DNA from: Flavobacteriales bacterium
GTDB lineage: Bacteria; Bacteroidota; Bacteroidia; CAIKAF01
Direction of reading: 5' to 3'
DNA length: 48,011 nt
Assembly: GCA_026418175.1 (NCBI GenBank)
Contig: JAOABX010000019.1
Location: 1-48,011, forward strand
The translations under genes were made by a program, and so were the position numbers. Below the pieces are notes generated by a model that made no database searches, was not told the origin of the DNA, and saw only the letters and a list, made by a program, of their open reading frames with translations. Below are positions 1-48,011 of the stretch, piece by piece (the first letter of the stretch is position 1; each line of letters begins with the position of its first letter).

Positions 1-1
1 G

Positions 2-1666
2 GATGATGTATGGGTGAATGTTACGGGAATCCCAACGGGTGCTAATAGCAATAGTCCACTTTGCGAAGGACAAACATTAAATCTAACATCGCAAGGTGGA
101 TACGTATCCTATCAATGGTCTGGGCCCAATGGATTTACATCTAATCAACAAAACCCAACAATAGCTAATGTTACTACTGCTAACGCTGGAGTTTATACGG
201 TAACTGTAAATGATGGTACAGGGTCTTGTTCATCTACATTAACAGTGGTTGTTAATCCCAATCCTGTACCTTCAATAAACCCTCTTACTCCAATATGCGC
301 TGGTGATTCAATTGCACTTCAAGCCAATGGTGGAGATAATTATCAATGGAATACCGGTAGTACCTCGCAGTCTATAACTGTGGGCCCCCCTTCTAATACA
401 ACTTATACAGTAACGGTTTCAACCACTGCGGGTTGTTCAGCTTCTACCAGTGCTAATGTTGTTGTAAATCCTCTTCCCATTGCATCCATTACACCACCCG
501 GCCCATTACAAGTATGTGATGGTAGCTCCGTTAATTTAACTGCTTCGGGCGGGGCAACTTATTTATGGAATAATGGAAATACAACCAATGCAATCAATGA
601 AATTCCAACTGGTAGTACAACATATACTGTTACAGTATTTTCGGCTGAAGGTTGTTCTTCTACTGCCAGTGTTGATGTATCAACAGTACCTTCTCCAGTT
701 GCTCAGATTAATCCAACAGATACCAGCATTTGTGTAGGTCAGAATGTATCTCTTGTAGCTTCAGGTGGCATCTCTTACGTATGGAATACCGGAAATACTG
801 CGGCTTTATTATCAGCCGGGCCTGGAACATACACGGTTACAGTAATTGATGCTAATGGTTGTTCGGATTCAGAAACTGCTAATGTAACTGCTTTGCCATT
901 GCCCAATGTGAGTTTCTCCGGTACGTTAGCATGTTATGGTCAGGCTACACAGTTTACTAATAATTCAAATATCTCTTCTGGTTCAATTAATAGTTATTTC
1001 TGGGATATGGGAGATGGGAGTACAAGTTCTGACGTAAATCCCAGCCATACCTATGATACTTCAGGATTTTATATTGTTTCATTAACTGCTATTTCAGATG
1101 CTGGATGTTCCGGTTCTTATACTGATACGATACCTGTAGGCGGAGGGCCTGATATTTCTATCCAGGCAACACCGCTTTGTTTTATGCAAGTTCAAGCTGA
1201 TGGAATAAATAATAATCCTAATCAGTTCGTAAGTAATTGGACATGGGATTGGGGTGATTTTACTCAAGATACCGGGCAAATTACAATGCATACCTATAGT
1301 GTTTCTGGTACTTATACAATTACACTTTCTGCTACAGACGCTATTGGATGTTTATCTACATTCCAAACAACTATTACTACTAAAGGCGGTAAAACACTCG
1401 ATCAGCTTCAAATACCCAATGTGTTATCACCTAATGGAGATAATTTAAATGATGAATTAGTTTTGGATCCGGAATTTGAAGAATGTTCTCCCTATACATT
1501 ATCCATTTTTAATCGTTGGGGAGTTAAAGTGTATGAAATACAAAATGGTGGTCTTCCCTTTTCTGGAATCTCAAATACAGGCTCTACTATTGTGCCGGGT
1601 ACTTATTTTGTAGTTATTCATTCCAATGACCTGAAGTATCATGGTACACTTACCTTATTTTATTGA
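2..1666 (+). CDS. Ig-like/PKD repeat protein with T9SS type B (CHU_C, gliding-motility type) C-terminal domain, 5' truncated
   Basis: This is the C-terminal part of a large secreted protein: the frame is open to the window edge, so the apparent GTG at 14 is not a real start. About four similar modules come first (roughly residues 17-295 counted from the GTG). Each follows a pattern of Cys-x-Gly, a Gly-Gly turn and Tyr-x-Trp, typical of Ig-like repeats in Bacteroidota adhesins. Two PKD domains follow (about 300-455) with the DxGDG/WDWGD and HTY motifs. The last ~85 residues (NVLSPNGDNLND ... IFNRWGVKVYE) match the gliding-motility-associated C-terminal domain used for export and attachment by the type IX secretion system. 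The protein is therefore expected at the cell surface or released, perhaps in adhesion; the exact ligand is unknown. A strong terminator follows immediately. Confidence 0.9.
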   Translation, partial: DDVWVNVTGIPTGANSNSPLCEGQTLNLTSQGGYVSYQWSGPNGFTSNQQNPTIANVTTANAGVYTVTVNDGTGSCSSTLTVVVNPNPVPSINPLTPICAGDSIALQANGGDNYQWNTGSTSQSITVGPPSNTTYTVTVSTTAGCSASTSANVVVNPLPIASITPPGPLQVCDGSSVNLTASGGATYLWNNGNTTNAINEIPTGSTTYTVTVFSAEGCSSTASVDVSTVPSPVAQINPTDTSICVGQNVSLVASGGISYVWNTGNTAALLSAGPGTYTVTVIDANGCSDSETANVTALPLPNVSFSGTLACYGQATQFTNNSNISSGSINSYFWDMGDGSTSSDVNPSHTYDTSGFYIVSLTAISDAGCSGSYTDTIPVGGGPDISIQATPLCFMQVQADGINNNPNQFVSNWTWDWGDFTQDTGQITMHTYSVSGTYTITLSATDAIGCLSTFQTTITTKGGKTLDQLQIPNVLSPNGDNLNDELVLDPEFEECSPYTLSIFNRWGVKVYEIQNGGLPFSGISNTGSTIVPGTYFVVIHSNDLKYHGTLTLFY

Positions 1667-1681
1667 TTGATTTATTTCAAA

Positions 1682-1710
1682 AAAAAGGGCTAAACTTTTT
1701 AGCCCTTTTT
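1682..1710. terminator. Rho-independent terminator, probably bidirectional
   Basis: A perfect 13-bp inverted repeat (AAAAAGGGCTAAA / TTTAGCCCTTTTT) with a 3-nt loop has A- and T-runs on its two sides. It lies between two convergent genes and can serve both. Confidence 0.9.
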
Positions 1711-1755
1711 TATCACGATAAAGTGATTACATATTAGGTTGGTTGTATTACCAAT

Positions 1756-2616
1756 TTATTTTGATATCATCACTATCTCACTTTTGATTTTCATGGAAAT
1801 ATATTCTCCCATTTGTGCTATTTCCATTTCTATTTCTTGATTTATCTTACTTTCTGAACTCCAGCCATTTTTTAGGTTTACCTTTGTGGTGCCGGTTTGC
1901 TTTCCTTTGATTTTATCGTTGGGATTTATAGGCTCTATAGTACCGGTTGATTCGATTTCAGCCACATTGTTTGAAATTGATTTTAGAGTGTGTTTCGTTT
2001 TAATTTTCATGATTGCATTTTCTGTTTTTAATTCTTTTTCTTCTTCCCAACTATCGCCCACTTTTACAGGTTTCTCAGGAAACCCAATGCTATAATTGCT
2101 CAGGCTGTAATCTTGTTGCGTTGCTTGACCTTCGCTTCCTTCAGTGAGTGCTGACATATCTGTACTTAACGTATGCCCTTTTCTATCCATCTCACTTGTA
2201 AAAGATTTTCCAATCATTTGCTGAAAGGCTGGGGCTGTTAAACTTGCAGCCAAGCCTTTGTTTTCTTCCGGCTTGTCTGTATCTATTACAGTTTTTCCTA
2301 ATTCTCCCAGCATACTGGTATTTTGATCCAAACGAATACGTTTGTAGGTGGTACGAATAATATAATTACCTGAAGCATTTGTATCTTCCACTTTCATCTC
2401 ATAAGCAGTGAGAAATGTTTGGTCAATATTCATGGTTTTACCCATCATGCTGGTTTCAATTTGTTGTTTCACCGTCATTTCGGTTTGAAACGTTTGGCCT
2501 TTTTCAAGGGTTAAAACAAAATCGGCGGTTTGCCCCGAATTTGAACCTGTTTTTCCGCCACAGGATGCAAGCAAAAGAGTAGTAGTGGTGGCTACAATGT
2601 ATAATGTTTTTTTCAT
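1756..2616 (-). CDS. DUF6263-family lipoprotein
   Basis: A predicted lipoprotein of 286 residues with an n-region MKKT, a hydrophobic core and the lipobox LLASC (lipidated Cys19). The body has the pattern of DUF6263 proteins: a Leu-Glu-Lys-Gly-Gln start to the mature domain, a GDSWEEEKEL-type segment near the middle and alternating beta strands. The family's function is not known; it is common in Bacteroidota, and the likely place is the periplasmic face of a membrane. It is monocistronic, convergent with the upstream adhesin gene and divergent from the haemoglobin gene. No clear TAnnTTTG promoter was found in front of it. Confidence 0.75.
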   Translation of the reverse strand: MKKTLYIVATTTTLLLASCGGKTGSNSGQTADFVLTLEKGQTFQTEMTVKQQIETSMMGKTMNIDQTFLTAYEMKVEDTNASGNYIIRTTYKRIRLDQNTSMLGELGKTVIDTDKPEENKGLAASLTAPAFQQMIGKSFTSEMDRKGHTLSTDMSALTEGSEGQATQQDYSLSNYSIGFPEKPVKVGDSWEEEKELKTENAIMKIKTKHTLKSISNNVAEIESTGTIEPINPNDKIKGKQTGTTKVNLKNGWSSESKINQEIEMEIAQMGEYISMKIKSEIVMISK

Positions 2617-2687
2617 GCTATTAGATTTTGTTCGAATTACGCAATTTGCTATTTAATATGCAATTTATTTAACTATACCAAAAGTCG

Positions 2688-2695
2688 TATCTTTG
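2688..2695 (+). promoter_or_regulatory. Bacteroidota -7 element (TATCTTTG) of the truncated haemoglobin gene
   Basis: An exact TAnnTTTG match ending 6 nt before the ATG at 2702, so the transcript should be almost leaderless. It also argues against the in-frame TTG at 2693, which lies inside the element. Confidence 0.6.
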
Positions 2696-2701
2696 TATTC
2701 A

Positions 2702-3154
2702 ATGAGTAATAAAATTAAATTAATTATTGTTTTTTTTTCGGGGTGGTTGTTTTTTATATCATCTTGCAACACTCATCAGCCTTCAGATAACCTTTTTCAA
2801 GAATTAGGGGGATTGGATACACTCGAATTGGTTACCGATGCATGGATAGATTCACTAAAAAGCGATGCGACATTAAGCGTTTATTTTACTAATTTATTTA
2901 ATGATTCCATTGCTACGTTAAATTTTAGGAATCATTTAGTTGATCAGTTCTGTTCACTTAGTGGAGGTCCATGTGTTTATAAAGGCCGAAGCATGGAACT
3001 TGTGCATCAGCCTTTACAAATTCAATCCGAAGATTTTGATAAAACAATCTACTATTTGCGTAATATTTTGAATACTTACATCACTAATGAAAATACGGTT
3101 TTAAATTTTATTGTAAGAATTCAATCGTTAGAACCCTCTATCGTAGGACCATAG
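2702..3154 (+). CDS. Group I truncated haemoglobin-like lipoprotein
   Basis: A 150-residue product: a hydrophobic signal ending in ISSC (lipidated Cys22), then a domain resembling group I truncated haemoglobins. Visible signatures are LFQELGG at the start, a YF pair at the CD corner, the LSGGPCVYKGRSM segment and a proximal His (His102 in MELVHQPL), followed by EDFD and a C-terminal helix. Bacterial trHbs are usually soluble cytoplasmic O2/NO-binding proteins, so a lipoprotein form would act at the periplasmic or outer face. By-eye alignment puts Ile where the distal B10 Tyr normally sits, suggesting a different ligand pocket. The start at 2702 was chosen because the promoter element ends at 2695. 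A non-haem globin-like protein is the main alternative. Confidence 0.72.
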   Translation: MSNKIKLIIVFFSGWLFFISSCNTHQPSDNLFQELGGLDTLELVTDAWIDSLKSDATLSVYFTNLFNDSIATLNFRNHLVDQFCSLSGGPCVYKGRSMELVHQPLQIQSEDFDKTIYYLRNILNTYITNENTVLNFIVRIQSLEPSIVGP

Positions 3155-3183
3155 AAAAAGCATTAAAGATTAATATAGAATTT

Positions 3184-3205
3184 AGCACACAAGCTAATTT
3201 GTGCT
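3184..3205 (+). terminator. Weak hairpin terminator after the haemoglobin gene
   Basis: A 6-bp stem AGCACA/TGTGCT with a 10-nt loop, about 30 nt after the stop codon and followed by T-rich sequence (runs at 3214-3232). Short stem, so only tentative. Confidence 0.4.
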
Positions 3206-3254
3206 TTAATTCATATTTTTCATTTTTTTAATAAATGGTATTACTACAGAATTT

Positions 3255-3301
3255 CTGGTATAAAAGATATCGTATTTGAGGCTATCATTACTTTATACCA
3301 G
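3255..3301. repeat. Perfect 10-bp inverted repeat in the intergenic region
   Basis: CTGGTATAAA (3255-3264) is mirrored by TTTATACCAG (3292-3301), with 27 nt between that include GATATC. There is no T-run directly after it, so it is not a standard terminator. It could be a structured RNA, a protein-binding pair of half-sites or the remnant of a small mobile repeat. Confidence 0.5.
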
Positions 3302-3323
3302 TCGTTTGATAAGAAAAACTAGT

Positions 3324-3440
3324 ATGTTTAAAACAATAACATTATTCAATCCCATTCAGATTTTTATTTCAGCTGAATACCAAGGTGATTTATTAGCACC
3401 TACTGGAATTGAAATATTCAGAGCAAGCGTTAAAAGATAA
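3324..3440 (+). CDS. Possible 38-residue small protein
   Basis: An ATG-initiated frame, MFKTITLFNPIQIF..., ends in a TAA that directly abuts the stop codon of the convergent XRE/S24 gene. The composition looks protein-like, with a polar C-terminal half, and no signal peptide is visible. No recognised family. It may be a real microprotein, the tail of a decayed gene or chance; no -7 promoter element lies just upstream. Confidence 0.25.
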   Translation: MFKTITLFNPIQIFISAEYQGDLLAPTGIEIFRASVKR

Positions 3441-4256
3441 TTAATCTAAAGAATTTTTTGATTCCAAGGTTTGTTTTAATGTTTTTACTTCGTTTTTAAG
3501 CTCATAGATTGCTTTGCTTAAGTCATTTTGATCTTGTTGCATTTCAGGAGCCATGTGATTGATATAGTTTACAAAAAGCCATATTTCCAATACATCATGA
3601 ATGTGTACTTCGTACGGCTCATATAACGGATTAGTAGAGGCTAATACCAGTGTATTATTTTCTTTTACTTTATTGTAAACAATTTTAAACACAACTCCCT
3701 CATCACGTGTAACTACAATGTGTGGGAACCCATTTCGGATATGATTCCAATTTTGCACATATTCACCGGTAACCCAAGCACCGTGAGGCACCGGAGGCAT
3801 AGAGTCTCCACTGATTTGAAACGTGCGATATTTTTTTTCTTTGCTTAAAAACGGAAGATGGAAAGTGGGAAGTACACGAACAAATTCTGGGTCGGCATAT
3901 CCTGCAGTATATCCTGCTTTGGCCTTTAGTGGAACTACTTCAATGTTGTCTTCATTTTGTTCATTCACGGTGGTGGCTAACACCCGGATTCGCTTACCGG
4001 TAATATCTGTATCCAAGCCTTTTTCCAATTCGCTTAGATACATTTCGCTCAGAGTGCTTAGATCAAGCATTAATAATTTATCTATTGAGATTTTAAAAAA
4101 ACGGGAAAAACGTACCAGCGTTTCTAAGTTAGGTTCGGCTACACCTTGTTCATAAGCGCTCAGCGTGGTACGTTTCAACCCCAATGCCGTGGCCAGCTCT
4201 TCTTGAGAGCGTTTCTTACGTTTACGTAGCAATTGAATATTTTTGGCAAAAAACAT
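3441..4256 (-). CDS. XRE-family transcriptional regulator with S24/LexA-like C-terminal domain
   Basis: A 271-residue repressor-type protein. Residues 5-60 form a Cro/CI-type helix-turn-helix (SQEELATALGLKRTTLSAYE). Residues ~110-225 resemble the S24 peptidase domain of LexA and CI-like repressors, with GDSM (candidate Ser152), a downstream Lys191 in VVFKIVY and an Ala-Gly pair at 114-115 that could be the self-cleavage site. A short coiled coil covers about 245-266. Such proteins are often inactivated by RecA-stimulated autocleavage after DNA damage; whether this one cleaves is inferred, not shown. No prophage genes are nearby, so it is probably a chromosomal stress regulator. A perfect inverted repeat touches its start codon, suggesting autoregulation. 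Confidence 0.85.
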   Translation of the reverse strand: MFFAKNIQLLRKRKKRSQEELATALGLKRTTLSAYEQGVAEPNLETLVRFSRFFKISIDKLLMLDLSTLSEMYLSELEKGLDTDITGKRIRVLATTVNEQNEDNIEVVPLKAKAGYTAGYADPEFVRVLPTFHLPFLSKEKKYRTFQISGDSMPPVPHGAWVTGEYVQNWNHIRNGFPHIVVTRDEGVVFKIVYNKVKENNTLVLASTNPLYEPYEVHIHDVLEIWLFVNYINHMAPEMQQDQNDLSKAIYELKNEVKTLKQTLESKNSLD

Positions 4257-4271
4257 GTCAAAGGTTTTGAC
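4257..4271. promoter_or_regulatory. Candidate autoregulatory operator GTCAAA-N3-TTTGAC
   Basis: A perfect 6-bp inverted repeat with a 3-nt spacer lies immediately upstream of the XRE/S24 start codon (ATG complement at 4254-4256). Its size and symmetry fit an operator for a dimeric HTH repressor. Confidence 0.5.
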
Positions 4272-4366
4272 GTAATTTATGGAGTTGAAAATAAATTTCC
4301 AAATTCAATTAGCAGATTTTTGCTGAATATGTAGCTTAGCTCTTGTATTTCAAATAAAAGCAAGTA

Positions 4367-5383
4367 ATGAAGCATGTTTTGGTAACCGGCGGTGCAGGAT
4401 ATATTGGTTCACATACAGTGGTTGAATTGGTGCAAGCCGGATATGAAGTAGTGATTGTGGATGATTTATCAGCCTCGGATGGAAGTTTGTTAAAAGGCAT
4501 AAAGGCCATTATTGGCAAAGATATCCCTTTTATTCAGGTTGATGTAGCCGATGTACGAGCCTTGCATCGCATTGCTCATGAATTTGGGATGCCAGATGCT
4601 GTGATTCATTTTGCAGCATATAAATCAGTAAATGAATCAGTGGCAGAACCCTTAAAGTATTATCGGAACAATATTGGTGGCATGGCGGGGGTGTTGCAGT
4701 TTATGAAAGAAGGTGGGGTTAAAAAAATTGTTTTTTCGTCTTCATGTTCGGTGTATGGTCAACCGCAACTATTGCCTGTAAATGAAGAAGCTTCGTTGGC
4801 AAATCCACAATCGCCATATGCTAATACCAAGAAAATTTGCGAAGAAATGTTGGCTGATTTCTGTAAGGCTAATCAGCAAATTGATGCTATTTCGTTGCGT
4901 TATTTCAATCCGATTGGGGCTCACCCTTCGTCGTTAATTGGCGAATTACCGGTAGGTGTACCCAATAATTTAGTACCGTATATCACGCAAACAGCTGCCG
5001 GATTGCGTGAAAAATTATTTATATACGGTACCGACTATAATACTCCAGATGGTTCATGCATCCGTGATTTTATTCATGTTTCAGATTTAGCTATTGCCCA
5101 TGTAAAGGCTTTGGAATATCAACCGCCTCATTCACCCGAAGTATTTAATATTGGTACAGGTGAAGGGGTGTCGGTACTTCAACTTGTTACTTTATTTGAG
5201 GATGTAACCGGAAAGCAATTGCCCATAGAATATACGCATCGCCGCCCAGGTGATGTAGAGCAGGTATGGGCTGATAACTCCAAAGCTTTAAAAAAATTAG
5301 GTTGGAAACCGCAATATACACTTCAAGAAGCTCTACTTTCAGCCTGGAATTGGGAGAAAAAAATTAGGGGAATTACCGAATGA
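4367..5383 (+). CDS. galE: UDP-glucose 4-epimerase
   Basis: A 338-residue extended short-chain dehydrogenase that interconverts UDP-glucose and UDP-galactose, feeding polysaccharide and LPS synthesis in the cytoplasm. The NAD-binding Rossmann motif GGAGYIG sits at residues 8-14. The catalytic set is SSSCSVYG (Ser124-126) with Tyr151-x3-Lys155 in SPYANTK. Further epimerase signatures are HFAAYKSV (81-88), LRYFNPIGAHP and the C-terminal RPGD segment. Length matches the usual ~338 residues of GalE. It is transcribed alone, divergent from the XRE/S24 regulator, and the region between them holds the candidate operator, so that regulator could also affect galE. Confidence 0.95.
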   Translation: MKHVLVTGGAGYIGSHTVVELVQAGYEVVIVDDLSASDGSLLKGIKAIIGKDIPFIQVDVADVRALHRIAHEFGMPDAVIHFAAYKSVNESVAEPLKYYRNNIGGMAGVLQFMKEGGVKKIVFSSSCSVYGQPQLLPVNEEASLANPQSPYANTKKICEEMLADFCKANQQIDAISLRYFNPIGAHPSSLIGELPVGVPNNLVPYITQTAAGLREKLFIYGTDYNTPDGSCIRDFIHVSDLAIAHVKALEYQPPHSPEVFNIGTGEGVSVLQLVTLFEDVTGKQLPIEYTHRRPGDVEQVWADNSKALKKLGWKPQYTLQEALLSAWNWEKKIRGITE

Positions 5384-5415
5384 TAATTTCCTTCTAAAAT
5401 ATTTGATTGAATAAA

Positions 5416-5775
5416 TTATTTATGGTGAATTTCATTACCCACTTTTTGGCAGCATTCCGGCAATTTATTGTATGCGTCTGTATTTGCCGGAGAATTATCT
5501 GCATTATATCCGGCTAGATTAATAGCTTTACGCAATGCTTCAATATTTGTTTTATGAGGTTTGTAAATTATCGTTACTGCCTTAGTATGTAAATCAAGAT
5601 TAGCGCTGATAACGCCCTTTACTTTATACAAGGCTTTTTCAATTCTTTCTTTACACATTTCGCATTGGGCGGAGGTATTTATTTTTGCTTCTTCTATTTT
5701 TTTAGTTCCGAGTTGCTGTGCTTTAGCCTGAATAGCCATCCATCCGGTCATGATTAGAATCAATATATACTTCAT
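5416..5775 (-). CDS. Secreted heavy-metal-associated (HMA) domain protein
   Basis: A 119-residue protein with a signal peptide (cleavage likely after AKAQ, residue ~20). A single HMA fold follows (about 30-93): CEMC (Cys38, Cys41) replaces the usual GMTCxxC loop, then the GVISANLDLHTKAVTI strand. A C-terminal CC pair (108-109) and a terminal HH add possible metal ligands. The family binds Cu(I), Zn, Hg or similar ions. Export to the periplasm suggests a scavenging or relay role rather than a cytosolic chaperone, as in MerP. It is divergent from a secreted Cys-rich protein, and a heavy-metal efflux operon lies 4 kb away. Metal identity cannot be read from the sequence. Confidence 0.85.
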   Translation of the reverse strand: MKYILILIMTGWMAIQAKAQQLGTKKIEEAKINTSAQCEMCKERIEKALYKVKGVISANLDLHTKAVTIIYKPHKTNIEALRKAINLAGYNADNSPANTDAYNKLPECCQKVGNEIHHK

Positions 5776-5793
5776 AAATTCCTGAATTAATTA

Positions 5794-5801
5794 CAAAATT
5801 A
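5794..5801 (-). promoter_or_regulatory. -7 element TAATTTTG of the HMA gene
   Basis: The complement reads TAatTTTG, 18 nt before the ATG at 5775. It matches the Bacteroidota TAnnTTTG consensus. Confidence 0.5.
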
Positions 5802-5867
5802 CCAAATATTATGGTGAGTATTTTATAAAAGTTAGTTAATGTTTTTCTTATTTATAGAAGTTTATTT

Positions 5868-5875
5868 TATTTTTG
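5868..5875 (+). promoter_or_regulatory. -7 element TATTTTTG of the Cys-rich gene
   Basis: An exact TAnnTTTG match 21 nt before the ATG at 5897. It overlaps the alternative upstream TTG start at 5873, which supports the shorter gene. Confidence 0.55.
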
Positions 5876-5896
5876 AATTATAAAGACCATTTAATT

Positions 5897-6193
5897 ATGA
5901 AAAAAATAATCATTTCTTCCGCTCTTATTTTTGGAGGGTTTGTTTTTGCTTCAGCTCAAAATGCTGTGTCAACTGATACTAAAGAAGTAAAAGAAGTAAA
6001 GGCATGTTGTTCAAAAGGAAGTACTGAAAAAGGATGTTGCTCTAAAGGTTCAACTGGGGCAACCAGCGCTAAAACTTGTAGCAGCTCAGAAGTAAAAGCA
6101 TGCAGCGGTCATGGACATGCTGCTACTAATCAAGAAGCGCAACCTGCAGTTACACCTAATGATAAAAAAAGTAAAAAGAAAGACGTGAAATAA
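5897..6193 (+). CDS. Small secreted Cys-rich protein (CCSKGST repeats), putative metal-binding
   Basis: A 98-residue product with a signal peptide (cleavage about FASA|Q, residue 20). The mature part is low-complexity and polar. It holds two copies of CCSKGST (Cys37/38 and Cys47/48), single Cys61 and Cys69, and a GHGH motif (71-74), and ends in a Lys-rich tail. No known domain is recognised. The paired Cys and His residues suggest metal binding, and the divergent HMA gene strengthens that inference. The start at 5897 was chosen over the in-frame TTG at 5873 because of the signal peptide and the promoter. A terminator follows 13 nt after the stop. Confidence 0.75.
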   Translation: MKKIIISSALIFGGFVFASAQNAVSTDTKEVKEVKACCSKGSTEKGCCSKGSTGATSAKTCSSSEVKACSGHGHAATNQEAQPAVTPNDKKSKKKDVK

Positions 6194-6205
6194 CTTTTTT
6201 TTGGG

Positions 6206-6231
6206 AAAGGGCGTTTAGGTAAGCGCCCTTT
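6206..6231. terminator. Rho-independent terminator between convergent genes
   Basis: An 11-bp stem (AAAGGGCG.../...CGCCCTTT, with one G-T pair) and a 4-nt loop, followed by a T-run. It sits between the Cys-rich gene and the end of pheT and can act on the plus strand; the reverse direction has fewer Us. Confidence 0.85.
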
Positions 6232-6234
6232 TTT

Positions 6235-8706
6235 TCAATTTTTTCTTATTTCTGCTCCTATTTCTTCTTTAAATACTTGCATTAGCCTATCCATAAAAGC
6301 ATCTACTTCTTTGTCTGTGAATGTTTTCACGGGGTCCCAAAAGGTAAAACGAACCGCATACGACTTTTTATTATCAGGCAAATTTTTTCCTTCATACACG
6401 TCAAACAAAGTAACTTGATGAAGCTTCTTTTTAATAGTTTTTAATGCCAGCTCTTCAATTTTCCGATAATTTACATGCTTATCAAGCAACAAGGCAAGAT
6501 CGCGTTGCACCATTGGATATCTTGGAATATCTCTAAATTCTGGAGGAGAATTGCGAATGTTCTCTACCGCATAATCCCAATACATTTCGGCATACCAAAT
6601 TTCTTGTTTAATATCAAATTGTTTGAGTGTTTTTTTACTGATTTTGCCTGCCTGATAAAGCATTTTTTGTTGGTTGTCGGCAGCATGCACTACAAACAAT
6701 TCATCAAAGTCCGGATGTTCTTTTTCAGCCCTAATTACTGGTAAAAACGAAATGCGTAATTGTTTCAATATTGATTGACAAATGCCGTTTAATGCAAAAA
6801 AATCTGCTTTTACTTGTGCTTCATACCAATTGTCATCATGCATGTTTCCACTAATTAAAATACCAAGGCGATGTGATTCAGCGTATGGATTATTTTTTTT
6901 ATTATTTATAGTATTATCTGTGTGTTTCTGATACACTTTGCCAAATTCAAAGAGCTTTAAATTTAAATTTTTATGATTCATGTTATGTGCTGCAACTTTC
7001 ATTGCGCTATACAGTAAAGTTTTTCTCATTACATCCAGTTCAGAGCTGATTGGGTTTTCAAGATAAATCAAGCCTGATTTTTCAGCCTCATCAAGTGGCT
7101 GGTAATGTTTACTATGATCCAATGATAAGGATACTATTTCATGGAATCCGTTGGCACTGAGATAAGATGCAATTAGCTGGCGGAATCTACGTTGTGGTTT
7201 TTCAAATTCGTTTTTAAAAACGGCTTTTAAAGTGCTCCGCAATGGGATTTGGTCGTATCCAAAAATTCGCATGATTTCTTCAATCAGGTCTATTTCGCGG
7301 GTAACATCCACTTTATTGGTTGGCACATCTACAATGATGCCCTCTGCCCATGTTTCAACAATACTAATTCCAAGCGATTGTAAGATTTCAATGGCCTGAT
7401 GTTTTGGAAAATCAATGCCTGAAACTTCATCCAGTTTTTTCCATGAAAGTTGTATTCGGAATGGTGCTATTGGTTCCGGATACCAATCGCTGGCAGTTCC
7501 AGAAATTTTTCCTCCGGCTATTTCTGTAATTAAATGAACGGCACGCTGCAATGCTTCTAGTGTAAAATTGGGGTCTGTACCCCGCTCAAAGCGAAACGAA
7601 GCATCAGTATGTAAGCCGTGATGTCGAGATGTTTTACGTATATAAGCCGGGTGAAAGCATGCACTTTCAATAAATACACGGGTAGTTTTTTCTGTTACTC
7701 CTGAATTTAATCCGCCATAAACTCCTGCCAGGCATAAATTTTTTTCCGGGTCAGCAATCATCAAATCTGCACCTGTTAGTATACGTTCATTGCCATCTAA
7801 CGTAATAAATTTTTCTTCGGGCTGGGCTAATTTCACAACGATGGTTTTTTGTGAAATTTTATCTGCATCAAAGGCATGGAGAGGTTGTCCAGTTTCAAAA
7901 AGTACATAATTGGTAATATCAACAATGTTGTTAATGGGTTTGATACCAATGGCTTGCAATTTATGTTGCATCCATTCCGGAGAAGGTTTTACCTCAATTC
8001 CTTCAATCAATATACCAGAATAGCGAATGCATGCAGCCGGAGATTCAATTCTTACCTGTATGGCTGGATTTTGGTTGATATATTCTAAAGGAGGTGATGC
8101 AGGTATTTTTAACGAAGTTTTTTTCCCATGAGCATTTAAAAATGCAACAATATCCCGAGCTGTACCAATGTGCGAAGTAGCATCTACCCGATTCGGTGTA
8201 ATATTTAATTCTAATACGGTGTCTATTCCATTTTTAAAATAGTCTGAAGCTGGTTGGCCTGCTTTCAATGAATCCGGAAGCACCATGATTCCATCATGCG
8301 AAGTGCCAACCCCTATTTCATCTTCGGCACAGATCATCCCATGGGATTCTACTCCCCTGATTTTTGATTTTTTTATTTCTAATGGACCTTTTGCTGTATT
8401 TAATACACTACCCGGTTTAGCTACTACTACAGTTTGCCCTTCTTCTACATTCGGCGCTCCGCAAACTATTTGTACAGGCTCATCTTGTCCGATATCAACC
8501 CAGGTAACACTCAACCGGTCTGCATCCGGATGTTTTTCTTTTTTTACAATTTTACCTATAACAACTCCTTTCAACGATCCGGGTATAGATTCGTAGGTAC
8601 TTATATCTTCTACTTCCAGTCCGGTTTGAGTTAATATCTCAGCAGCAAGTGTATAGTTTACAGGATGTTCTAAATATTCGTTCAACCAATTGATAGAAAT
8701 TTTCAT
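6235..8706 (-). CDS. pheT: Phenylalanine-tRNA ligase beta subunit
   Basis: An 823-residue beta subunit of the (alpha-beta)2 enzyme that charges tRNA-Phe. Order of domains: N-terminal MKISINWLNEYL segment, EMAP-like tRNA-binding domain (~42-150, with HPDADRLSV), B3/B4 editing domain (~210-360), B5 domain (~400-470), a catalytic-like core (~480-700) and the C-terminal FDX-ACB anticodon-binding domain (~730-823, PRYPMVQRDLAL). The length is normal for bacteria. pheS is not adjacent, which is common in Bacteroidota. It is divergent from the sua5 gene and ends four bases after a terminator hairpin. Confidence 0.97.
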   Translation of the reverse strand: MKISINWLNEYLEHPVNYTLAAEILTQTGLEVEDISTYESIPGSLKGVVIGKIVKKEKHPDADRLSVTWVDIGQDEPVQIVCGAPNVEEGQTVVVAKPGSVLNTAKGPLEIKKSKIRGVESHGMICAEDEIGVGTSHDGIMVLPDSLKAGQPASDYFKNGIDTVLELNITPNRVDATSHIGTARDIVAFLNAHGKKTSLKIPASPPLEYINQNPAIQVRIESPAACIRYSGILIEGIEVKPSPEWMQHKLQAIGIKPINNIVDITNYVLFETGQPLHAFDADKISQKTIVVKLAQPEEKFITLDGNERILTGADLMIADPEKNLCLAGVYGGLNSGVTEKTTRVFIESACFHPAYIRKTSRHHGLHTDASFRFERGTDPNFTLEALQRAVHLITEIAGGKISGTASDWYPEPIAPFRIQLSWKKLDEVSGIDFPKHQAIEILQSLGISIVETWAEGIIVDVPTNKVDVTREIDLIEEIMRIFGYDQIPLRSTLKAVFKNEFEKPQRRFRQLIASYLSANGFHEIVSLSLDHSKHYQPLDEAEKSGLIYLENPISSELDVMRKTLLYSAMKVAAHNMNHKNLNLKLFEFGKVYQKHTDNTINNKKNNPYAESHRLGILISGNMHDDNWYEAQVKADFFALNGICQSILKQLRISFLPVIRAEKEHPDFDELFVVHAADNQQKMLYQAGKISKKTLKQFDIKQEIWYAEMYWDYAVENIRNSPPEFRDIPRYPMVQRDLALLLDKHVNYRKIEELALKTIKKKLHQVTLFDVYEGKNLPDNKKSYAVRFTFWDPVKTFTDKEVDAFMDRLMQVFKEEIGAEIRKN

Positions 8707-8783
8707 GTTCTAAATTTGAGTGGGTAAAAATACACCAATTTCTGCATCTGTATATGGCTAAAGTAGAATATGATTTAAAAACC

Positions 8784-8791
8784 TACATTTG
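8784..8791 (+). promoter_or_regulatory. -7 element TACATTTG that fixes the sua5 start
   Basis: An exact TAnnTTTG match lies inside the longest open frame, 7 nt before the ATG at 8799. The ATG at 8754 would therefore precede the promoter. Confidence 0.5.
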
Positions 8792-8798
8792 TCAGCAC

Positions 8799-9755
8799 AT
8801 GAGCGCAGAAATTGGCACTGACATACAAAAAGCAGCTGAATTATTGATAGAAGGAAAGGTAGTTGGTATTCCTACTGAAACGGTGTATGGGTTAGCAGCT
8901 AATGCATTAAATACCGATGCAGTGGCGGATATTTTCAGAATAAAAAATCGCCCTGATTTCGATCCATTAATTGTTCATATCGCCGATATATCACAGGTTG
9001 AATTATATGCATCTTTATTTCATGAAAAGGCAGTAAAATTGGCAGAGGCTTTTTGGCCGGGACCACTCACGTTAGTATTGCCAAAGCGTAATAATATTCC
9101 TTTTTCTGTTACTTCCGGGTTAGATACAGTGGGGCTACGCATTCCCCGTCATTCGCTAACGCTAGAACTTCTAAAGCAATTACCCTTCCCATTAGCCGCT
9201 CCGAGTGCAAATCCGTTTGGATATATAAGTCCGACAATTGCTCAACATGTAGCTGATCAGTTGGGAGAATTAATTCCGTATATTTTGGATGGCGGGCCGT
9301 GTACAGTGGGTGTGGAATCAACCATTGTTGGCTTTGATAAATCATTCAATCCGGTGATCTATCGTAAGGGAATGATTACGCTAAATATGATTGAAAGGGT
9401 AGTAGGAAAAACCCAAGTATTTACCCATTCGCAAAGTAATCCGCAAGCACCGGGAATGCTTACATCGCATTATGCTCCACGAACTCCATTAAAGATTATT
9501 TCCAGCAATGATAATACTAATAATTTCAGTAATCGTACAGGTTTCTTAGGATTTGATGCCTATCATCCGTTGATACCCCAAAATAATCAGATTTTATTAT
9601 CACCTTCTGGTGATATTTTTGAAGCAGCCAGAAACTTATATGCTTCACTTCGCATACTTGATAAATTAGGTTTGGATGTTATTTATTGCAGCTTAATCAT
9701 CGGAATTCCGGGTGCAGAGGCTTTAAATGACCGTTTAAGAAGGGCATCTGTTTGA
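8799..9755 (+). CDS. L-threonylcarbamoyladenylate synthase (Sua5/YwlC type)
   Basis: A 318-residue protein that makes threonylcarbamoyl-AMP from Thr, bicarbonate and ATP for the t6A37 modification of ANN-decoding tRNAs. The YrdC domain covers the first ~200 residues, with IPTETVYGLA, KNRPDFDPL, GLRIPRH and SANPFG motifs. The C-terminal Sua5 domain begins at APGMLTSHYAPRTP. The presence of this domain separates it from the short YrdC form. The start at 8799 (MSAEIGTD) was chosen over 8754 because a promoter element ends at 8791 and the family starts close to the YrdC fold. Its last five codons, including the stop, are tandemly duplicated. Confidence 0.92.
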   Translation: MSAEIGTDIQKAAELLIEGKVVGIPTETVYGLAANALNTDAVADIFRIKNRPDFDPLIVHIADISQVELYASLFHEKAVKLAEAFWPGPLTLVLPKRNNIPFSVTSGLDTVGLRIPRHSLTLELLKQLPFPLAAPSANPFGYISPTIAQHVADQLGELIPYILDGGPCTVGVESTIVGFDKSFNPVIYRKGMITLNMIERVVGKTQVFTHSQSNPQAPGMLTSHYAPRTPLKIISSNDNTNNFSNRTGFLGFDAYHPLIPQNNQILLSPSGDIFEAARNLYASLRILDKLGLDVIYCSLIIGIPGAEALNDRLRRASV

Positions 9756-9770
9756 AGAGCATCTGTTTGA
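9741..9770 (+). repeat. 15-bp tandem duplication spanning the sua5 stop codon
   Basis: Two copies (9741-9755 and 9756-9770) match at 14 of 15 bases. Each reads Arg-Ala-Ser-Val-stop in the sua5 frame, so a second in-frame stop copy follows the first. Confidence 0.8.
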
Positions 9771-9813
9771 CGTTATTTAATATTTAAAATTCATATTCTT
9801 GTAAAATTTCAAC

Positions 9814-9821
9814 TACATTTG
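9814..9821 (+). promoter_or_regulatory. -7 element TACATTTG before the efflux operon
   Basis: An exact TAnnTTTG match ends 4 nt before the ATG at 9826. It predicts a leaderless transcript for the small gene that heads the metal-efflux cluster. Confidence 0.5.
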
Positions 9822-9825
9822 ATGC

Positions 9826-10194
9826 ATGAAAAAGTGGAAAATTATTTTTGTTTTTATTCCACTTCTCATGATGATGATTCATGGGTTTGTACCTCATACC
9901 CATGCTAATTCTTCTCATTCGTTGATTTGTGATGATGACGTTTCATTGACACACCGTTTTTTTGATTTAATTTCGGTAGATATTGGGGTGAATCATCTTC
10001 AAGATTATTTGGTGAATCATCCTCAAAGCATTGATCAACCTGTACAACTTTTTATTTTCTATTTTCTTTCTTCTTTCATCGTGGCATTGCATGCCGATTT
10101 TTTATTTGGCTTAAATAGTGAAGAAAAGGATACTCCCTTACACTCTTTGTTAGTAGTAGGCGATGTTTCACGCCGCGGCCCCCCGATGGTTTAA
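9826..10194 (+). CDS. Small membrane/secreted protein heading the efflux operon (DUF6769-like, tentative)
   Basis: A 122-residue protein with an N-terminal hydrophobic segment (~4-22), then HTHANSSH and several further His residues. A second hydrophobic stretch covers about 75-98, and the protein ends in the RRGPPMV tail. I recall short Bacteroidota proteins with a His-rich N-terminus and an RGPP end next to metal-efflux genes, possibly DUF6769, but cannot confirm it. It lies 83 bp upstream of the CusA-type pump and in the same direction, so it probably belongs to that operon, as a metal sensor, scavenger or accessory part. No catalytic motif is visible. Confidence 0.55.
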   Translation: MKKWKIIFVFIPLLMMMIHGFVPHTHANSSHSLICDDDVSLTHRFFDLISVDIGVNHLQDYLVNHPQSIDQPVQLFIFYFLSSFIVALHADFLFGLNSEEKDTPLHSLLVVGDVSRRGPPMV

Positions 10195-10277
10195 TTCTCT
10201 TTGTGGCTTATACCAAAAGCTATTAAGCCATTCAAGCATTCAACCTTTCTTTATTTTTTAATTTACATTTTGAACAT

Positions 10278-13200
10278 ATGATTCAACGAATCATTCAATT
10301 TTCAATACAGCAAAAGCTAATCATTGCATTACTTACGTTGGCACTGATTGTTTGGGGAATCTATTCCTTTTTACAAGTTCCGTTAGATGCAGTGCCTGAT
10401 ATTACTAACAACCAGGTGCAGGTAGTTACTGTATCATCTACACTTTCTACCGAAGAGGTAGAAAAATTTATTACGCAACCGATAGAACGTAATGTTGCAA
10501 ACTTACAAGGTGTAAAACAAGTTCGATCTATTTCCAGGTTTGGATTATCTGTTGTAACTATTGTTTTTGATGATCATATACCTACATTGCAGGCCAGGCA
10601 ATTAGTAAGTGAGAAACTACAAACCATATCCAATGAAATACCAGCCGAATTGGGCATTCCTGAATTAATGCCAATTACAACCGGTTTGGGCGAAATTTTT
10701 CAATATGTATTGCAAGTAAAGCCAGGGTATGAAAATAGGTTTTCATTGGCTGAATTAAGAACTATTCAAGACTGGATTGTGAAGAAACAAATGGCTGGTA
10801 TGGAGGGCATAGTGGAAATAAGCAGCTTTGGAGGTTATTTAAAACAATATGAGGTTGCTGTTGACCCTGAACGCCTTTCATCTATGGATATCACCCTGGA
10901 TGAAGTGATTGTTGCTTTATCTGCAAACAATGCAAATACAGGGGCCAGTTATATGGAAAAAGGAGAGAATTCTTTATTTATTCGATCTGAAGGGATGATC
11001 CGCTCATTGGATGAAATTGGTTTGATATTCATTAAAACAGTGAATGGAGTCCCGGTATATGTTAAAGATGTAGCATCAGAAATTCGGTTTGGCCATGCCA
11101 AGCGGTTTGGTGCCATGACAATGGACGGTAAAGGAGAAGTTGTAGGTGGGATTACGTTGATGTTAAAAGGTGCCAATTCGTATAATGTTGTTGCAGGAGT
11201 TAAAGAACGAATAAAAAAAATTCAGCAATCCTTGCCCGAAGGAGTTGTGATTATGCCTTTTATTGATAGGGCAACACTGATTGATAAAACTATTCATACT
11301 GTATCTAAAAACCTCCTCGAAGGTGGCTTGATTGTGGTATTTGTATTGGTGATTTTGCTGGGAAATTTAAGAGCCGGAGTTATTGTAGCATCTGTTATTC
11401 CTTTATCTATGTTATTTGCTTTTGGAATGATGAATGTATTTGGTGTTTCCGCTAATCTCATGTCGTTAGGTGCATTAGACTTTGGACTGGTGGTGGATGG
11501 AGCAGTAGTAGTTGTAGAGGGTATTATTCACCAATTACACCGCAAGTACTTAGGTAAAAAGTTAAGCAGGGAAGAAATGGATTATACAGTGCAGAGTTTT
11601 GCTGGGAAAATTATGCGCTCTGCAGTATTTGGACAAATTATTATCCTCATAGTATATATGCCCATTATGGCATTGGTGGGCATAGAAGGTAAGATGTTTA
11701 AACCCATGGCACTCACTGTAAGTTTTGCAATATTAGGAGCTATTATCCTTTCATTAACATATGTACCTATGCTTTCATCGGTATTAATTAGCAGAAGGAT
11801 AAAACATCACATTACCATTTCTGATCGAATTATGGGCTGGATTGAACGGTTTTATATTATAACATTAAAATCAATTATTCGAATGAAGTATTGGGTGATT
11901 GGGTTGGCCTTGATAGTATTTATTGTTAGTCTTTTTGTATTTACCAGGTTAGGCTCAGTTTTTATTCCTACTTTGGAAGAAGGAGATTTGGCCATGCAAA
12001 TGACAATGGTTCCGGGTACTTCCCTCCAACAGGTAATACATACTACTTCGATTGTAGAAGAGAAGTTGCTTCATACATTTCCAGAAGTAAAGCATGTGGT
12101 TTCTAAAATTGGAACGGCTGAAGTTCCTACTGATCCAATGGGAATGGAAGATACTGATATAATGATCATTTTAAAGCCAAAATCAGAATGGGTTTCGGCA
12201 TCATCCCGCGAAGCACTGGTAGATAAAATGAAAAAGAAACTGGAGGAAATACCGGGTGTATCTTTTGAATTTTCACAACCCATTCAGCTTCGTTTTAATG
12301 AATTGATGACAGGTAGTAAAGCAGATATTGCGGTTAAAATCTTTGGGGATGATATGGAAGTGTTATTTGATCAGGCCAATAAAGCCGCATCTATCATATC
12401 TAACATTCAGGGTGCAGCTGATATTAAAGTAGAGCAAGTAGAAGGTTTGCCTCAATTGATTGTAAAACCAGACAGGGCACAATTGGCCCGATATGGAATT
12501 CATATTGATGATGTCAATCTTGCTGTGCGTACAGCTTTTGCCGGTGAACCGGTAAGCGTTGTGTATGAAGGTGAACGAAAATTTGATATGGTGGTTCGCT
12601 ATGCTAAACATAGCAGGGAAGATGTAGAAGTGTTTAACCGTATGTACCTACGAAGTATTACCGGAGAATTGATTCCTTTGTCTTCGGTTTGTGACATTCG
12701 ATTTGCTAAAGGGCCGATGTTGATTTCCAGAGAAAATGCGCAGCGAAGAATTGTTATCGGTATCAATGTTCGTAACAGGGATATTCAATCGCTTGTAACC
12801 GAAATTCAGAGTAAACTTCAAAAAGGGCTAACTCTTCCTGAGGGATATTACATTACTTATGGTGGAGAGTTTGAAAATTTGCAACATGCACGAAAACGCT
12901 TGTCTATAGCTGTACCTGCAGGTTTGCTATTGATATTTATCTTGTTGTTTTTTGCTTTTGGCTCGTTAAAAGATGCAGTGATGATTTATACAGCTGTACC
13001 CCTGGCTGCCATTGGCGGAATTTTTGCCTTACTCATTCGTGGTATGCCTTTTAGTATTTCTGCTGGTGTAGGTTTTATTGCATTATTTGGAGTGGCAGTG
13101 CTAAATGGTATTGTACTTATTGGTTTTTTTAAACAGTTAGAATCAGAGGGTAAGCATAATGTGTATCGAAGAGTGCTGGAAGGTACTAAAACCAGGCTTC

Positions 13201-14603
13201 GGCCTGTATTGATGACTGCTGCTGTTGCTTCACTTGGATTTATCCCCATGGCCATTAGCCAATCAGCAGGTGGCGAGGTGCAGCGACCATTGGCTACGGT
13301 AGTAATTGGAGGCCTTATTACCTCTACGCTGTTAACACTAATTTTATTACCCATAATTTATATTATTTTTTCTAATAAGCCCAAAAAACTTGTATCACCT
13401 GTTGTTCTTTTGATTTTGGCTGTATTATTTCAGTTACCATTAAATGCACAGCAAGCAAATGATACTTTGCGAATTGATAAAGATAAACTGGTTCAAGCTG
13501 CCTTGGAATATTATCCTTTACTAAAAAATTCAATGCTTGAAGTGAATAAATCCAAGGCGAATGTAGCTTCTGCCTGGGATGTCCCCAACGCTGAATTTCA
13601 ATTGCAACGCGGACAAATTAATTCTGTGTTGGTTGATAATTATTTTACCTTATCTCAAAGTTTGGGCAATCTTGTTTACAATTCCATAAATACTTCCTAT
13701 TTGAAGCAACGAATACAATTGATGCAAAATTTTTCGCAACAACAGGAATTAAAATTGAAATGGCAGGTTTTAGGATTGTATGAAGAAATGGTGGCAGCTA
13801 TTCAGAAATATCGCTGGCTAAAAGAAGAAAATGATATCCTGAAAGAACTAAGTAGAATTACAGAATTACAACAAAAGCAAGGAGCTACGGATGTGCTTAC
13901 CGATATTGCAGTTAAGCGAATGTTGGCCTCTTCTGATCAAACGTTACGAAAGTGGCAGGCTGGTTATGTAGAGATGATGAATATGATGCAGGTATTGACT
14001 GGACTAACCCAATTCATCATTCCTTCAAACGACTCATTATTGCTTAATTCTTTCAGATTGTTGCTGGAACAAAACATTGATTCTACTACCTATCCAATCA
14101 TACAGCAATATATCATTGAAAAAAATTTAGCAAAAAAAAATTATCAGGTTCAATCGTCTTCATTTGCTCCTACCTTGAATGGAGGATATTTTAACCAGCA
14201 ATTAGATCATGTAAATGGATTTCAGGGTTTTTTGGTTGGTGTGGGTATTCCACTTTTTTCAGCAAAGAATTACAGCGAAGTGAAGAAAGCTAAAATACAA
14301 ATCGATCAAGCGGAAAATGAACTGGTATATCAATCCAAACGTCTTCATACGGAACTAAAGACATTAAAAGAAAAAACATTGCAATCGTATCAAAACATAG
14401 TTCAATTTCAAAATCAACTACTCCCGGATGCTCAACGTATGATTGAACAAGCCAGAAAAAAATATCTAGCAGGCGACATTGGGTTTTATGAATTTCAACT
14501 TCATTTTACTCAAGCCAATGCTGTTCGTTATAGTTTTATTGATGAAGTTTTATTGTATAATCAGTATGTTTTAGCATACGCATATTTAACAGGAAAATTA
14601 TGA
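10278..14603 (+). CDS. CusA/CzcA-family heavy-metal efflux RND pump fused to a TolC-like domain
   Basis: A 1441-residue fusion. Residues 1 to ~1040 are a heavy-metal RND inner-membrane pump: an N-terminal TM helix, the VPLDAVPDITNNQVQV motif, and the HME-type signature with Asp401, Asp407 and Glu414 (LDFGLVVDGAVVVVEG) in TM4. Asp407 appears to match the essential CusA Asp405. The large periplasmic domain and the second TM bundle are present. At about 1040-1056 a hydrophobic, signal-like stretch ends in LNAQQ. Residues ~1060-1441 are a helical outer-membrane-factor (TolC-type) domain. Such fusions recur in Bacteroidota, so this is not a frameshift artefact. It likely exports Cu/Ag or Co/Zn/Cd out of the cell; the ion is not assigned. 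Confidence 0.93.
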   Translation: MIQRIIQFSIQQKLIIALLTLALIVWGIYSFLQVPLDAVPDITNNQVQVVTVSSTLSTEEVEKFITQPIERNVANLQGVKQVRSISRFGLSVVTIVFDDHIPTLQARQLVSEKLQTISNEIPAELGIPELMPITTGLGEIFQYVLQVKPGYENRFSLAELRTIQDWIVKKQMAGMEGIVEISSFGGYLKQYEVAVDPERLSSMDITLDEVIVALSANNANTGASYMEKGENSLFIRSEGMIRSLDEIGLIFIKTVNGVPVYVKDVASEIRFGHAKRFGAMTMDGKGEVVGGITLMLKGANSYNVVAGVKERIKKIQQSLPEGVVIMPFIDRATLIDKTIHTVSKNLLEGGLIVVFVLVILLGNLRAGVIVASVIPLSMLFAFGMMNVFGVSANLMSLGALDFGLVVDGAVVVVEGIIHQLHRKYLGKKLSREEMDYTVQSFAGKIMRSAVFGQIIILIVYMPIMALVGIEGKMFKPMALTVSFAILGAIILSLTYVPMLSSVLISRRIKHHITISDRIMGWIERFYIITLKSIIRMKYWVIGLALIVFIVSLFVFTRLGSVFIPTLEEGDLAMQMTMVPGTSLQQVIHTTSIVEEKLLHTFPEVKHVVSKIGTAEVPTDPMGMEDTDIMIILKPKSEWVSASSREALVDKMKKKLEEIPGVSFEFSQPIQLRFNELMTGSKADIAVKIFGDDMEVLFDQANKAASIISNIQGAADIKVEQVEGLPQLIVKPDRAQLARYGIHIDDVNLAVRTAFAGEPVSVVYEGERKFDMVVRYAKHSREDVEVFNRMYLRSITGELIPLSSVCDIRFAKGPMLISRENAQRRIVIGINVRNRDIQSLVTEIQSKLQKGLTLPEGYYITYGGEFENLQHARKRLSIAVPAGLLLIFILLFFAFGSLKDAVMIYTAVPLAAIGGIFALLIRGMPFSISAGVGFIALFGVAVLNGIVLIGFFKQLESEGKHNVYRRVLEGTKTRLRPVLMTAAVASLGFIPMAISQSAGGEVQRPLATVVIGGLITSTLLTLILLPIIYIIFSNKPKKLVSPVVLLILAVLFQLPLNAQQANDTLRIDKDKLVQAALEYYPLLKNSMLEVNKSKANVASAWDVPNAEFQLQRGQINSVLVDNYFTLSQSLGNLVYNSINTSYLKQRIQLMQNFSQQQELKLKWQVLGLYEEMVAAIQKYRWLKEENDILKELSRITELQQKQGATDVLTDIAVKRMLASSDQTLRKWQAGYVEMMNMMQVLTGLTQFIIPSNDSLLLNSFRLLLEQNIDSTTYPIIQQYIIEKNLAKKNYQVQSSSFAPTLNGGYFNQQLDHVNGFQGFLVGVGIPLFSAKNYSEVKKAKIQIDQAENELVYQSKRLHTELKTLKEKTLQSYQNIVQFQNQLLPDAQRMIEQARKKYLAGDIGFYEFQLHFTQANAVRYSFIDEVLLYNQYVLAYAYLTGKL

Positions 14604-15733
14604 AAACTAAAATATTACTAATCGTGGGGATTACCCTGGGAATAACTGCTTGTAAAAAATCAAAAAAAGAAGAATTGCCAAACGATGAGGTTACAATAAA
14701 AAATCAAATTGTATTAACTAAAGAGCAGGAAAAAACAGCCGGTGTAGAAAGTGGATATTTGTTAAAAACAGTATCTCCGGGTGTGATATATTGTAATGGT
14801 ATAATTGATGTGCCACCCGATGCAAAAGCTTCAATTTATGTTCCAGTAGCTGGTTTTATACAGCATGTGTATGTGCTTCCTGGTGATAAGGTAACTAAAG
14901 GGCAGCGGTTGGTTTCTATGCAACATCCTGATTATATTTCCCTTCAAAAACAATATATCGAAGTTACTTCACAACTTAAACTTGCCGAAAAGGAATTAGA
15001 ACGCCAAGCAACACTAAAAAGTGATAATGCCACTACAGGCCGATTGTTTGATAAAGCTGAAGCTGATGTAAAAGTGCTAAAAAGCCAAGCGGGTGCCATT
15101 GAAGCTCAATTATTTATGTTAGGTATAAATCCTACTGATGTGTTGAATGGAAAAATTTATTCAGAGGTTATTTTAACAGCTCCATTTAGTGGATATATCG
15201 GTAGTTTTACAGCAAATACTGGGAAATACATCAGACAGGATGAAGAAATTATGACTGTTTTAAATAAAGAACATTTACATGCTGAACTAAGGGTTTTTGA
15301 AAAAGACATTTTAAAAGTAAAAGAAAATCAGCCAGTATATTTTAAGCTTACAGGTTCTAATAAAATCTACGAAGCTTATGTAAAGTTAATCGGAAAAGAG
15401 GTAGAGCCTGTTTCCAGAACCGTGCAAGTACATGCACATATTGATAAAAAATATCCTGAAATTGTAAATGGCATGTTTGTAAATGCTGAAATTCATACTT
15501 CTGCTGACTCAGTGTATGTTATTCCTGAAAGTGCATTAATGGAAGAGGGGGGACACTATTACTGTATGGTAGATTTAGGGCAACATACCTATGAAATGCA
15601 GGAGGTATTGCCTGGTAGCACACATGATGGGCAAACTGAAGTTTTGAATGCGGATGAGTTTTTACAAAAAAAGGTAGTTTTAAAAGGGGCTTATTCTTTA
15701 TTTGCCATCATAAAAAAATCAAAAGATGAGTAA
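14600..15733 (+). CDS. RND efflux periplasmic adaptor lipoprotein (membrane-fusion protein)
   Basis: A 377-residue adaptor that links the pump to the outer-membrane part. A lipobox GITAC (Cys18) suggests membrane anchoring. Order: a barrel-sandwich/lipoyl half (PVAGFIQHVYVLPGDKV, ~82-100), an alpha-helical hairpin (~115-165), a second lipoyl half (LTAPFSGYIG), then beta-barrel and membrane-proximal domains ending at FAIIKKSK. The start overlaps the pump's stop by 4 bp (ATGA), so the two are translationally coupled. It lacks an obvious His- or Met-rich extra domain, so it does not help to settle the metal. It is the last gene of the efflux operon. Confidence 0.92.
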   Translation: MKTKILLIVGITLGITACKKSKKEELPNDEVTIKNQIVLTKEQEKTAGVESGYLLKTVSPGVIYCNGIIDVPPDAKASIYVPVAGFIQHVYVLPGDKVTKGQRLVSMQHPDYISLQKQYIEVTSQLKLAEKELERQATLKSDNATTGRLFDKAEADVKVLKSQAGAIEAQLFMLGINPTDVLNGKIYSEVILTAPFSGYIGSFTANTGKYIRQDEEIMTVLNKEHLHAELRVFEKDILKVKENQPVYFKLTGSNKIYEAYVKLIGKEVEPVSRTVQVHAHIDKKYPEIVNGMFVNAEIHTSADSVYVIPESALMEEGGHYYCMVDLGQHTYEMQEVLPGSTHDGQTEVLNADEFLQKKVVLKGAYSLFAIIKKSKDE

Positions 15734-15758
15734 ATTTAACAGAGGTATTTTCGATATT

Positions 15759-15766
15759 TACCTTTG
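15759..15766 (+). promoter_or_regulatory. -7 element TACCTTTG before the DUF5683 gene
   Basis: An exact TAnnTTTG match 13 nt before the ATG at 15780. It separates the DUF5683-dapB unit from the efflux operon. Confidence 0.5.
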
Positions 15767-15779
15767 TTTTTAAATAAAA

Positions 15780-16499
15780 ATGAAGCATCCTTTTTTAGTA
15801 ATTATATTATATTTTACCAGTGTGGTATATTATGCACAGGTAGGTACTAACATTTTGATGGATGCTGACACAGTTGCTGTACCGGTAAGTGGAAAAGCCG
15901 GTAAAAGCGAAAAATCTGTGAATATTGAAGAACAAAAAAAAGATTCTTTAACACGTAAAGAAAAACGTGAGCTTTTGCAGGCAGGCAAAATAAAACGTCC
16001 TAAAAAGCCATGGAAAGCAGCTGTTATGTCAGCTTGTTTACCAGGTTTGGGTCAAATGTATAATGAAAAATGGTGGAAAGTTCCTATTGTATGGGGAGGC
16101 TTGGGAGCTGTTGGATATTTTATGATTGATAGCCATATTAAATTCATTGATTTTAGAGATGCTTATCGCAATAGGGTGAATGGCATTGCCACACCGTATG
16201 ATGGTATTTATACAGACCAGGGGCTGGTGGCACAGCGTGATTCATACCGAAGAAACCGTGATTTGTTAATTATTATTGGTACAGCTGTTTGGGTGCTAAA
16301 TATTGTAGATGCTACTGTTGATGCTCATTTATCTTCATTTGATGTATCGAAAGATTTAAGCATGAAAATACGTCCAAGTAGCCAATTGGTGCCCGAACTA
16401 TCAACTCCATACTTTGGAATTTCTTTTTCATTCCAATTTAAAAGTAAAACCACTAAAACGTATAATACCTATGCGAATCGGTCTTTGGGGATATGGTAA
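15780..16499 (+). CDS. DUF5683 domain-containing membrane protein
   Basis: A 239-residue protein with a signal peptide (about residues 1-19, ending YYAQ) and a Lys-rich linker (~40-80). The DUF5683 core is KPWKAAVMSACLPGLGQMYN, a second helix at KVPIVWGGLGAVGYFMI and a later hydrophobic segment at LLIIIGTAVWVLNIVDA that runs into VDAHLSSFDVS. The family is widespread in Bacteroidota and of unknown role; two or three membrane segments are likely. Its 3' end overlaps dapB by 29 bp in another frame, so the two genes share a transcript. Confidence 0.88.
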   Translation: MKHPFLVIILYFTSVVYYAQVGTNILMDADTVAVPVSGKAGKSEKSVNIEEQKKDSLTRKEKRELLQAGKIKRPKKPWKAAVMSACLPGLGQMYNEKWWKVPIVWGGLGAVGYFMIDSHIKFIDFRDAYRNRVNGIATPYDGIYTDQGLVAQRDSYRRNRDLLIIIGTAVWVLNIVDATVDAHLSSFDVSKDLSMKIRPSSQLVPELSTPYFGISFSFQFKSKTTKTYNTYANRSLGIW

Positions 16500-17190
16500 A
16501 ATGGGGCATGAAATTGAAAAACAAGCTCTACAGCGTGGCCATGAAATTATATGGAAGCTGGATGAACAGAATGTATCTTCATTTTCTGATGAGGATTTAA
16601 AATCTGCTGACGTAGCAATTGAATTTACAGCTCCGCATGCAGCTGTCCATAATATTTTAAGAGCCTTTAAAATTAATTTACCCATTGTTGTGGGTACTAC
16701 CGGTTGGTATGCTCATTTGAATGAAATTAAAAAGCAATGCGAGGAAGGAAATCATAGCTTGATTTATGGCTCTAATTTTAGTGTGGGGGTAAATATTTTA
16801 TTTGCGGTTAATACGTATTTGGCACGAATAATGAACCGATATCCTCAATACAATCCGCAAATTACAGAAATACATCATACCCAAAAGTTAGATGCTCCAA
16901 GCGGAACAGCTATCACACTTGCTGAGGCAATTATTCAAGCAAATGACCAAAAAGCCTATTGGGTTAACCATGTGGCAGTAGAGCCAGAACAATTAGGTAT
17001 TATATCTGTACGAGAAGATGCCGTGCCAGGCACTCACCATGTTACTTATGAATCACCCATTGATAAAATTGAACTCATCCATACGGCTTACAATCGCCAA
17101 GGCTTTGCACTAGGGGCTGTAATGGCAGCTGAGTGGCTTTTAGGAAAAAAAGGATTTTTTGAAGTGAAACAAATGTTTCACTTTTCATGA
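16471..17190 (+). CDS. dapB: 4-hydroxy-tetrahydrodipicolinate reductase
   Basis: A 239-residue enzyme that reduces the DapA product with NAD(P)H on the way to diaminopimelate and lysine, so it feeds peptidoglycan synthesis in the cytoplasm. An N-terminal Rossmann motif GYGKMG (residues 7-12), the VVGTTGW segment and the catalytic block HHTQKLDAPSGTA are visible. The start at 16471 (MRIGLWGYG) puts the nucleotide-binding strand first, as in all DapB; the upstream in-frame ATG at 16414 would add a non-homologous tail. The gene overlaps the end of the DUF5683 gene by 29 bp and, convergently, the end of the minus-strand propeller gene by 13 bp. Confidence 0.95.
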   Translation: MRIGLWGYGKMGHEIEKQALQRGHEIIWKLDEQNVSSFSDEDLKSADVAIEFTAPHAAVHNILRAFKINLPIVVGTTGWYAHLNEIKKQCEEGNHSLIYGSNFSVGVNILFAVNTYLARIMNRYPQYNPQITEIHHTQKLDAPSGTAITLAEAIIQANDQKAYWVNHVAVEPEQLGIISVREDAVPGTHHVTYESPIDKIELIHTAYNRQGFALGAVMAAEWLLGKKGFFEVKQMFHFS

Positions 17191-18350
17191 ATCATTAATT
17201 CTATGTAGTATATAAACGTTTTATTCAGTTGTCCGCTTATCCAGCTTATATCAGGTTTATCAAAACTGTTTGAGTAATTTAAAATCAAATACTTGTTGTT
17301 TCCCAAAGGCGTAATAGCTGGAAAGGCATTATCGCCACACCCGGGTATATCCATAATCCATTCAAAATCTTTAAGCTCTTTATTTAATTTATACAATGCA
17401 GTTGTTTTGGGTGTTAAACTGTACCGGGTTAGATTATACCCTCTAAGTAGAGATTCGGGCAGCCATGCAGGCGATTTGGCAAAATTACCGTCTTTATTTC
17501 TACGGGCTATTAAATAAATATCGTCTTTATGACGAAACATACAAGAGCTATCGTATTTTTTCTTTGTTTTAAAAGTTTTCCATTCATGCAATGCATTTTT
17601 CTCTGCATAACAAACCAGTGCCCCTTCACCTTCTAAACGAACACAGGCCCATAAATTTCCTTCATGGTCAAATTCAAATTCTCCCTCTTCTGCACCTGTT
17701 AAATCTATTTGTGGTTTTTCACTGATAGCTTTCCATTGGTATCCGTCTGTACTTTTAAAAAGCCGTAATTCTCCCTGATGATTTCCATACAAGTCTTTTC
17801 CCCAATATGCTGAAAGTAATAAGTTATTATCATATACTTTTAACCGCCAGGGTACGTAACCGTCTAATCCTTGAATAATTTGATTCTCCCACTGACCTTG
17901 ACCTGTGTAAGTTGATACCCATACATGTTTAGGCTGAAAGCGTACCGGGCTTCTTCCGCCTTCAAAGAAATAAAGTAATAATTGATTTTTGTAGATAGCA
18001 AACCGAGGTTCACGTAAATCACATCCCATTTTTATTTCATGTTCAAATTTCCAGGTAATAAGGTCTTTACTGCTTATTACATAAATTTTTGCTTTTTTGT
18101 TGGGGAAGTGATGTGCAGCAGTTCTGAATGCTACGTAATATTTCCCTTCATATTGCGTGATGTCTAAGTTGTTATTTGAAGTAAGTGTTTTGATTTGATG
18201 AGGTAAAGCATTGGATGGTACCAATATTATAGGCTCGCTGATAGAATAGGATTGAGAAAAATAAGAATGGTTATATAATAAGATACTTAAAGAAAAAATA
18301 ACTAAACGGATATGAACAGTAAATGGTATTATCATGCTGTAATTATGCAT
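17178..18350 (-). CDS. Secreted sialidase-like beta-propeller protein
   Basis: A 390-residue protein with an N-terminal signal segment (IRLVIFSLSILL, ending near YFSQS). The body has repeated blades such as GKYYVAFRTA, LREPRFAIYKNQLLLYFFEGG and LRLFKSTDGYQW. The spacing resembles the sialidase/BNR or glycosidase-like propeller superfamily. Asp-box copies are imperfect (KSTDGYQW is the best), and I do not see a complete sialidase Arg triad, so no enzyme activity is claimed. It is the third gene of an operon with the two small paralogues upstream; its ATG overlaps the preceding stop by 8 bp. An alternative start at 18335 would give a similar signal peptide. Confidence 0.6.
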   Translation of the reverse strand: MHNYSMIIPFTVHIRLVIFSLSILLYNHSYFSQSYSISEPIILVPSNALPHQIKTLTSNNNLDITQYEGKYYVAFRTAAHHFPNKKAKIYVISSKDLITWKFEHEIKMGCDLREPRFAIYKNQLLLYFFEGGRSPVRFQPKHVWVSTYTGQGQWENQIIQGLDGYVPWRLKVYDNNLLLSAYWGKDLYGNHQGELRLFKSTDGYQWKAISEKPQIDLTGAEEGEFEFDHEGNLWACVRLEGEGALVCYAEKNALHEWKTFKTKKKYDSSCMFRHKDDIYLIARRNKDGNFAKSPAWLPESLLRGYNLTRYSLTPKTTALYKLNKELKDFEWIMDIPGCGDNAFPAITPLGNNKYLILNYSNSFDKPDISWISGQLNKTFIYYIELMIHEK

Positions 18351-18792
18351 TTAAAATCCATTTTTTGGCATCTTCAAAGGAGTTGAAATACCGATTTGTA
18401 ATGAAAGTTTTATAGGTTTCCATTGATTCGTCCATGATTGCATCTAGCGAATGTTGTATAAGCAAGTTATGATTTACGATTAGTGCTACTTTTTTTAAAG
18501 AGCTATTTAACCAACTGGCAGCTTCTTCTTTAACAAACCATTGTTGCATTTCGTATGAAATAACATAATTCATATCAATGTATGATATAATTAATCCATT
18601 CGGGCGCTCTTTTAAAATAAATCGGGTAAGTGTTTGACTTCCTTCTTTAAAATCTTCACATGTCATTGGCTGTTCGTGGTTAAGCCAATAAAATTCCAAC
18701 AGCCGATTAGGGGTATCATTGATTATGCGGTACTTAGGTTTTTCAGCCAGAATAATCACGTGTTCAAAATTATTCGCTGCAAAAATATTCAT
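18343..18792 (-). CDS. Small alpha/beta protein, SpoIIAA/STAS-like (tandem paralogue B)
   Basis: A 149-residue protein without signal or membrane segments. The predicted beta-alpha order resembles short STAS/SpoIIAA-like proteins: LLEFYWLNHEQ strand, CEDFKEGSQTLTRFIL helix, NGLIISYID strand, WLNSSLKKVALIV strand, and a final FNSFEDAKKWI helix. It aligns by eye along its whole length with the neighbouring 155-residue protein (E-[DE]-F, L, KK-A-I, and the F-S/N-S-A-W-type end), so the two are tandem duplicates. Such proteins occur in Bacteroidota without known function. It is sandwiched in one operon: 3 bp after its paralogue and overlapping the propeller gene. Confidence 0.6.
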   Translation of the reverse strand: MNIFAANNFEHVIILAEKPKYRIINDTPNRLLEFYWLNHEQPMTCEDFKEGSQTLTRFILKERPNGLIISYIDMNYVISYEMQQWFVKEEAASWLNSSLKKVALIVNHNLLIQHSLDAIMDESMETYKTFITNRYFNSFEDAKKWILNA

Positions 18793-18795
18793 TTT

Positions 18796-19263
18796 TTATT
18801 TCCATTGTAAAGCATCCGCTATGGTTGAAAAAAAACGAGTAGGAACGTAATAGTTTTTTTGATATCTTTCAACATCTTCAACTATTTCTTCGAGTTTTAC
18901 TTGCTGTATTAAATCTTCGTTAATGATCATAGCAAATTTTTTAATACCGCTACTTACTAATTTTGGAACAAACTCACTGACATACCAATTATGTTGTTTA
19001 TCTGATATATGGTGTTGGTATAATCGTTGGTCTGAAATAACATATGCAGGTTTATGAATTATAACTTGATTTAATAATAAATTTGCTTCTTCTTCAAACT
19101 CTTCATGGGTCATAAGATTGGTTTCGCTGTTCCAAACCTGAATTAATAGTTTATCTGATGTGGAAACATAAATATTTTTGAACTTTGATGAGGCTACCAG
19201 GTTAAGTGTTGATGCTTCTGGAGCGTTTTTTAATAATTCTGATATTTCAGAAAAGTTATTCAT
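18796..19263 (-). CDS. Small alpha/beta protein, SpoIIAA/STAS-like (tandem paralogue A)
   Basis: A 155-residue cytoplasmic-looking protein, first gene of a three-gene minus-strand operon. Visible elements are KLLIQVWNSE, THEEFEEEANLLLNQVI, AYVISDQRLY, GIKKFAMIINEDL and a C-terminal RFFSTIADALQW helix. They line up one for one with those of the next gene, separated by only 3 bp, which marks a tandem duplication that has diverged strongly. No catalytic residues stand out. A phospho-accepting or ligand-binding regulatory role is only an analogy with STAS domains. Confidence 0.6.
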   Translation of the reverse strand: MNNFSEISELLKNAPEASTLNLVASSKFKNIYVSTSDKLLIQVWNSETNLMTHEEFEEEANLLLNQVIIHKPAYVISDQRLYQHHISDKQHNWYVSEFVPKLVSSGIKKFAMIINEDLIQQVKLEEIVEDVERYQKNYYVPTRFFSTIADALQWK

Positions 19264-19351
19264 TAATATACAATATAGAATGAAATAAAATAAAAAGTAT
19301 GTTTCATTTAGTATTCTGCAGTTTTTATTGATTATTCTACCGATTTCGATG

Positions 19352-19359
19352 TATTTTTG
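19352..19359 (+). promoter_or_regulatory. -7 element TATTTTTG before the MBL-fold gene
   Basis: An exact TAnnTTTG match 22 nt before the ATG at 19382, downstream of the alternative start at 19328. It therefore supports the shorter protein. Confidence 0.55.
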
Positions 19360-19381
19360 GCAAAATAATCTGGATTTTGTA

Positions 19382-20221
19382 ATGAAGCTTTATAGTATTA
19401 ATACAGGTCATTTCAAATTAGATGGCGGAGCTATGTTTGGTGTAGTTCCAAAGTCAATATGGAATAAACTAAATCCTGCGGATGAGAATAACATGTGCAG
19501 TTGGGCCATGCGTTGTCTATTGATAGAAGATGGGAACAGACTATTTTTAATTGATACAGGCATAGGAAATAAACAAGACGAGCGTTTCTTTTCATTTTAT
19601 TATTTGCACGGAAACGATACATTGGACAAATCATTAGCAAAATATGGTTTTCACCGGAATGATATTACTGATGTATTTTTAACTCACTTGCATTTTGATC
19701 ATTGTGGCGGTGTAATTGAATGGGATGAAACAAAAACCGATTTTCGTCCTGCATTTCCTAATGCAGTAGTTTGGACAAATGCATTGCATTGGCATGCTGC
19801 AATTAATCCTAATCCAAGAGAAAAAGCATCGTTTTTAAAAGAAAATATTTTGCCCATTGAAGAGTCGGGGCAGTTACAATTTATTGGAGGTCCCGGTGAA
19901 TGGATGCCGGGTTGGTATAATTATTTTGTAAACGGACATACAGATGCGATGATGATTCCCCGAATAAAATATAAGAATACCGAAGTGATTTTTATGGCCG
20001 ATTTAGTGGCCTCATCACATCATATTAAAATTCCATACGTTATGGGCTATGATATCCGTCCATTGGATGTGATGAGAGAAAAACAAGAAGTGTTAGGATA
20101 TGCATCAGCTAATCAAACCGTTTTATTTTTTGAACATGACCCGCTTATTGAGTGTGCTTATGTGGCTGAAACCGAAAAAGGAATTATACTAAAGGAGACT
20201 TTTCGGTTGGATGAGATTTAA
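19382..20221 (+). CDS. MBL-fold metallo-hydrolase, YtnP/AHL-lactonase-like
   Basis: A 279-residue zinc hydrolase. The metal motif HLHFDH is at residues 102-107, preceded by FLIDTG (Asp58) and followed by NGHTDAM (third His ligand), FMADLV (bridging Asp) and FFEHDP (last His). The start LDGGAMFGVVPKSIW is characteristic of the subfamily that includes the YtnP-type lactonases and AHL lactonases, but many such Bacteroidota proteins have no proven substrate. No signal peptide: it acts in the cytoplasm. The start at 19382 is supported by the promoter element and by the conserved N-terminal strand. It overlaps the convergent lipid-kinase gene by 4 bp. Confidence 0.85.
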   Translation: MKLYSINTGHFKLDGGAMFGVVPKSIWNKLNPADENNMCSWAMRCLLIEDGNRLFLIDTGIGNKQDERFFSFYYLHGNDTLDKSLAKYGFHRNDITDVFLTHLHFDHCGGVIEWDETKTDFRPAFPNAVVWTNALHWHAAINPNPREKASFLKENILPIEESGQLQFIGGPGEWMPGWYNYFVNGHTDAMMIPRIKYKNTEVIFMADLVASSHHIKIPYVMGYDIRPLDVMREKQEVLGYASANQTVLFFEHDPLIECAYVAETEKGIILKETFRLDEI

Positions 20222-21216
20222 ATTTCTTGATTTTTTAGGGTTGAAATTAACTTTAATCCACGGTGAATCAAGCTGAATTCAAAAGGTGAAGTGCCTAATG
20301 ACTCTCCATCTGTTTCTAGCATAATTTCTGGTTCAGATTCAATTCTAATTTGTTGGCCAGAATGTGTGCTTACAAAATGTTCTTTCACAAAACTTCCATC
20401 ATATAATTTGGAAGTATTTTTTATAACCTCCCACTTCGTAAGCCTGTGAAATAATGTTAGATCAAGAATACCGTCATCAGGTATAGCATGTGGAACTTGC
20501 ATCATACCATTTCCATTATATTTACAAATGCCAACGTTTAACGAAAACATCGTATCTTCTATGGGTTCTTGTTGATCAATAATCACTTTTACTTTGGTAA
20601 ATGAGTATCTAAAAAGACAACGAAAAAGATTGGCCAGGTAAGTGAATTTCCCCATTTTTTTACCGCCTTTTGTTTTTTGATTGGATGCATAGGTTACAAA
20701 TGCATCATATCCCATCCCGGCTACATTTACAAAATACCGCTTACTGCGATTTGTGCCGTTTTGATATTCAACAACCCCAACGTCCTGATAAAAATAATTT
20801 CCGGTTTTGATGGTTCGCGCTGCCCCCATGTAATCAGTAGGAATACCTATGGTTCTTACCCAGTCATTTCCCGTTCCAACAGGCATAAATGCAAATACAA
20901 CATCAATTGGTTTTGCAGCTGTCTGCAAATAAATTCCGTTTACAATTTCATTCACTGTTCCATCCCCTCCAATTCCAAGTATTTTACGATATCCGGCTTC
21001 TATAGCATCTTTTGTAAAACGAATTGCATCTCCGGGTTCTTTAGTTTCTATAATTTTATACAGAATTTTATGAGCATCCAGTGCTGCGAGTATTTTGGTT
21101 CGGTCTTTGGTTGCTTTTCCCCCTCCGGAAACCGGATTCAAAATGGCCAGCCATTCATGTTCATTGCCACTATATTCCATAGCTCGTAATGTTTTTCCGG
21201 CAAAATTTATTGCCAA
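20218..21216 (-). CDS. Diacylglycerol/lipid kinase family protein (YegS/DgkB-like)
   Basis: A 332-residue protein. The family phosphorylates diacylglycerol or related lipids with ATP at the inner face of the membrane. The nucleotide-binding motifs are NPVSGGGK (27-34), GGDGTVNE (83-90) and PVGTGNDW (112-119); the C-terminal beta domain has DGILDL and ETDGES. Membrane helices are absent, as in DgkB/YegS. A second start, MEYSGNEHEW at 21180, would remove 12 residues and is equally plausible. The natural substrate is not predictable; ceramide- or sphingoid-lipid kinases of the same fold exist in this phylum. Confidence 0.88.
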   Translation of the reverse strand: MAINFAGKTLRAMEYSGNEHEWLAILNPVSGGGKATKDRTKILAALDAHKILYKIIETKEPGDAIRFTKDAIEAGYRKILGIGGDGTVNEIVNGIYLQTAAKPIDVVFAFMPVGTGNDWVRTIGIPTDYMGAARTIKTGNYFYQDVGVVEYQNGTNRSKRYFVNVAGMGYDAFVTYASNQKTKGGKKMGKFTYLANLFRCLFRYSFTKVKVIIDQQEPIEDTMFSLNVGICKYNGNGMMQVPHAIPDDGILDLTLFHRLTKWEVIKNTSKLYDGSFVKEHFVSTHSGQQIRIESEPEIMLETDGESLGTSPFEFSLIHRGLKLISTLKNQEI

Positions 21217-21246
21217 TTATTTGTATTAACTAAATATTGCAGGCGT

Positions 21247-21254
21247 CAAAAGTA
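21247..21254 (-). promoter_or_regulatory. -7 element TACTTTTG before the lipid-kinase gene
   Basis: The complement reads TActTTTG, 30 nt before the ATG at 21216. It matches the TAnnTTTG consensus. Confidence 0.45.
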
Positions 21255-21312
21255 ATTATTATACTAAGCTACTGATGAAAAATTATATAAAGATTTTTTA
21301 CAAAATGACTCG

Positions 21313-22584
21313 TTAATAAATAATTATTTTGCTGATAGTGACTTGATTATTTTTGTAAATGCGGATAATGTATATTCCCGATGGTACATTTGCCTGCCAT
21401 TGAATAGTGGATGGAGGTATGTTCATTTCCCAAATTATGTTTCCCATTAGATCTGTAATTTGTGCTATTTCAGCTTTTTCCAAAGTGATTGTTAAAAATT
21501 GTCCCTGTAATAATGGATTAGGAAATATCAACACCTGAGAATGGTTGTTCGATTCATCAATAGAAAGGCCGAATTGTGTAGTATTAACAGATAATCCTCG
21601 AAAAGAAGCAACCCAAATCCGATTGCTATCATCTTCAGCAAAATCATACATTTTTAAGCTTTGCAAGCCTGCTTCAAATTCATTGTAGGTATAATAAATC
21701 GTATCATTGGTAACTGTTAAGCCGGTGGTTGAATTATTCATGCCAATCCAATGGCGTTTATAGCTATCTGTAAAAACATTCCATACGTTTTGAATTATCT
21801 TTCCGTTGGTTGTGGAAGAATCAATTATTTGAAGAATGGTTTCATTTTTAATATCCATTCGAATGAGATGATTAGTTCCTGAATTTCCTCCCAATCCAAT
21901 CCAATATACGGAATCATTAATGGGTGAAATACAATGGACCCGATTGGTAGGAAGACCAAAGGTTGTGTCGTAAATTACCCATAGGCTACCCGATTTTTTT
22001 ACTAAGCCGTTTTGACCGGTAGCTAATAATATTTCTCCCTGGCTTGTAATTTCAATATCATATATCTGATTTATATCCGGGTTTCCCGGAACATTTCCTG
22101 AATGAAATCGTTGCCAGGTATTGTTGTAAAATAAAAACAAACCACTCCCTTCAGTTCCTACCCAAAGACTATCGGTCGTTGAGTGTAAGCTCAAAATACA
22201 ATCGTTAATTAATCCATTTCCTCCGGTAGTAGCGGTACTGTAAATGATGTAATTGTTAGAAGGCATTCGCTTCCATACTCCTTGACAACCAGTTCCAATT
22301 AATAATTTACCCGTTTTATCTACACTGAGTGATTTAATAAAATAATCAGGAAAGGAGGTTTCTTTTTGCAACATATTATTATTGAAAAAATATAAACCTT
22401 TGTCAGATCCAATCCACAAGGTATCTTGATGAAATAAAAGCCGGGTTATCAAATTGGTTTCTAAAGCAGAGTTTAGGGTAGTGAACGTATTCCAGTTGTA
22501 CATCAATTGGCAATTGCTTATTTGATTGGTGCCAACGATTTGTATAATAATTAAAACAATTGAAATTAAATGCTTTAACCGCAT
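21313..22584 (-). CDS. Two-component-regulator-type propeller protein with T9SS type A sorting domain
   Basis: A 423-residue secreted protein. A signal peptide (~1-25) precedes repeated blades with the DTLWIGSDKGL / DSLWVGTEGSGLF / NRIWVASFRGL motif of Reg_prop propellers. In sensor kinases these form the periplasmic sensory half; here no TM, kinase or DNA-binding part follows. Instead, the C-terminal ~75 residues (VLIFPNPLLQGQF, ITDLMGNIIWE, VPSGIYIIRIY) are a T9SS type A sorting domain, so the propeller is exported and probably anchored at the surface. It lies 16 bp downstream of comEC on the same strand and could be co-transcribed, although the functions seem unrelated. Confidence 0.87.
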   Translation of the reverse strand: MRLKHLISIVLIIIQIVGTNQISNCQLMYNWNTFTTLNSALETNLITRLLFHQDTLWIGSDKGLYFFNNNMLQKETSFPDYFIKSLSVDKTGKLLIGTGCQGVWKRMPSNNYIIYSTATTGGNGLINDCILSLHSTTDSLWVGTEGSGLFLFYNNTWQRFHSGNVPGNPDINQIYDIEITSQGEILLATGQNGLVKKSGSLWVIYDTTFGLPTNRVHCISPINDSVYWIGLGGNSGTNHLIRMDIKNETILQIIDSSTTNGKIIQNVWNVFTDSYKRHWIGMNNSTTGLTVTNDTIYYTYNEFEAGLQSLKMYDFAEDDSNRIWVASFRGLSVNTTQFGLSIDESNNHSQVLIFPNPLLQGQFLTITLEKAEIAQITDLMGNIIWEMNIPPSTIQWQANVPSGIYIIRIYKNNQVTISKIIIY

Positions 22585-22600
22585 TATTTAATAAATTAAC

Positions 22601-24670
22601 TTAGTTCAAATTTACAATAAAAGCACCAGAATGGGCAATGTCATAGTACTTAATGTTTAATTTATCCAATGTAGTAATCATTTTTTTTCTGTTTTTTTCA
22701 GAGATACAAGGGTCTAGCAAGATGGTTTGAAAACTAAAAGATTTTAAAATGATATCTGGATTAAAAAAACGCTTTGATTTTAACCAAACATAATCTATTT
22801 CAATTTTATTAATTGGCAACATGAGGCTGTCGTCAATAATCCACAATCGTTTATTACCAGCCTGTATAAGCGGATATTGTATAAAGAGAGGATTGTTTTT
22901 TTTATTTTTTTCGATTCGGTGGTGCTTCCGTATTCCCTTCCATTGGTGGTTTGCTCTTATGAAAAGTCCATATTCCATGGGAGTAAGTTCATCGAAGCTG
23001 GGGTAAGATACTTCTCTGCCATGCATGATTTCAAGCCAACTTTTTTTATTTTGAGCATAAATAATTAATTGCTGTTGATGGTTAACTTGCCAGTTACGGT
23101 AAGTCATGGTAATTAATATTACTAGGATAATAAAAAGGCTTGCTACGAGCCAAGTAGCATACCGATTCATGAAAAAGCAGGTAAAACAAATCAAACCAGC
23201 ATATAGCAACAGGCATTGAAATGCGTTTATGGTTAGATTTTCAGCATAAGCATATGGAATATCTTCAATAACTTGAATGAGTTGATGCATGAATGTAATT
23301 AAAAATTTAAAAATTGCCGAAGTAATATTTCCTAACAATGGAATGCCAGTAAAAATTACTGCGGCTATTCCAATGTATATTATAATCCCGGCTAAAGGCA
23401 CTACAACCAAGTTTGCAATAAGAAAAGAAGTAGGAAATTGGCCAAAATGGTATAAGCTAATAGGGGTAGTAGCTATTTGAGCTGATAAGGAAACACAGGT
23501 CAGTGCCCAAATTTGATTTACAATCCAATATTTCGAAGTTATCCATTGGTTCATGGCAGGAAAGAAAAACACTATTCCCAGCACAGCCAGATAAGATAAT
23601 TGAAATCCAACATCAAATAAGTTCATTGGATTAACAATTAATAAGATGAAAGCTGAAAGAAAAATAGTATTGTAGATGTTTGATTTGTATGACAAGGTTT
23701 GTCCAACACTAACCAGGCTAAACATAATACCTGCTCGTAGCACCGATGAAGACATACCGGTTAGGATAACATAAAACCATAAAATGAACAATGTGATAAA
23801 CAAAGCTGTTATTCGCCCCCACAGATTTTTTTTAAGAAAAAATAAAAGCCCTGAAATCATTAGATAAATAATCCCCACATGCAAACCAGAAACAGCCAAT
23901 ATATGCATGGCACCCACTCTTGAAAAACTTGCTTTGGTGTCTGAATCCAAAATTTCTTTGTAGCCTGTTAGCAATGCCGCCGCAATACCGGTTACTTCTT
24001 GGGGCATACCGAAGGATTGAATTCTACGTAAAATTTCATATCGAAATTCCTTAATATAATAGAGTATATTTTTTCGTGGAGGTTGAGGTAATACTTTAAA
24101 TGCATTTGTATTTATGTATGCCTGATAATAAATCCCTTTTGTTTCCAAATATTTTTTATAGTTGAATTGCCGTGGGTTCTGTGGACTATATGGAATAGTA
24201 ACCGGAGCATGAAAAAGTATTTTTTGTCCGTGTTTTAGCTGTTTAATTCTTTCATTTTTTTCAAAGTAAAGAATAATTCCAGTTGTTCCATGTTGGGCAT
24301 CTTGTTCATATTGAGAATACAATAATTGCGCTTCTGCTTTAAATGAATTTGTTTTTTCTACTGGATTTTCAATTAATTCAGCCACATGTATCTTCATGTG
24401 TTTAATATCCCGGATTGTTTTAAATGGAGATTGATAATGAGCATTTAGATAACCTAAACTAATTAAGCATAGATAAATCATGAGGCCTGTTTCCCAACTA
24501 TTGTTCCATAGTGCAGTGTATGATTGAGGTGTAAATAGTAACGTAAATAATATCGAACCAAGAATAATCCATGCTATGGTTGCCTGTCCAGGGAAATAAT
24601 TAAAAAGAATTATACCAAGAACAAATCCAGTACATAATCGCACAAATGGGATAGCCGGAAATGGATTCAT
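22601..24670 (-). CDS. ComEC/Rec2-family competence membrane protein
   Basis: A 689-residue polytopic membrane protein; the family forms the inner-membrane channel for single-stranded DNA in natural transformation. An N-terminal pair of hydrophobic segments is followed by a DUF4131-type beta domain (~60-195). The Competence domain then carries GIAAALLTGYKEIL, the HILAVSGLHVGI signature (about residues 252-263) and eight or more TM helices to ~505. The C-terminal region is short (~185 residues) and beta-rich and lacks the HxHxDH motif, so the metallo-beta-lactamase domain of Bacillus ComEC is missing or degenerate. Divergent from the PA-domain gene. Other competence genes are not in view. Confidence 0.92.
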   Translation of the reverse strand: MNPFPAIPFVRLCTGFVLGIILFNYFPGQATIAWIILGSILFTLLFTPQSYTALWNNSWETGLMIYLCLISLGYLNAHYQSPFKTIRDIKHMKIHVAELIENPVEKTNSFKAEAQLLYSQYEQDAQHGTTGIILYFEKNERIKQLKHGQKILFHAPVTIPYSPQNPRQFNYKKYLETKGIYYQAYINTNAFKVLPQPPRKNILYYIKEFRYEILRRIQSFGMPQEVTGIAAALLTGYKEILDSDTKASFSRVGAMHILAVSGLHVGIIYLMISGLLFFLKKNLWGRITALFITLFILWFYVILTGMSSSVLRAGIMFSLVSVGQTLSYKSNIYNTIFLSAFILLIVNPMNLFDVGFQLSYLAVLGIVFFFPAMNQWITSKYWIVNQIWALTCVSLSAQIATTPISLYHFGQFPTSFLIANLVVVPLAGIIIYIGIAAVIFTGIPLLGNITSAIFKFLITFMHQLIQVIEDIPYAYAENLTINAFQCLLLYAGLICFTCFFMNRYATWLVASLFIILVILITMTYRNWQVNHQQQLIIYAQNKKSWLEIMHGREVSYPSFDELTPMEYGLFIRANHQWKGIRKHHRIEKNKKNNPLFIQYPLIQAGNKRLWIIDDSLMLPINKIEIDYVWLKSKRFFNPDIILKSFSFQTILLDPCISEKNRKKMITTLDKLNIKYYDIAHSGAFIVNLN

Positions 24671-24845
24671 CGATAGTAATAATTAAAAACAATTTAATCA
24701 AATTCATTTCTTCCGGCAAGTTTCATAATCAATAAATTACAACATTAAACACAATATTTTTTATAAATGAATAAAAACATATATTTTAAATGTATTAAGT
24801 AATTATTATTTTTACAGCAAATAATTAAACTTAATACTTGTATTT

Positions 24846-26582
24846 ATGAAGAAAGTGATACTATTACTAGGAGTATGCATTGGATTATTTGCAACGTCTA
24901 ATGCTCAGGTAATTTTTGCTGTAGAAAGTCCACCTGCATTACAAGGCAATTATCCATTAAATTATGCAAAAGCTGCTGATGGATGGGGTGTGCCTGATTT
25001 GACAAATCCCGCCAATGCAGTATTAGATACATTAGTTTTTGTAAGCGATGGAACTGCTGCAGATTCATTGGGTTGTGGAACATTAACCAATGGTTCACAA
25101 ATTGCCGGAAAAATTGCAGTAGTGTACCGTGGTTCCTGCCAGTTTGGTACTAAGGCAAAAAATGCCCAAAACAAAGGTGCTGTTGCAGTTATTATAATTA
25201 ACAATGTTCCTGATGATGTAACTCAGTTTGGTATGTTGGGTGGTGATTCTGGTGCTGCCGTGGTGATTCCTGTAATTATGATTTCGCAAGATGCCGGTGC
25301 ATTATTGAAGAATGAAATTGAAAATGGAACCGTAGTTGGTTTTATTGGTAATAAATTTGGATATTATAACAATGATATAGGATTTACCAAAGCAAATGTT
25401 CTTCGTCCGGTTGAAGTAGCACGTCCACATCGTATCACAGAAACATCTTCGGAATATAGTGTTGAGTTAGGTGCTTGGGTGTATAATTATGGTTCCGATC
25501 CTCAAACTAATGTTACGTTAAATGCACAAATTGTATTTAATAGTAATACAATTTATAATCAAACATCATCACCCATTTCAACATTGGCTCCCGGTGATAG
25601 TGTATATATTACACTACCTACATTTAGTCAATCTACTTATTTAGCCGGTCAATATCAATTTACCTATACAGCTTCTGCAACCTTAGCTGATGAATTTGCA
25701 GCGGATAATACTTTGAGTGGTTCATTGATTTTAAATGATGATATTTACTCATTAGTACCGGTAGATGCTAATAGAATGCCGATTGCTTCAGCATTCTATC
25801 GCCCAAGTGCTGCTACAGGTGATTTTGAAACTTGTATTCACTTCCGTGATGCTAATGCCAGCCGTATGGCAGTGGGTGGATTGTTTTTTGCAGCTACCAC
25901 CACTGCAGCTGATTCATCCAGTTTCCCGGGAACCTTGATTGAGGCTAATATGTATTTGTGGGATAATAATTTTACTGATTTGGATGATCCTGCTTTCGAC
26001 ATTAGCGGATTAACGAGTCTGGCTTATGGGTTTTATGAATTCACCCTAACATCTGAGCGTGGAAAAATTGTGTATGCCGACTTTGATAATACCATCATCA
26101 TGGAAGATAATAAACGCTACTTGTTCTGTGTAAAAACCCAAGATGATTACATTTATTTAGGCTTTAATGCTACCATAGATTATACTACCAATATTGCTAA
26201 CTATAGACAACCTGTTGGTCCTATCTTTGATGGTGGTACATTCTATGCGTTAGGATTTGGAGGTGATGTAACGCCCGCCATTGCTTTAAATATGTTTGAT
26301 AAGAATTTTGTAAGCATTGAAGAAGAACAAACTGCAAATGCAATCATTCCTTATCCAAACCCTGCCAATCAGCTAATTAATATCCCTATGAAGGGCATAA
26401 ATGGTTTAGTTAACATTGATATCATGGATATAAATGGTAGATTGATAAAAACCATTCGTGCCAATGTAGCTGGAGAAACCTTACAAGTAGATGTTACTGG
26501 TATCAGCAATGGACAATATAGCTTCCGTATGACTACTTCTGATGGCAAAGTAAATACATTTAAAGTAGTAGTTAATAAGTAA
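24846..26582 (+). CDS. Secreted PA-domain protein with T9SS type A sorting domain
   Basis: A 578-residue protein with a signal peptide (cleavage about TSNAQ, residue ~21). The protease-associated (PA) domain covers about 55-170: CGTLTNGSQIAGKIAVVYRG, SCQFGTKAKNAQNKGAVAVIIINN and VIPVIMISQDAGALL. A CARDB-like beta sandwich follows (~200-300), then a second beta domain (~310-500). The C-terminal sorting domain has IPYPNPANQ, IDIMDINGRLIKTI and ISNGQYSFRM. PA domains usually help proteases or adhesins to bind ligands; no protease motif is present here. It is expressed alone and closed by a strong terminator, so it may be an abundant exported protein. Confidence 0.9.
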   Translation: MKKVILLLGVCIGLFATSNAQVIFAVESPPALQGNYPLNYAKAADGWGVPDLTNPANAVLDTLVFVSDGTAADSLGCGTLTNGSQIAGKIAVVYRGSCQFGTKAKNAQNKGAVAVIIINNVPDDVTQFGMLGGDSGAAVVIPVIMISQDAGALLKNEIENGTVVGFIGNKFGYYNNDIGFTKANVLRPVEVARPHRITETSSEYSVELGAWVYNYGSDPQTNVTLNAQIVFNSNTIYNQTSSPISTLAPGDSVYITLPTFSQSTYLAGQYQFTYTASATLADEFAADNTLSGSLILNDDIYSLVPVDANRMPIASAFYRPSAATGDFETCIHFRDANASRMAVGGLFFAATTTAADSSSFPGTLIEANMYLWDNNFTDLDDPAFDISGLTSLAYGFYEFTLTSERGKIVYADFDNTIIMEDNKRYLFCVKTQDDYIYLGFNATIDYTTNIANYRQPVGPIFDGGTFYALGFGGDVTPAIALNMFDKNFVSIEEEQTANAIIPYPNPANQLINIPMKGINGLVNIDIMDINGRLIKTIRANVAGETLQVDVTGISNGQYSFRMTTSDGKVNTFKVVVNK

Positions 26583-26603
26583 TTTTATTCAGCAAACATT
26601 TCT

Positions 26604-26627
26604 AAAAAGGGGCTTTTGCCCCTTTTT
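26604..26627 (+). terminator. Rho-independent terminator of the PA-domain gene
   Basis: A perfect 10-bp stem (AAAAAGGGGC/GCCCCTTTTT), a TTTT loop and a following T-run, 21 nt after the stop codon. The rest of the gap to 26840 is AT-rich, with no gene or clear motif. Confidence 0.92.
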
Positions 26628-26840
26628 TATTTTTTCTGAAAATGAATTTGAAAAATTAATTAATTTAAATCCGTTATTGCTTTTGTAATTCATGTTTTGT
26701 AAATGCTTTGCAGAGCTGATTTCGACGTAGAATAATTTACCTTCCTTTTTTAATATTTTAATACTTGAAAAGTATTGGTTTTAAAAGATTAAGTATGAAT
26801 TTTGATAGAAATAAAATACTTTTTTATTAATGAAATTAAA

Positions 26841-28907
26841 TTACTGTGGATGATAAATCTTTTCGGCAGTTTTTAAAATTTCTTCTTTGTCGGTTAGCAC
26901 ACGCTTTGTTTTTTTATTTACAAATAATTCCATTTGGTCATTGTAATGTTTACTATGCGGTCTAGCACTTGATCCATATGCGTGAACACTTTCGGCTGTT
27001 ACCCCTTCAGGCCCGTATGCAACAAACTGGATGAACGAATCTCCACCGGTGGCTTTGTATTTACCATTTTTCATGAGTTTGGAGTGTGTGGGGGCAGGTA
27101 CTTCGGTGATACCATCAATTGGTAAATCTTTATCACCTCGAATGTGTCGTTGAATTTCTCCCAAAGGAACTTCCAGTTTCCCAAAGTTTTTTAAATAATG
27201 TTCTTTGGTATTTTTTAATGCAGCATAGATTTGTCGTTCGGTGGGTTGATATGTTGCTGTAAAATATTCCCGGGTGTCCATGCCTAGAATTTTTACCAAT
27301 TGGTCTGCGTAGTGTATGAACAACATGGCTGAAGTGTTATTTACATCGGCACTTTTATTCCATGAATTCAATAAATTCCATATATCTGCAATGTCTTTAA
27401 ATGCTGAGGTATCAATTTTTAAGGCGCGATACATTCCCTCTATAACATAACCGGAAGAAGGATAATGAACATCATATTTGATACGTTTAATATCTTCTAA
27501 AGTTAATTTATCGGTATTTTCAAATAATTCATTAAATCTGTAACTACGGTTGGTTTCTATGGTTTGTAATCCGATAATGGTTTTACAAATGGATTTATCC
27601 AAATCATTTTCATCGCAGGTAGCATTCAAGGGGCTGTTATTAGCATTGAATAGATAACCACATTCGGGATTATATTGCAGTGGACGAAGTTCAAATGGAA
27701 TGAAGCCATCCCAAAGGTTTGCTTTTGTATTTCCTTTTAAGGTATGGTCGTAATTAAAGCCAGGTTTTCTAACCGGATAATGGGCTTGCGATAAATACAT
27801 AATGTTATCTTCCTTATCGGCATATATAATATTTAGCAAAGGGAACCCATCAGTTTTTAGGGCTTCCATGTACTGGTCATAGTTTTTTGCTCTACCCATG
27901 CGGTACCATTGTTCTGCTGCTTTTATACTTCGATTGGTGGCAATGGCTGTGGCATACACACCATATTTGTTTGCTAAGGCCGGCCCATAAATGGTTTGAT
28001 AAAATTTTCGTTTTATTCCAATGCGTATTCCGCCTATTTTGAGTTTTACTTTGGCAAAATCTTTTTTCAATGGTAACCATTCACCATCAATCTTATATTT
28101 GGTTCGTGCTTTATTGGTTTCCAATTCATACACATCAACCAAGTCATGATAATTAAAAGTATGAGCCCATGAAAGATTTTCGTTAAAACCAAGAAAAACA
28201 GTCACTCCACCGGCAAATAAGGCACCGTTCATATCTGTGCCTTCTTCACTTTTTGTATGGGCTTCGTACCAACTGTACCGGCCTTCGTAAGAATTGTGAG
28301 GATTCACTACGAGATAAGTTTTTCCATCGGCTGATTTGGAACTTTTAATGGCTATGGCGTTTGACCCGGTGGGTAAATCATTTTCTTCAAATCGCTTGAT
28401 TTCGTTTTGAAATATATCCTTCAGGTATAATGCTGCACCTGAAAACAAATTTAATGCGGTACAATATCCTTTAATTACATCTTTTTCGGTAAATGGTAGC
28501 GCTTTTTTGTATAATACTTCTTCCGGATGCAGTTCTGCATAACGGTTTAAGGCTTGAACATATGCACTCAGCACTTTTTTAAAATCTTCACTCAGGTCTT
28601 TGTCGTAATGTTCTTCCACCAAATCATCAATTCCCACATACTGCACAAAAAAATCAAACAATAATCCGTCTTTTCCTATGGCAGCTCCCAGCATGGATTT
28701 GGCAGCCAATAAATTTTCTTGAATATTTCTGAAATCATCTTCAGCATGTGCCCAGGCAAGTCCATAGGCTACTTCGGCATCAGTTTTTCCAAAGATATGC
28801 GGCACGCCGTATAAATCTCTAGCAATAGTAATATTTTGAGGATTGATTTGACAATACCCATGCACAGTGAAAGCCAGCAAGCTTACAGCTAAAATAAAAC
28901 GGAACAT
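26841..28907 (-). CDS. Penicillin acylase-family Ntn hydrolase, paralogue 1
   Basis: A 688-residue precursor with a signal peptide (to about YCQ, residue 20). The N-terminal alpha-chain region has ITIARDLYGVPHIFGKTDAE and the AWAHAEDDF motif typical of the family. Autoprocessing should occur at Gly181|Ser182, freeing the nucleophile Ser1-beta of SNAIAI. His204 falls at beta-position 23, as in AHL and cephalosporin acylases rather than penicillin G acylase. GFNENLSWAHT and NANNSPLNAT are further conserved elements. It would hydrolyse an amide-linked acyl chain in the periplasm or outside. Two paralogues lie at 35555 and 38205; paralogue 3 appears the closer one (NPENITIARD, GLAWAHAEDDF, RHIRG shared). 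Confidence 0.92.
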   Translation of the reverse strand: MFRFILAVSLLAFTVHGYCQINPQNITIARDLYGVPHIFGKTDAEVAYGLAWAHAEDDFRNIQENLLAAKSMLGAAIGKDGLLFDFFVQYVGIDDLVEEHYDKDLSEDFKKVLSAYVQALNRYAELHPEEVLYKKALPFTEKDVIKGYCTALNLFSGAALYLKDIFQNEIKRFEENDLPTGSNAIAIKSSKSADGKTYLVVNPHNSYEGRYSWYEAHTKSEEGTDMNGALFAGGVTVFLGFNENLSWAHTFNYHDLVDVYELETNKARTKYKIDGEWLPLKKDFAKVKLKIGGIRIGIKRKFYQTIYGPALANKYGVYATAIATNRSIKAAEQWYRMGRAKNYDQYMEALKTDGFPLLNIIYADKEDNIMYLSQAHYPVRKPGFNYDHTLKGNTKANLWDGFIPFELRPLQYNPECGYLFNANNSPLNATCDENDLDKSICKTIIGLQTIETNRSYRFNELFENTDKLTLEDIKRIKYDVHYPSSGYVIEGMYRALKIDTSAFKDIADIWNLLNSWNKSADVNNTSAMLFIHYADQLVKILGMDTREYFTATYQPTERQIYAALKNTKEHYLKNFGKLEVPLGEIQRHIRGDKDLPIDGITEVPAPTHSKLMKNGKYKATGGDSFIQFVAYGPEGVTAESVHAYGSSARPHSKHYNDQMELFVNKKTKRVLTDKEEILKTAEKIYHPQ

Positions 28908-28939
28908 AAATGGAAAGATTTTGAAAGGTTTGACAGTAA

Positions 28940-28947
28940 CAAAAATA
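28940..28947 (-). promoter_or_regulatory. -7 element TATTTTTG before acylase paralogue 1
   Basis: The complement reads TATTTTTG, 32 nt before the ATG at 28907, in the 79-bp divergent region shared with the lipoprotein gene. Confidence 0.45.
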
Positions 28948-28986
28948 ATTCACTACTTTGTTGTGGATTTTTATTTAATATTATTT

Positions 28987-29868
28987 ATGAATAAACTGTA
29001 TTTTATTACTATAACATTGTTGTTATTTAATTTTTTGACTTCTTGTTCAGAAAAAAATGAACCCAAATTGGTATTTGTATTTCGATTTGATTCAACACAA
29101 GTTCGATTGAATAATATTGGCCAACCAGCTATTATGCCTCCTAATCACAGAGCGCAGCATCCTCAGTTCAGAAAAATGAGTGCTCATTATATTGAATTGG
29201 CACAGGGTATAGTGCCATTGGGTTCTGGTGCGGTTCTATATTGGGCCCCAGAAACCACCGTAGGTGGGGAAATTGCTATAGATTTTAATAAATCTGTAAG
29301 TGTGGGTGCTAACGAACCGTTTTTTGAAATACCGCTGAAAGAAGTGCCTCCAGGTTCATATGACTGGCTGCGTGTATCATTAGCGTACCAAAACTATGAC
29401 ATCAAGTATCGTATCAGTCCGCCAGCTTCGCCAGTAATTTATGATGGGGTAGGTACGGTTGCTTCTTTTATTGGGTATAGAACCTATATTCAAAACTATG
29501 TTATAAATACTCAATCAGTTTCCGTTAATGCAAACAAGTTGCAAGGTTACTGGGGATTTGAAACCACAGTACCTTTAGTGGGTACGCAGGTAATTACTGG
29601 GCAAGCTCCTGCCGGTGCTACAACTGTTCCTAATCCTTTATTTGGGCAATCGGATATTCCACCGGGTTCTTGTGTTGTTACCGGCCAGTTTACTTCACCG
29701 CTGATTATTACCGGAAATGAAACGCAGGATATTCAAATTGTAGTCTCTCTTTCCGTAAATAACAGCTTTGAATGGATAGAATCTGGTGGTAACGATTATT
29801 ACGAACCACTGAATGGAGATACAGTCATTGATATGGGTGTTCGTGGCTTAATTCCTTTTATTGAATGA
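28987..29868 (+). CDS. Lipoprotein of MbnP-like or unknown family
   Basis: A 293-residue lipoprotein: signal peptide with lipobox FLTSC (Cys20) followed by an acidic SEKNE. The beta-rich body begins KLVFVFRFDSTQVRLNN, which loosely recalls MbnP-type proteins (LxFxFRFD opening), but the usual MbnP motifs are not clear. Other visible features are PPNHRAQHPQF (several His), VPPGSYDWLRVSLAY and a C-terminal YYEPLNGDTVIDMGVRGLIP. The start at 28987 was chosen because the upstream 40 codons run into the acylase promoter and lack signal character. It is divergent from acylase 1. Confidence 0.6.
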   Translation: MNKLYFITITLLLFNFLTSCSEKNEPKLVFVFRFDSTQVRLNNIGQPAIMPPNHRAQHPQFRKMSAHYIELAQGIVPLGSGAVLYWAPETTVGGEIAIDFNKSVSVGANEPFFEIPLKEVPPGSYDWLRVSLAYQNYDIKYRISPPASPVIYDGVGTVASFIGYRTYIQNYVINTQSVSVNANKLQGYWGFETTVPLVGTQVITGQAPAGATTVPNPLFGQSDIPPGSCVVTGQFTSPLIITGNETQDIQIVVSLSVNNSFEWIESGGNDYYEPLNGDTVIDMGVRGLIPFIE

Positions 29869-29894
29869 AAAAAGCATATTTCTGTTTAAATAAA

Positions 29895-32381
29895 TTATAA
29901 GTTAATTTTTATTCTTCCAGTAAAATAGGGTAATTCATTTCGAATGAATCCTCCGGCAAAATCGGCACGAATGATCCGGAAAATATTTTCAAGACCTATG
30001 GTGAACTCATAGAAGTCTTTTAACAGCGGAGTATATAAGAAATGAAATCCTACCACTTCGTGCCATTTAAGTTTTTTAATGCCAGGTATTTTACCTAAAA
30101 ACCAACCTTTAAAATGATGCTGTGCATGCAGTTCGGTAAACCATTCGTTGGTACTAAAACGATAATAAGGCAAAGTACGAAAACTGCTTAAATCATTGCG
30201 GTGTGTAAATATGGTTTGGGTTGTGTTGAAATGATGAAAATCAGCAAATGTGATTTGTTTTTTGGAAATAAACCAACCAACGCCTGCATCGTATTCAGTT
30301 TCGCCAAGAATGCCGGTATTAATATTTTGGGAAATATTTAGTTGTACGAAATCATAGTTAGGTATTGAACTTCCTACTCCAGGAATTCCTCGTTTGTAAA
30401 TAAAATCAATAACCGGGTATTTACTTTCATAATTAATTTTTAGTTTGGGACGCAACATGTATTTCTGTCCAATAGTAAATCGGGCATGCAATTGCAGTAT
30501 AAATGCGGTATGGGTTGAAAAAGGAGCATTAGGCATTAGTGGATCTAACGGATGGTTGGAGGTGAAAGTCCGCGATTGCCAGTTTACAAAAAACGGAGTT
30601 AATTCAGCTGCATTAATAAGTGGCCTGCGCCAGGCATATTCAGCGGATACTTCAAGAAAAATACCGTTGGTAACTTCCATGCCCCAGCCCCCTTCGCCAT
30701 AATATTTTTCATATACTTTCATTAAGTTTTCTTCAAAGAATATGGTATAAAAACTATTCTGGAGTTGGGTAATAGGATTTTGATCGTTGAACTGGGTAAT
30801 AAATCTTCCTCCCTCTGCCATAATATACATCCGATTGGTTGCATTAAAACGGTGGCGTATTCCTGCTTTGTAATACAAACGTTTCCCCGAAAAACCATAA
30901 CGAACCTCTGCGTATGCCCTCAATCGTGCTCTGGTGTCTTTAAAATACTTTCTGAATTCAATTTGCTGGCTGATATTTATTCCTTCTACAGTGTTGAAAT
31001 GAAAATTCATTAATGGTGAAGAAAAATATAGCTCAATATCCCGAAATGATTTTTTCCAGGTATATCCGGTAATACTATTTATAAATTTAAACCGGTTCTG
31101 TTTTCTATCAATTGAGTCTTTATAAGCTTTTGTTTCTCGAATTGTTTCTAAACTGTCTTTTAGTTCATAATCTTTTTGTTCTGTTTGAGTAAGAGGAATG
31201 GGGCGAATGCTGTCCCAATATGATTCATTTTTTTTATTTGATTCTTCTTCAATTCGAATTACTTCGCCGGTAAAAAATTTAGGTGGAAAATTGCGATGGA
31301 TTTGATAATTACTGAACACACCGGTAAAATTTCCATCACCTTGTATTCCAAAAAGTTTAAAATTAAAATTGAAAATAAAATTTTGAGTACCTTTCATCCA
31401 TACATCATCGGTAAGTGGAATAAAAATAACATTCATCCATAAAGTATCCAGAAAGTTCATCCCGTTGTTTTTTGTCAGGAAAGTATTGATGGCATGTATG
31501 CGCCAAGTTTCATCTTGAATATGGATAATTCCATTAAGTAATGGGCTACCTGTAAGTTTAGGTGTTATTTCAATTTTATAGATTTTCCTTCCCTGATCTT
31601 CATAATCACCCACTAAACGATATTTATAATAGGTCATGGCATCAACGGCAATGGGTGAAATGATATCCCTGTCAGTAACCGGGGTAGGTACGTTGTTGCT
31701 ATAAAAATCTAGTTCAAAATCCAGTGCGCTATTCCAGCTAAAACCCTGACTTCGTCCACTAACTTTTGATGAAATCATGATTTCTTTTTTTTGGTCAGGT
31801 TTCTGAATAAATACTTCAGAAACACTTTCGGAGAGATATACAATACCACTTCGGGTAGAATCAAGCCCATCAATAATAATATCTCTACCCATAATTTTTT
31901 CAGGTACATTACGTAAATAACTCATTCCTTTAATATAACTATTGTAGGAATATGCTTTTACTTGTTCCTGATAAAACCTTCTTTTTTGCTGTGCTTTTCG
32001 AATGATTGGGTACGCAGGGTCTTCGTCTTTGGCTGATACGGTATATTCTTTAATTTCGATGGCCTGCGGAAACATAATAATGCGCAGGGTTATGTTTTCT
32101 TTTTGGAGATTTACTGTTTCAACATGGGTTTTATAGCCAATGTATCTAAATACAATGAGGTATTGGCCAGGGGCAGATACATCTAAAAAAAAATTTCCGT
32201 CGAGGTTAGTGGAAGTTCCGTTTGATGTACCTTGAATAAATACGTTTACAAAAGGTAATGGCTCATTGCGTTCATCGGTTACCTTGCCGGAGATGCGAAT
32301 GGCATTAGCTACCGACACATAACAACTCATGAAAACAATGAGCCATCCTCTTAGAAGATATCTCTTCTTACAGCAAAGCAT
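29895..32381 (-). CDS. DUF5686 outer-membrane protein with N-terminal carboxypeptidase-regulatory-like domain
   Basis: An 828-residue protein. The signal peptide (to about ANA, residue 28) is followed by a CarboxypepD_reg-like/CNA-B-type domain ([22 protein letters not shown] ... FRYIGYKT). The DUF5686 region starts at [12 protein letters not shown] and runs through alternating beta strands to a C-terminal barrel ending in aromatic/hydrophobic residues (GRIKINL). It resembles the TonB-dependent receptor-like families of Bacteroidota, but no plug domain or TonB box is seen. The role is unknown. Its start overlaps the end of trxA by 14 bp, so it is translated from the thioredoxin transcript. 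Confidence 0.88.
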
Positions 32382-32685
32382 TTAGCTTTTGCGCTAAAAC
32401 ATTTTTGGGTACAACACCTACTTGTTTGTCAACCACTTGTCCGTTTTTAAAAAACAGCAGGGTGGGGATGCTTCGAATTCCAAATTCAACTGAAACATTC
32501 GGATTATTGTCCACATCCAGTTTGCCAATGAGGGCTTTCCCTTCATATTCCTTGGATAATTCTTCCACTACAGGTCCAATCATCTTACAAGGGCCGCACC
32601 ATTCTGCCCAAAAATCTACCAAAACCGGTTTGTCTGATTTTTTTACCAATTCATCAAAATTTGCATCGGTGAGTGTTACTGCCAT
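32368..32685 (-). CDS. trxA: Thioredoxin
   Basis: A 105-residue thioredoxin, the general cytoplasmic disulphide reductant. The active site WCGPCK is at residues 29-34, with FWAEWCGPC preceded by the VLVDF strand. The cis-Pro loop [12 protein letters not shown] and the C-terminal helix are intact, and there is no signal peptide. The gene heads a two-gene unit with the DUF5686 protein (14-bp overlap). Confidence 0.95.
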
Positions 32686-32721
32686 GTGTGTTTATTTTAA
32701 ATGTTAATAATTCCATTACAA

Positions 32722-32729
32722 CAAAAATA
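32722..32729 (-). promoter_or_regulatory. -7 element TATTTTTG before trxA
   Basis: The complement reads TATTTTTG, 36 nt before the trxA ATG. The remaining part of the 262-bp divergent gap (32686-32947) is AT-rich and holds the plus-strand promoter elements described separately. Confidence 0.5.
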
Positions 32730-32866
32730 CACAATCCCTTGCATTGTATTTGTTTAATTAGAATTTGTTTCTAACAGGTTTTGAATAAAAAAGAATTGGT
32801 TGCGAATACTTTAACAAATTTGAAAAGAATGTTAGTATTATGCTTATTTAACATATCGGCCTAATT

Positions 32867-32874
32867 TACTTTTG
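32867..32874 (+). promoter_or_regulatory. Upstream -7 element TACTTTTG (possible leader or uORF promoter)
   Basis: An exact TAnnTTTG match 6 nt before an ATG at 32881 that opens a 40-codon frame overlapping, out of frame, the start of the hydroxylase gene. It may be an alternative promoter or chance. Confidence 0.3.
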
Positions 32875-32920
32875 TTCAAAATGCCTATAGATATATTCCG
32901 TATGATGCAGGGAGTTTTTG

Positions 32921-32928
32921 TATTTTTG
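32921..32928 (+). promoter_or_regulatory. -7 element TATTTTTG before the fatty acid hydroxylase gene
   Basis: An exact TAnnTTTG match 19 nt before the ATG at 32948. Confidence 0.5.
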
Positions 32929-32947
32929 AGCCAAAGTTTTTGTTTAC

Positions 32948-33901
32948 ATGAATGTATTTTTAAAATTATTTGGTGCTCCTGTTATTCCTCTCGACCAAAT
33001 TGAACAAGTAGAAGGCCCATCTAAAGACTTGATTTTATATGCCGTACCAGCTATGATTTTTTTTACACTGGTAGAAATTATTGTTTCTTCCATTCAAAAT
33101 AAACACTATTACGAAAAGAAAGAAACAATTGGTTCTATCGGGGTTGGCATAGGTAATCTTATCGTATCTGCCAGTTTAAAAGTGATTATGCTGTATGGAG
33201 TAGTGAGAATATACAACTGGGTGCCTTGGCGAATGGAATTAAATTGGTGGACTTTTCCGGTAGCTTATGTGATTTATGATTTATGTTCATACTGGGCACA
33301 TCGAATATCCCACGAACAACGTTTTTGGTGGGCAACACATGTTGTGCATCATTCTGGAGAATATTATAACCTGGCGGTATCTTTTCGTTTAAGCTGGGTG
33401 CAGCATCTTAAAATTATTTTCTTTTTACCGGTAGCATTTATGGGATTTCATCCGGTAATTTTTTTCATTACTTACCAAATTGCCGTTTTATTTCAATTTT
33501 GGGTTCATACAGAGTATATTCGTAAGTTACATCCTGTAATAGAATACATTTTTGCTACACCTTCCAATCATCGGGTACATCATGGTTCGCAAGAAAAGTA
33601 TATTGATAAAAATTACGGAGCTACCTTTATTTTTTGGGATCGGATGTTTGGTACCTATCAGCCCGAAGAAGAACAAGTAGTATATGGTTTAACTACTAAT
33701 ATCCAGCATAAAGCCAATCCATTTTACATCAATTTTCATGAATATAAAGACATGTGGGAAGATGTAAAAAATGCTAAGGGATGGAAGAAGAAAATGTTTT
33801 ACATATTTGGTAGTCCTACTAAAATTATGCTTGAAAAAAAGGCACGAATGGAACAATCCAAGCAAGTTCCTACCGAAAAAGCCGAAGAAGCAGCTGTATA
33901 A
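32948..33901 (+). CDS. Sterol desaturase/fatty acid hydroxylase-family membrane protein, alkylglycerol monooxygenase-like
   Basis: A 317-residue polytopic membrane di-iron enzyme. The His-box set is HRISH (118-122), HVVHH (131-135) and NHRVHH near residue 215, with an extra His in the HTEYIRKLHP segment. The stretch WATHVVHHSGEYYNLAVSFRLSW resembles alkylglycerol monooxygenase (AGMO, TMEM195) more than simple carotene or C4-sterol enzymes, so O-alkyl lipid oxidation is one possibility; the substrate is otherwise open. About five TM segments are visible (30-48, 70-90, 104-116, 155-170, 175-195). The gene shares one base with murB (TAATG), so the two are translationally coupled. Confidence 0.88.
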   Translation: MNVFLKLFGAPVIPLDQIEQVEGPSKDLILYAVPAMIFFTLVEIIVSSIQNKHYYEKKETIGSIGVGIGNLIVSASLKVIMLYGVVRIYNWVPWRMELNWWTFPVAYVIYDLCSYWAHRISHEQRFWWATHVVHHSGEYYNLAVSFRLSWVQHLKIIFFLPVAFMGFHPVIFFITYQIAVLFQFWVHTEYIRKLHPVIEYIFATPSNHRVHHGSQEKYIDKNYGATFIFWDRMFGTYQPEEEQVVYGLTTNIQHKANPFYINFHEYKDMWEDVKNAKGWKKKMFYIFGSPTKIMLEKKARMEQSKQVPTEKAEEAAV

Positions 33902-34929
33902 TGGAAATTTACACCGAATATTCTTTAAAAACATACAATACTTTTGGCATTCCTGCCGTGGCCGAGTTTTTTGCTCAGGCCAATTCCATAGATGAGATTA
34001 AGGAATTACTTTCTTGGAAAAAAAATAAAAATTTATTTGTACTAGGTGGAGGAAGCAATATACTTTTAATGGATAAGGTGCCTGGCATTACCCTTCAAAT
34101 TTCATTAAAAGGTATTGAAATTATTCAAGAAGATAATGAAGGTTGGCTAGTAAAAGCCTATGCAGGTGAAAATTGGCATCAGTTTGTGATGCACTGTATA
34201 GATAAAGGGTATGCAGGATTGGAAAATCTTTCTTTAATTCCGGGAAATGTGGGGGCATCGCCCATGCAAAATATTGGCGCTTACGGTGTAGAGTTAAAAG
34301 ACGTGTTTCATTCACTGGAAGCTTTAAATGTGCATACGTTGGAATCACGGGTGTTTTTAGCCCACGAATGTGAGTTTGATTATCGTTCCAGTATTTTCAA
34401 AACGCATGAAAAGGGAAATTATATTATTACTTCGGTTAACTTTAAGCTATTAAAAAATCCGGTTTTTCATACTTCATATGGAGCAATCGAACAAGAATTG
34501 GAAGCCATGGGTATAAAAGAGCTTTCCATTCGGGCTATCAGTGATGCCGTGATTCGTATCCGCCAAAGTAAATTGCCCGATCCGGCTCAATTAGGAAATG
34601 CCGGGAGTTTTTTTAAAAATCCAATTATCTCTGTACAACATTTTAATAAGTTAAAAGAAAAATATACATCCATACCTGGATATCCTCAACCTAACAACCA
34701 GATAAAAGTTCCTGCCGGATGGCTTATTGAGCAGGCAGGATGGAAAGGAAAACGCCTGGGTAACTGCGGAGTGCATGTGAACCAGGCCTTGGTGTTAGTA
34801 AATTATGGAAATGCATCGGGCATGGAAATACTAAAATTATCAGAAGAAATAATTCAAGATATTTCATCCAAATTTAATATTCTGTTGGAAAGGGAAGTTA
34901 ATGTGGTGGGGGAAGCAAAATCTTCTTAA
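33901..34929 (+). CDS. murB: UDP-N-acetylmuramate dehydrogenase
   Basis: A 342-residue flavoenzyme that reduces UDP-GlcNAc-enolpyruvate to UDP-MurNAc with NADPH, an early peptidoglycan step. The FAD-binding region has LGGGSNILL (residues ~48-56) and LIPGNVGASPMQNIGAYG. The substrate-binding GNAGSFFKNP carries the catalytic Ser, and a C-terminal Glu lies in the EREVNVVGE segment. It contains the Tyr loop of type I MurB (as in E. coli). The start overlaps the stop of the hydroxylase gene, and its end overlaps the convergent Mpo1-like gene by 4 bp. Confidence 0.96.
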   Translation: MEIYTEYSLKTYNTFGIPAVAEFFAQANSIDEIKELLSWKKNKNLFVLGGGSNILLMDKVPGITLQISLKGIEIIQEDNEGWLVKAYAGENWHQFVMHCIDKGYAGLENLSLIPGNVGASPMQNIGAYGVELKDVFHSLEALNVHTLESRVFLAHECEFDYRSSIFKTHEKGNYIITSVNFKLLKNPVFHTSYGAIEQELEAMGIKELSIRAISDAVIRIRQSKLPDPAQLGNAGSFFKNPIISVQHFNKLKEKYTSIPGYPQPNNQIKVPAGWLIEQAGWKGKRLGNCGVHVNQALVLVNYGNASGMEILKLSEEIIQDISSKFNILLEREVNVVGEAKSS

Positions 34930-35414
34930 TACGGTATTCCCAATTTTTTATAAATAAAATGCATCAGCCAAGCCGGCCCGATCAGTAAAAATTGTAAATC
35001 TTTAAAGAATGAAGGTTTTTTGCCTTCAATGTTGTGGCCAATAAATTGGCCAACCCAAGCAAGTATAAATACAGTGGCAGAAAAAATCAATAAATACAAT
35101 TGGCCATAACTATATATAATTTCATTACCTAATACTACTGCCGTACCAAATAATACAAATCCTAAAAAAAGAGGAAAGGATAATATTAAATAATAAAGTA
35201 AAGCCAAAATAAGTAGGAGTGAAGCCCAGCTCAAATAAGGAATTGAAGCCATGAAAGATGGAACGGGAATAGTACGGATAAGCCCAAAAATGCTGAAGAA
35301 AATGATAGGCACACAAATCCAGTGAATGGTTTTATTAATTTTATTTTGATGGCTTTCTCCATATTCAGCTAATAGTTGGTCTATTTTTCGAACAGTTGTA
35401 ATGTTAGAGCTCAT
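34926..35414 (-). CDS. Mpo1-like (DUF962) membrane protein
   Basis: A 162-residue protein with four predicted TM segments. The DUF962 signatures are YGESHQNKINKTIHWICVP (His at 22 and 31) and WVGQFIGHNIEGKKPS (second His region). Yeast Mpo1 of this family is an Fe2+-dependent dioxygenase that removes one carbon from 2-hydroxy fatty acids; bacterial members are less studied. It lies one gene from another membrane lipid-oxidising enzyme (at 32948), which may point to a shared lipid substrate, but they are not in one operon. No promoter element was identified in the 140-bp gap upstream. Confidence 0.86.
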   Translation of the reverse strand: MSSNITTVRKIDQLLAEYGESHQNKINKTIHWICVPIIFFSIFGLIRTIPVPSFMASIPYLSWASLLLILALLYYLILSFPLFLGFVLFGTAVVLGNEIIYSYGQLYLLIFSATVFILAWVGQFIGHNIEGKKPSFFKDLQFLLIGPAWLMHFIYKKLGIPY

Positions 35415-35515
35415 ATGATTATTTTTTAAATCAAATATGAATAGACTTTATAAGTTGCATCAAAACAGCATATAAATTTAATAATAATTAACTACAAATT
35501 CCATTGCATGCAGCC

Positions 35516-35523
35516 TATTTTTG
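35516..35523 (+). promoter_or_regulatory. -7 element TATTTTTG before acylase paralogue 2
   Basis: An exact TAnnTTTG match 31 nt before the ATG at 35555; it would drive the acylase 2 - barrel - acylase 3 unit. Confidence 0.5.
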
Positions 35524-35554
35524 TTGATGTATCAATTACCCTAAATTTTTACTT

Positions 35555-37663
35555 ATGAGCCGTGTTGCCCTTACTGCATGCCTTTTGCTATTCACTGTGT
35601 TTATTTTGCCTGCTCAACAAAAATCACTTTCAATTGACTTACAAATAAGAAAAGATTCAATATTTATTGTACGCGACACTTGGGGAGTGCCACATATTTA
35701 TGCCCCCACCGATGAAGAAACTGTGTATGGTTTTATGTGGGCTACCTGTGAGGATGATTTTAAAACTTTGCAGGAAATGCTGGCTATTACAAAAGGAATG
35801 AATGGAAGAATAAACGGGAAAGATGGTGCAGTAACCGACTATGTGGTTCAACTACTGGATATACAAAATACAGTGAAACAAAAATTTGATCAAACCTTTT
35901 CTCACAAATTCAAAAAAATTTTGCAAGCAGCCTGTGATGCGGTTAATACCTATGCAACGTTAAATCCTAAAGAAATTATCATTAAAAAACTATTTCCTGT
36001 AACTCCCTATGAAATAATTCAAGGATATGTACTAGGCACCACATTTTTATCATCTATCAGTGAGTCATTGACTAAAATTTTTGAAGATCGTTTACCCCCT
36101 TTGGATCCCGGAAAGCAATATGGCTCAAATGGGATAGCTGTTCATGCTAGCAAAACTAATGATGGCCAAAATTACATTGCCATAAATTCTCATCAACCTC
36201 TGGAAGGAGTTTTCAGTTGGTATGAAGCACATTTAGTAAGTAATGAAGGCTTGAATATGTTGGGTTCGTCATTGCTGGGAGCTATAACCCTAAATCAAGG
36301 AGTTAACGAACATTTGGCATGGGCTCATACGCTTAATTTTAATGATTTTTTTGATGTTTATAAATTAACCATGCACCCTAAAAAGAAAGATTGGTATCGG
36401 TTTGATGGAAAGTGGTTGAAATTAGAAAAGAAAAAAACGAAACTTGCTGTAAAGCTAAAAAAATGGTTACCTGTAATTACCATTTCTAAGCCGGCTTATT
36501 ATAGTGTTTATGGGCCTACATTAAAAACAAAGTCTGGCGTTTATTCCATTCGTGGTGTAGCGTATAATAAAATTGGAGTGGCGGAGCAATGGTATCGTAT
36601 GGGCAAAGCTCGAAATTTTAGTGAATTTAAAAAAGCCTTAGAAATGCAACAAATGCCCAATATGAATATTGTATATGCCGATAGGTACGATACCATATTC
36701 TACATTTCAAACGGGCTATATCCCAAAGGCCGAAGTGAGCGATATAATTGGAAACAATTAATACCCGGAGATACCTCTGAAACATTGTGGAGTATGGAAG
36801 ATTTTTACTCTATTGATGAATTACCTCATTATTTAAATCCGGAGTGTGGGTATGTATATAATACCAATCACACCCCGTTTTTTGCGTCTAAAGAAGATTG
36901 CAGCCTCGACCCGAAAGCTTATTGCCGCACGATGGGATTTCAGGTTCGCCACTTTAATCGTAGCAAGCGATTAAAGCAATTAATGGATACAGTGCAGCAG
37001 TTTAATTGGAAATTATTTAAACGAATTAAGTATGACATGGTTGTACCGGATACAGTTGTTTTTATAACTAGTGTTGAAAAGTTTTTGACAATTGATACGT
37101 TGCAATATCCTGATTTGGCTGAATCGGTTCGAATTCTTCATGAATGCGAACGGGTAGGCGATACGGCAAATCCAAATGTTGCTTTATGGTTACTTGCATT
37201 TATGGATTTGATGAATAAAGTAAAATTTGATATTGAATTTGTACCACACAGCGTAGAAACTCCCATCGAAGTATATGTAGAATGTTTGAGAAATGCCCGT
37301 GATCATTTAATGAAACATTTTGGAAGTTTACGCGTGCCTTTTGGTAAAGTGCAACGATTACGGAGGGCTGATAAAGATTTGCCTTTACCGGGCTTGCCTG
37401 ATGTTTTAGCGGCCATGTATCCCAAAAAGAGAAAAGATGGAACATTAGCCCCTGAATCGGGTGATTGTTACATTCTATTGGCTAAAATTGGAAAAAAAGG
37501 AATTGAGCTTGAAAGTGTAAATGCCTACGGAGCTTCTAATCGGCCCGAAAGTAAACATTATACCGACCAGATGGAATTATTTGTAAATCAAAAAACCAAA
37601 CCTATGACGCTTGAAAAAGAAGCAATATGGAAAAATGCAGAAAGGATTTATCATCCTAAATAA
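35555..37663 (+). CDS. Penicillin acylase-family Ntn hydrolase, paralogue 2
   Basis: A 702-residue precursor with a signal peptide (ending LPAQQ, ~22). The family opening is IFIVRDTWGVPHIYAPTDEE, then MWATCEDDF where the other two paralogues have AWAHAEDDF. The predicted processing site is Gly190|Ser191 (SNGIAV), with His213 at beta-position 23. The oxyanion-region sequence GVNEHLAWAHT and the NTNHTPFFA loop are conserved. It differs from paralogues 1 and 3 by Lys-rich insertions around residues 275-310, so it is the most divergent. It is the first gene of a unit with a small beta-barrel protein 17 bp downstream and acylase 3. Confidence 0.92.
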   Translation: MSRVALTACLLLFTVFILPAQQKSLSIDLQIRKDSIFIVRDTWGVPHIYAPTDEETVYGFMWATCEDDFKTLQEMLAITKGMNGRINGKDGAVTDYVVQLLDIQNTVKQKFDQTFSHKFKKILQAACDAVNTYATLNPKEIIIKKLFPVTPYEIIQGYVLGTTFLSSISESLTKIFEDRLPPLDPGKQYGSNGIAVHASKTNDGQNYIAINSHQPLEGVFSWYEAHLVSNEGLNMLGSSLLGAITLNQGVNEHLAWAHTLNFNDFFDVYKLTMHPKKKDWYRFDGKWLKLEKKKTKLAVKLKKWLPVITISKPAYYSVYGPTLKTKSGVYSIRGVAYNKIGVAEQWYRMGKARNFSEFKKALEMQQMPNMNIVYADRYDTIFYISNGLYPKGRSERYNWKQLIPGDTSETLWSMEDFYSIDELPHYLNPECGYVYNTNHTPFFASKEDCSLDPKAYCRTMGFQVRHFNRSKRLKQLMDTVQQFNWKLFKRIKYDMVVPDTVVFITSVEKFLTIDTLQYPDLAESVRILHECERVGDTANPNVALWLLAFMDLMNKVKFDIEFVPHSVETPIEVYVECLRNARDHLMKHFGSLRVPFGKVQRLRRADKDLPLPGLPDVLAAMYPKKRKDGTLAPESGDCYILLAKIGKKGIELESVNAYGASNRPESKHYTDQMELFVNQKTKPMTLEKEAIWKNAERIYHPK

Positions 37664-37680
37664 TTTAGTACATTAGTTAA

Positions 37681-38202
37681 GTGGTACGTCTTATTTTAAT
37701 ATTCATTCTCTTATATCAATTCCTTGCAGGTATAAAAAATGCCTATTCTCAAAATATTTCAGGTACATCCATAATTACACCCATTCCGATTAGCACCTTA
37801 TCTGATTACAGCGCTATTGGTATAGGGCTTGCCGGGCATTCGCGTTTCTTTGTATTAGAACGTTTGGGCATTGGGTTTCATACCGCTTTTCATTACCAAT
37901 TTGGCAGAAATGGATTTAATGGACACATTACGATACCGCTACGTGGTGTGGCAGAATATTACTTCACTGACGATGGTGCCCGTATTCGGCCATATCTTGG
38001 TGGAGATTTAGGTGTAGCAATGTCCACTTATTCCGGGCCATTTCGTTTTTATTTTCATGGGGCAGCGGGTGGAGGTGCATTATTTGAATTGAGTGAATAT
38101 ATTCAACTTGTTACTCAATTTAAATTTTGTGTGATGGTTGGTTCAGGTATGGCTATGTATCTGGAACCATCCATAGGTTTTAATTACAAATTAGGATATT
38201 GA
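37681..38202 (+). CDS. Small outer-membrane beta-barrel-like protein
   Basis: A 173-residue protein with a signal peptide (LILIFILLYQFLA ... AYSQ, ~24) and about eight amphipathic strands with Gly/aromatic alternation (AIGIGLAGHS, GIGFHTAFHYQF, RPYLGGDLGVAMS, HGAAGGGALFEL). It ends in Tyr, as barrel proteins usually do. The start is GTG at 37681; no ATG lies in the signal region, and the preceding stop is only 17 bp away. It sits between two acylase genes and almost touches the second (2-bp gap to its ATG), so the three are co-transcribed. Its role may be structural or transport; no known OMP family can be named. Confidence 0.65.
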   Translation: MVRLILIFILLYQFLAGIKNAYSQNISGTSIITPIPISTLSDYSAIGIGLAGHSRFFVLERLGIGFHTAFHYQFGRNGFNGHITIPLRGVAEYYFTDDGARIRPYLGGDLGVAMSTYSGPFRFYFHGAAGGGALFELSEYIQLVTQFKFCVMVGSGMAMYLEPSIGFNYKLGY

Positions 38203-38204
38203 TA

Positions 38205-40289
38205 ATGAGATTTTTTTTATTAATTTCTGGATTCCTTTCTGTATATTCATCATTTTCACAAACATTTTCTCTTATAAATCCTGAAAATATTACCATTGCC
38301 AGAGATACATTTGGAGTTCCACACATATTTGCACCTACTGATGCAGAAGCAGCCTATGGCCTTGCTTGGGCACATGCCGAAGATGATTTTGAACATATAC
38401 AACATAATTTGTTAGCTGCAAAAGGACGATTAGGCGAAGTATTAGGAAAAGAGGGAGTGCTTTTTGATTTTGCATTAAAATTTTTAGGTATAGATACCCT
38501 GGTAGAACACCAATATGAAAAAGATTTGACCGAATCATTCCGAAAAGTTATTGAAGGGTATGTACAGGGCATCAATGCCTATGCACAGGCTTTTCCTCAC
38601 GAAGTGTTGATTAAAAATGCATTGCCGTTTACTGGGCAGGATGTTATCAAGGGCTATGTACTTTCCTTATCCTTAATGTCTGGCGTAGGTATGGCCTTAA
38701 AAGCTATTAAAGAAAACCGATTTGAAGAATTTTTTGCACCCAATGACCAAGGTTCAAATGCCCTAGCCATAGCCCCTTCCCGAACAGAAGATGGAAAAAC
38801 CTGGTTGTTGATAAATTCACACCAACCCATTGAAGGCCGTTTTGCATGGTACGAAGCACACATTAACAGCGAAGAAGGCTGGAATGTTATCGGAGGATTG
38901 TTCCCGGGCGGAGTTACCATTTTTGTAGGTTCCAACGAGCACCTAGGTTGGGCGCATACTACCAACTATCATAATTTTGGTGATGTGTATAAACTATATA
39001 CCAAACCTGGTAATAAAAAGTATTATCTCTACGATGGCCAGTGGAAAAAATTTAGAAACAGAAAACTTTTGTTGAAAGTAAAACTGGCTGGATTGAAGAT
39101 AGGATTGAAGAAAAAAGTACTCGATTCTGAATTTGGGCCAGTATTTAAAACTAAGCATGGTTGGTTTGCCATTCGTTTTCCGGCTTACCAAGATATACGT
39201 TCGGCAGAACAATGGTATCGCATGAACAAAGCACAAAATTTTGAAGAATTTGAAACTGCCATAAAAATGCAGGCAATACCATTATTCAATATTGTATATG
39301 CTGATAAAAACGGAAATATACTCATGCATTCGGGAGGTAAAATACCATGGAGAAATCCTAAACTTAACTGGAAATTACCTATTACCGGAACATCTTCTTC
39401 TTATAAGTGGACGGATTTAATTCCTTATGAAAAAATGCCCTCAATATTAAATCCCGCGTGTGGCTATGTTTATAATGCTAATCAAACACCCTTGCATGCA
39501 ACCGGTGAATCGTGCAACTGGGATGGAAAATTTATCGGCCTACAATTATTTGAATACAATCGTGGCGAACGGTACAAAGAATTACTGGAAGCCCATACCG
39601 GAAAATTTTCATGGAACGATTTTTTGCGCATTAAATTTGATAAATCGTATGTTAAAAATGGATGTTATGCAGACCGCTTCAAAGCTGCTTTTGAATTAGA
39701 CGAACAAAAATATCCCGATATAGCAGATGCTATTCAAAAACTAAAAACATGGAATTTATCTGGTGAAGTTGATAACAAAGAGGCAGCCCTTGCCATGGTT
39801 TTTCATGATGTATTAATGAAAAAAAATAACGGGCCATTTGCCTTACTGATGATTCGTCATAAAAAAATAACCGAAGAAGAATGCGCCGATGCTCTTAGAA
39901 AGGCGAAGCGTTTCTTGTTGAAACATCATGGTAGTTTAGATATTTCTTTAGGGCAAGTACAACGCCATATTCGCGGAAATATTAATATTCCTGCATCCGG
40001 GTTGCGTGAAGTTTCCAGAGCCGCAGATGCCAAATTATACGATATGAAACGAGGATTATATCGTATTGTCAGTGGTGATGGGTATATTCAACTGGTAAAG
40101 TTTGGTAGAGACTATCCTGAAATTTGGTCGGTAAATGCATATGGTGCTTCTTCTAAGCCTGATTCGCCACATTATACCGATCAGATGGAAATGTTTCAGC
40201 GGGAAGAGTTTAAGCCAATGACATTTGATAAAAGCAAAATACTAAATATGGCTGAAAGAATTTACAAGCCTTATGTAGATAAAAAATAA
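38205..40289 (+). CDS. Penicillin acylase-family Ntn hydrolase, paralogue 3
   Basis: A 694-residue precursor counted from the ATG at 38205; an in-frame TTG at 38199 overlaps the preceding stop and is less likely. The signal peptide ends near SSFSQ. Family motifs are NITIARDTFGVPHIFAPTDAE, GLAWAHAEDDF, GSNEHLGWAHT and NANQTPLHAT. The predicted self-cleavage is GlyGly-like at G|SNALAI: Ser184 from the ATG is Ser1-beta, and the His 22 residues later is position 23-beta. Overall it is closest to paralogue 1, 9 kb away on the other strand, rather than to its operon neighbour paralogue 2. The stop codon forms part of a direct repeat. Confidence 0.92.
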   Translation: MRFFLLISGFLSVYSSFSQTFSLINPENITIARDTFGVPHIFAPTDAEAAYGLAWAHAEDDFEHIQHNLLAAKGRLGEVLGKEGVLFDFALKFLGIDTLVEHQYEKDLTESFRKVIEGYVQGINAYAQAFPHEVLIKNALPFTGQDVIKGYVLSLSLMSGVGMALKAIKENRFEEFFAPNDQGSNALAIAPSRTEDGKTWLLINSHQPIEGRFAWYEAHINSEEGWNVIGGLFPGGVTIFVGSNEHLGWAHTTNYHNFGDVYKLYTKPGNKKYYLYDGQWKKFRNRKLLLKVKLAGLKIGLKKKVLDSEFGPVFKTKHGWFAIRFPAYQDIRSAEQWYRMNKAQNFEEFETAIKMQAIPLFNIVYADKNGNILMHSGGKIPWRNPKLNWKLPITGTSSSYKWTDLIPYEKMPSILNPACGYVYNANQTPLHATGESCNWDGKFIGLQLFEYNRGERYKELLEAHTGKFSWNDFLRIKFDKSYVKNGCYADRFKAAFELDEQKYPDIADAIQKLKTWNLSGEVDNKEAALAMVFHDVLMKKNNGPFALLMIRHKKITEEECADALRKAKRFLLKHHGSLDISLGQVQRHIRGNINIPASGLREVSRAADAKLYDMKRGLYRIVSGDGYIQLVKFGRDYPEIWSVNAYGASSKPDSPHYTDQMEMFQREEFKPMTFDKSKILNMAERIYKPYVDKK

Positions 40290-40327
40290 TGCATACTCAT
40301 GCAGCAATTTTACTAATGCATAGTCAT
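40287..40327 (+). repeat. Pair of 14-bp direct repeats TAATGCATAnTCAT
   Basis: TAATGCATACTCAT (40287-40300) and TAATGCATAGTCAT (40314-40327) match at 13 of 14 bases and start 27 bp apart. The first overlaps the acylase 3 stop codon. Possible binding sites for a regulator of the next gene. Confidence 0.6.
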
Positions 40328-40359
40328 AATTGTAGAAATCTTAAATTCTATAATTATGA
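40324..40359 (+). promoter_or_regulatory. Hairpin that includes the start codon of the downstream lipoprotein gene
   Basis: TCATAATTGTAGAA (40324-40337) pairs with TTCTATAATTATGA (40346-40359) across an 8-nt loop: 14 pairs, one of them G-U. The ATG at 40356-40358 lies within the stem, so folding could hide the start codon; as DNA, the same inverted repeat could be an operator. Confidence 0.5.
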
Positions 40360-41303
40360 AAAATGCAGCCAATTTATTTCTGATGCTCATTGTTTTCATC
40401 TTCTTTGCAAGCTGTTCAAAAGATGAAAACACTTTGGATGGTATCATCAATAGTTTAAGTGATCGACCCCAAAAATATACGGTGAACTCAGATTCCTTGA
40501 TTGTTATCACTACTCCACAAAATTCAAAAATCATCTTTCAGCCTGCATCTTTTAAAGATGCTCAAGGCAATACGGTCAACGGGGAGGTAGATGTATTTGT
40601 AAAAGAACTTTTTAAAAAAGGTGATTTTATTCGAAATCAACGTCTTACAAACTCCATTTCTTTAATATTAAAATCTGGTGGTGCCATCATGGTAAAAGTG
40701 TTTCAAAACGAACGTGAAGTGTTTTTAGATAAGCCTGCTCAAATATTATTACCCGGAATTACCGGTGAGCCTGATTCAACCATGGAAGTATTTTATTGGA
40801 AACCAGTTGAATCAGATAGTTTGTTAAATGAAAACCCTTGGTTAGCTGACGGGACATGGACATTGGCCTCTTCAGAAAATACTGTGGATATTGTATCTAA
40901 TACTTACAATACTCCCGGTGTAAATTATTATTATTCAATGGTAATAAATGAACTAAATTGGATTAATTGCGATGCATTTTTGGATATATGTTATCAGTTT
41001 TTTGAATTGAACATTCAAAGTGATTTACCATTAAATTATTATAAATCTAGGGTTTTTATAGTTTTTAATTCAATAAATTCAGTAATTTCAATTTTTCCAC
41101 AATTTGATAATGGTTCTTATACATATACTGAATATATTCCTTCATGTTTTGAATTTCGTGTGTTTGCTATTTACAAAGATGACCAGTCAGAATTGCAGTA
41201 TGCACTCACCGAAAATATTTCTATAACTGGTAATTACACGGTAAATTTAGAATTTCAACAAACTACGCCTGCTGAGCTTGCACTAATAATTGATAATCTT
41301 TAG
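40356..41303 (+). CDS. Lipoprotein of unknown family
   Basis: A 315-residue lipoprotein with lipobox FFASC (Cys20). The mature part opens with IIFQPASFKDAQGNTVNGEVDVFVKELF; its last half is a ZU5-like or carboxypeptidase-regulatory-like pattern also seen in Bacteroidota surface proteins (a plausible weak match only). A segment VNGEVDVFVKEL ... DKPAQILLPGI suggests a beta sandwich. The C-terminal third is Tyr- and Asn-rich. No catalytic motif is seen. It is downstream of acylase 3 by 66 bp, with a hairpin over its start and no TAnnTTTG element, so it may be read from the acylase transcript under translational control. Confidence 0.65.
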   Translation: MKNAANLFLMLIVFIFFASCSKDENTLDGIINSLSDRPQKYTVNSDSLIVITTPQNSKIIFQPASFKDAQGNTVNGEVDVFVKELFKKGDFIRNQRLTNSISLILKSGGAIMVKVFQNEREVFLDKPAQILLPGITGEPDSTMEVFYWKPVESDSLLNENPWLADGTWTLASSENTVDIVSNTYNTPGVNYYYSMVINELNWINCDAFLDICYQFFELNIQSDLPLNYYKSRVFIVFNSINSVISIFPQFDNGSYTYTEYIPSCFEFRVFAIYKDDQSELQYALTENISITGNYTVNLEFQQTTPAELALIIDNL

Positions 41304-41343
41304 TTCAATATGTTGAGTTAAAAATATTGTATTTAGAATTCAT

Positions 41344-41351
41344 TATTTTTG
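41344..41351 (+). promoter_or_regulatory. -7 element TATTTTTG before the DUF3467 gene
   Basis: An exact TAnnTTTG match 17 nt before the ATG at 41369. It may also drive the two tRNA genes, since no separate promoter was seen for them. Confidence 0.5.
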
Positions 41352-41368
41352 CTATGAAATCTTAAGAT

Positions 41369-41689
41369 ATGAGCAACGAAAATCAACAAGGCCAGATAAA
41401 TATTGAATTGAATGAGGAAGTGGCTGAAGGAGTGTATTCTAATTTGGCAATTATTACACATTCTCATAGTGAGTTTGTTATTGATTTTATCAATATCATG
41501 CCGGGTGTACCCAAGGCAAAGGTAAAGTCCAGAATTATACTCACGCCAGAACATGCAAAACGGCTTAATGCTGCTTTGCGTGATAACATAGCAAAATTTG
41601 AAGCACAACATGGCGAAATTAAACATACGGATGTGCCTCAGGGCCCTGTATTTCCCATGGGTTTTGGAGGGCCGCAAGGCTTAGCATAA
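41369..41689 (+). CDS. DUF3467 domain-containing protein
   Basis: A 106-residue cytoplasmic-looking protein. The DUF3467 core is EGVYSNLAIITHSHSEFVIDFINIMPG followed by AKVKSRIILTPEHAKRLNAALRDNI. A Gly-Pro-rich tail ends the protein. The family is short and conserved in many bacteria; its function is unknown. It is separated from the tRNA-Thr gene by 9 bp, so they probably share a transcript. Confidence 0.9.
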   Translation: MSNENQQGQINIELNEEVAEGVYSNLAIITHSHSEFVIDFINIMPGVPKAKVKSRIILTPEHAKRLNAALRDNIAKFEAQHGEIKHTDVPQGPVFPMGFGGPQGLA

Positions 41690-41698
41690 CATTTTTGT

Positions 41699-41772
41699 GC
41701 CTCTTTAGCTCAGGTGGTCAGAGCGGTGGTTTCGTAAACCACAGGTCGGGGGTTCAAATCCCCCAGGAGGCT
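41699..41772 (+). tRNA. tRNA-Thr (anticodon CGT)
   Basis: A full cloverleaf: 7-bp acceptor GCCTCTT/AGGAGGC, D arm, anticodon stem GTGGT/ACCAC with loop TTCGTAA (anticodon CGT at 41733-41735, codon ACG) and the T arm GGGGG-TTCAAAT-CCCCC. The discriminator base is T and CCA is not encoded. A23-A24-type normal length of 74 nt. Confidence 0.95.
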
Positions 41773-41780
41773 CTACTAAA

Positions 41781-41853
41781 GCGGCAATAGCTCAATTGGT
41801 AGAGCTTTAGCTTCCCAAGCTAAAGGTTGCGGGTTCGAGTCCCGTTTGCCGCT
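41781..41853 (+). tRNA. tRNA-Gly (anticodon CCC)
   Basis: A full cloverleaf of 73 nt: acceptor GCGGCAA/TTGCCGC, anticodon stem TTAGC/GCTAA with loop TTCCCAA (anticodon CCC at 41814-41816, codon GGG) and the T loop TTCGAGT. The discriminator is T, and CCA is not encoded. It lies 8 bp after tRNA-Thr. Confidence 0.95.
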
Positions 41854-41859
41854 CTAATC

Positions 41860-41878
41860 TTAAAATTTATAATTTTAA
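41860..41878. repeat. AT-only palindrome between tRNA-Gly and the convergent GT2 gene
   Basis: TTAAAATT-TAT-AATTTTAA is a perfect 8-bp inverted repeat overlapping the last codons of the minus-strand gene. It may help transcription end, but lacks a GC stem and a T-run. Confidence 0.35.
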
Positions 41879-42868
41879 TCCGTTCTTATTACCCTTTACA
41901 AAAACTTCCACTCCATTTCTAAAAAAACCCCATCCATACCCGATGAGTTGTGTAAATGCAGCACGAATGCTTAATACCCCCACCCAAATATTGTTGTTTT
42001 TAATACTGGAATCTATAAAAATGAATAAAGAATAAAAAAGCAAACTTAAAAACCAAAAAACAAAAACTGTTGGCCAAATAAATACAGTAAATGCACCTAA
42101 AAAAAGATACAAGGTGAAAATAAAAGGAAACAAATGTGTGATTTTTAATTCGCTTTTATGACGCACAAATAAGTTGATTCGTGCAGCTCCAAAACGAAAA
42201 ACTTGTTTGAAAAATTTCTGAAAATCCGTTCTACGTTTATGATATACACGTGCATCAGGAATCAAGGCACTTTTAAACCCTGCCTTTAAAACCCGAATAC
42301 TTAAATCAATATCTTCTCCACACCGAAATTTTGTATCATACCCTTTTACTTGCTCAAAGGCTTTGCGTGAAATGCCCATGTTAAATCCACGGGGATGAAA
42401 AACCCCAACATGTTTTTTATTGCCGCGTATTCCGCCGGTGGTAAAAAATGAAGTCATGGAATAGCTGATGGCTTTTTGAATGGAGGTGAAACTTTCATGC
42501 GCTGCATCAGGCCCGCCAAATAAATCCACCGGACATTTTTTTAAAAACGAATCTACTTTTTCTAAATAATCGTGCGGTATGATACAATCAGAATCCAGAA
42601 ATATAAAATAATCGCCTTTAGCTACTGAAGCTCCACGATTACGGGCATCACTAACGGGTAAGTATTCTTCGTAAATAAACGTAACAGGAATTTGGTTGTA
42701 AAAAGGGCGGGCTATTTCTTCCAGGCTTTTTTGGGGTGTACCATCAGCAATAATGACTTCAAAATTTTTATATGTACTGTGTGTTAGGCTTTCCAAAAAT
42801 TCATAAACCTCATCCGGTCTTCCAAATGTAGGGATGATGAGTGAATATGTTGGATATAAACTAGTCAC
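41867..42868 (-). CDS. Family 2 glycosyltransferase with C-terminal membrane segments
   Basis: A 333-residue protein. The GT-A core has SLIIPTFGRPDEVYEFL, VIIADGTP and the DXD-type FLDSDC (Asp93-95 region), then GGPDAAH and GEDIDLS, which match the acceptor ED motif of GT2. Two or three TM helices follow (~245-265, 270-295). It would transfer a sugar from a nucleotide- or polyprenyl-linked donor to an envelope glycan or glycolipid; neither donor nor acceptor is predictable. Last gene of the pyrG operon, 7 bp after another GT2 gene. Confidence 0.9.
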   Translation of the reverse strand: MTSLYPTYSLIIPTFGRPDEVYEFLESLTHSTYKNFEVIIADGTPQKSLEEIARPFYNQIPVTFIYEEYLPVSDARNRGASVAKGDYFIFLDSDCIIPHDYLEKVDSFLKKCPVDLFGGPDAAHESFTSIQKAISYSMTSFFTTGGIRGNKKHVGVFHPRGFNMGISRKAFEQVKGYDTKFRCGEDIDLSIRVLKAGFKSALIPDARVYHKRRTDFQKFFKQVFRFGAARINLFVRHKSELKITHLFPFIFTLYLFLGAFTVFIWPTVFVFWFLSLLFYSLFIFIDSSIKNNNIWVGVLSIRAAFTQLIGYGWGFFRNGVEVFVKGNKNGLKL

Positions 42869-42875
42869 AAAAAAA

Positions 42876-43856
42876 TTAAAAAGAACCTATTTTTTGTTTA
42901 ATACGATATAAATTTCTGTCTGGTGAGTTTCGGGCAATCATTTCAGCCAAAAATCCGGCTAAAAATAATTGTGTACCTAAAATAACCATAACCAAAGCGA
43001 TATAAAACAATGGGTCATCAGTTATCAATCGCAAACGAATGCCATTGGCCTGCGCCCATAACTTATGAATGCCCATCCAAAGGGTAAATAAGAATCCAAT
43101 AAAAAACATAATACATCCCAGCAGTCCGAATAAATGCATGGGCTTTTTACCAAATCGTGATACAAACGTAATAGAAAGCAAGTCTAAAAATCCATTGATG
43201 AATCGTTCGAGCCCGAATTTGGAACTGCCATATTTTCGGGCTTGATGTTGTACTACTTTTTCTCCGATTTTTTTAAATCCGGCCCATTTGGCAATTACCG
43301 GAATATACCGATGCATTTCGCCATAAACTTCTATATTTTTAACTACTTCATAACGGTATGCCTTTAATCCACAATTAAAATCATGCAGCTCTATACCACT
43401 CAGTTTGCGGGTAGCCCAGTTAAATAACTTAGTAGGTATGGTTTTGCTCAGGGGGTCATATCGTTTTTTCTTCCATCCGGAAATTAAATCAAAATTTTCT
43501 TCGGTAATTAAGCGATAAAGTTCGGGTATTTCATCCGGACTGTCTTGCAAATCGGCATCCATGGTTATCACCACATTTCCTGTTGCGTGTTCAAACCCTA
43601 CATTGAGCGCTGCTGATTTTCCATAATTTCTTCTGAATGAAATTCCTTTGATGGAAGGATTATTGATGGATAATTCCTGAATAACTTCCCACGAACGGTC
43701 TTTACTACCATCATCTATAAATATGATTTCGTAGGTAAATCCATTTGCATCCATTACTTTTTTTATCCAGGTTGCAAGTTCAGGCAAAGATTCTTCTTCG
43801 TTGTATAAAGGTACTACTACGCTGATTTGTATGTTGTGAGCGGATTGTAAATTCAT
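42876..43856 (-). CDS. Family 2 glycosyltransferase, DPM1/GtrB type
   Basis: A 326-residue protein. An N-terminal GT-A domain (1-230) has VVVPLYNEEESLPEL, EIIFIDDGSKDRS, MDADLQDSPDEIPEL (DxD) and GLKAYR; two TM helices follow (~235-260, 272-300). This layout matches undecaprenyl-phosphate glycosyltransferases of the GtrB/ArnC/DPM1 group, which load a sugar on a polyprenyl carrier. The next gene could then use that carrier-linked sugar; this is inference. It overlaps the DUF3667 gene by 4 bp (ATGA). Confidence 0.92.
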   Translation of the reverse strand: MNLQSAHNIQISVVVPLYNEEESLPELATWIKKVMDANGFTYEIIFIDDGSKDRSWEVIQELSINNPSIKGISFRRNYGKSAALNVGFEHATGNVVITMDADLQDSPDEIPELYRLITEENFDLISGWKKKRYDPLSKTIPTKLFNWATRKLSGIELHDFNCGLKAYRYEVVKNIEVYGEMHRYIPVIAKWAGFKKIGEKVVQHQARKYGSSKFGLERFINGFLDLLSITFVSRFGKKPMHLFGLLGCIMFFIGFLFTLWMGIHKLWAQANGIRLRLITDDPLFYIALVMVILGTQLFLAGFLAEMIARNSPDRNLYRIKQKIGSF

Positions 43857-44745
43857 GCAGCTAATTTATCTCTGTAAATATATAGAATGTATATGATAGT
43901 AATAAAAGGTAAAATAAGTAGATAAAATAAGAATCCCAGCAATACATTTTTAACGAAGGTTTTGCCCCAGCTTTCTTGATAAACTTTTTTTTGTGCAACG
44001 AATGAATAAATCCATGCCAAGATTATAATTAGCAGAATGAACCATTCATACAAGTCTTCTGGATATGCATGGATTTTTAAAAGTATTATTTGTAACAATA
44101 TGGTTAAACTTGATACTAAAAAAATAAATGCGTAGAAGTGGTAGGAAAAAATTAAATGGTCCCAATAAAAAATTTTTGATGGCCAGTATAATAGTTTAAG
44201 TAATAAAGCAAAAAAGGGCAATGTTATCCAAAATAAATAACTGATATTTGATTTAAAACGTTGAATAAAATCGGGCAAAAGATGTTTAGAAATTACAATA
44301 TCTTTTTCTTGTGAATTAATATTTTCAATTTGTTCGTTTCGAATGGTATATCCATACAAAGTATCCGTAAATCCTGGCATATTTAATACCACAGTAGTAT
44401 CATTCAGTGAATAAAAGTTGAGTGGTTTTGCTTTTTGTTCAAGCTTGTTAAATTGAAAAATTAATAAAAAGAAAAAAACAAATGATGAAAATAAAAATAA
44501 TCGAAGAGGGTCTTGAAATGATTGTCTTTTACCTTGAAGATATAAAACAGTAAGGTGGCCGGGTTTAAAAAACAACCATCGTAAGGTTTTTAAAAATTTG
44601 CCATCCCAATTAATTAGTGCTGAAAATAGGGTTGAAATAATTTGAAGTAGTGTTTTTCTCGGGTCGGCTGCTGCCTGGCCACATTCATGGCAATATTTGC
44701 CTATCAATTCGGCCGAACAGTTTTTGCAATACGTTTTAACTTCAC

Positions 44746-46771
<2,026 letters not shown>

Positions 46772-46868
46772 TTATATCGTTTAAAAATTAAAATTGAGTC
46801 CGCACCGAAAAATGACAATTTTTTTTTAAAAAAAAATAATATTAACTTGCCCAAAATTTAAAAAAATT

Positions 46869-48011
46869 ATGAATATAAAAAAATTAACCCAATTTAACCC
46901 ACTTGTAAAATTTATTATAATTATTGGTAGTATAATTTTTTTTAGTTATTATAATAAAGACTATGTTTATGGCCAATGCTCACCCGGCTGTATTACGCCG
47001 GGAAGCCCCAACAATTTTATTTTAGAATACAATACAGAAAGTTTTGGCAATATTATAATACCGACTTATGGTCTGGGTTATAATTATGATTATTATTGGT
47101 ATCAAGTATCTAATCCATCAAATTGTGGATTTGTTTGTGGTGTTACTACTGGCACAATGCAAACAATAAATGTAGGTATAAATAATGTTGATGTAAGAGT
47201 GGAAATCAGCGGTACTTTTCCTAGATTTTCATTTTATACAAATTCTCCAGGTTTCTATCCTAGTTCAAGGGTTGGACAATTAAGAAATGTAATTCAATGG
47301 GGATCAGTTAGTTTTAATACGATGTATTTGGCTTTTACGGGTTCTTCAAATTTAAATGTTACAGCTAATGACTCACCAATTTTTGCTGTGGGTTGTAGTT
47401 GTGAAAGTATGTTTAATGGTTGTTCAGCTCTTATTGGAAATACCAGTTTTAATACTTGGAATACATCGAACGTAACGAATATGTATGCTATGTTTGCTGG
47501 AACAACAAACTTTAATCAACCGATAGGGAATTGGAATACATCGAATGTAACGAATATGGGATTTATGTTTTATGGAGCAACAAACTTTAATCAACCGATA
47601 GGGAATTGGAATACATCGAATGTAACGAATATGACATTAATGTTTTATCAAGCATCAAACTTTAATCAAAATATTGGGAATTGGAATACATCGAATGTAA
47701 CGAATATGGCAGCTATGTTTGCTGGAGCAACAAACTTTAATCAACCGATAGGGAATTGGAATACATCGAATGTAACGAATATGGCAGCTATGTTTGCTGG
47801 AGCATCAAACTTTAATCAACCGATAGGGAATTGGAATACATCGAATGTAACGAATATGTATTCTATGTTTGAGAATGCATCAAACTTTAATCAACCGATA
47901 GGGAATTGGAATACATCGAATGTAACGAATATGTATTCTATGTTTGCTGGAGCAACAAACTTTAATCAACCGATAGGGACTTGGAATACATCGAACGTAA
48001 CGAATATGTAT
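46869..48011 (+). CDS. BspA-like (DUF285) repeat surface protein, cut by the window edge
   Basis: The first 381 codons of a larger gene, still open at the end of the window. An N-terminal signal peptide or anchor (about residues 10-36, ending YGQ) precedes a ~155-residue beta-rich leader with several Cys. BspA-type DUF285 repeats then begin, each with the [19 protein letters not shown] motif and 25 residues long. Such repeats form extended surface structures used for adhesion or binding of host or matrix proteins. At least seven full units and one partial are visible; a T9SS C-terminal domain is likely downstream but not seen. Start chosen at the first ATG before the signal peptide. Confidence 0.88.
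47440..48011 (+). repeat. 75-bp tandem repeats (DUF285 units) in the BspA-like gene
   Basis: The conserved TTGG...ACGAATATG block recurs every 75 bp (Trp codons at 47457, 47532, 47607, 47682, 47757, 47832, 47907 and 47982). Units are nearly identical at DNA level, with variation mostly in the five or six codons after ACGAATATG. Confidence 0.95.

Follow-up and report, generated by a model that had tools for sequence, protein, structure and literature searches.

A conserved divergent gene pair for an HMA-domain protein and a cysteine-rich protein in one family of Bacteroidia: a candidate periplasmic metal-handling unit

Two small genes stand back-to-back across three genera of a single, little-known family of Bacteroidia, one encoding an HMA-domain protein and the other a cysteine- and lysine-rich protein, both predicted to be exported. 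We propose, at roughly even odds, that this conserved divergent pair works as one unit, probably under common control, in handling a soft metal, most likely Cu(I), in the periplasm, with the HMA protein acting as a chaperone and the Cys-rich protein as a thiol buffer. The window, which is the whole 48,011-nucleotide stretch analysed, is contig C10 of the 2.68-Mb draft genome of a Flavobacteriales bacterium (G000). The features that matter here are:

4367..5383, plus strand: gene for a GalE-like UDP-glucose 4-epimerase; it and the HMA gene converge
5416..5775, minus strand: gene for the predicted exported HMA-domain protein, 119 aa (open reading frame and PF00403)
5776..5896, no strand: divergent promoter region of 121 bp between the HMA and Cys-rich genes
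5794..5801, minus strand: -7-like element TAATTTTG of the HMA gene (TAnnTTTG class, enriched relative to shuffles)
5868..5875, plus strand: -7-like element TATTTTTG of the Cys-rich gene (TAnnTTTG class, enriched relative to shuffles)
5897..6193, plus strand: gene for the predicted exported Cys/Lys-rich protein, 98 aa with 6 Cys, ATG at 5897 (open reading frame, family alignment, dN/dS)
10278..14603, plus strand: RND pump, CzcA/ZneA-like, carrying a fused outer membrane efflux domain (TIGR00914, 1146 bits)
14600..15733, plus strand: RND periplasmic adaptor of the pump (TIGR01730, 133 bits)

Linkage of the pair and its promoter region

A preliminary description of this DNA had placed two small exported proteins back-to-back, and both open reading frames are indeed there, diverging from the 121-bp spacer. 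Twelve genomes of the family hold both genes, and 10 of these 12 keep them divergent, with spacers of 76-362 bp: G000 and G001 in genus g1, G004-G009 in g2, and G012 and G013 in g5. The preliminary description had asked whether co-occurrence and synteny extend across Bacteroidota, and counted a lack of conserved linkage in relatives among the findings that would tell against it. Linkage is conserved across the three genera, but within one family (order) and not generally. It is strong rather than absolute, since G010 and G011 carry both genes unlinked, and G014 and G015 carry the Cys-rich gene without the HMA protein; G002 and G003 have neither gene. On the Cys-rich side the flanking genes depend on the genus: pheT, murF, or secG together with a TPR-like gene. 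The HMA side also varies, with galE, a gene for a Dpp5-like peptidase or a further gene; apart from galE and Dpp5, the flanking genes were named by reading their sequence. Because both flanks differ while the pair stays, the pair outlasts its surroundings. The galE-like gene, which also adjoins the pair in G005, G007, G012 and G013 and matches NCBIfam galE in its G005 copy, probably does not belong to the system.

Each gene has its own -7 element, as the preliminary description had stated, with a TAnnTTTG box 26 bp before the ATG of the HMA gene and 29 bp before that of the Cys-rich gene. Across the ten genomes with a divergent pair, such boxes occur 24-41 bp before the start at 16 of 20 promoter positions, compared with a mean of 0.36 and a maximum of 3 in dinucleotide shuffles. 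A -33 TTG is seen in few promoters, and by eye we saw no conserved operator in the spacers across different genera. The two genes are probably co-controlled from their common spacer.

These data bear on a simpler account, in which the two exported proteins act independently and their adjacency is a functionally meaningless inheritance from the family ancestor. Restriction to one family fits that account, as do the unlinked genes of G010 and G011 and the solitary Cys-rich genes of G014 and G015. Yet the pair persists though both flanks have changed between genera, and the -7 boxes are kept in both directions, so that we regard inherited adjacency as unlikely, if still a serious contender.

Two further layouts were seen within the family. 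In G011, G014 and G015, the Cys-rich gene diverges from a gene for a DUF4412-like exported protein, followed by a RecX-like gene, in a second conserved divergent arrangement (L087 3949-5013, L099 about 6660-7748, L100 6070-7152; DUF4412 is confirmed by Pfam in G015 only). In G013, two tandem HMA genes lie opposite one Cys-rich gene (L098 7258-8012).

Properties of the two proteins

The HMA protein matches Pfam PF00403 with an E-value of 2.5e-12 and 47.4 bits, against a curated cut-off of 24.8. Read by eye, its N-terminus is that of a Sec signal peptide, with a basic start, a hydrophobic core and A-x-A (QAKA/Q), and the Cys-rich protein begins in the same way (FASA/Q); export of both is predicted from these N-termini. 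The HMA protein carries a C38-x-M-C41 loop and a C-terminal LPxCC motif (C108, C109), and all four cysteines are invariant in its family alignment. An AlphaFold2 model (pLDDT 84, with good confidence over residues 30-110) predicts the beta-alpha-beta-beta-alpha-beta elements of a ferredoxin-like fold, and its top Foldseek matches are CopZ (6ff2, TMt 0.94) and MerP (1osd, TMt 0.89). The profile of the protein scores best with copper ATPase domains and CopZ, and the protein falls under the NCBIfam equivalog cut-offs for both CopZ (41.2 of 91 bits) and MerP (40.4 of 92.6 bits). Judged by its sequence, it belongs to the HMA family, within which it is divergent. We propose that it would serve as an exported CopZ/MerP-like metallochaperone, binding one metal ion on CxMC with the LPxCC tail assisting.

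The Cys-rich protein contains the exact motif CCSKGST twice (aa 37-43 and 47-53), followed by a Lys-rich tail. The preliminary description had assigned it to no recognised family, and we agree: it has no match in Pfam, NCBIfam or PDB, including to any known metallothionein family. Its gene, single-copy in the window's genome, has homologues in 14 of the 16 genomes of the family, which is the whole order sampled, and between close relatives dN is 0.017-0.053 and dS 0.16-0.61 (dN/dS about 0.05-0.1). Family-wide homologues and strong purifying selection between close relatives mark it as a real gene rather than a chance reading frame. Among ten homologues the mature chains hold 5-8 Cys and 0-1 aromatic residues, and the first CC pair is invariant in the family alignment. 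This resembles metallothionein in composition only. We propose that the protein would be an exported, largely unstructured, metallothionein-like thiol buffer that absorbs excess metal, its vicinal CC pairs holding what is spare. A point against the metal-buffer reading is that thiols exposed to the periplasm may be oxidised.

That same oxidising environment, together with the vicinal CC motifs in both proteins, would suit a thiol redox pair, in which the HMA-fold and CC proteins swap disulfides and protect envelope thiols without carrying metal. We judge this improbable: an HMA fold with a CxxC-type loop is a metal-carrier fold, no thioredoxin-like partner adjoins the pair, and some relatives lie near copper genes. 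The Cys-rich protein might instead give rise to a modified metal-binding peptide of, for example, the bufferin type; it recalls bufferins in outline, being a small exported protein with repeated Cys-Lys-Gly motifs (PMC12452194). We reject that identity as extremely improbable because the modifying MNIO enzyme (PF05114) is found in 0 of the 16 family genomes, with two control genomes positive; nor did any NCBIfam RiPP model match the protein.

Across 395 genomes of the class, the Cys-rich profile gives nine weak matches outside the family, all to similar small exported CC/Lys-rich proteins, and none of the nine adjoins an HMA protein like the pair's. The match in L051 looks HYC_CC_PP-like and adjoins a larger gene with an HMA-like start. 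Similar small exported Cys/Lys-rich proteins stand singly in other families of Bacteroidia (L047, L049, L050, L053, L054 and L055), with no metal genes evident next to them.

The nearby pump, the TonB-dependent receptor and the metal

The preliminary description further supposed that the pair hands metal on to a heavy-metal efflux operon 4 kb away. The distance holds, as the pump begins 4.1 kb from the pair in the window, but pheT and a Sua5-like gene intervene. In the pump, a single chain of 1441 aa combines a CzcA-type protein with its outer membrane efflux protein; the gene for the adaptor follows downstream. It adjoins the pair, at about 3-4 kb, in G000 and G001 only, and the two are 62 kb apart in G007. 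Seven genomes that carry the pair (G004, G005, G006, G008, G009, G012 and G013) gave no close pump homologue: they have distant RND homologues only, or none at E <= 1e-60. The pump is not a conserved partner of the pair. It scores 731 bits against ZneA and 566 bits against CusA, and in the printed alignment it has Q, D and E at the three positions of what we take to be the copper-binding Met triad of CusA (M573, M623 and M672). Since it scores higher with ZneA and lacks the Met residues of CusA, the pump appears suited to divalent metals, and by sequence it is CzcA/ZneA-like rather than CusA-like.

We therefore reject hand-off to the pump as a general function, on the grounds of patchy linkage and of pump type. 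As a local arrangement, the pair might still supply metal from the periplasm to the neighbouring CzcA-type pump, given their proximity in G000 and G001 and the fact that both would face the periplasm. The seven genomes without a close homologue, the 62-kb separation in G007, the unrelated genes between pair and pump, and a pump type that suits divalent metals where the HMA type suits Cu(I) make this very improbable. In G000 and G001 alike, the gene immediately before the CzcA-OEP fusion encodes an unnamed small protein that contains His and is either membrane-bound or exported (window 9826-10194, plus strand; L090 4272-4646, plus strand). Elsewhere in the window, one 14-kb stretch encodes three large, mutually similar exported proteins that are penicillin-acylase-type amidase-like by sequence (26841-28907, 35555-37663 and 38199-40289).

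Relatives of the HMA protein point to another partner. The HMA family occurs in 247 of 395 genomes of the class (E <= 1e-20), and at 39 of 57 HMA loci outside the family, taken as higher-scoring matches and not a random sample, the gene immediately upstream, in the same orientation, encodes a TonB-dependent receptor. Inspection of operons showed that the receptor gene often follows one of HYC_CC_PP type (the model match is shown for the G011 case), and a CC close to where the plug begins is invariant in the receptor alignment. None of the 57 loci has a divergent Cys-rich partner, and outside the family we found no convincing CC-containing small protein divergent from HMA genes. The window's genome also has such a receptor, 43% identical to that of G011, with a HYC-type gene before it and no HMA gene after it:

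L106 4307-7137 (G000:C77, about 48306-51136): TonB-dependent receptor in the window's genome

This genomic context suggests that the receptor, not the pump, is the partner of the HMA protein. Gene order further raises the suggestion that the pair's HMA gene was relocated out of a receptor operon; it is only a suggestion because the HMA tree is poorly resolved, with 33 of 67 inner branches open among 70 proteins. We found no paper on HYC_CC_PP or the receptor motif among open-licence papers, and comparison of the receptor with solved structures gave no informative match for a copper-type assignment. The operon of a HYC_CC_PP-type protein and receptor, usually then HMA, recurs in Bacteroidia (also L086, L088, L101, L102, L105 and L109-L112). 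The window's genome has another such receptor (L108 3009-5633, G000:C55), preceded by a gene for a small exported protein of HMA-like sequence with no Pfam match. In G012 and G013 there is, besides the pair, an HMA paralogue linked to a receptor, and its Cys motif is longer (CxxCxxCxxC).

Under the chaperone-and-buffer reading, metal would probably reach the chaperone via the TonB-dependent receptor with which it usually shares an operon in other Bacteroidia, and could be exchanged between the two proteins. We favour copper because the closest folds and profiles are CopZ, MerP and copper ATPases, because some neighbours are copper genes, and because of the naming in Bizionia (PMC11213822). The neighbours in question, seen in some relatives, are a Csp1-like copper store, a CusA/CzcA pump or a multicopper-oxidase-like gene, but copper genes within 3 kb are rare in the class sample (Csp at 2 and CzcA at 1 of 57 loci), so that Cu(I) is no more than the likely metal. 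The CxMC of the HMA protein differs from the usual copper motif MxCxxC, which counts against copper. More tentatively, and with a rather low chance of holding in full, the data may outline an undescribed outer-membrane metal route of Bacteroidia, in which an invariant-CC receptor delivers copper to a CC-tailed chaperone and one family has added a metallothionein-like buffer under a shared divergent promoter.

To our knowledge, the list of dedicated buffers for periplasmic metal is short, and little work on the subject has been done in Bacteroidota. Should our proposal be correct, an unnamed exported Cys-rich family gains a name and a testable role, and a widespread, apparently unstudied operon of HYC_CC_PP protein, TonB-dependent receptor and HMA protein becomes a candidate metal route open to study in cultivated flavobacteria.

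Comparison with known systems

We did not find the divergent HMA/Cys-rich arrangement in the literature (open-licence papers only), and its components have several known counterparts. CopZ and MerP share with the window's HMA protein the HMA fold and a CxxC-type loop, and MerP is likewise exported, as the HMA protein is predicted to be. Unlike CopZ and MerP, the window's protein has CxMC without a Met two residues before the first Cys and an additional invariant LPxCC tail, and its gene adjoins neither CopA nor merT. Also comparable are BaCopZP1-3 of Bizionia argentinensis, exported HMA proteins that are also from Bacteroidota, likened to MerP and proposed from sequence as periplasmic copper chaperones; the available part of that source describes no divergent Cys-rich partner (PMC11213822). 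The receptor/HYC_CC_PP/HMA operon of Bacteroidia includes the same HMA family, whereas the window's HMA gene sits outside that operon.

The Cys-rich protein can be set beside two classes of metal-binding polypeptides. Like bacterial metallothioneins such as PmtA (PMC11237414), it is small, rich in Cys and nearly free of aromatic residues; unlike them, it has a predicted signal peptide, CC-S-K-G motifs, no sequence match and a Cys content of only about 8% of the mature chain. Bufferins and HvfA-type thiooxazole metallophores are, like it, small exported Cys peptides, proposed to bind envelope copper, but their systems include an MNIO enzyme that the window's family genomes lack. Overall, the pair represents a variant, specific to this family, of a kind of system already known, and includes one unnamed protein family.
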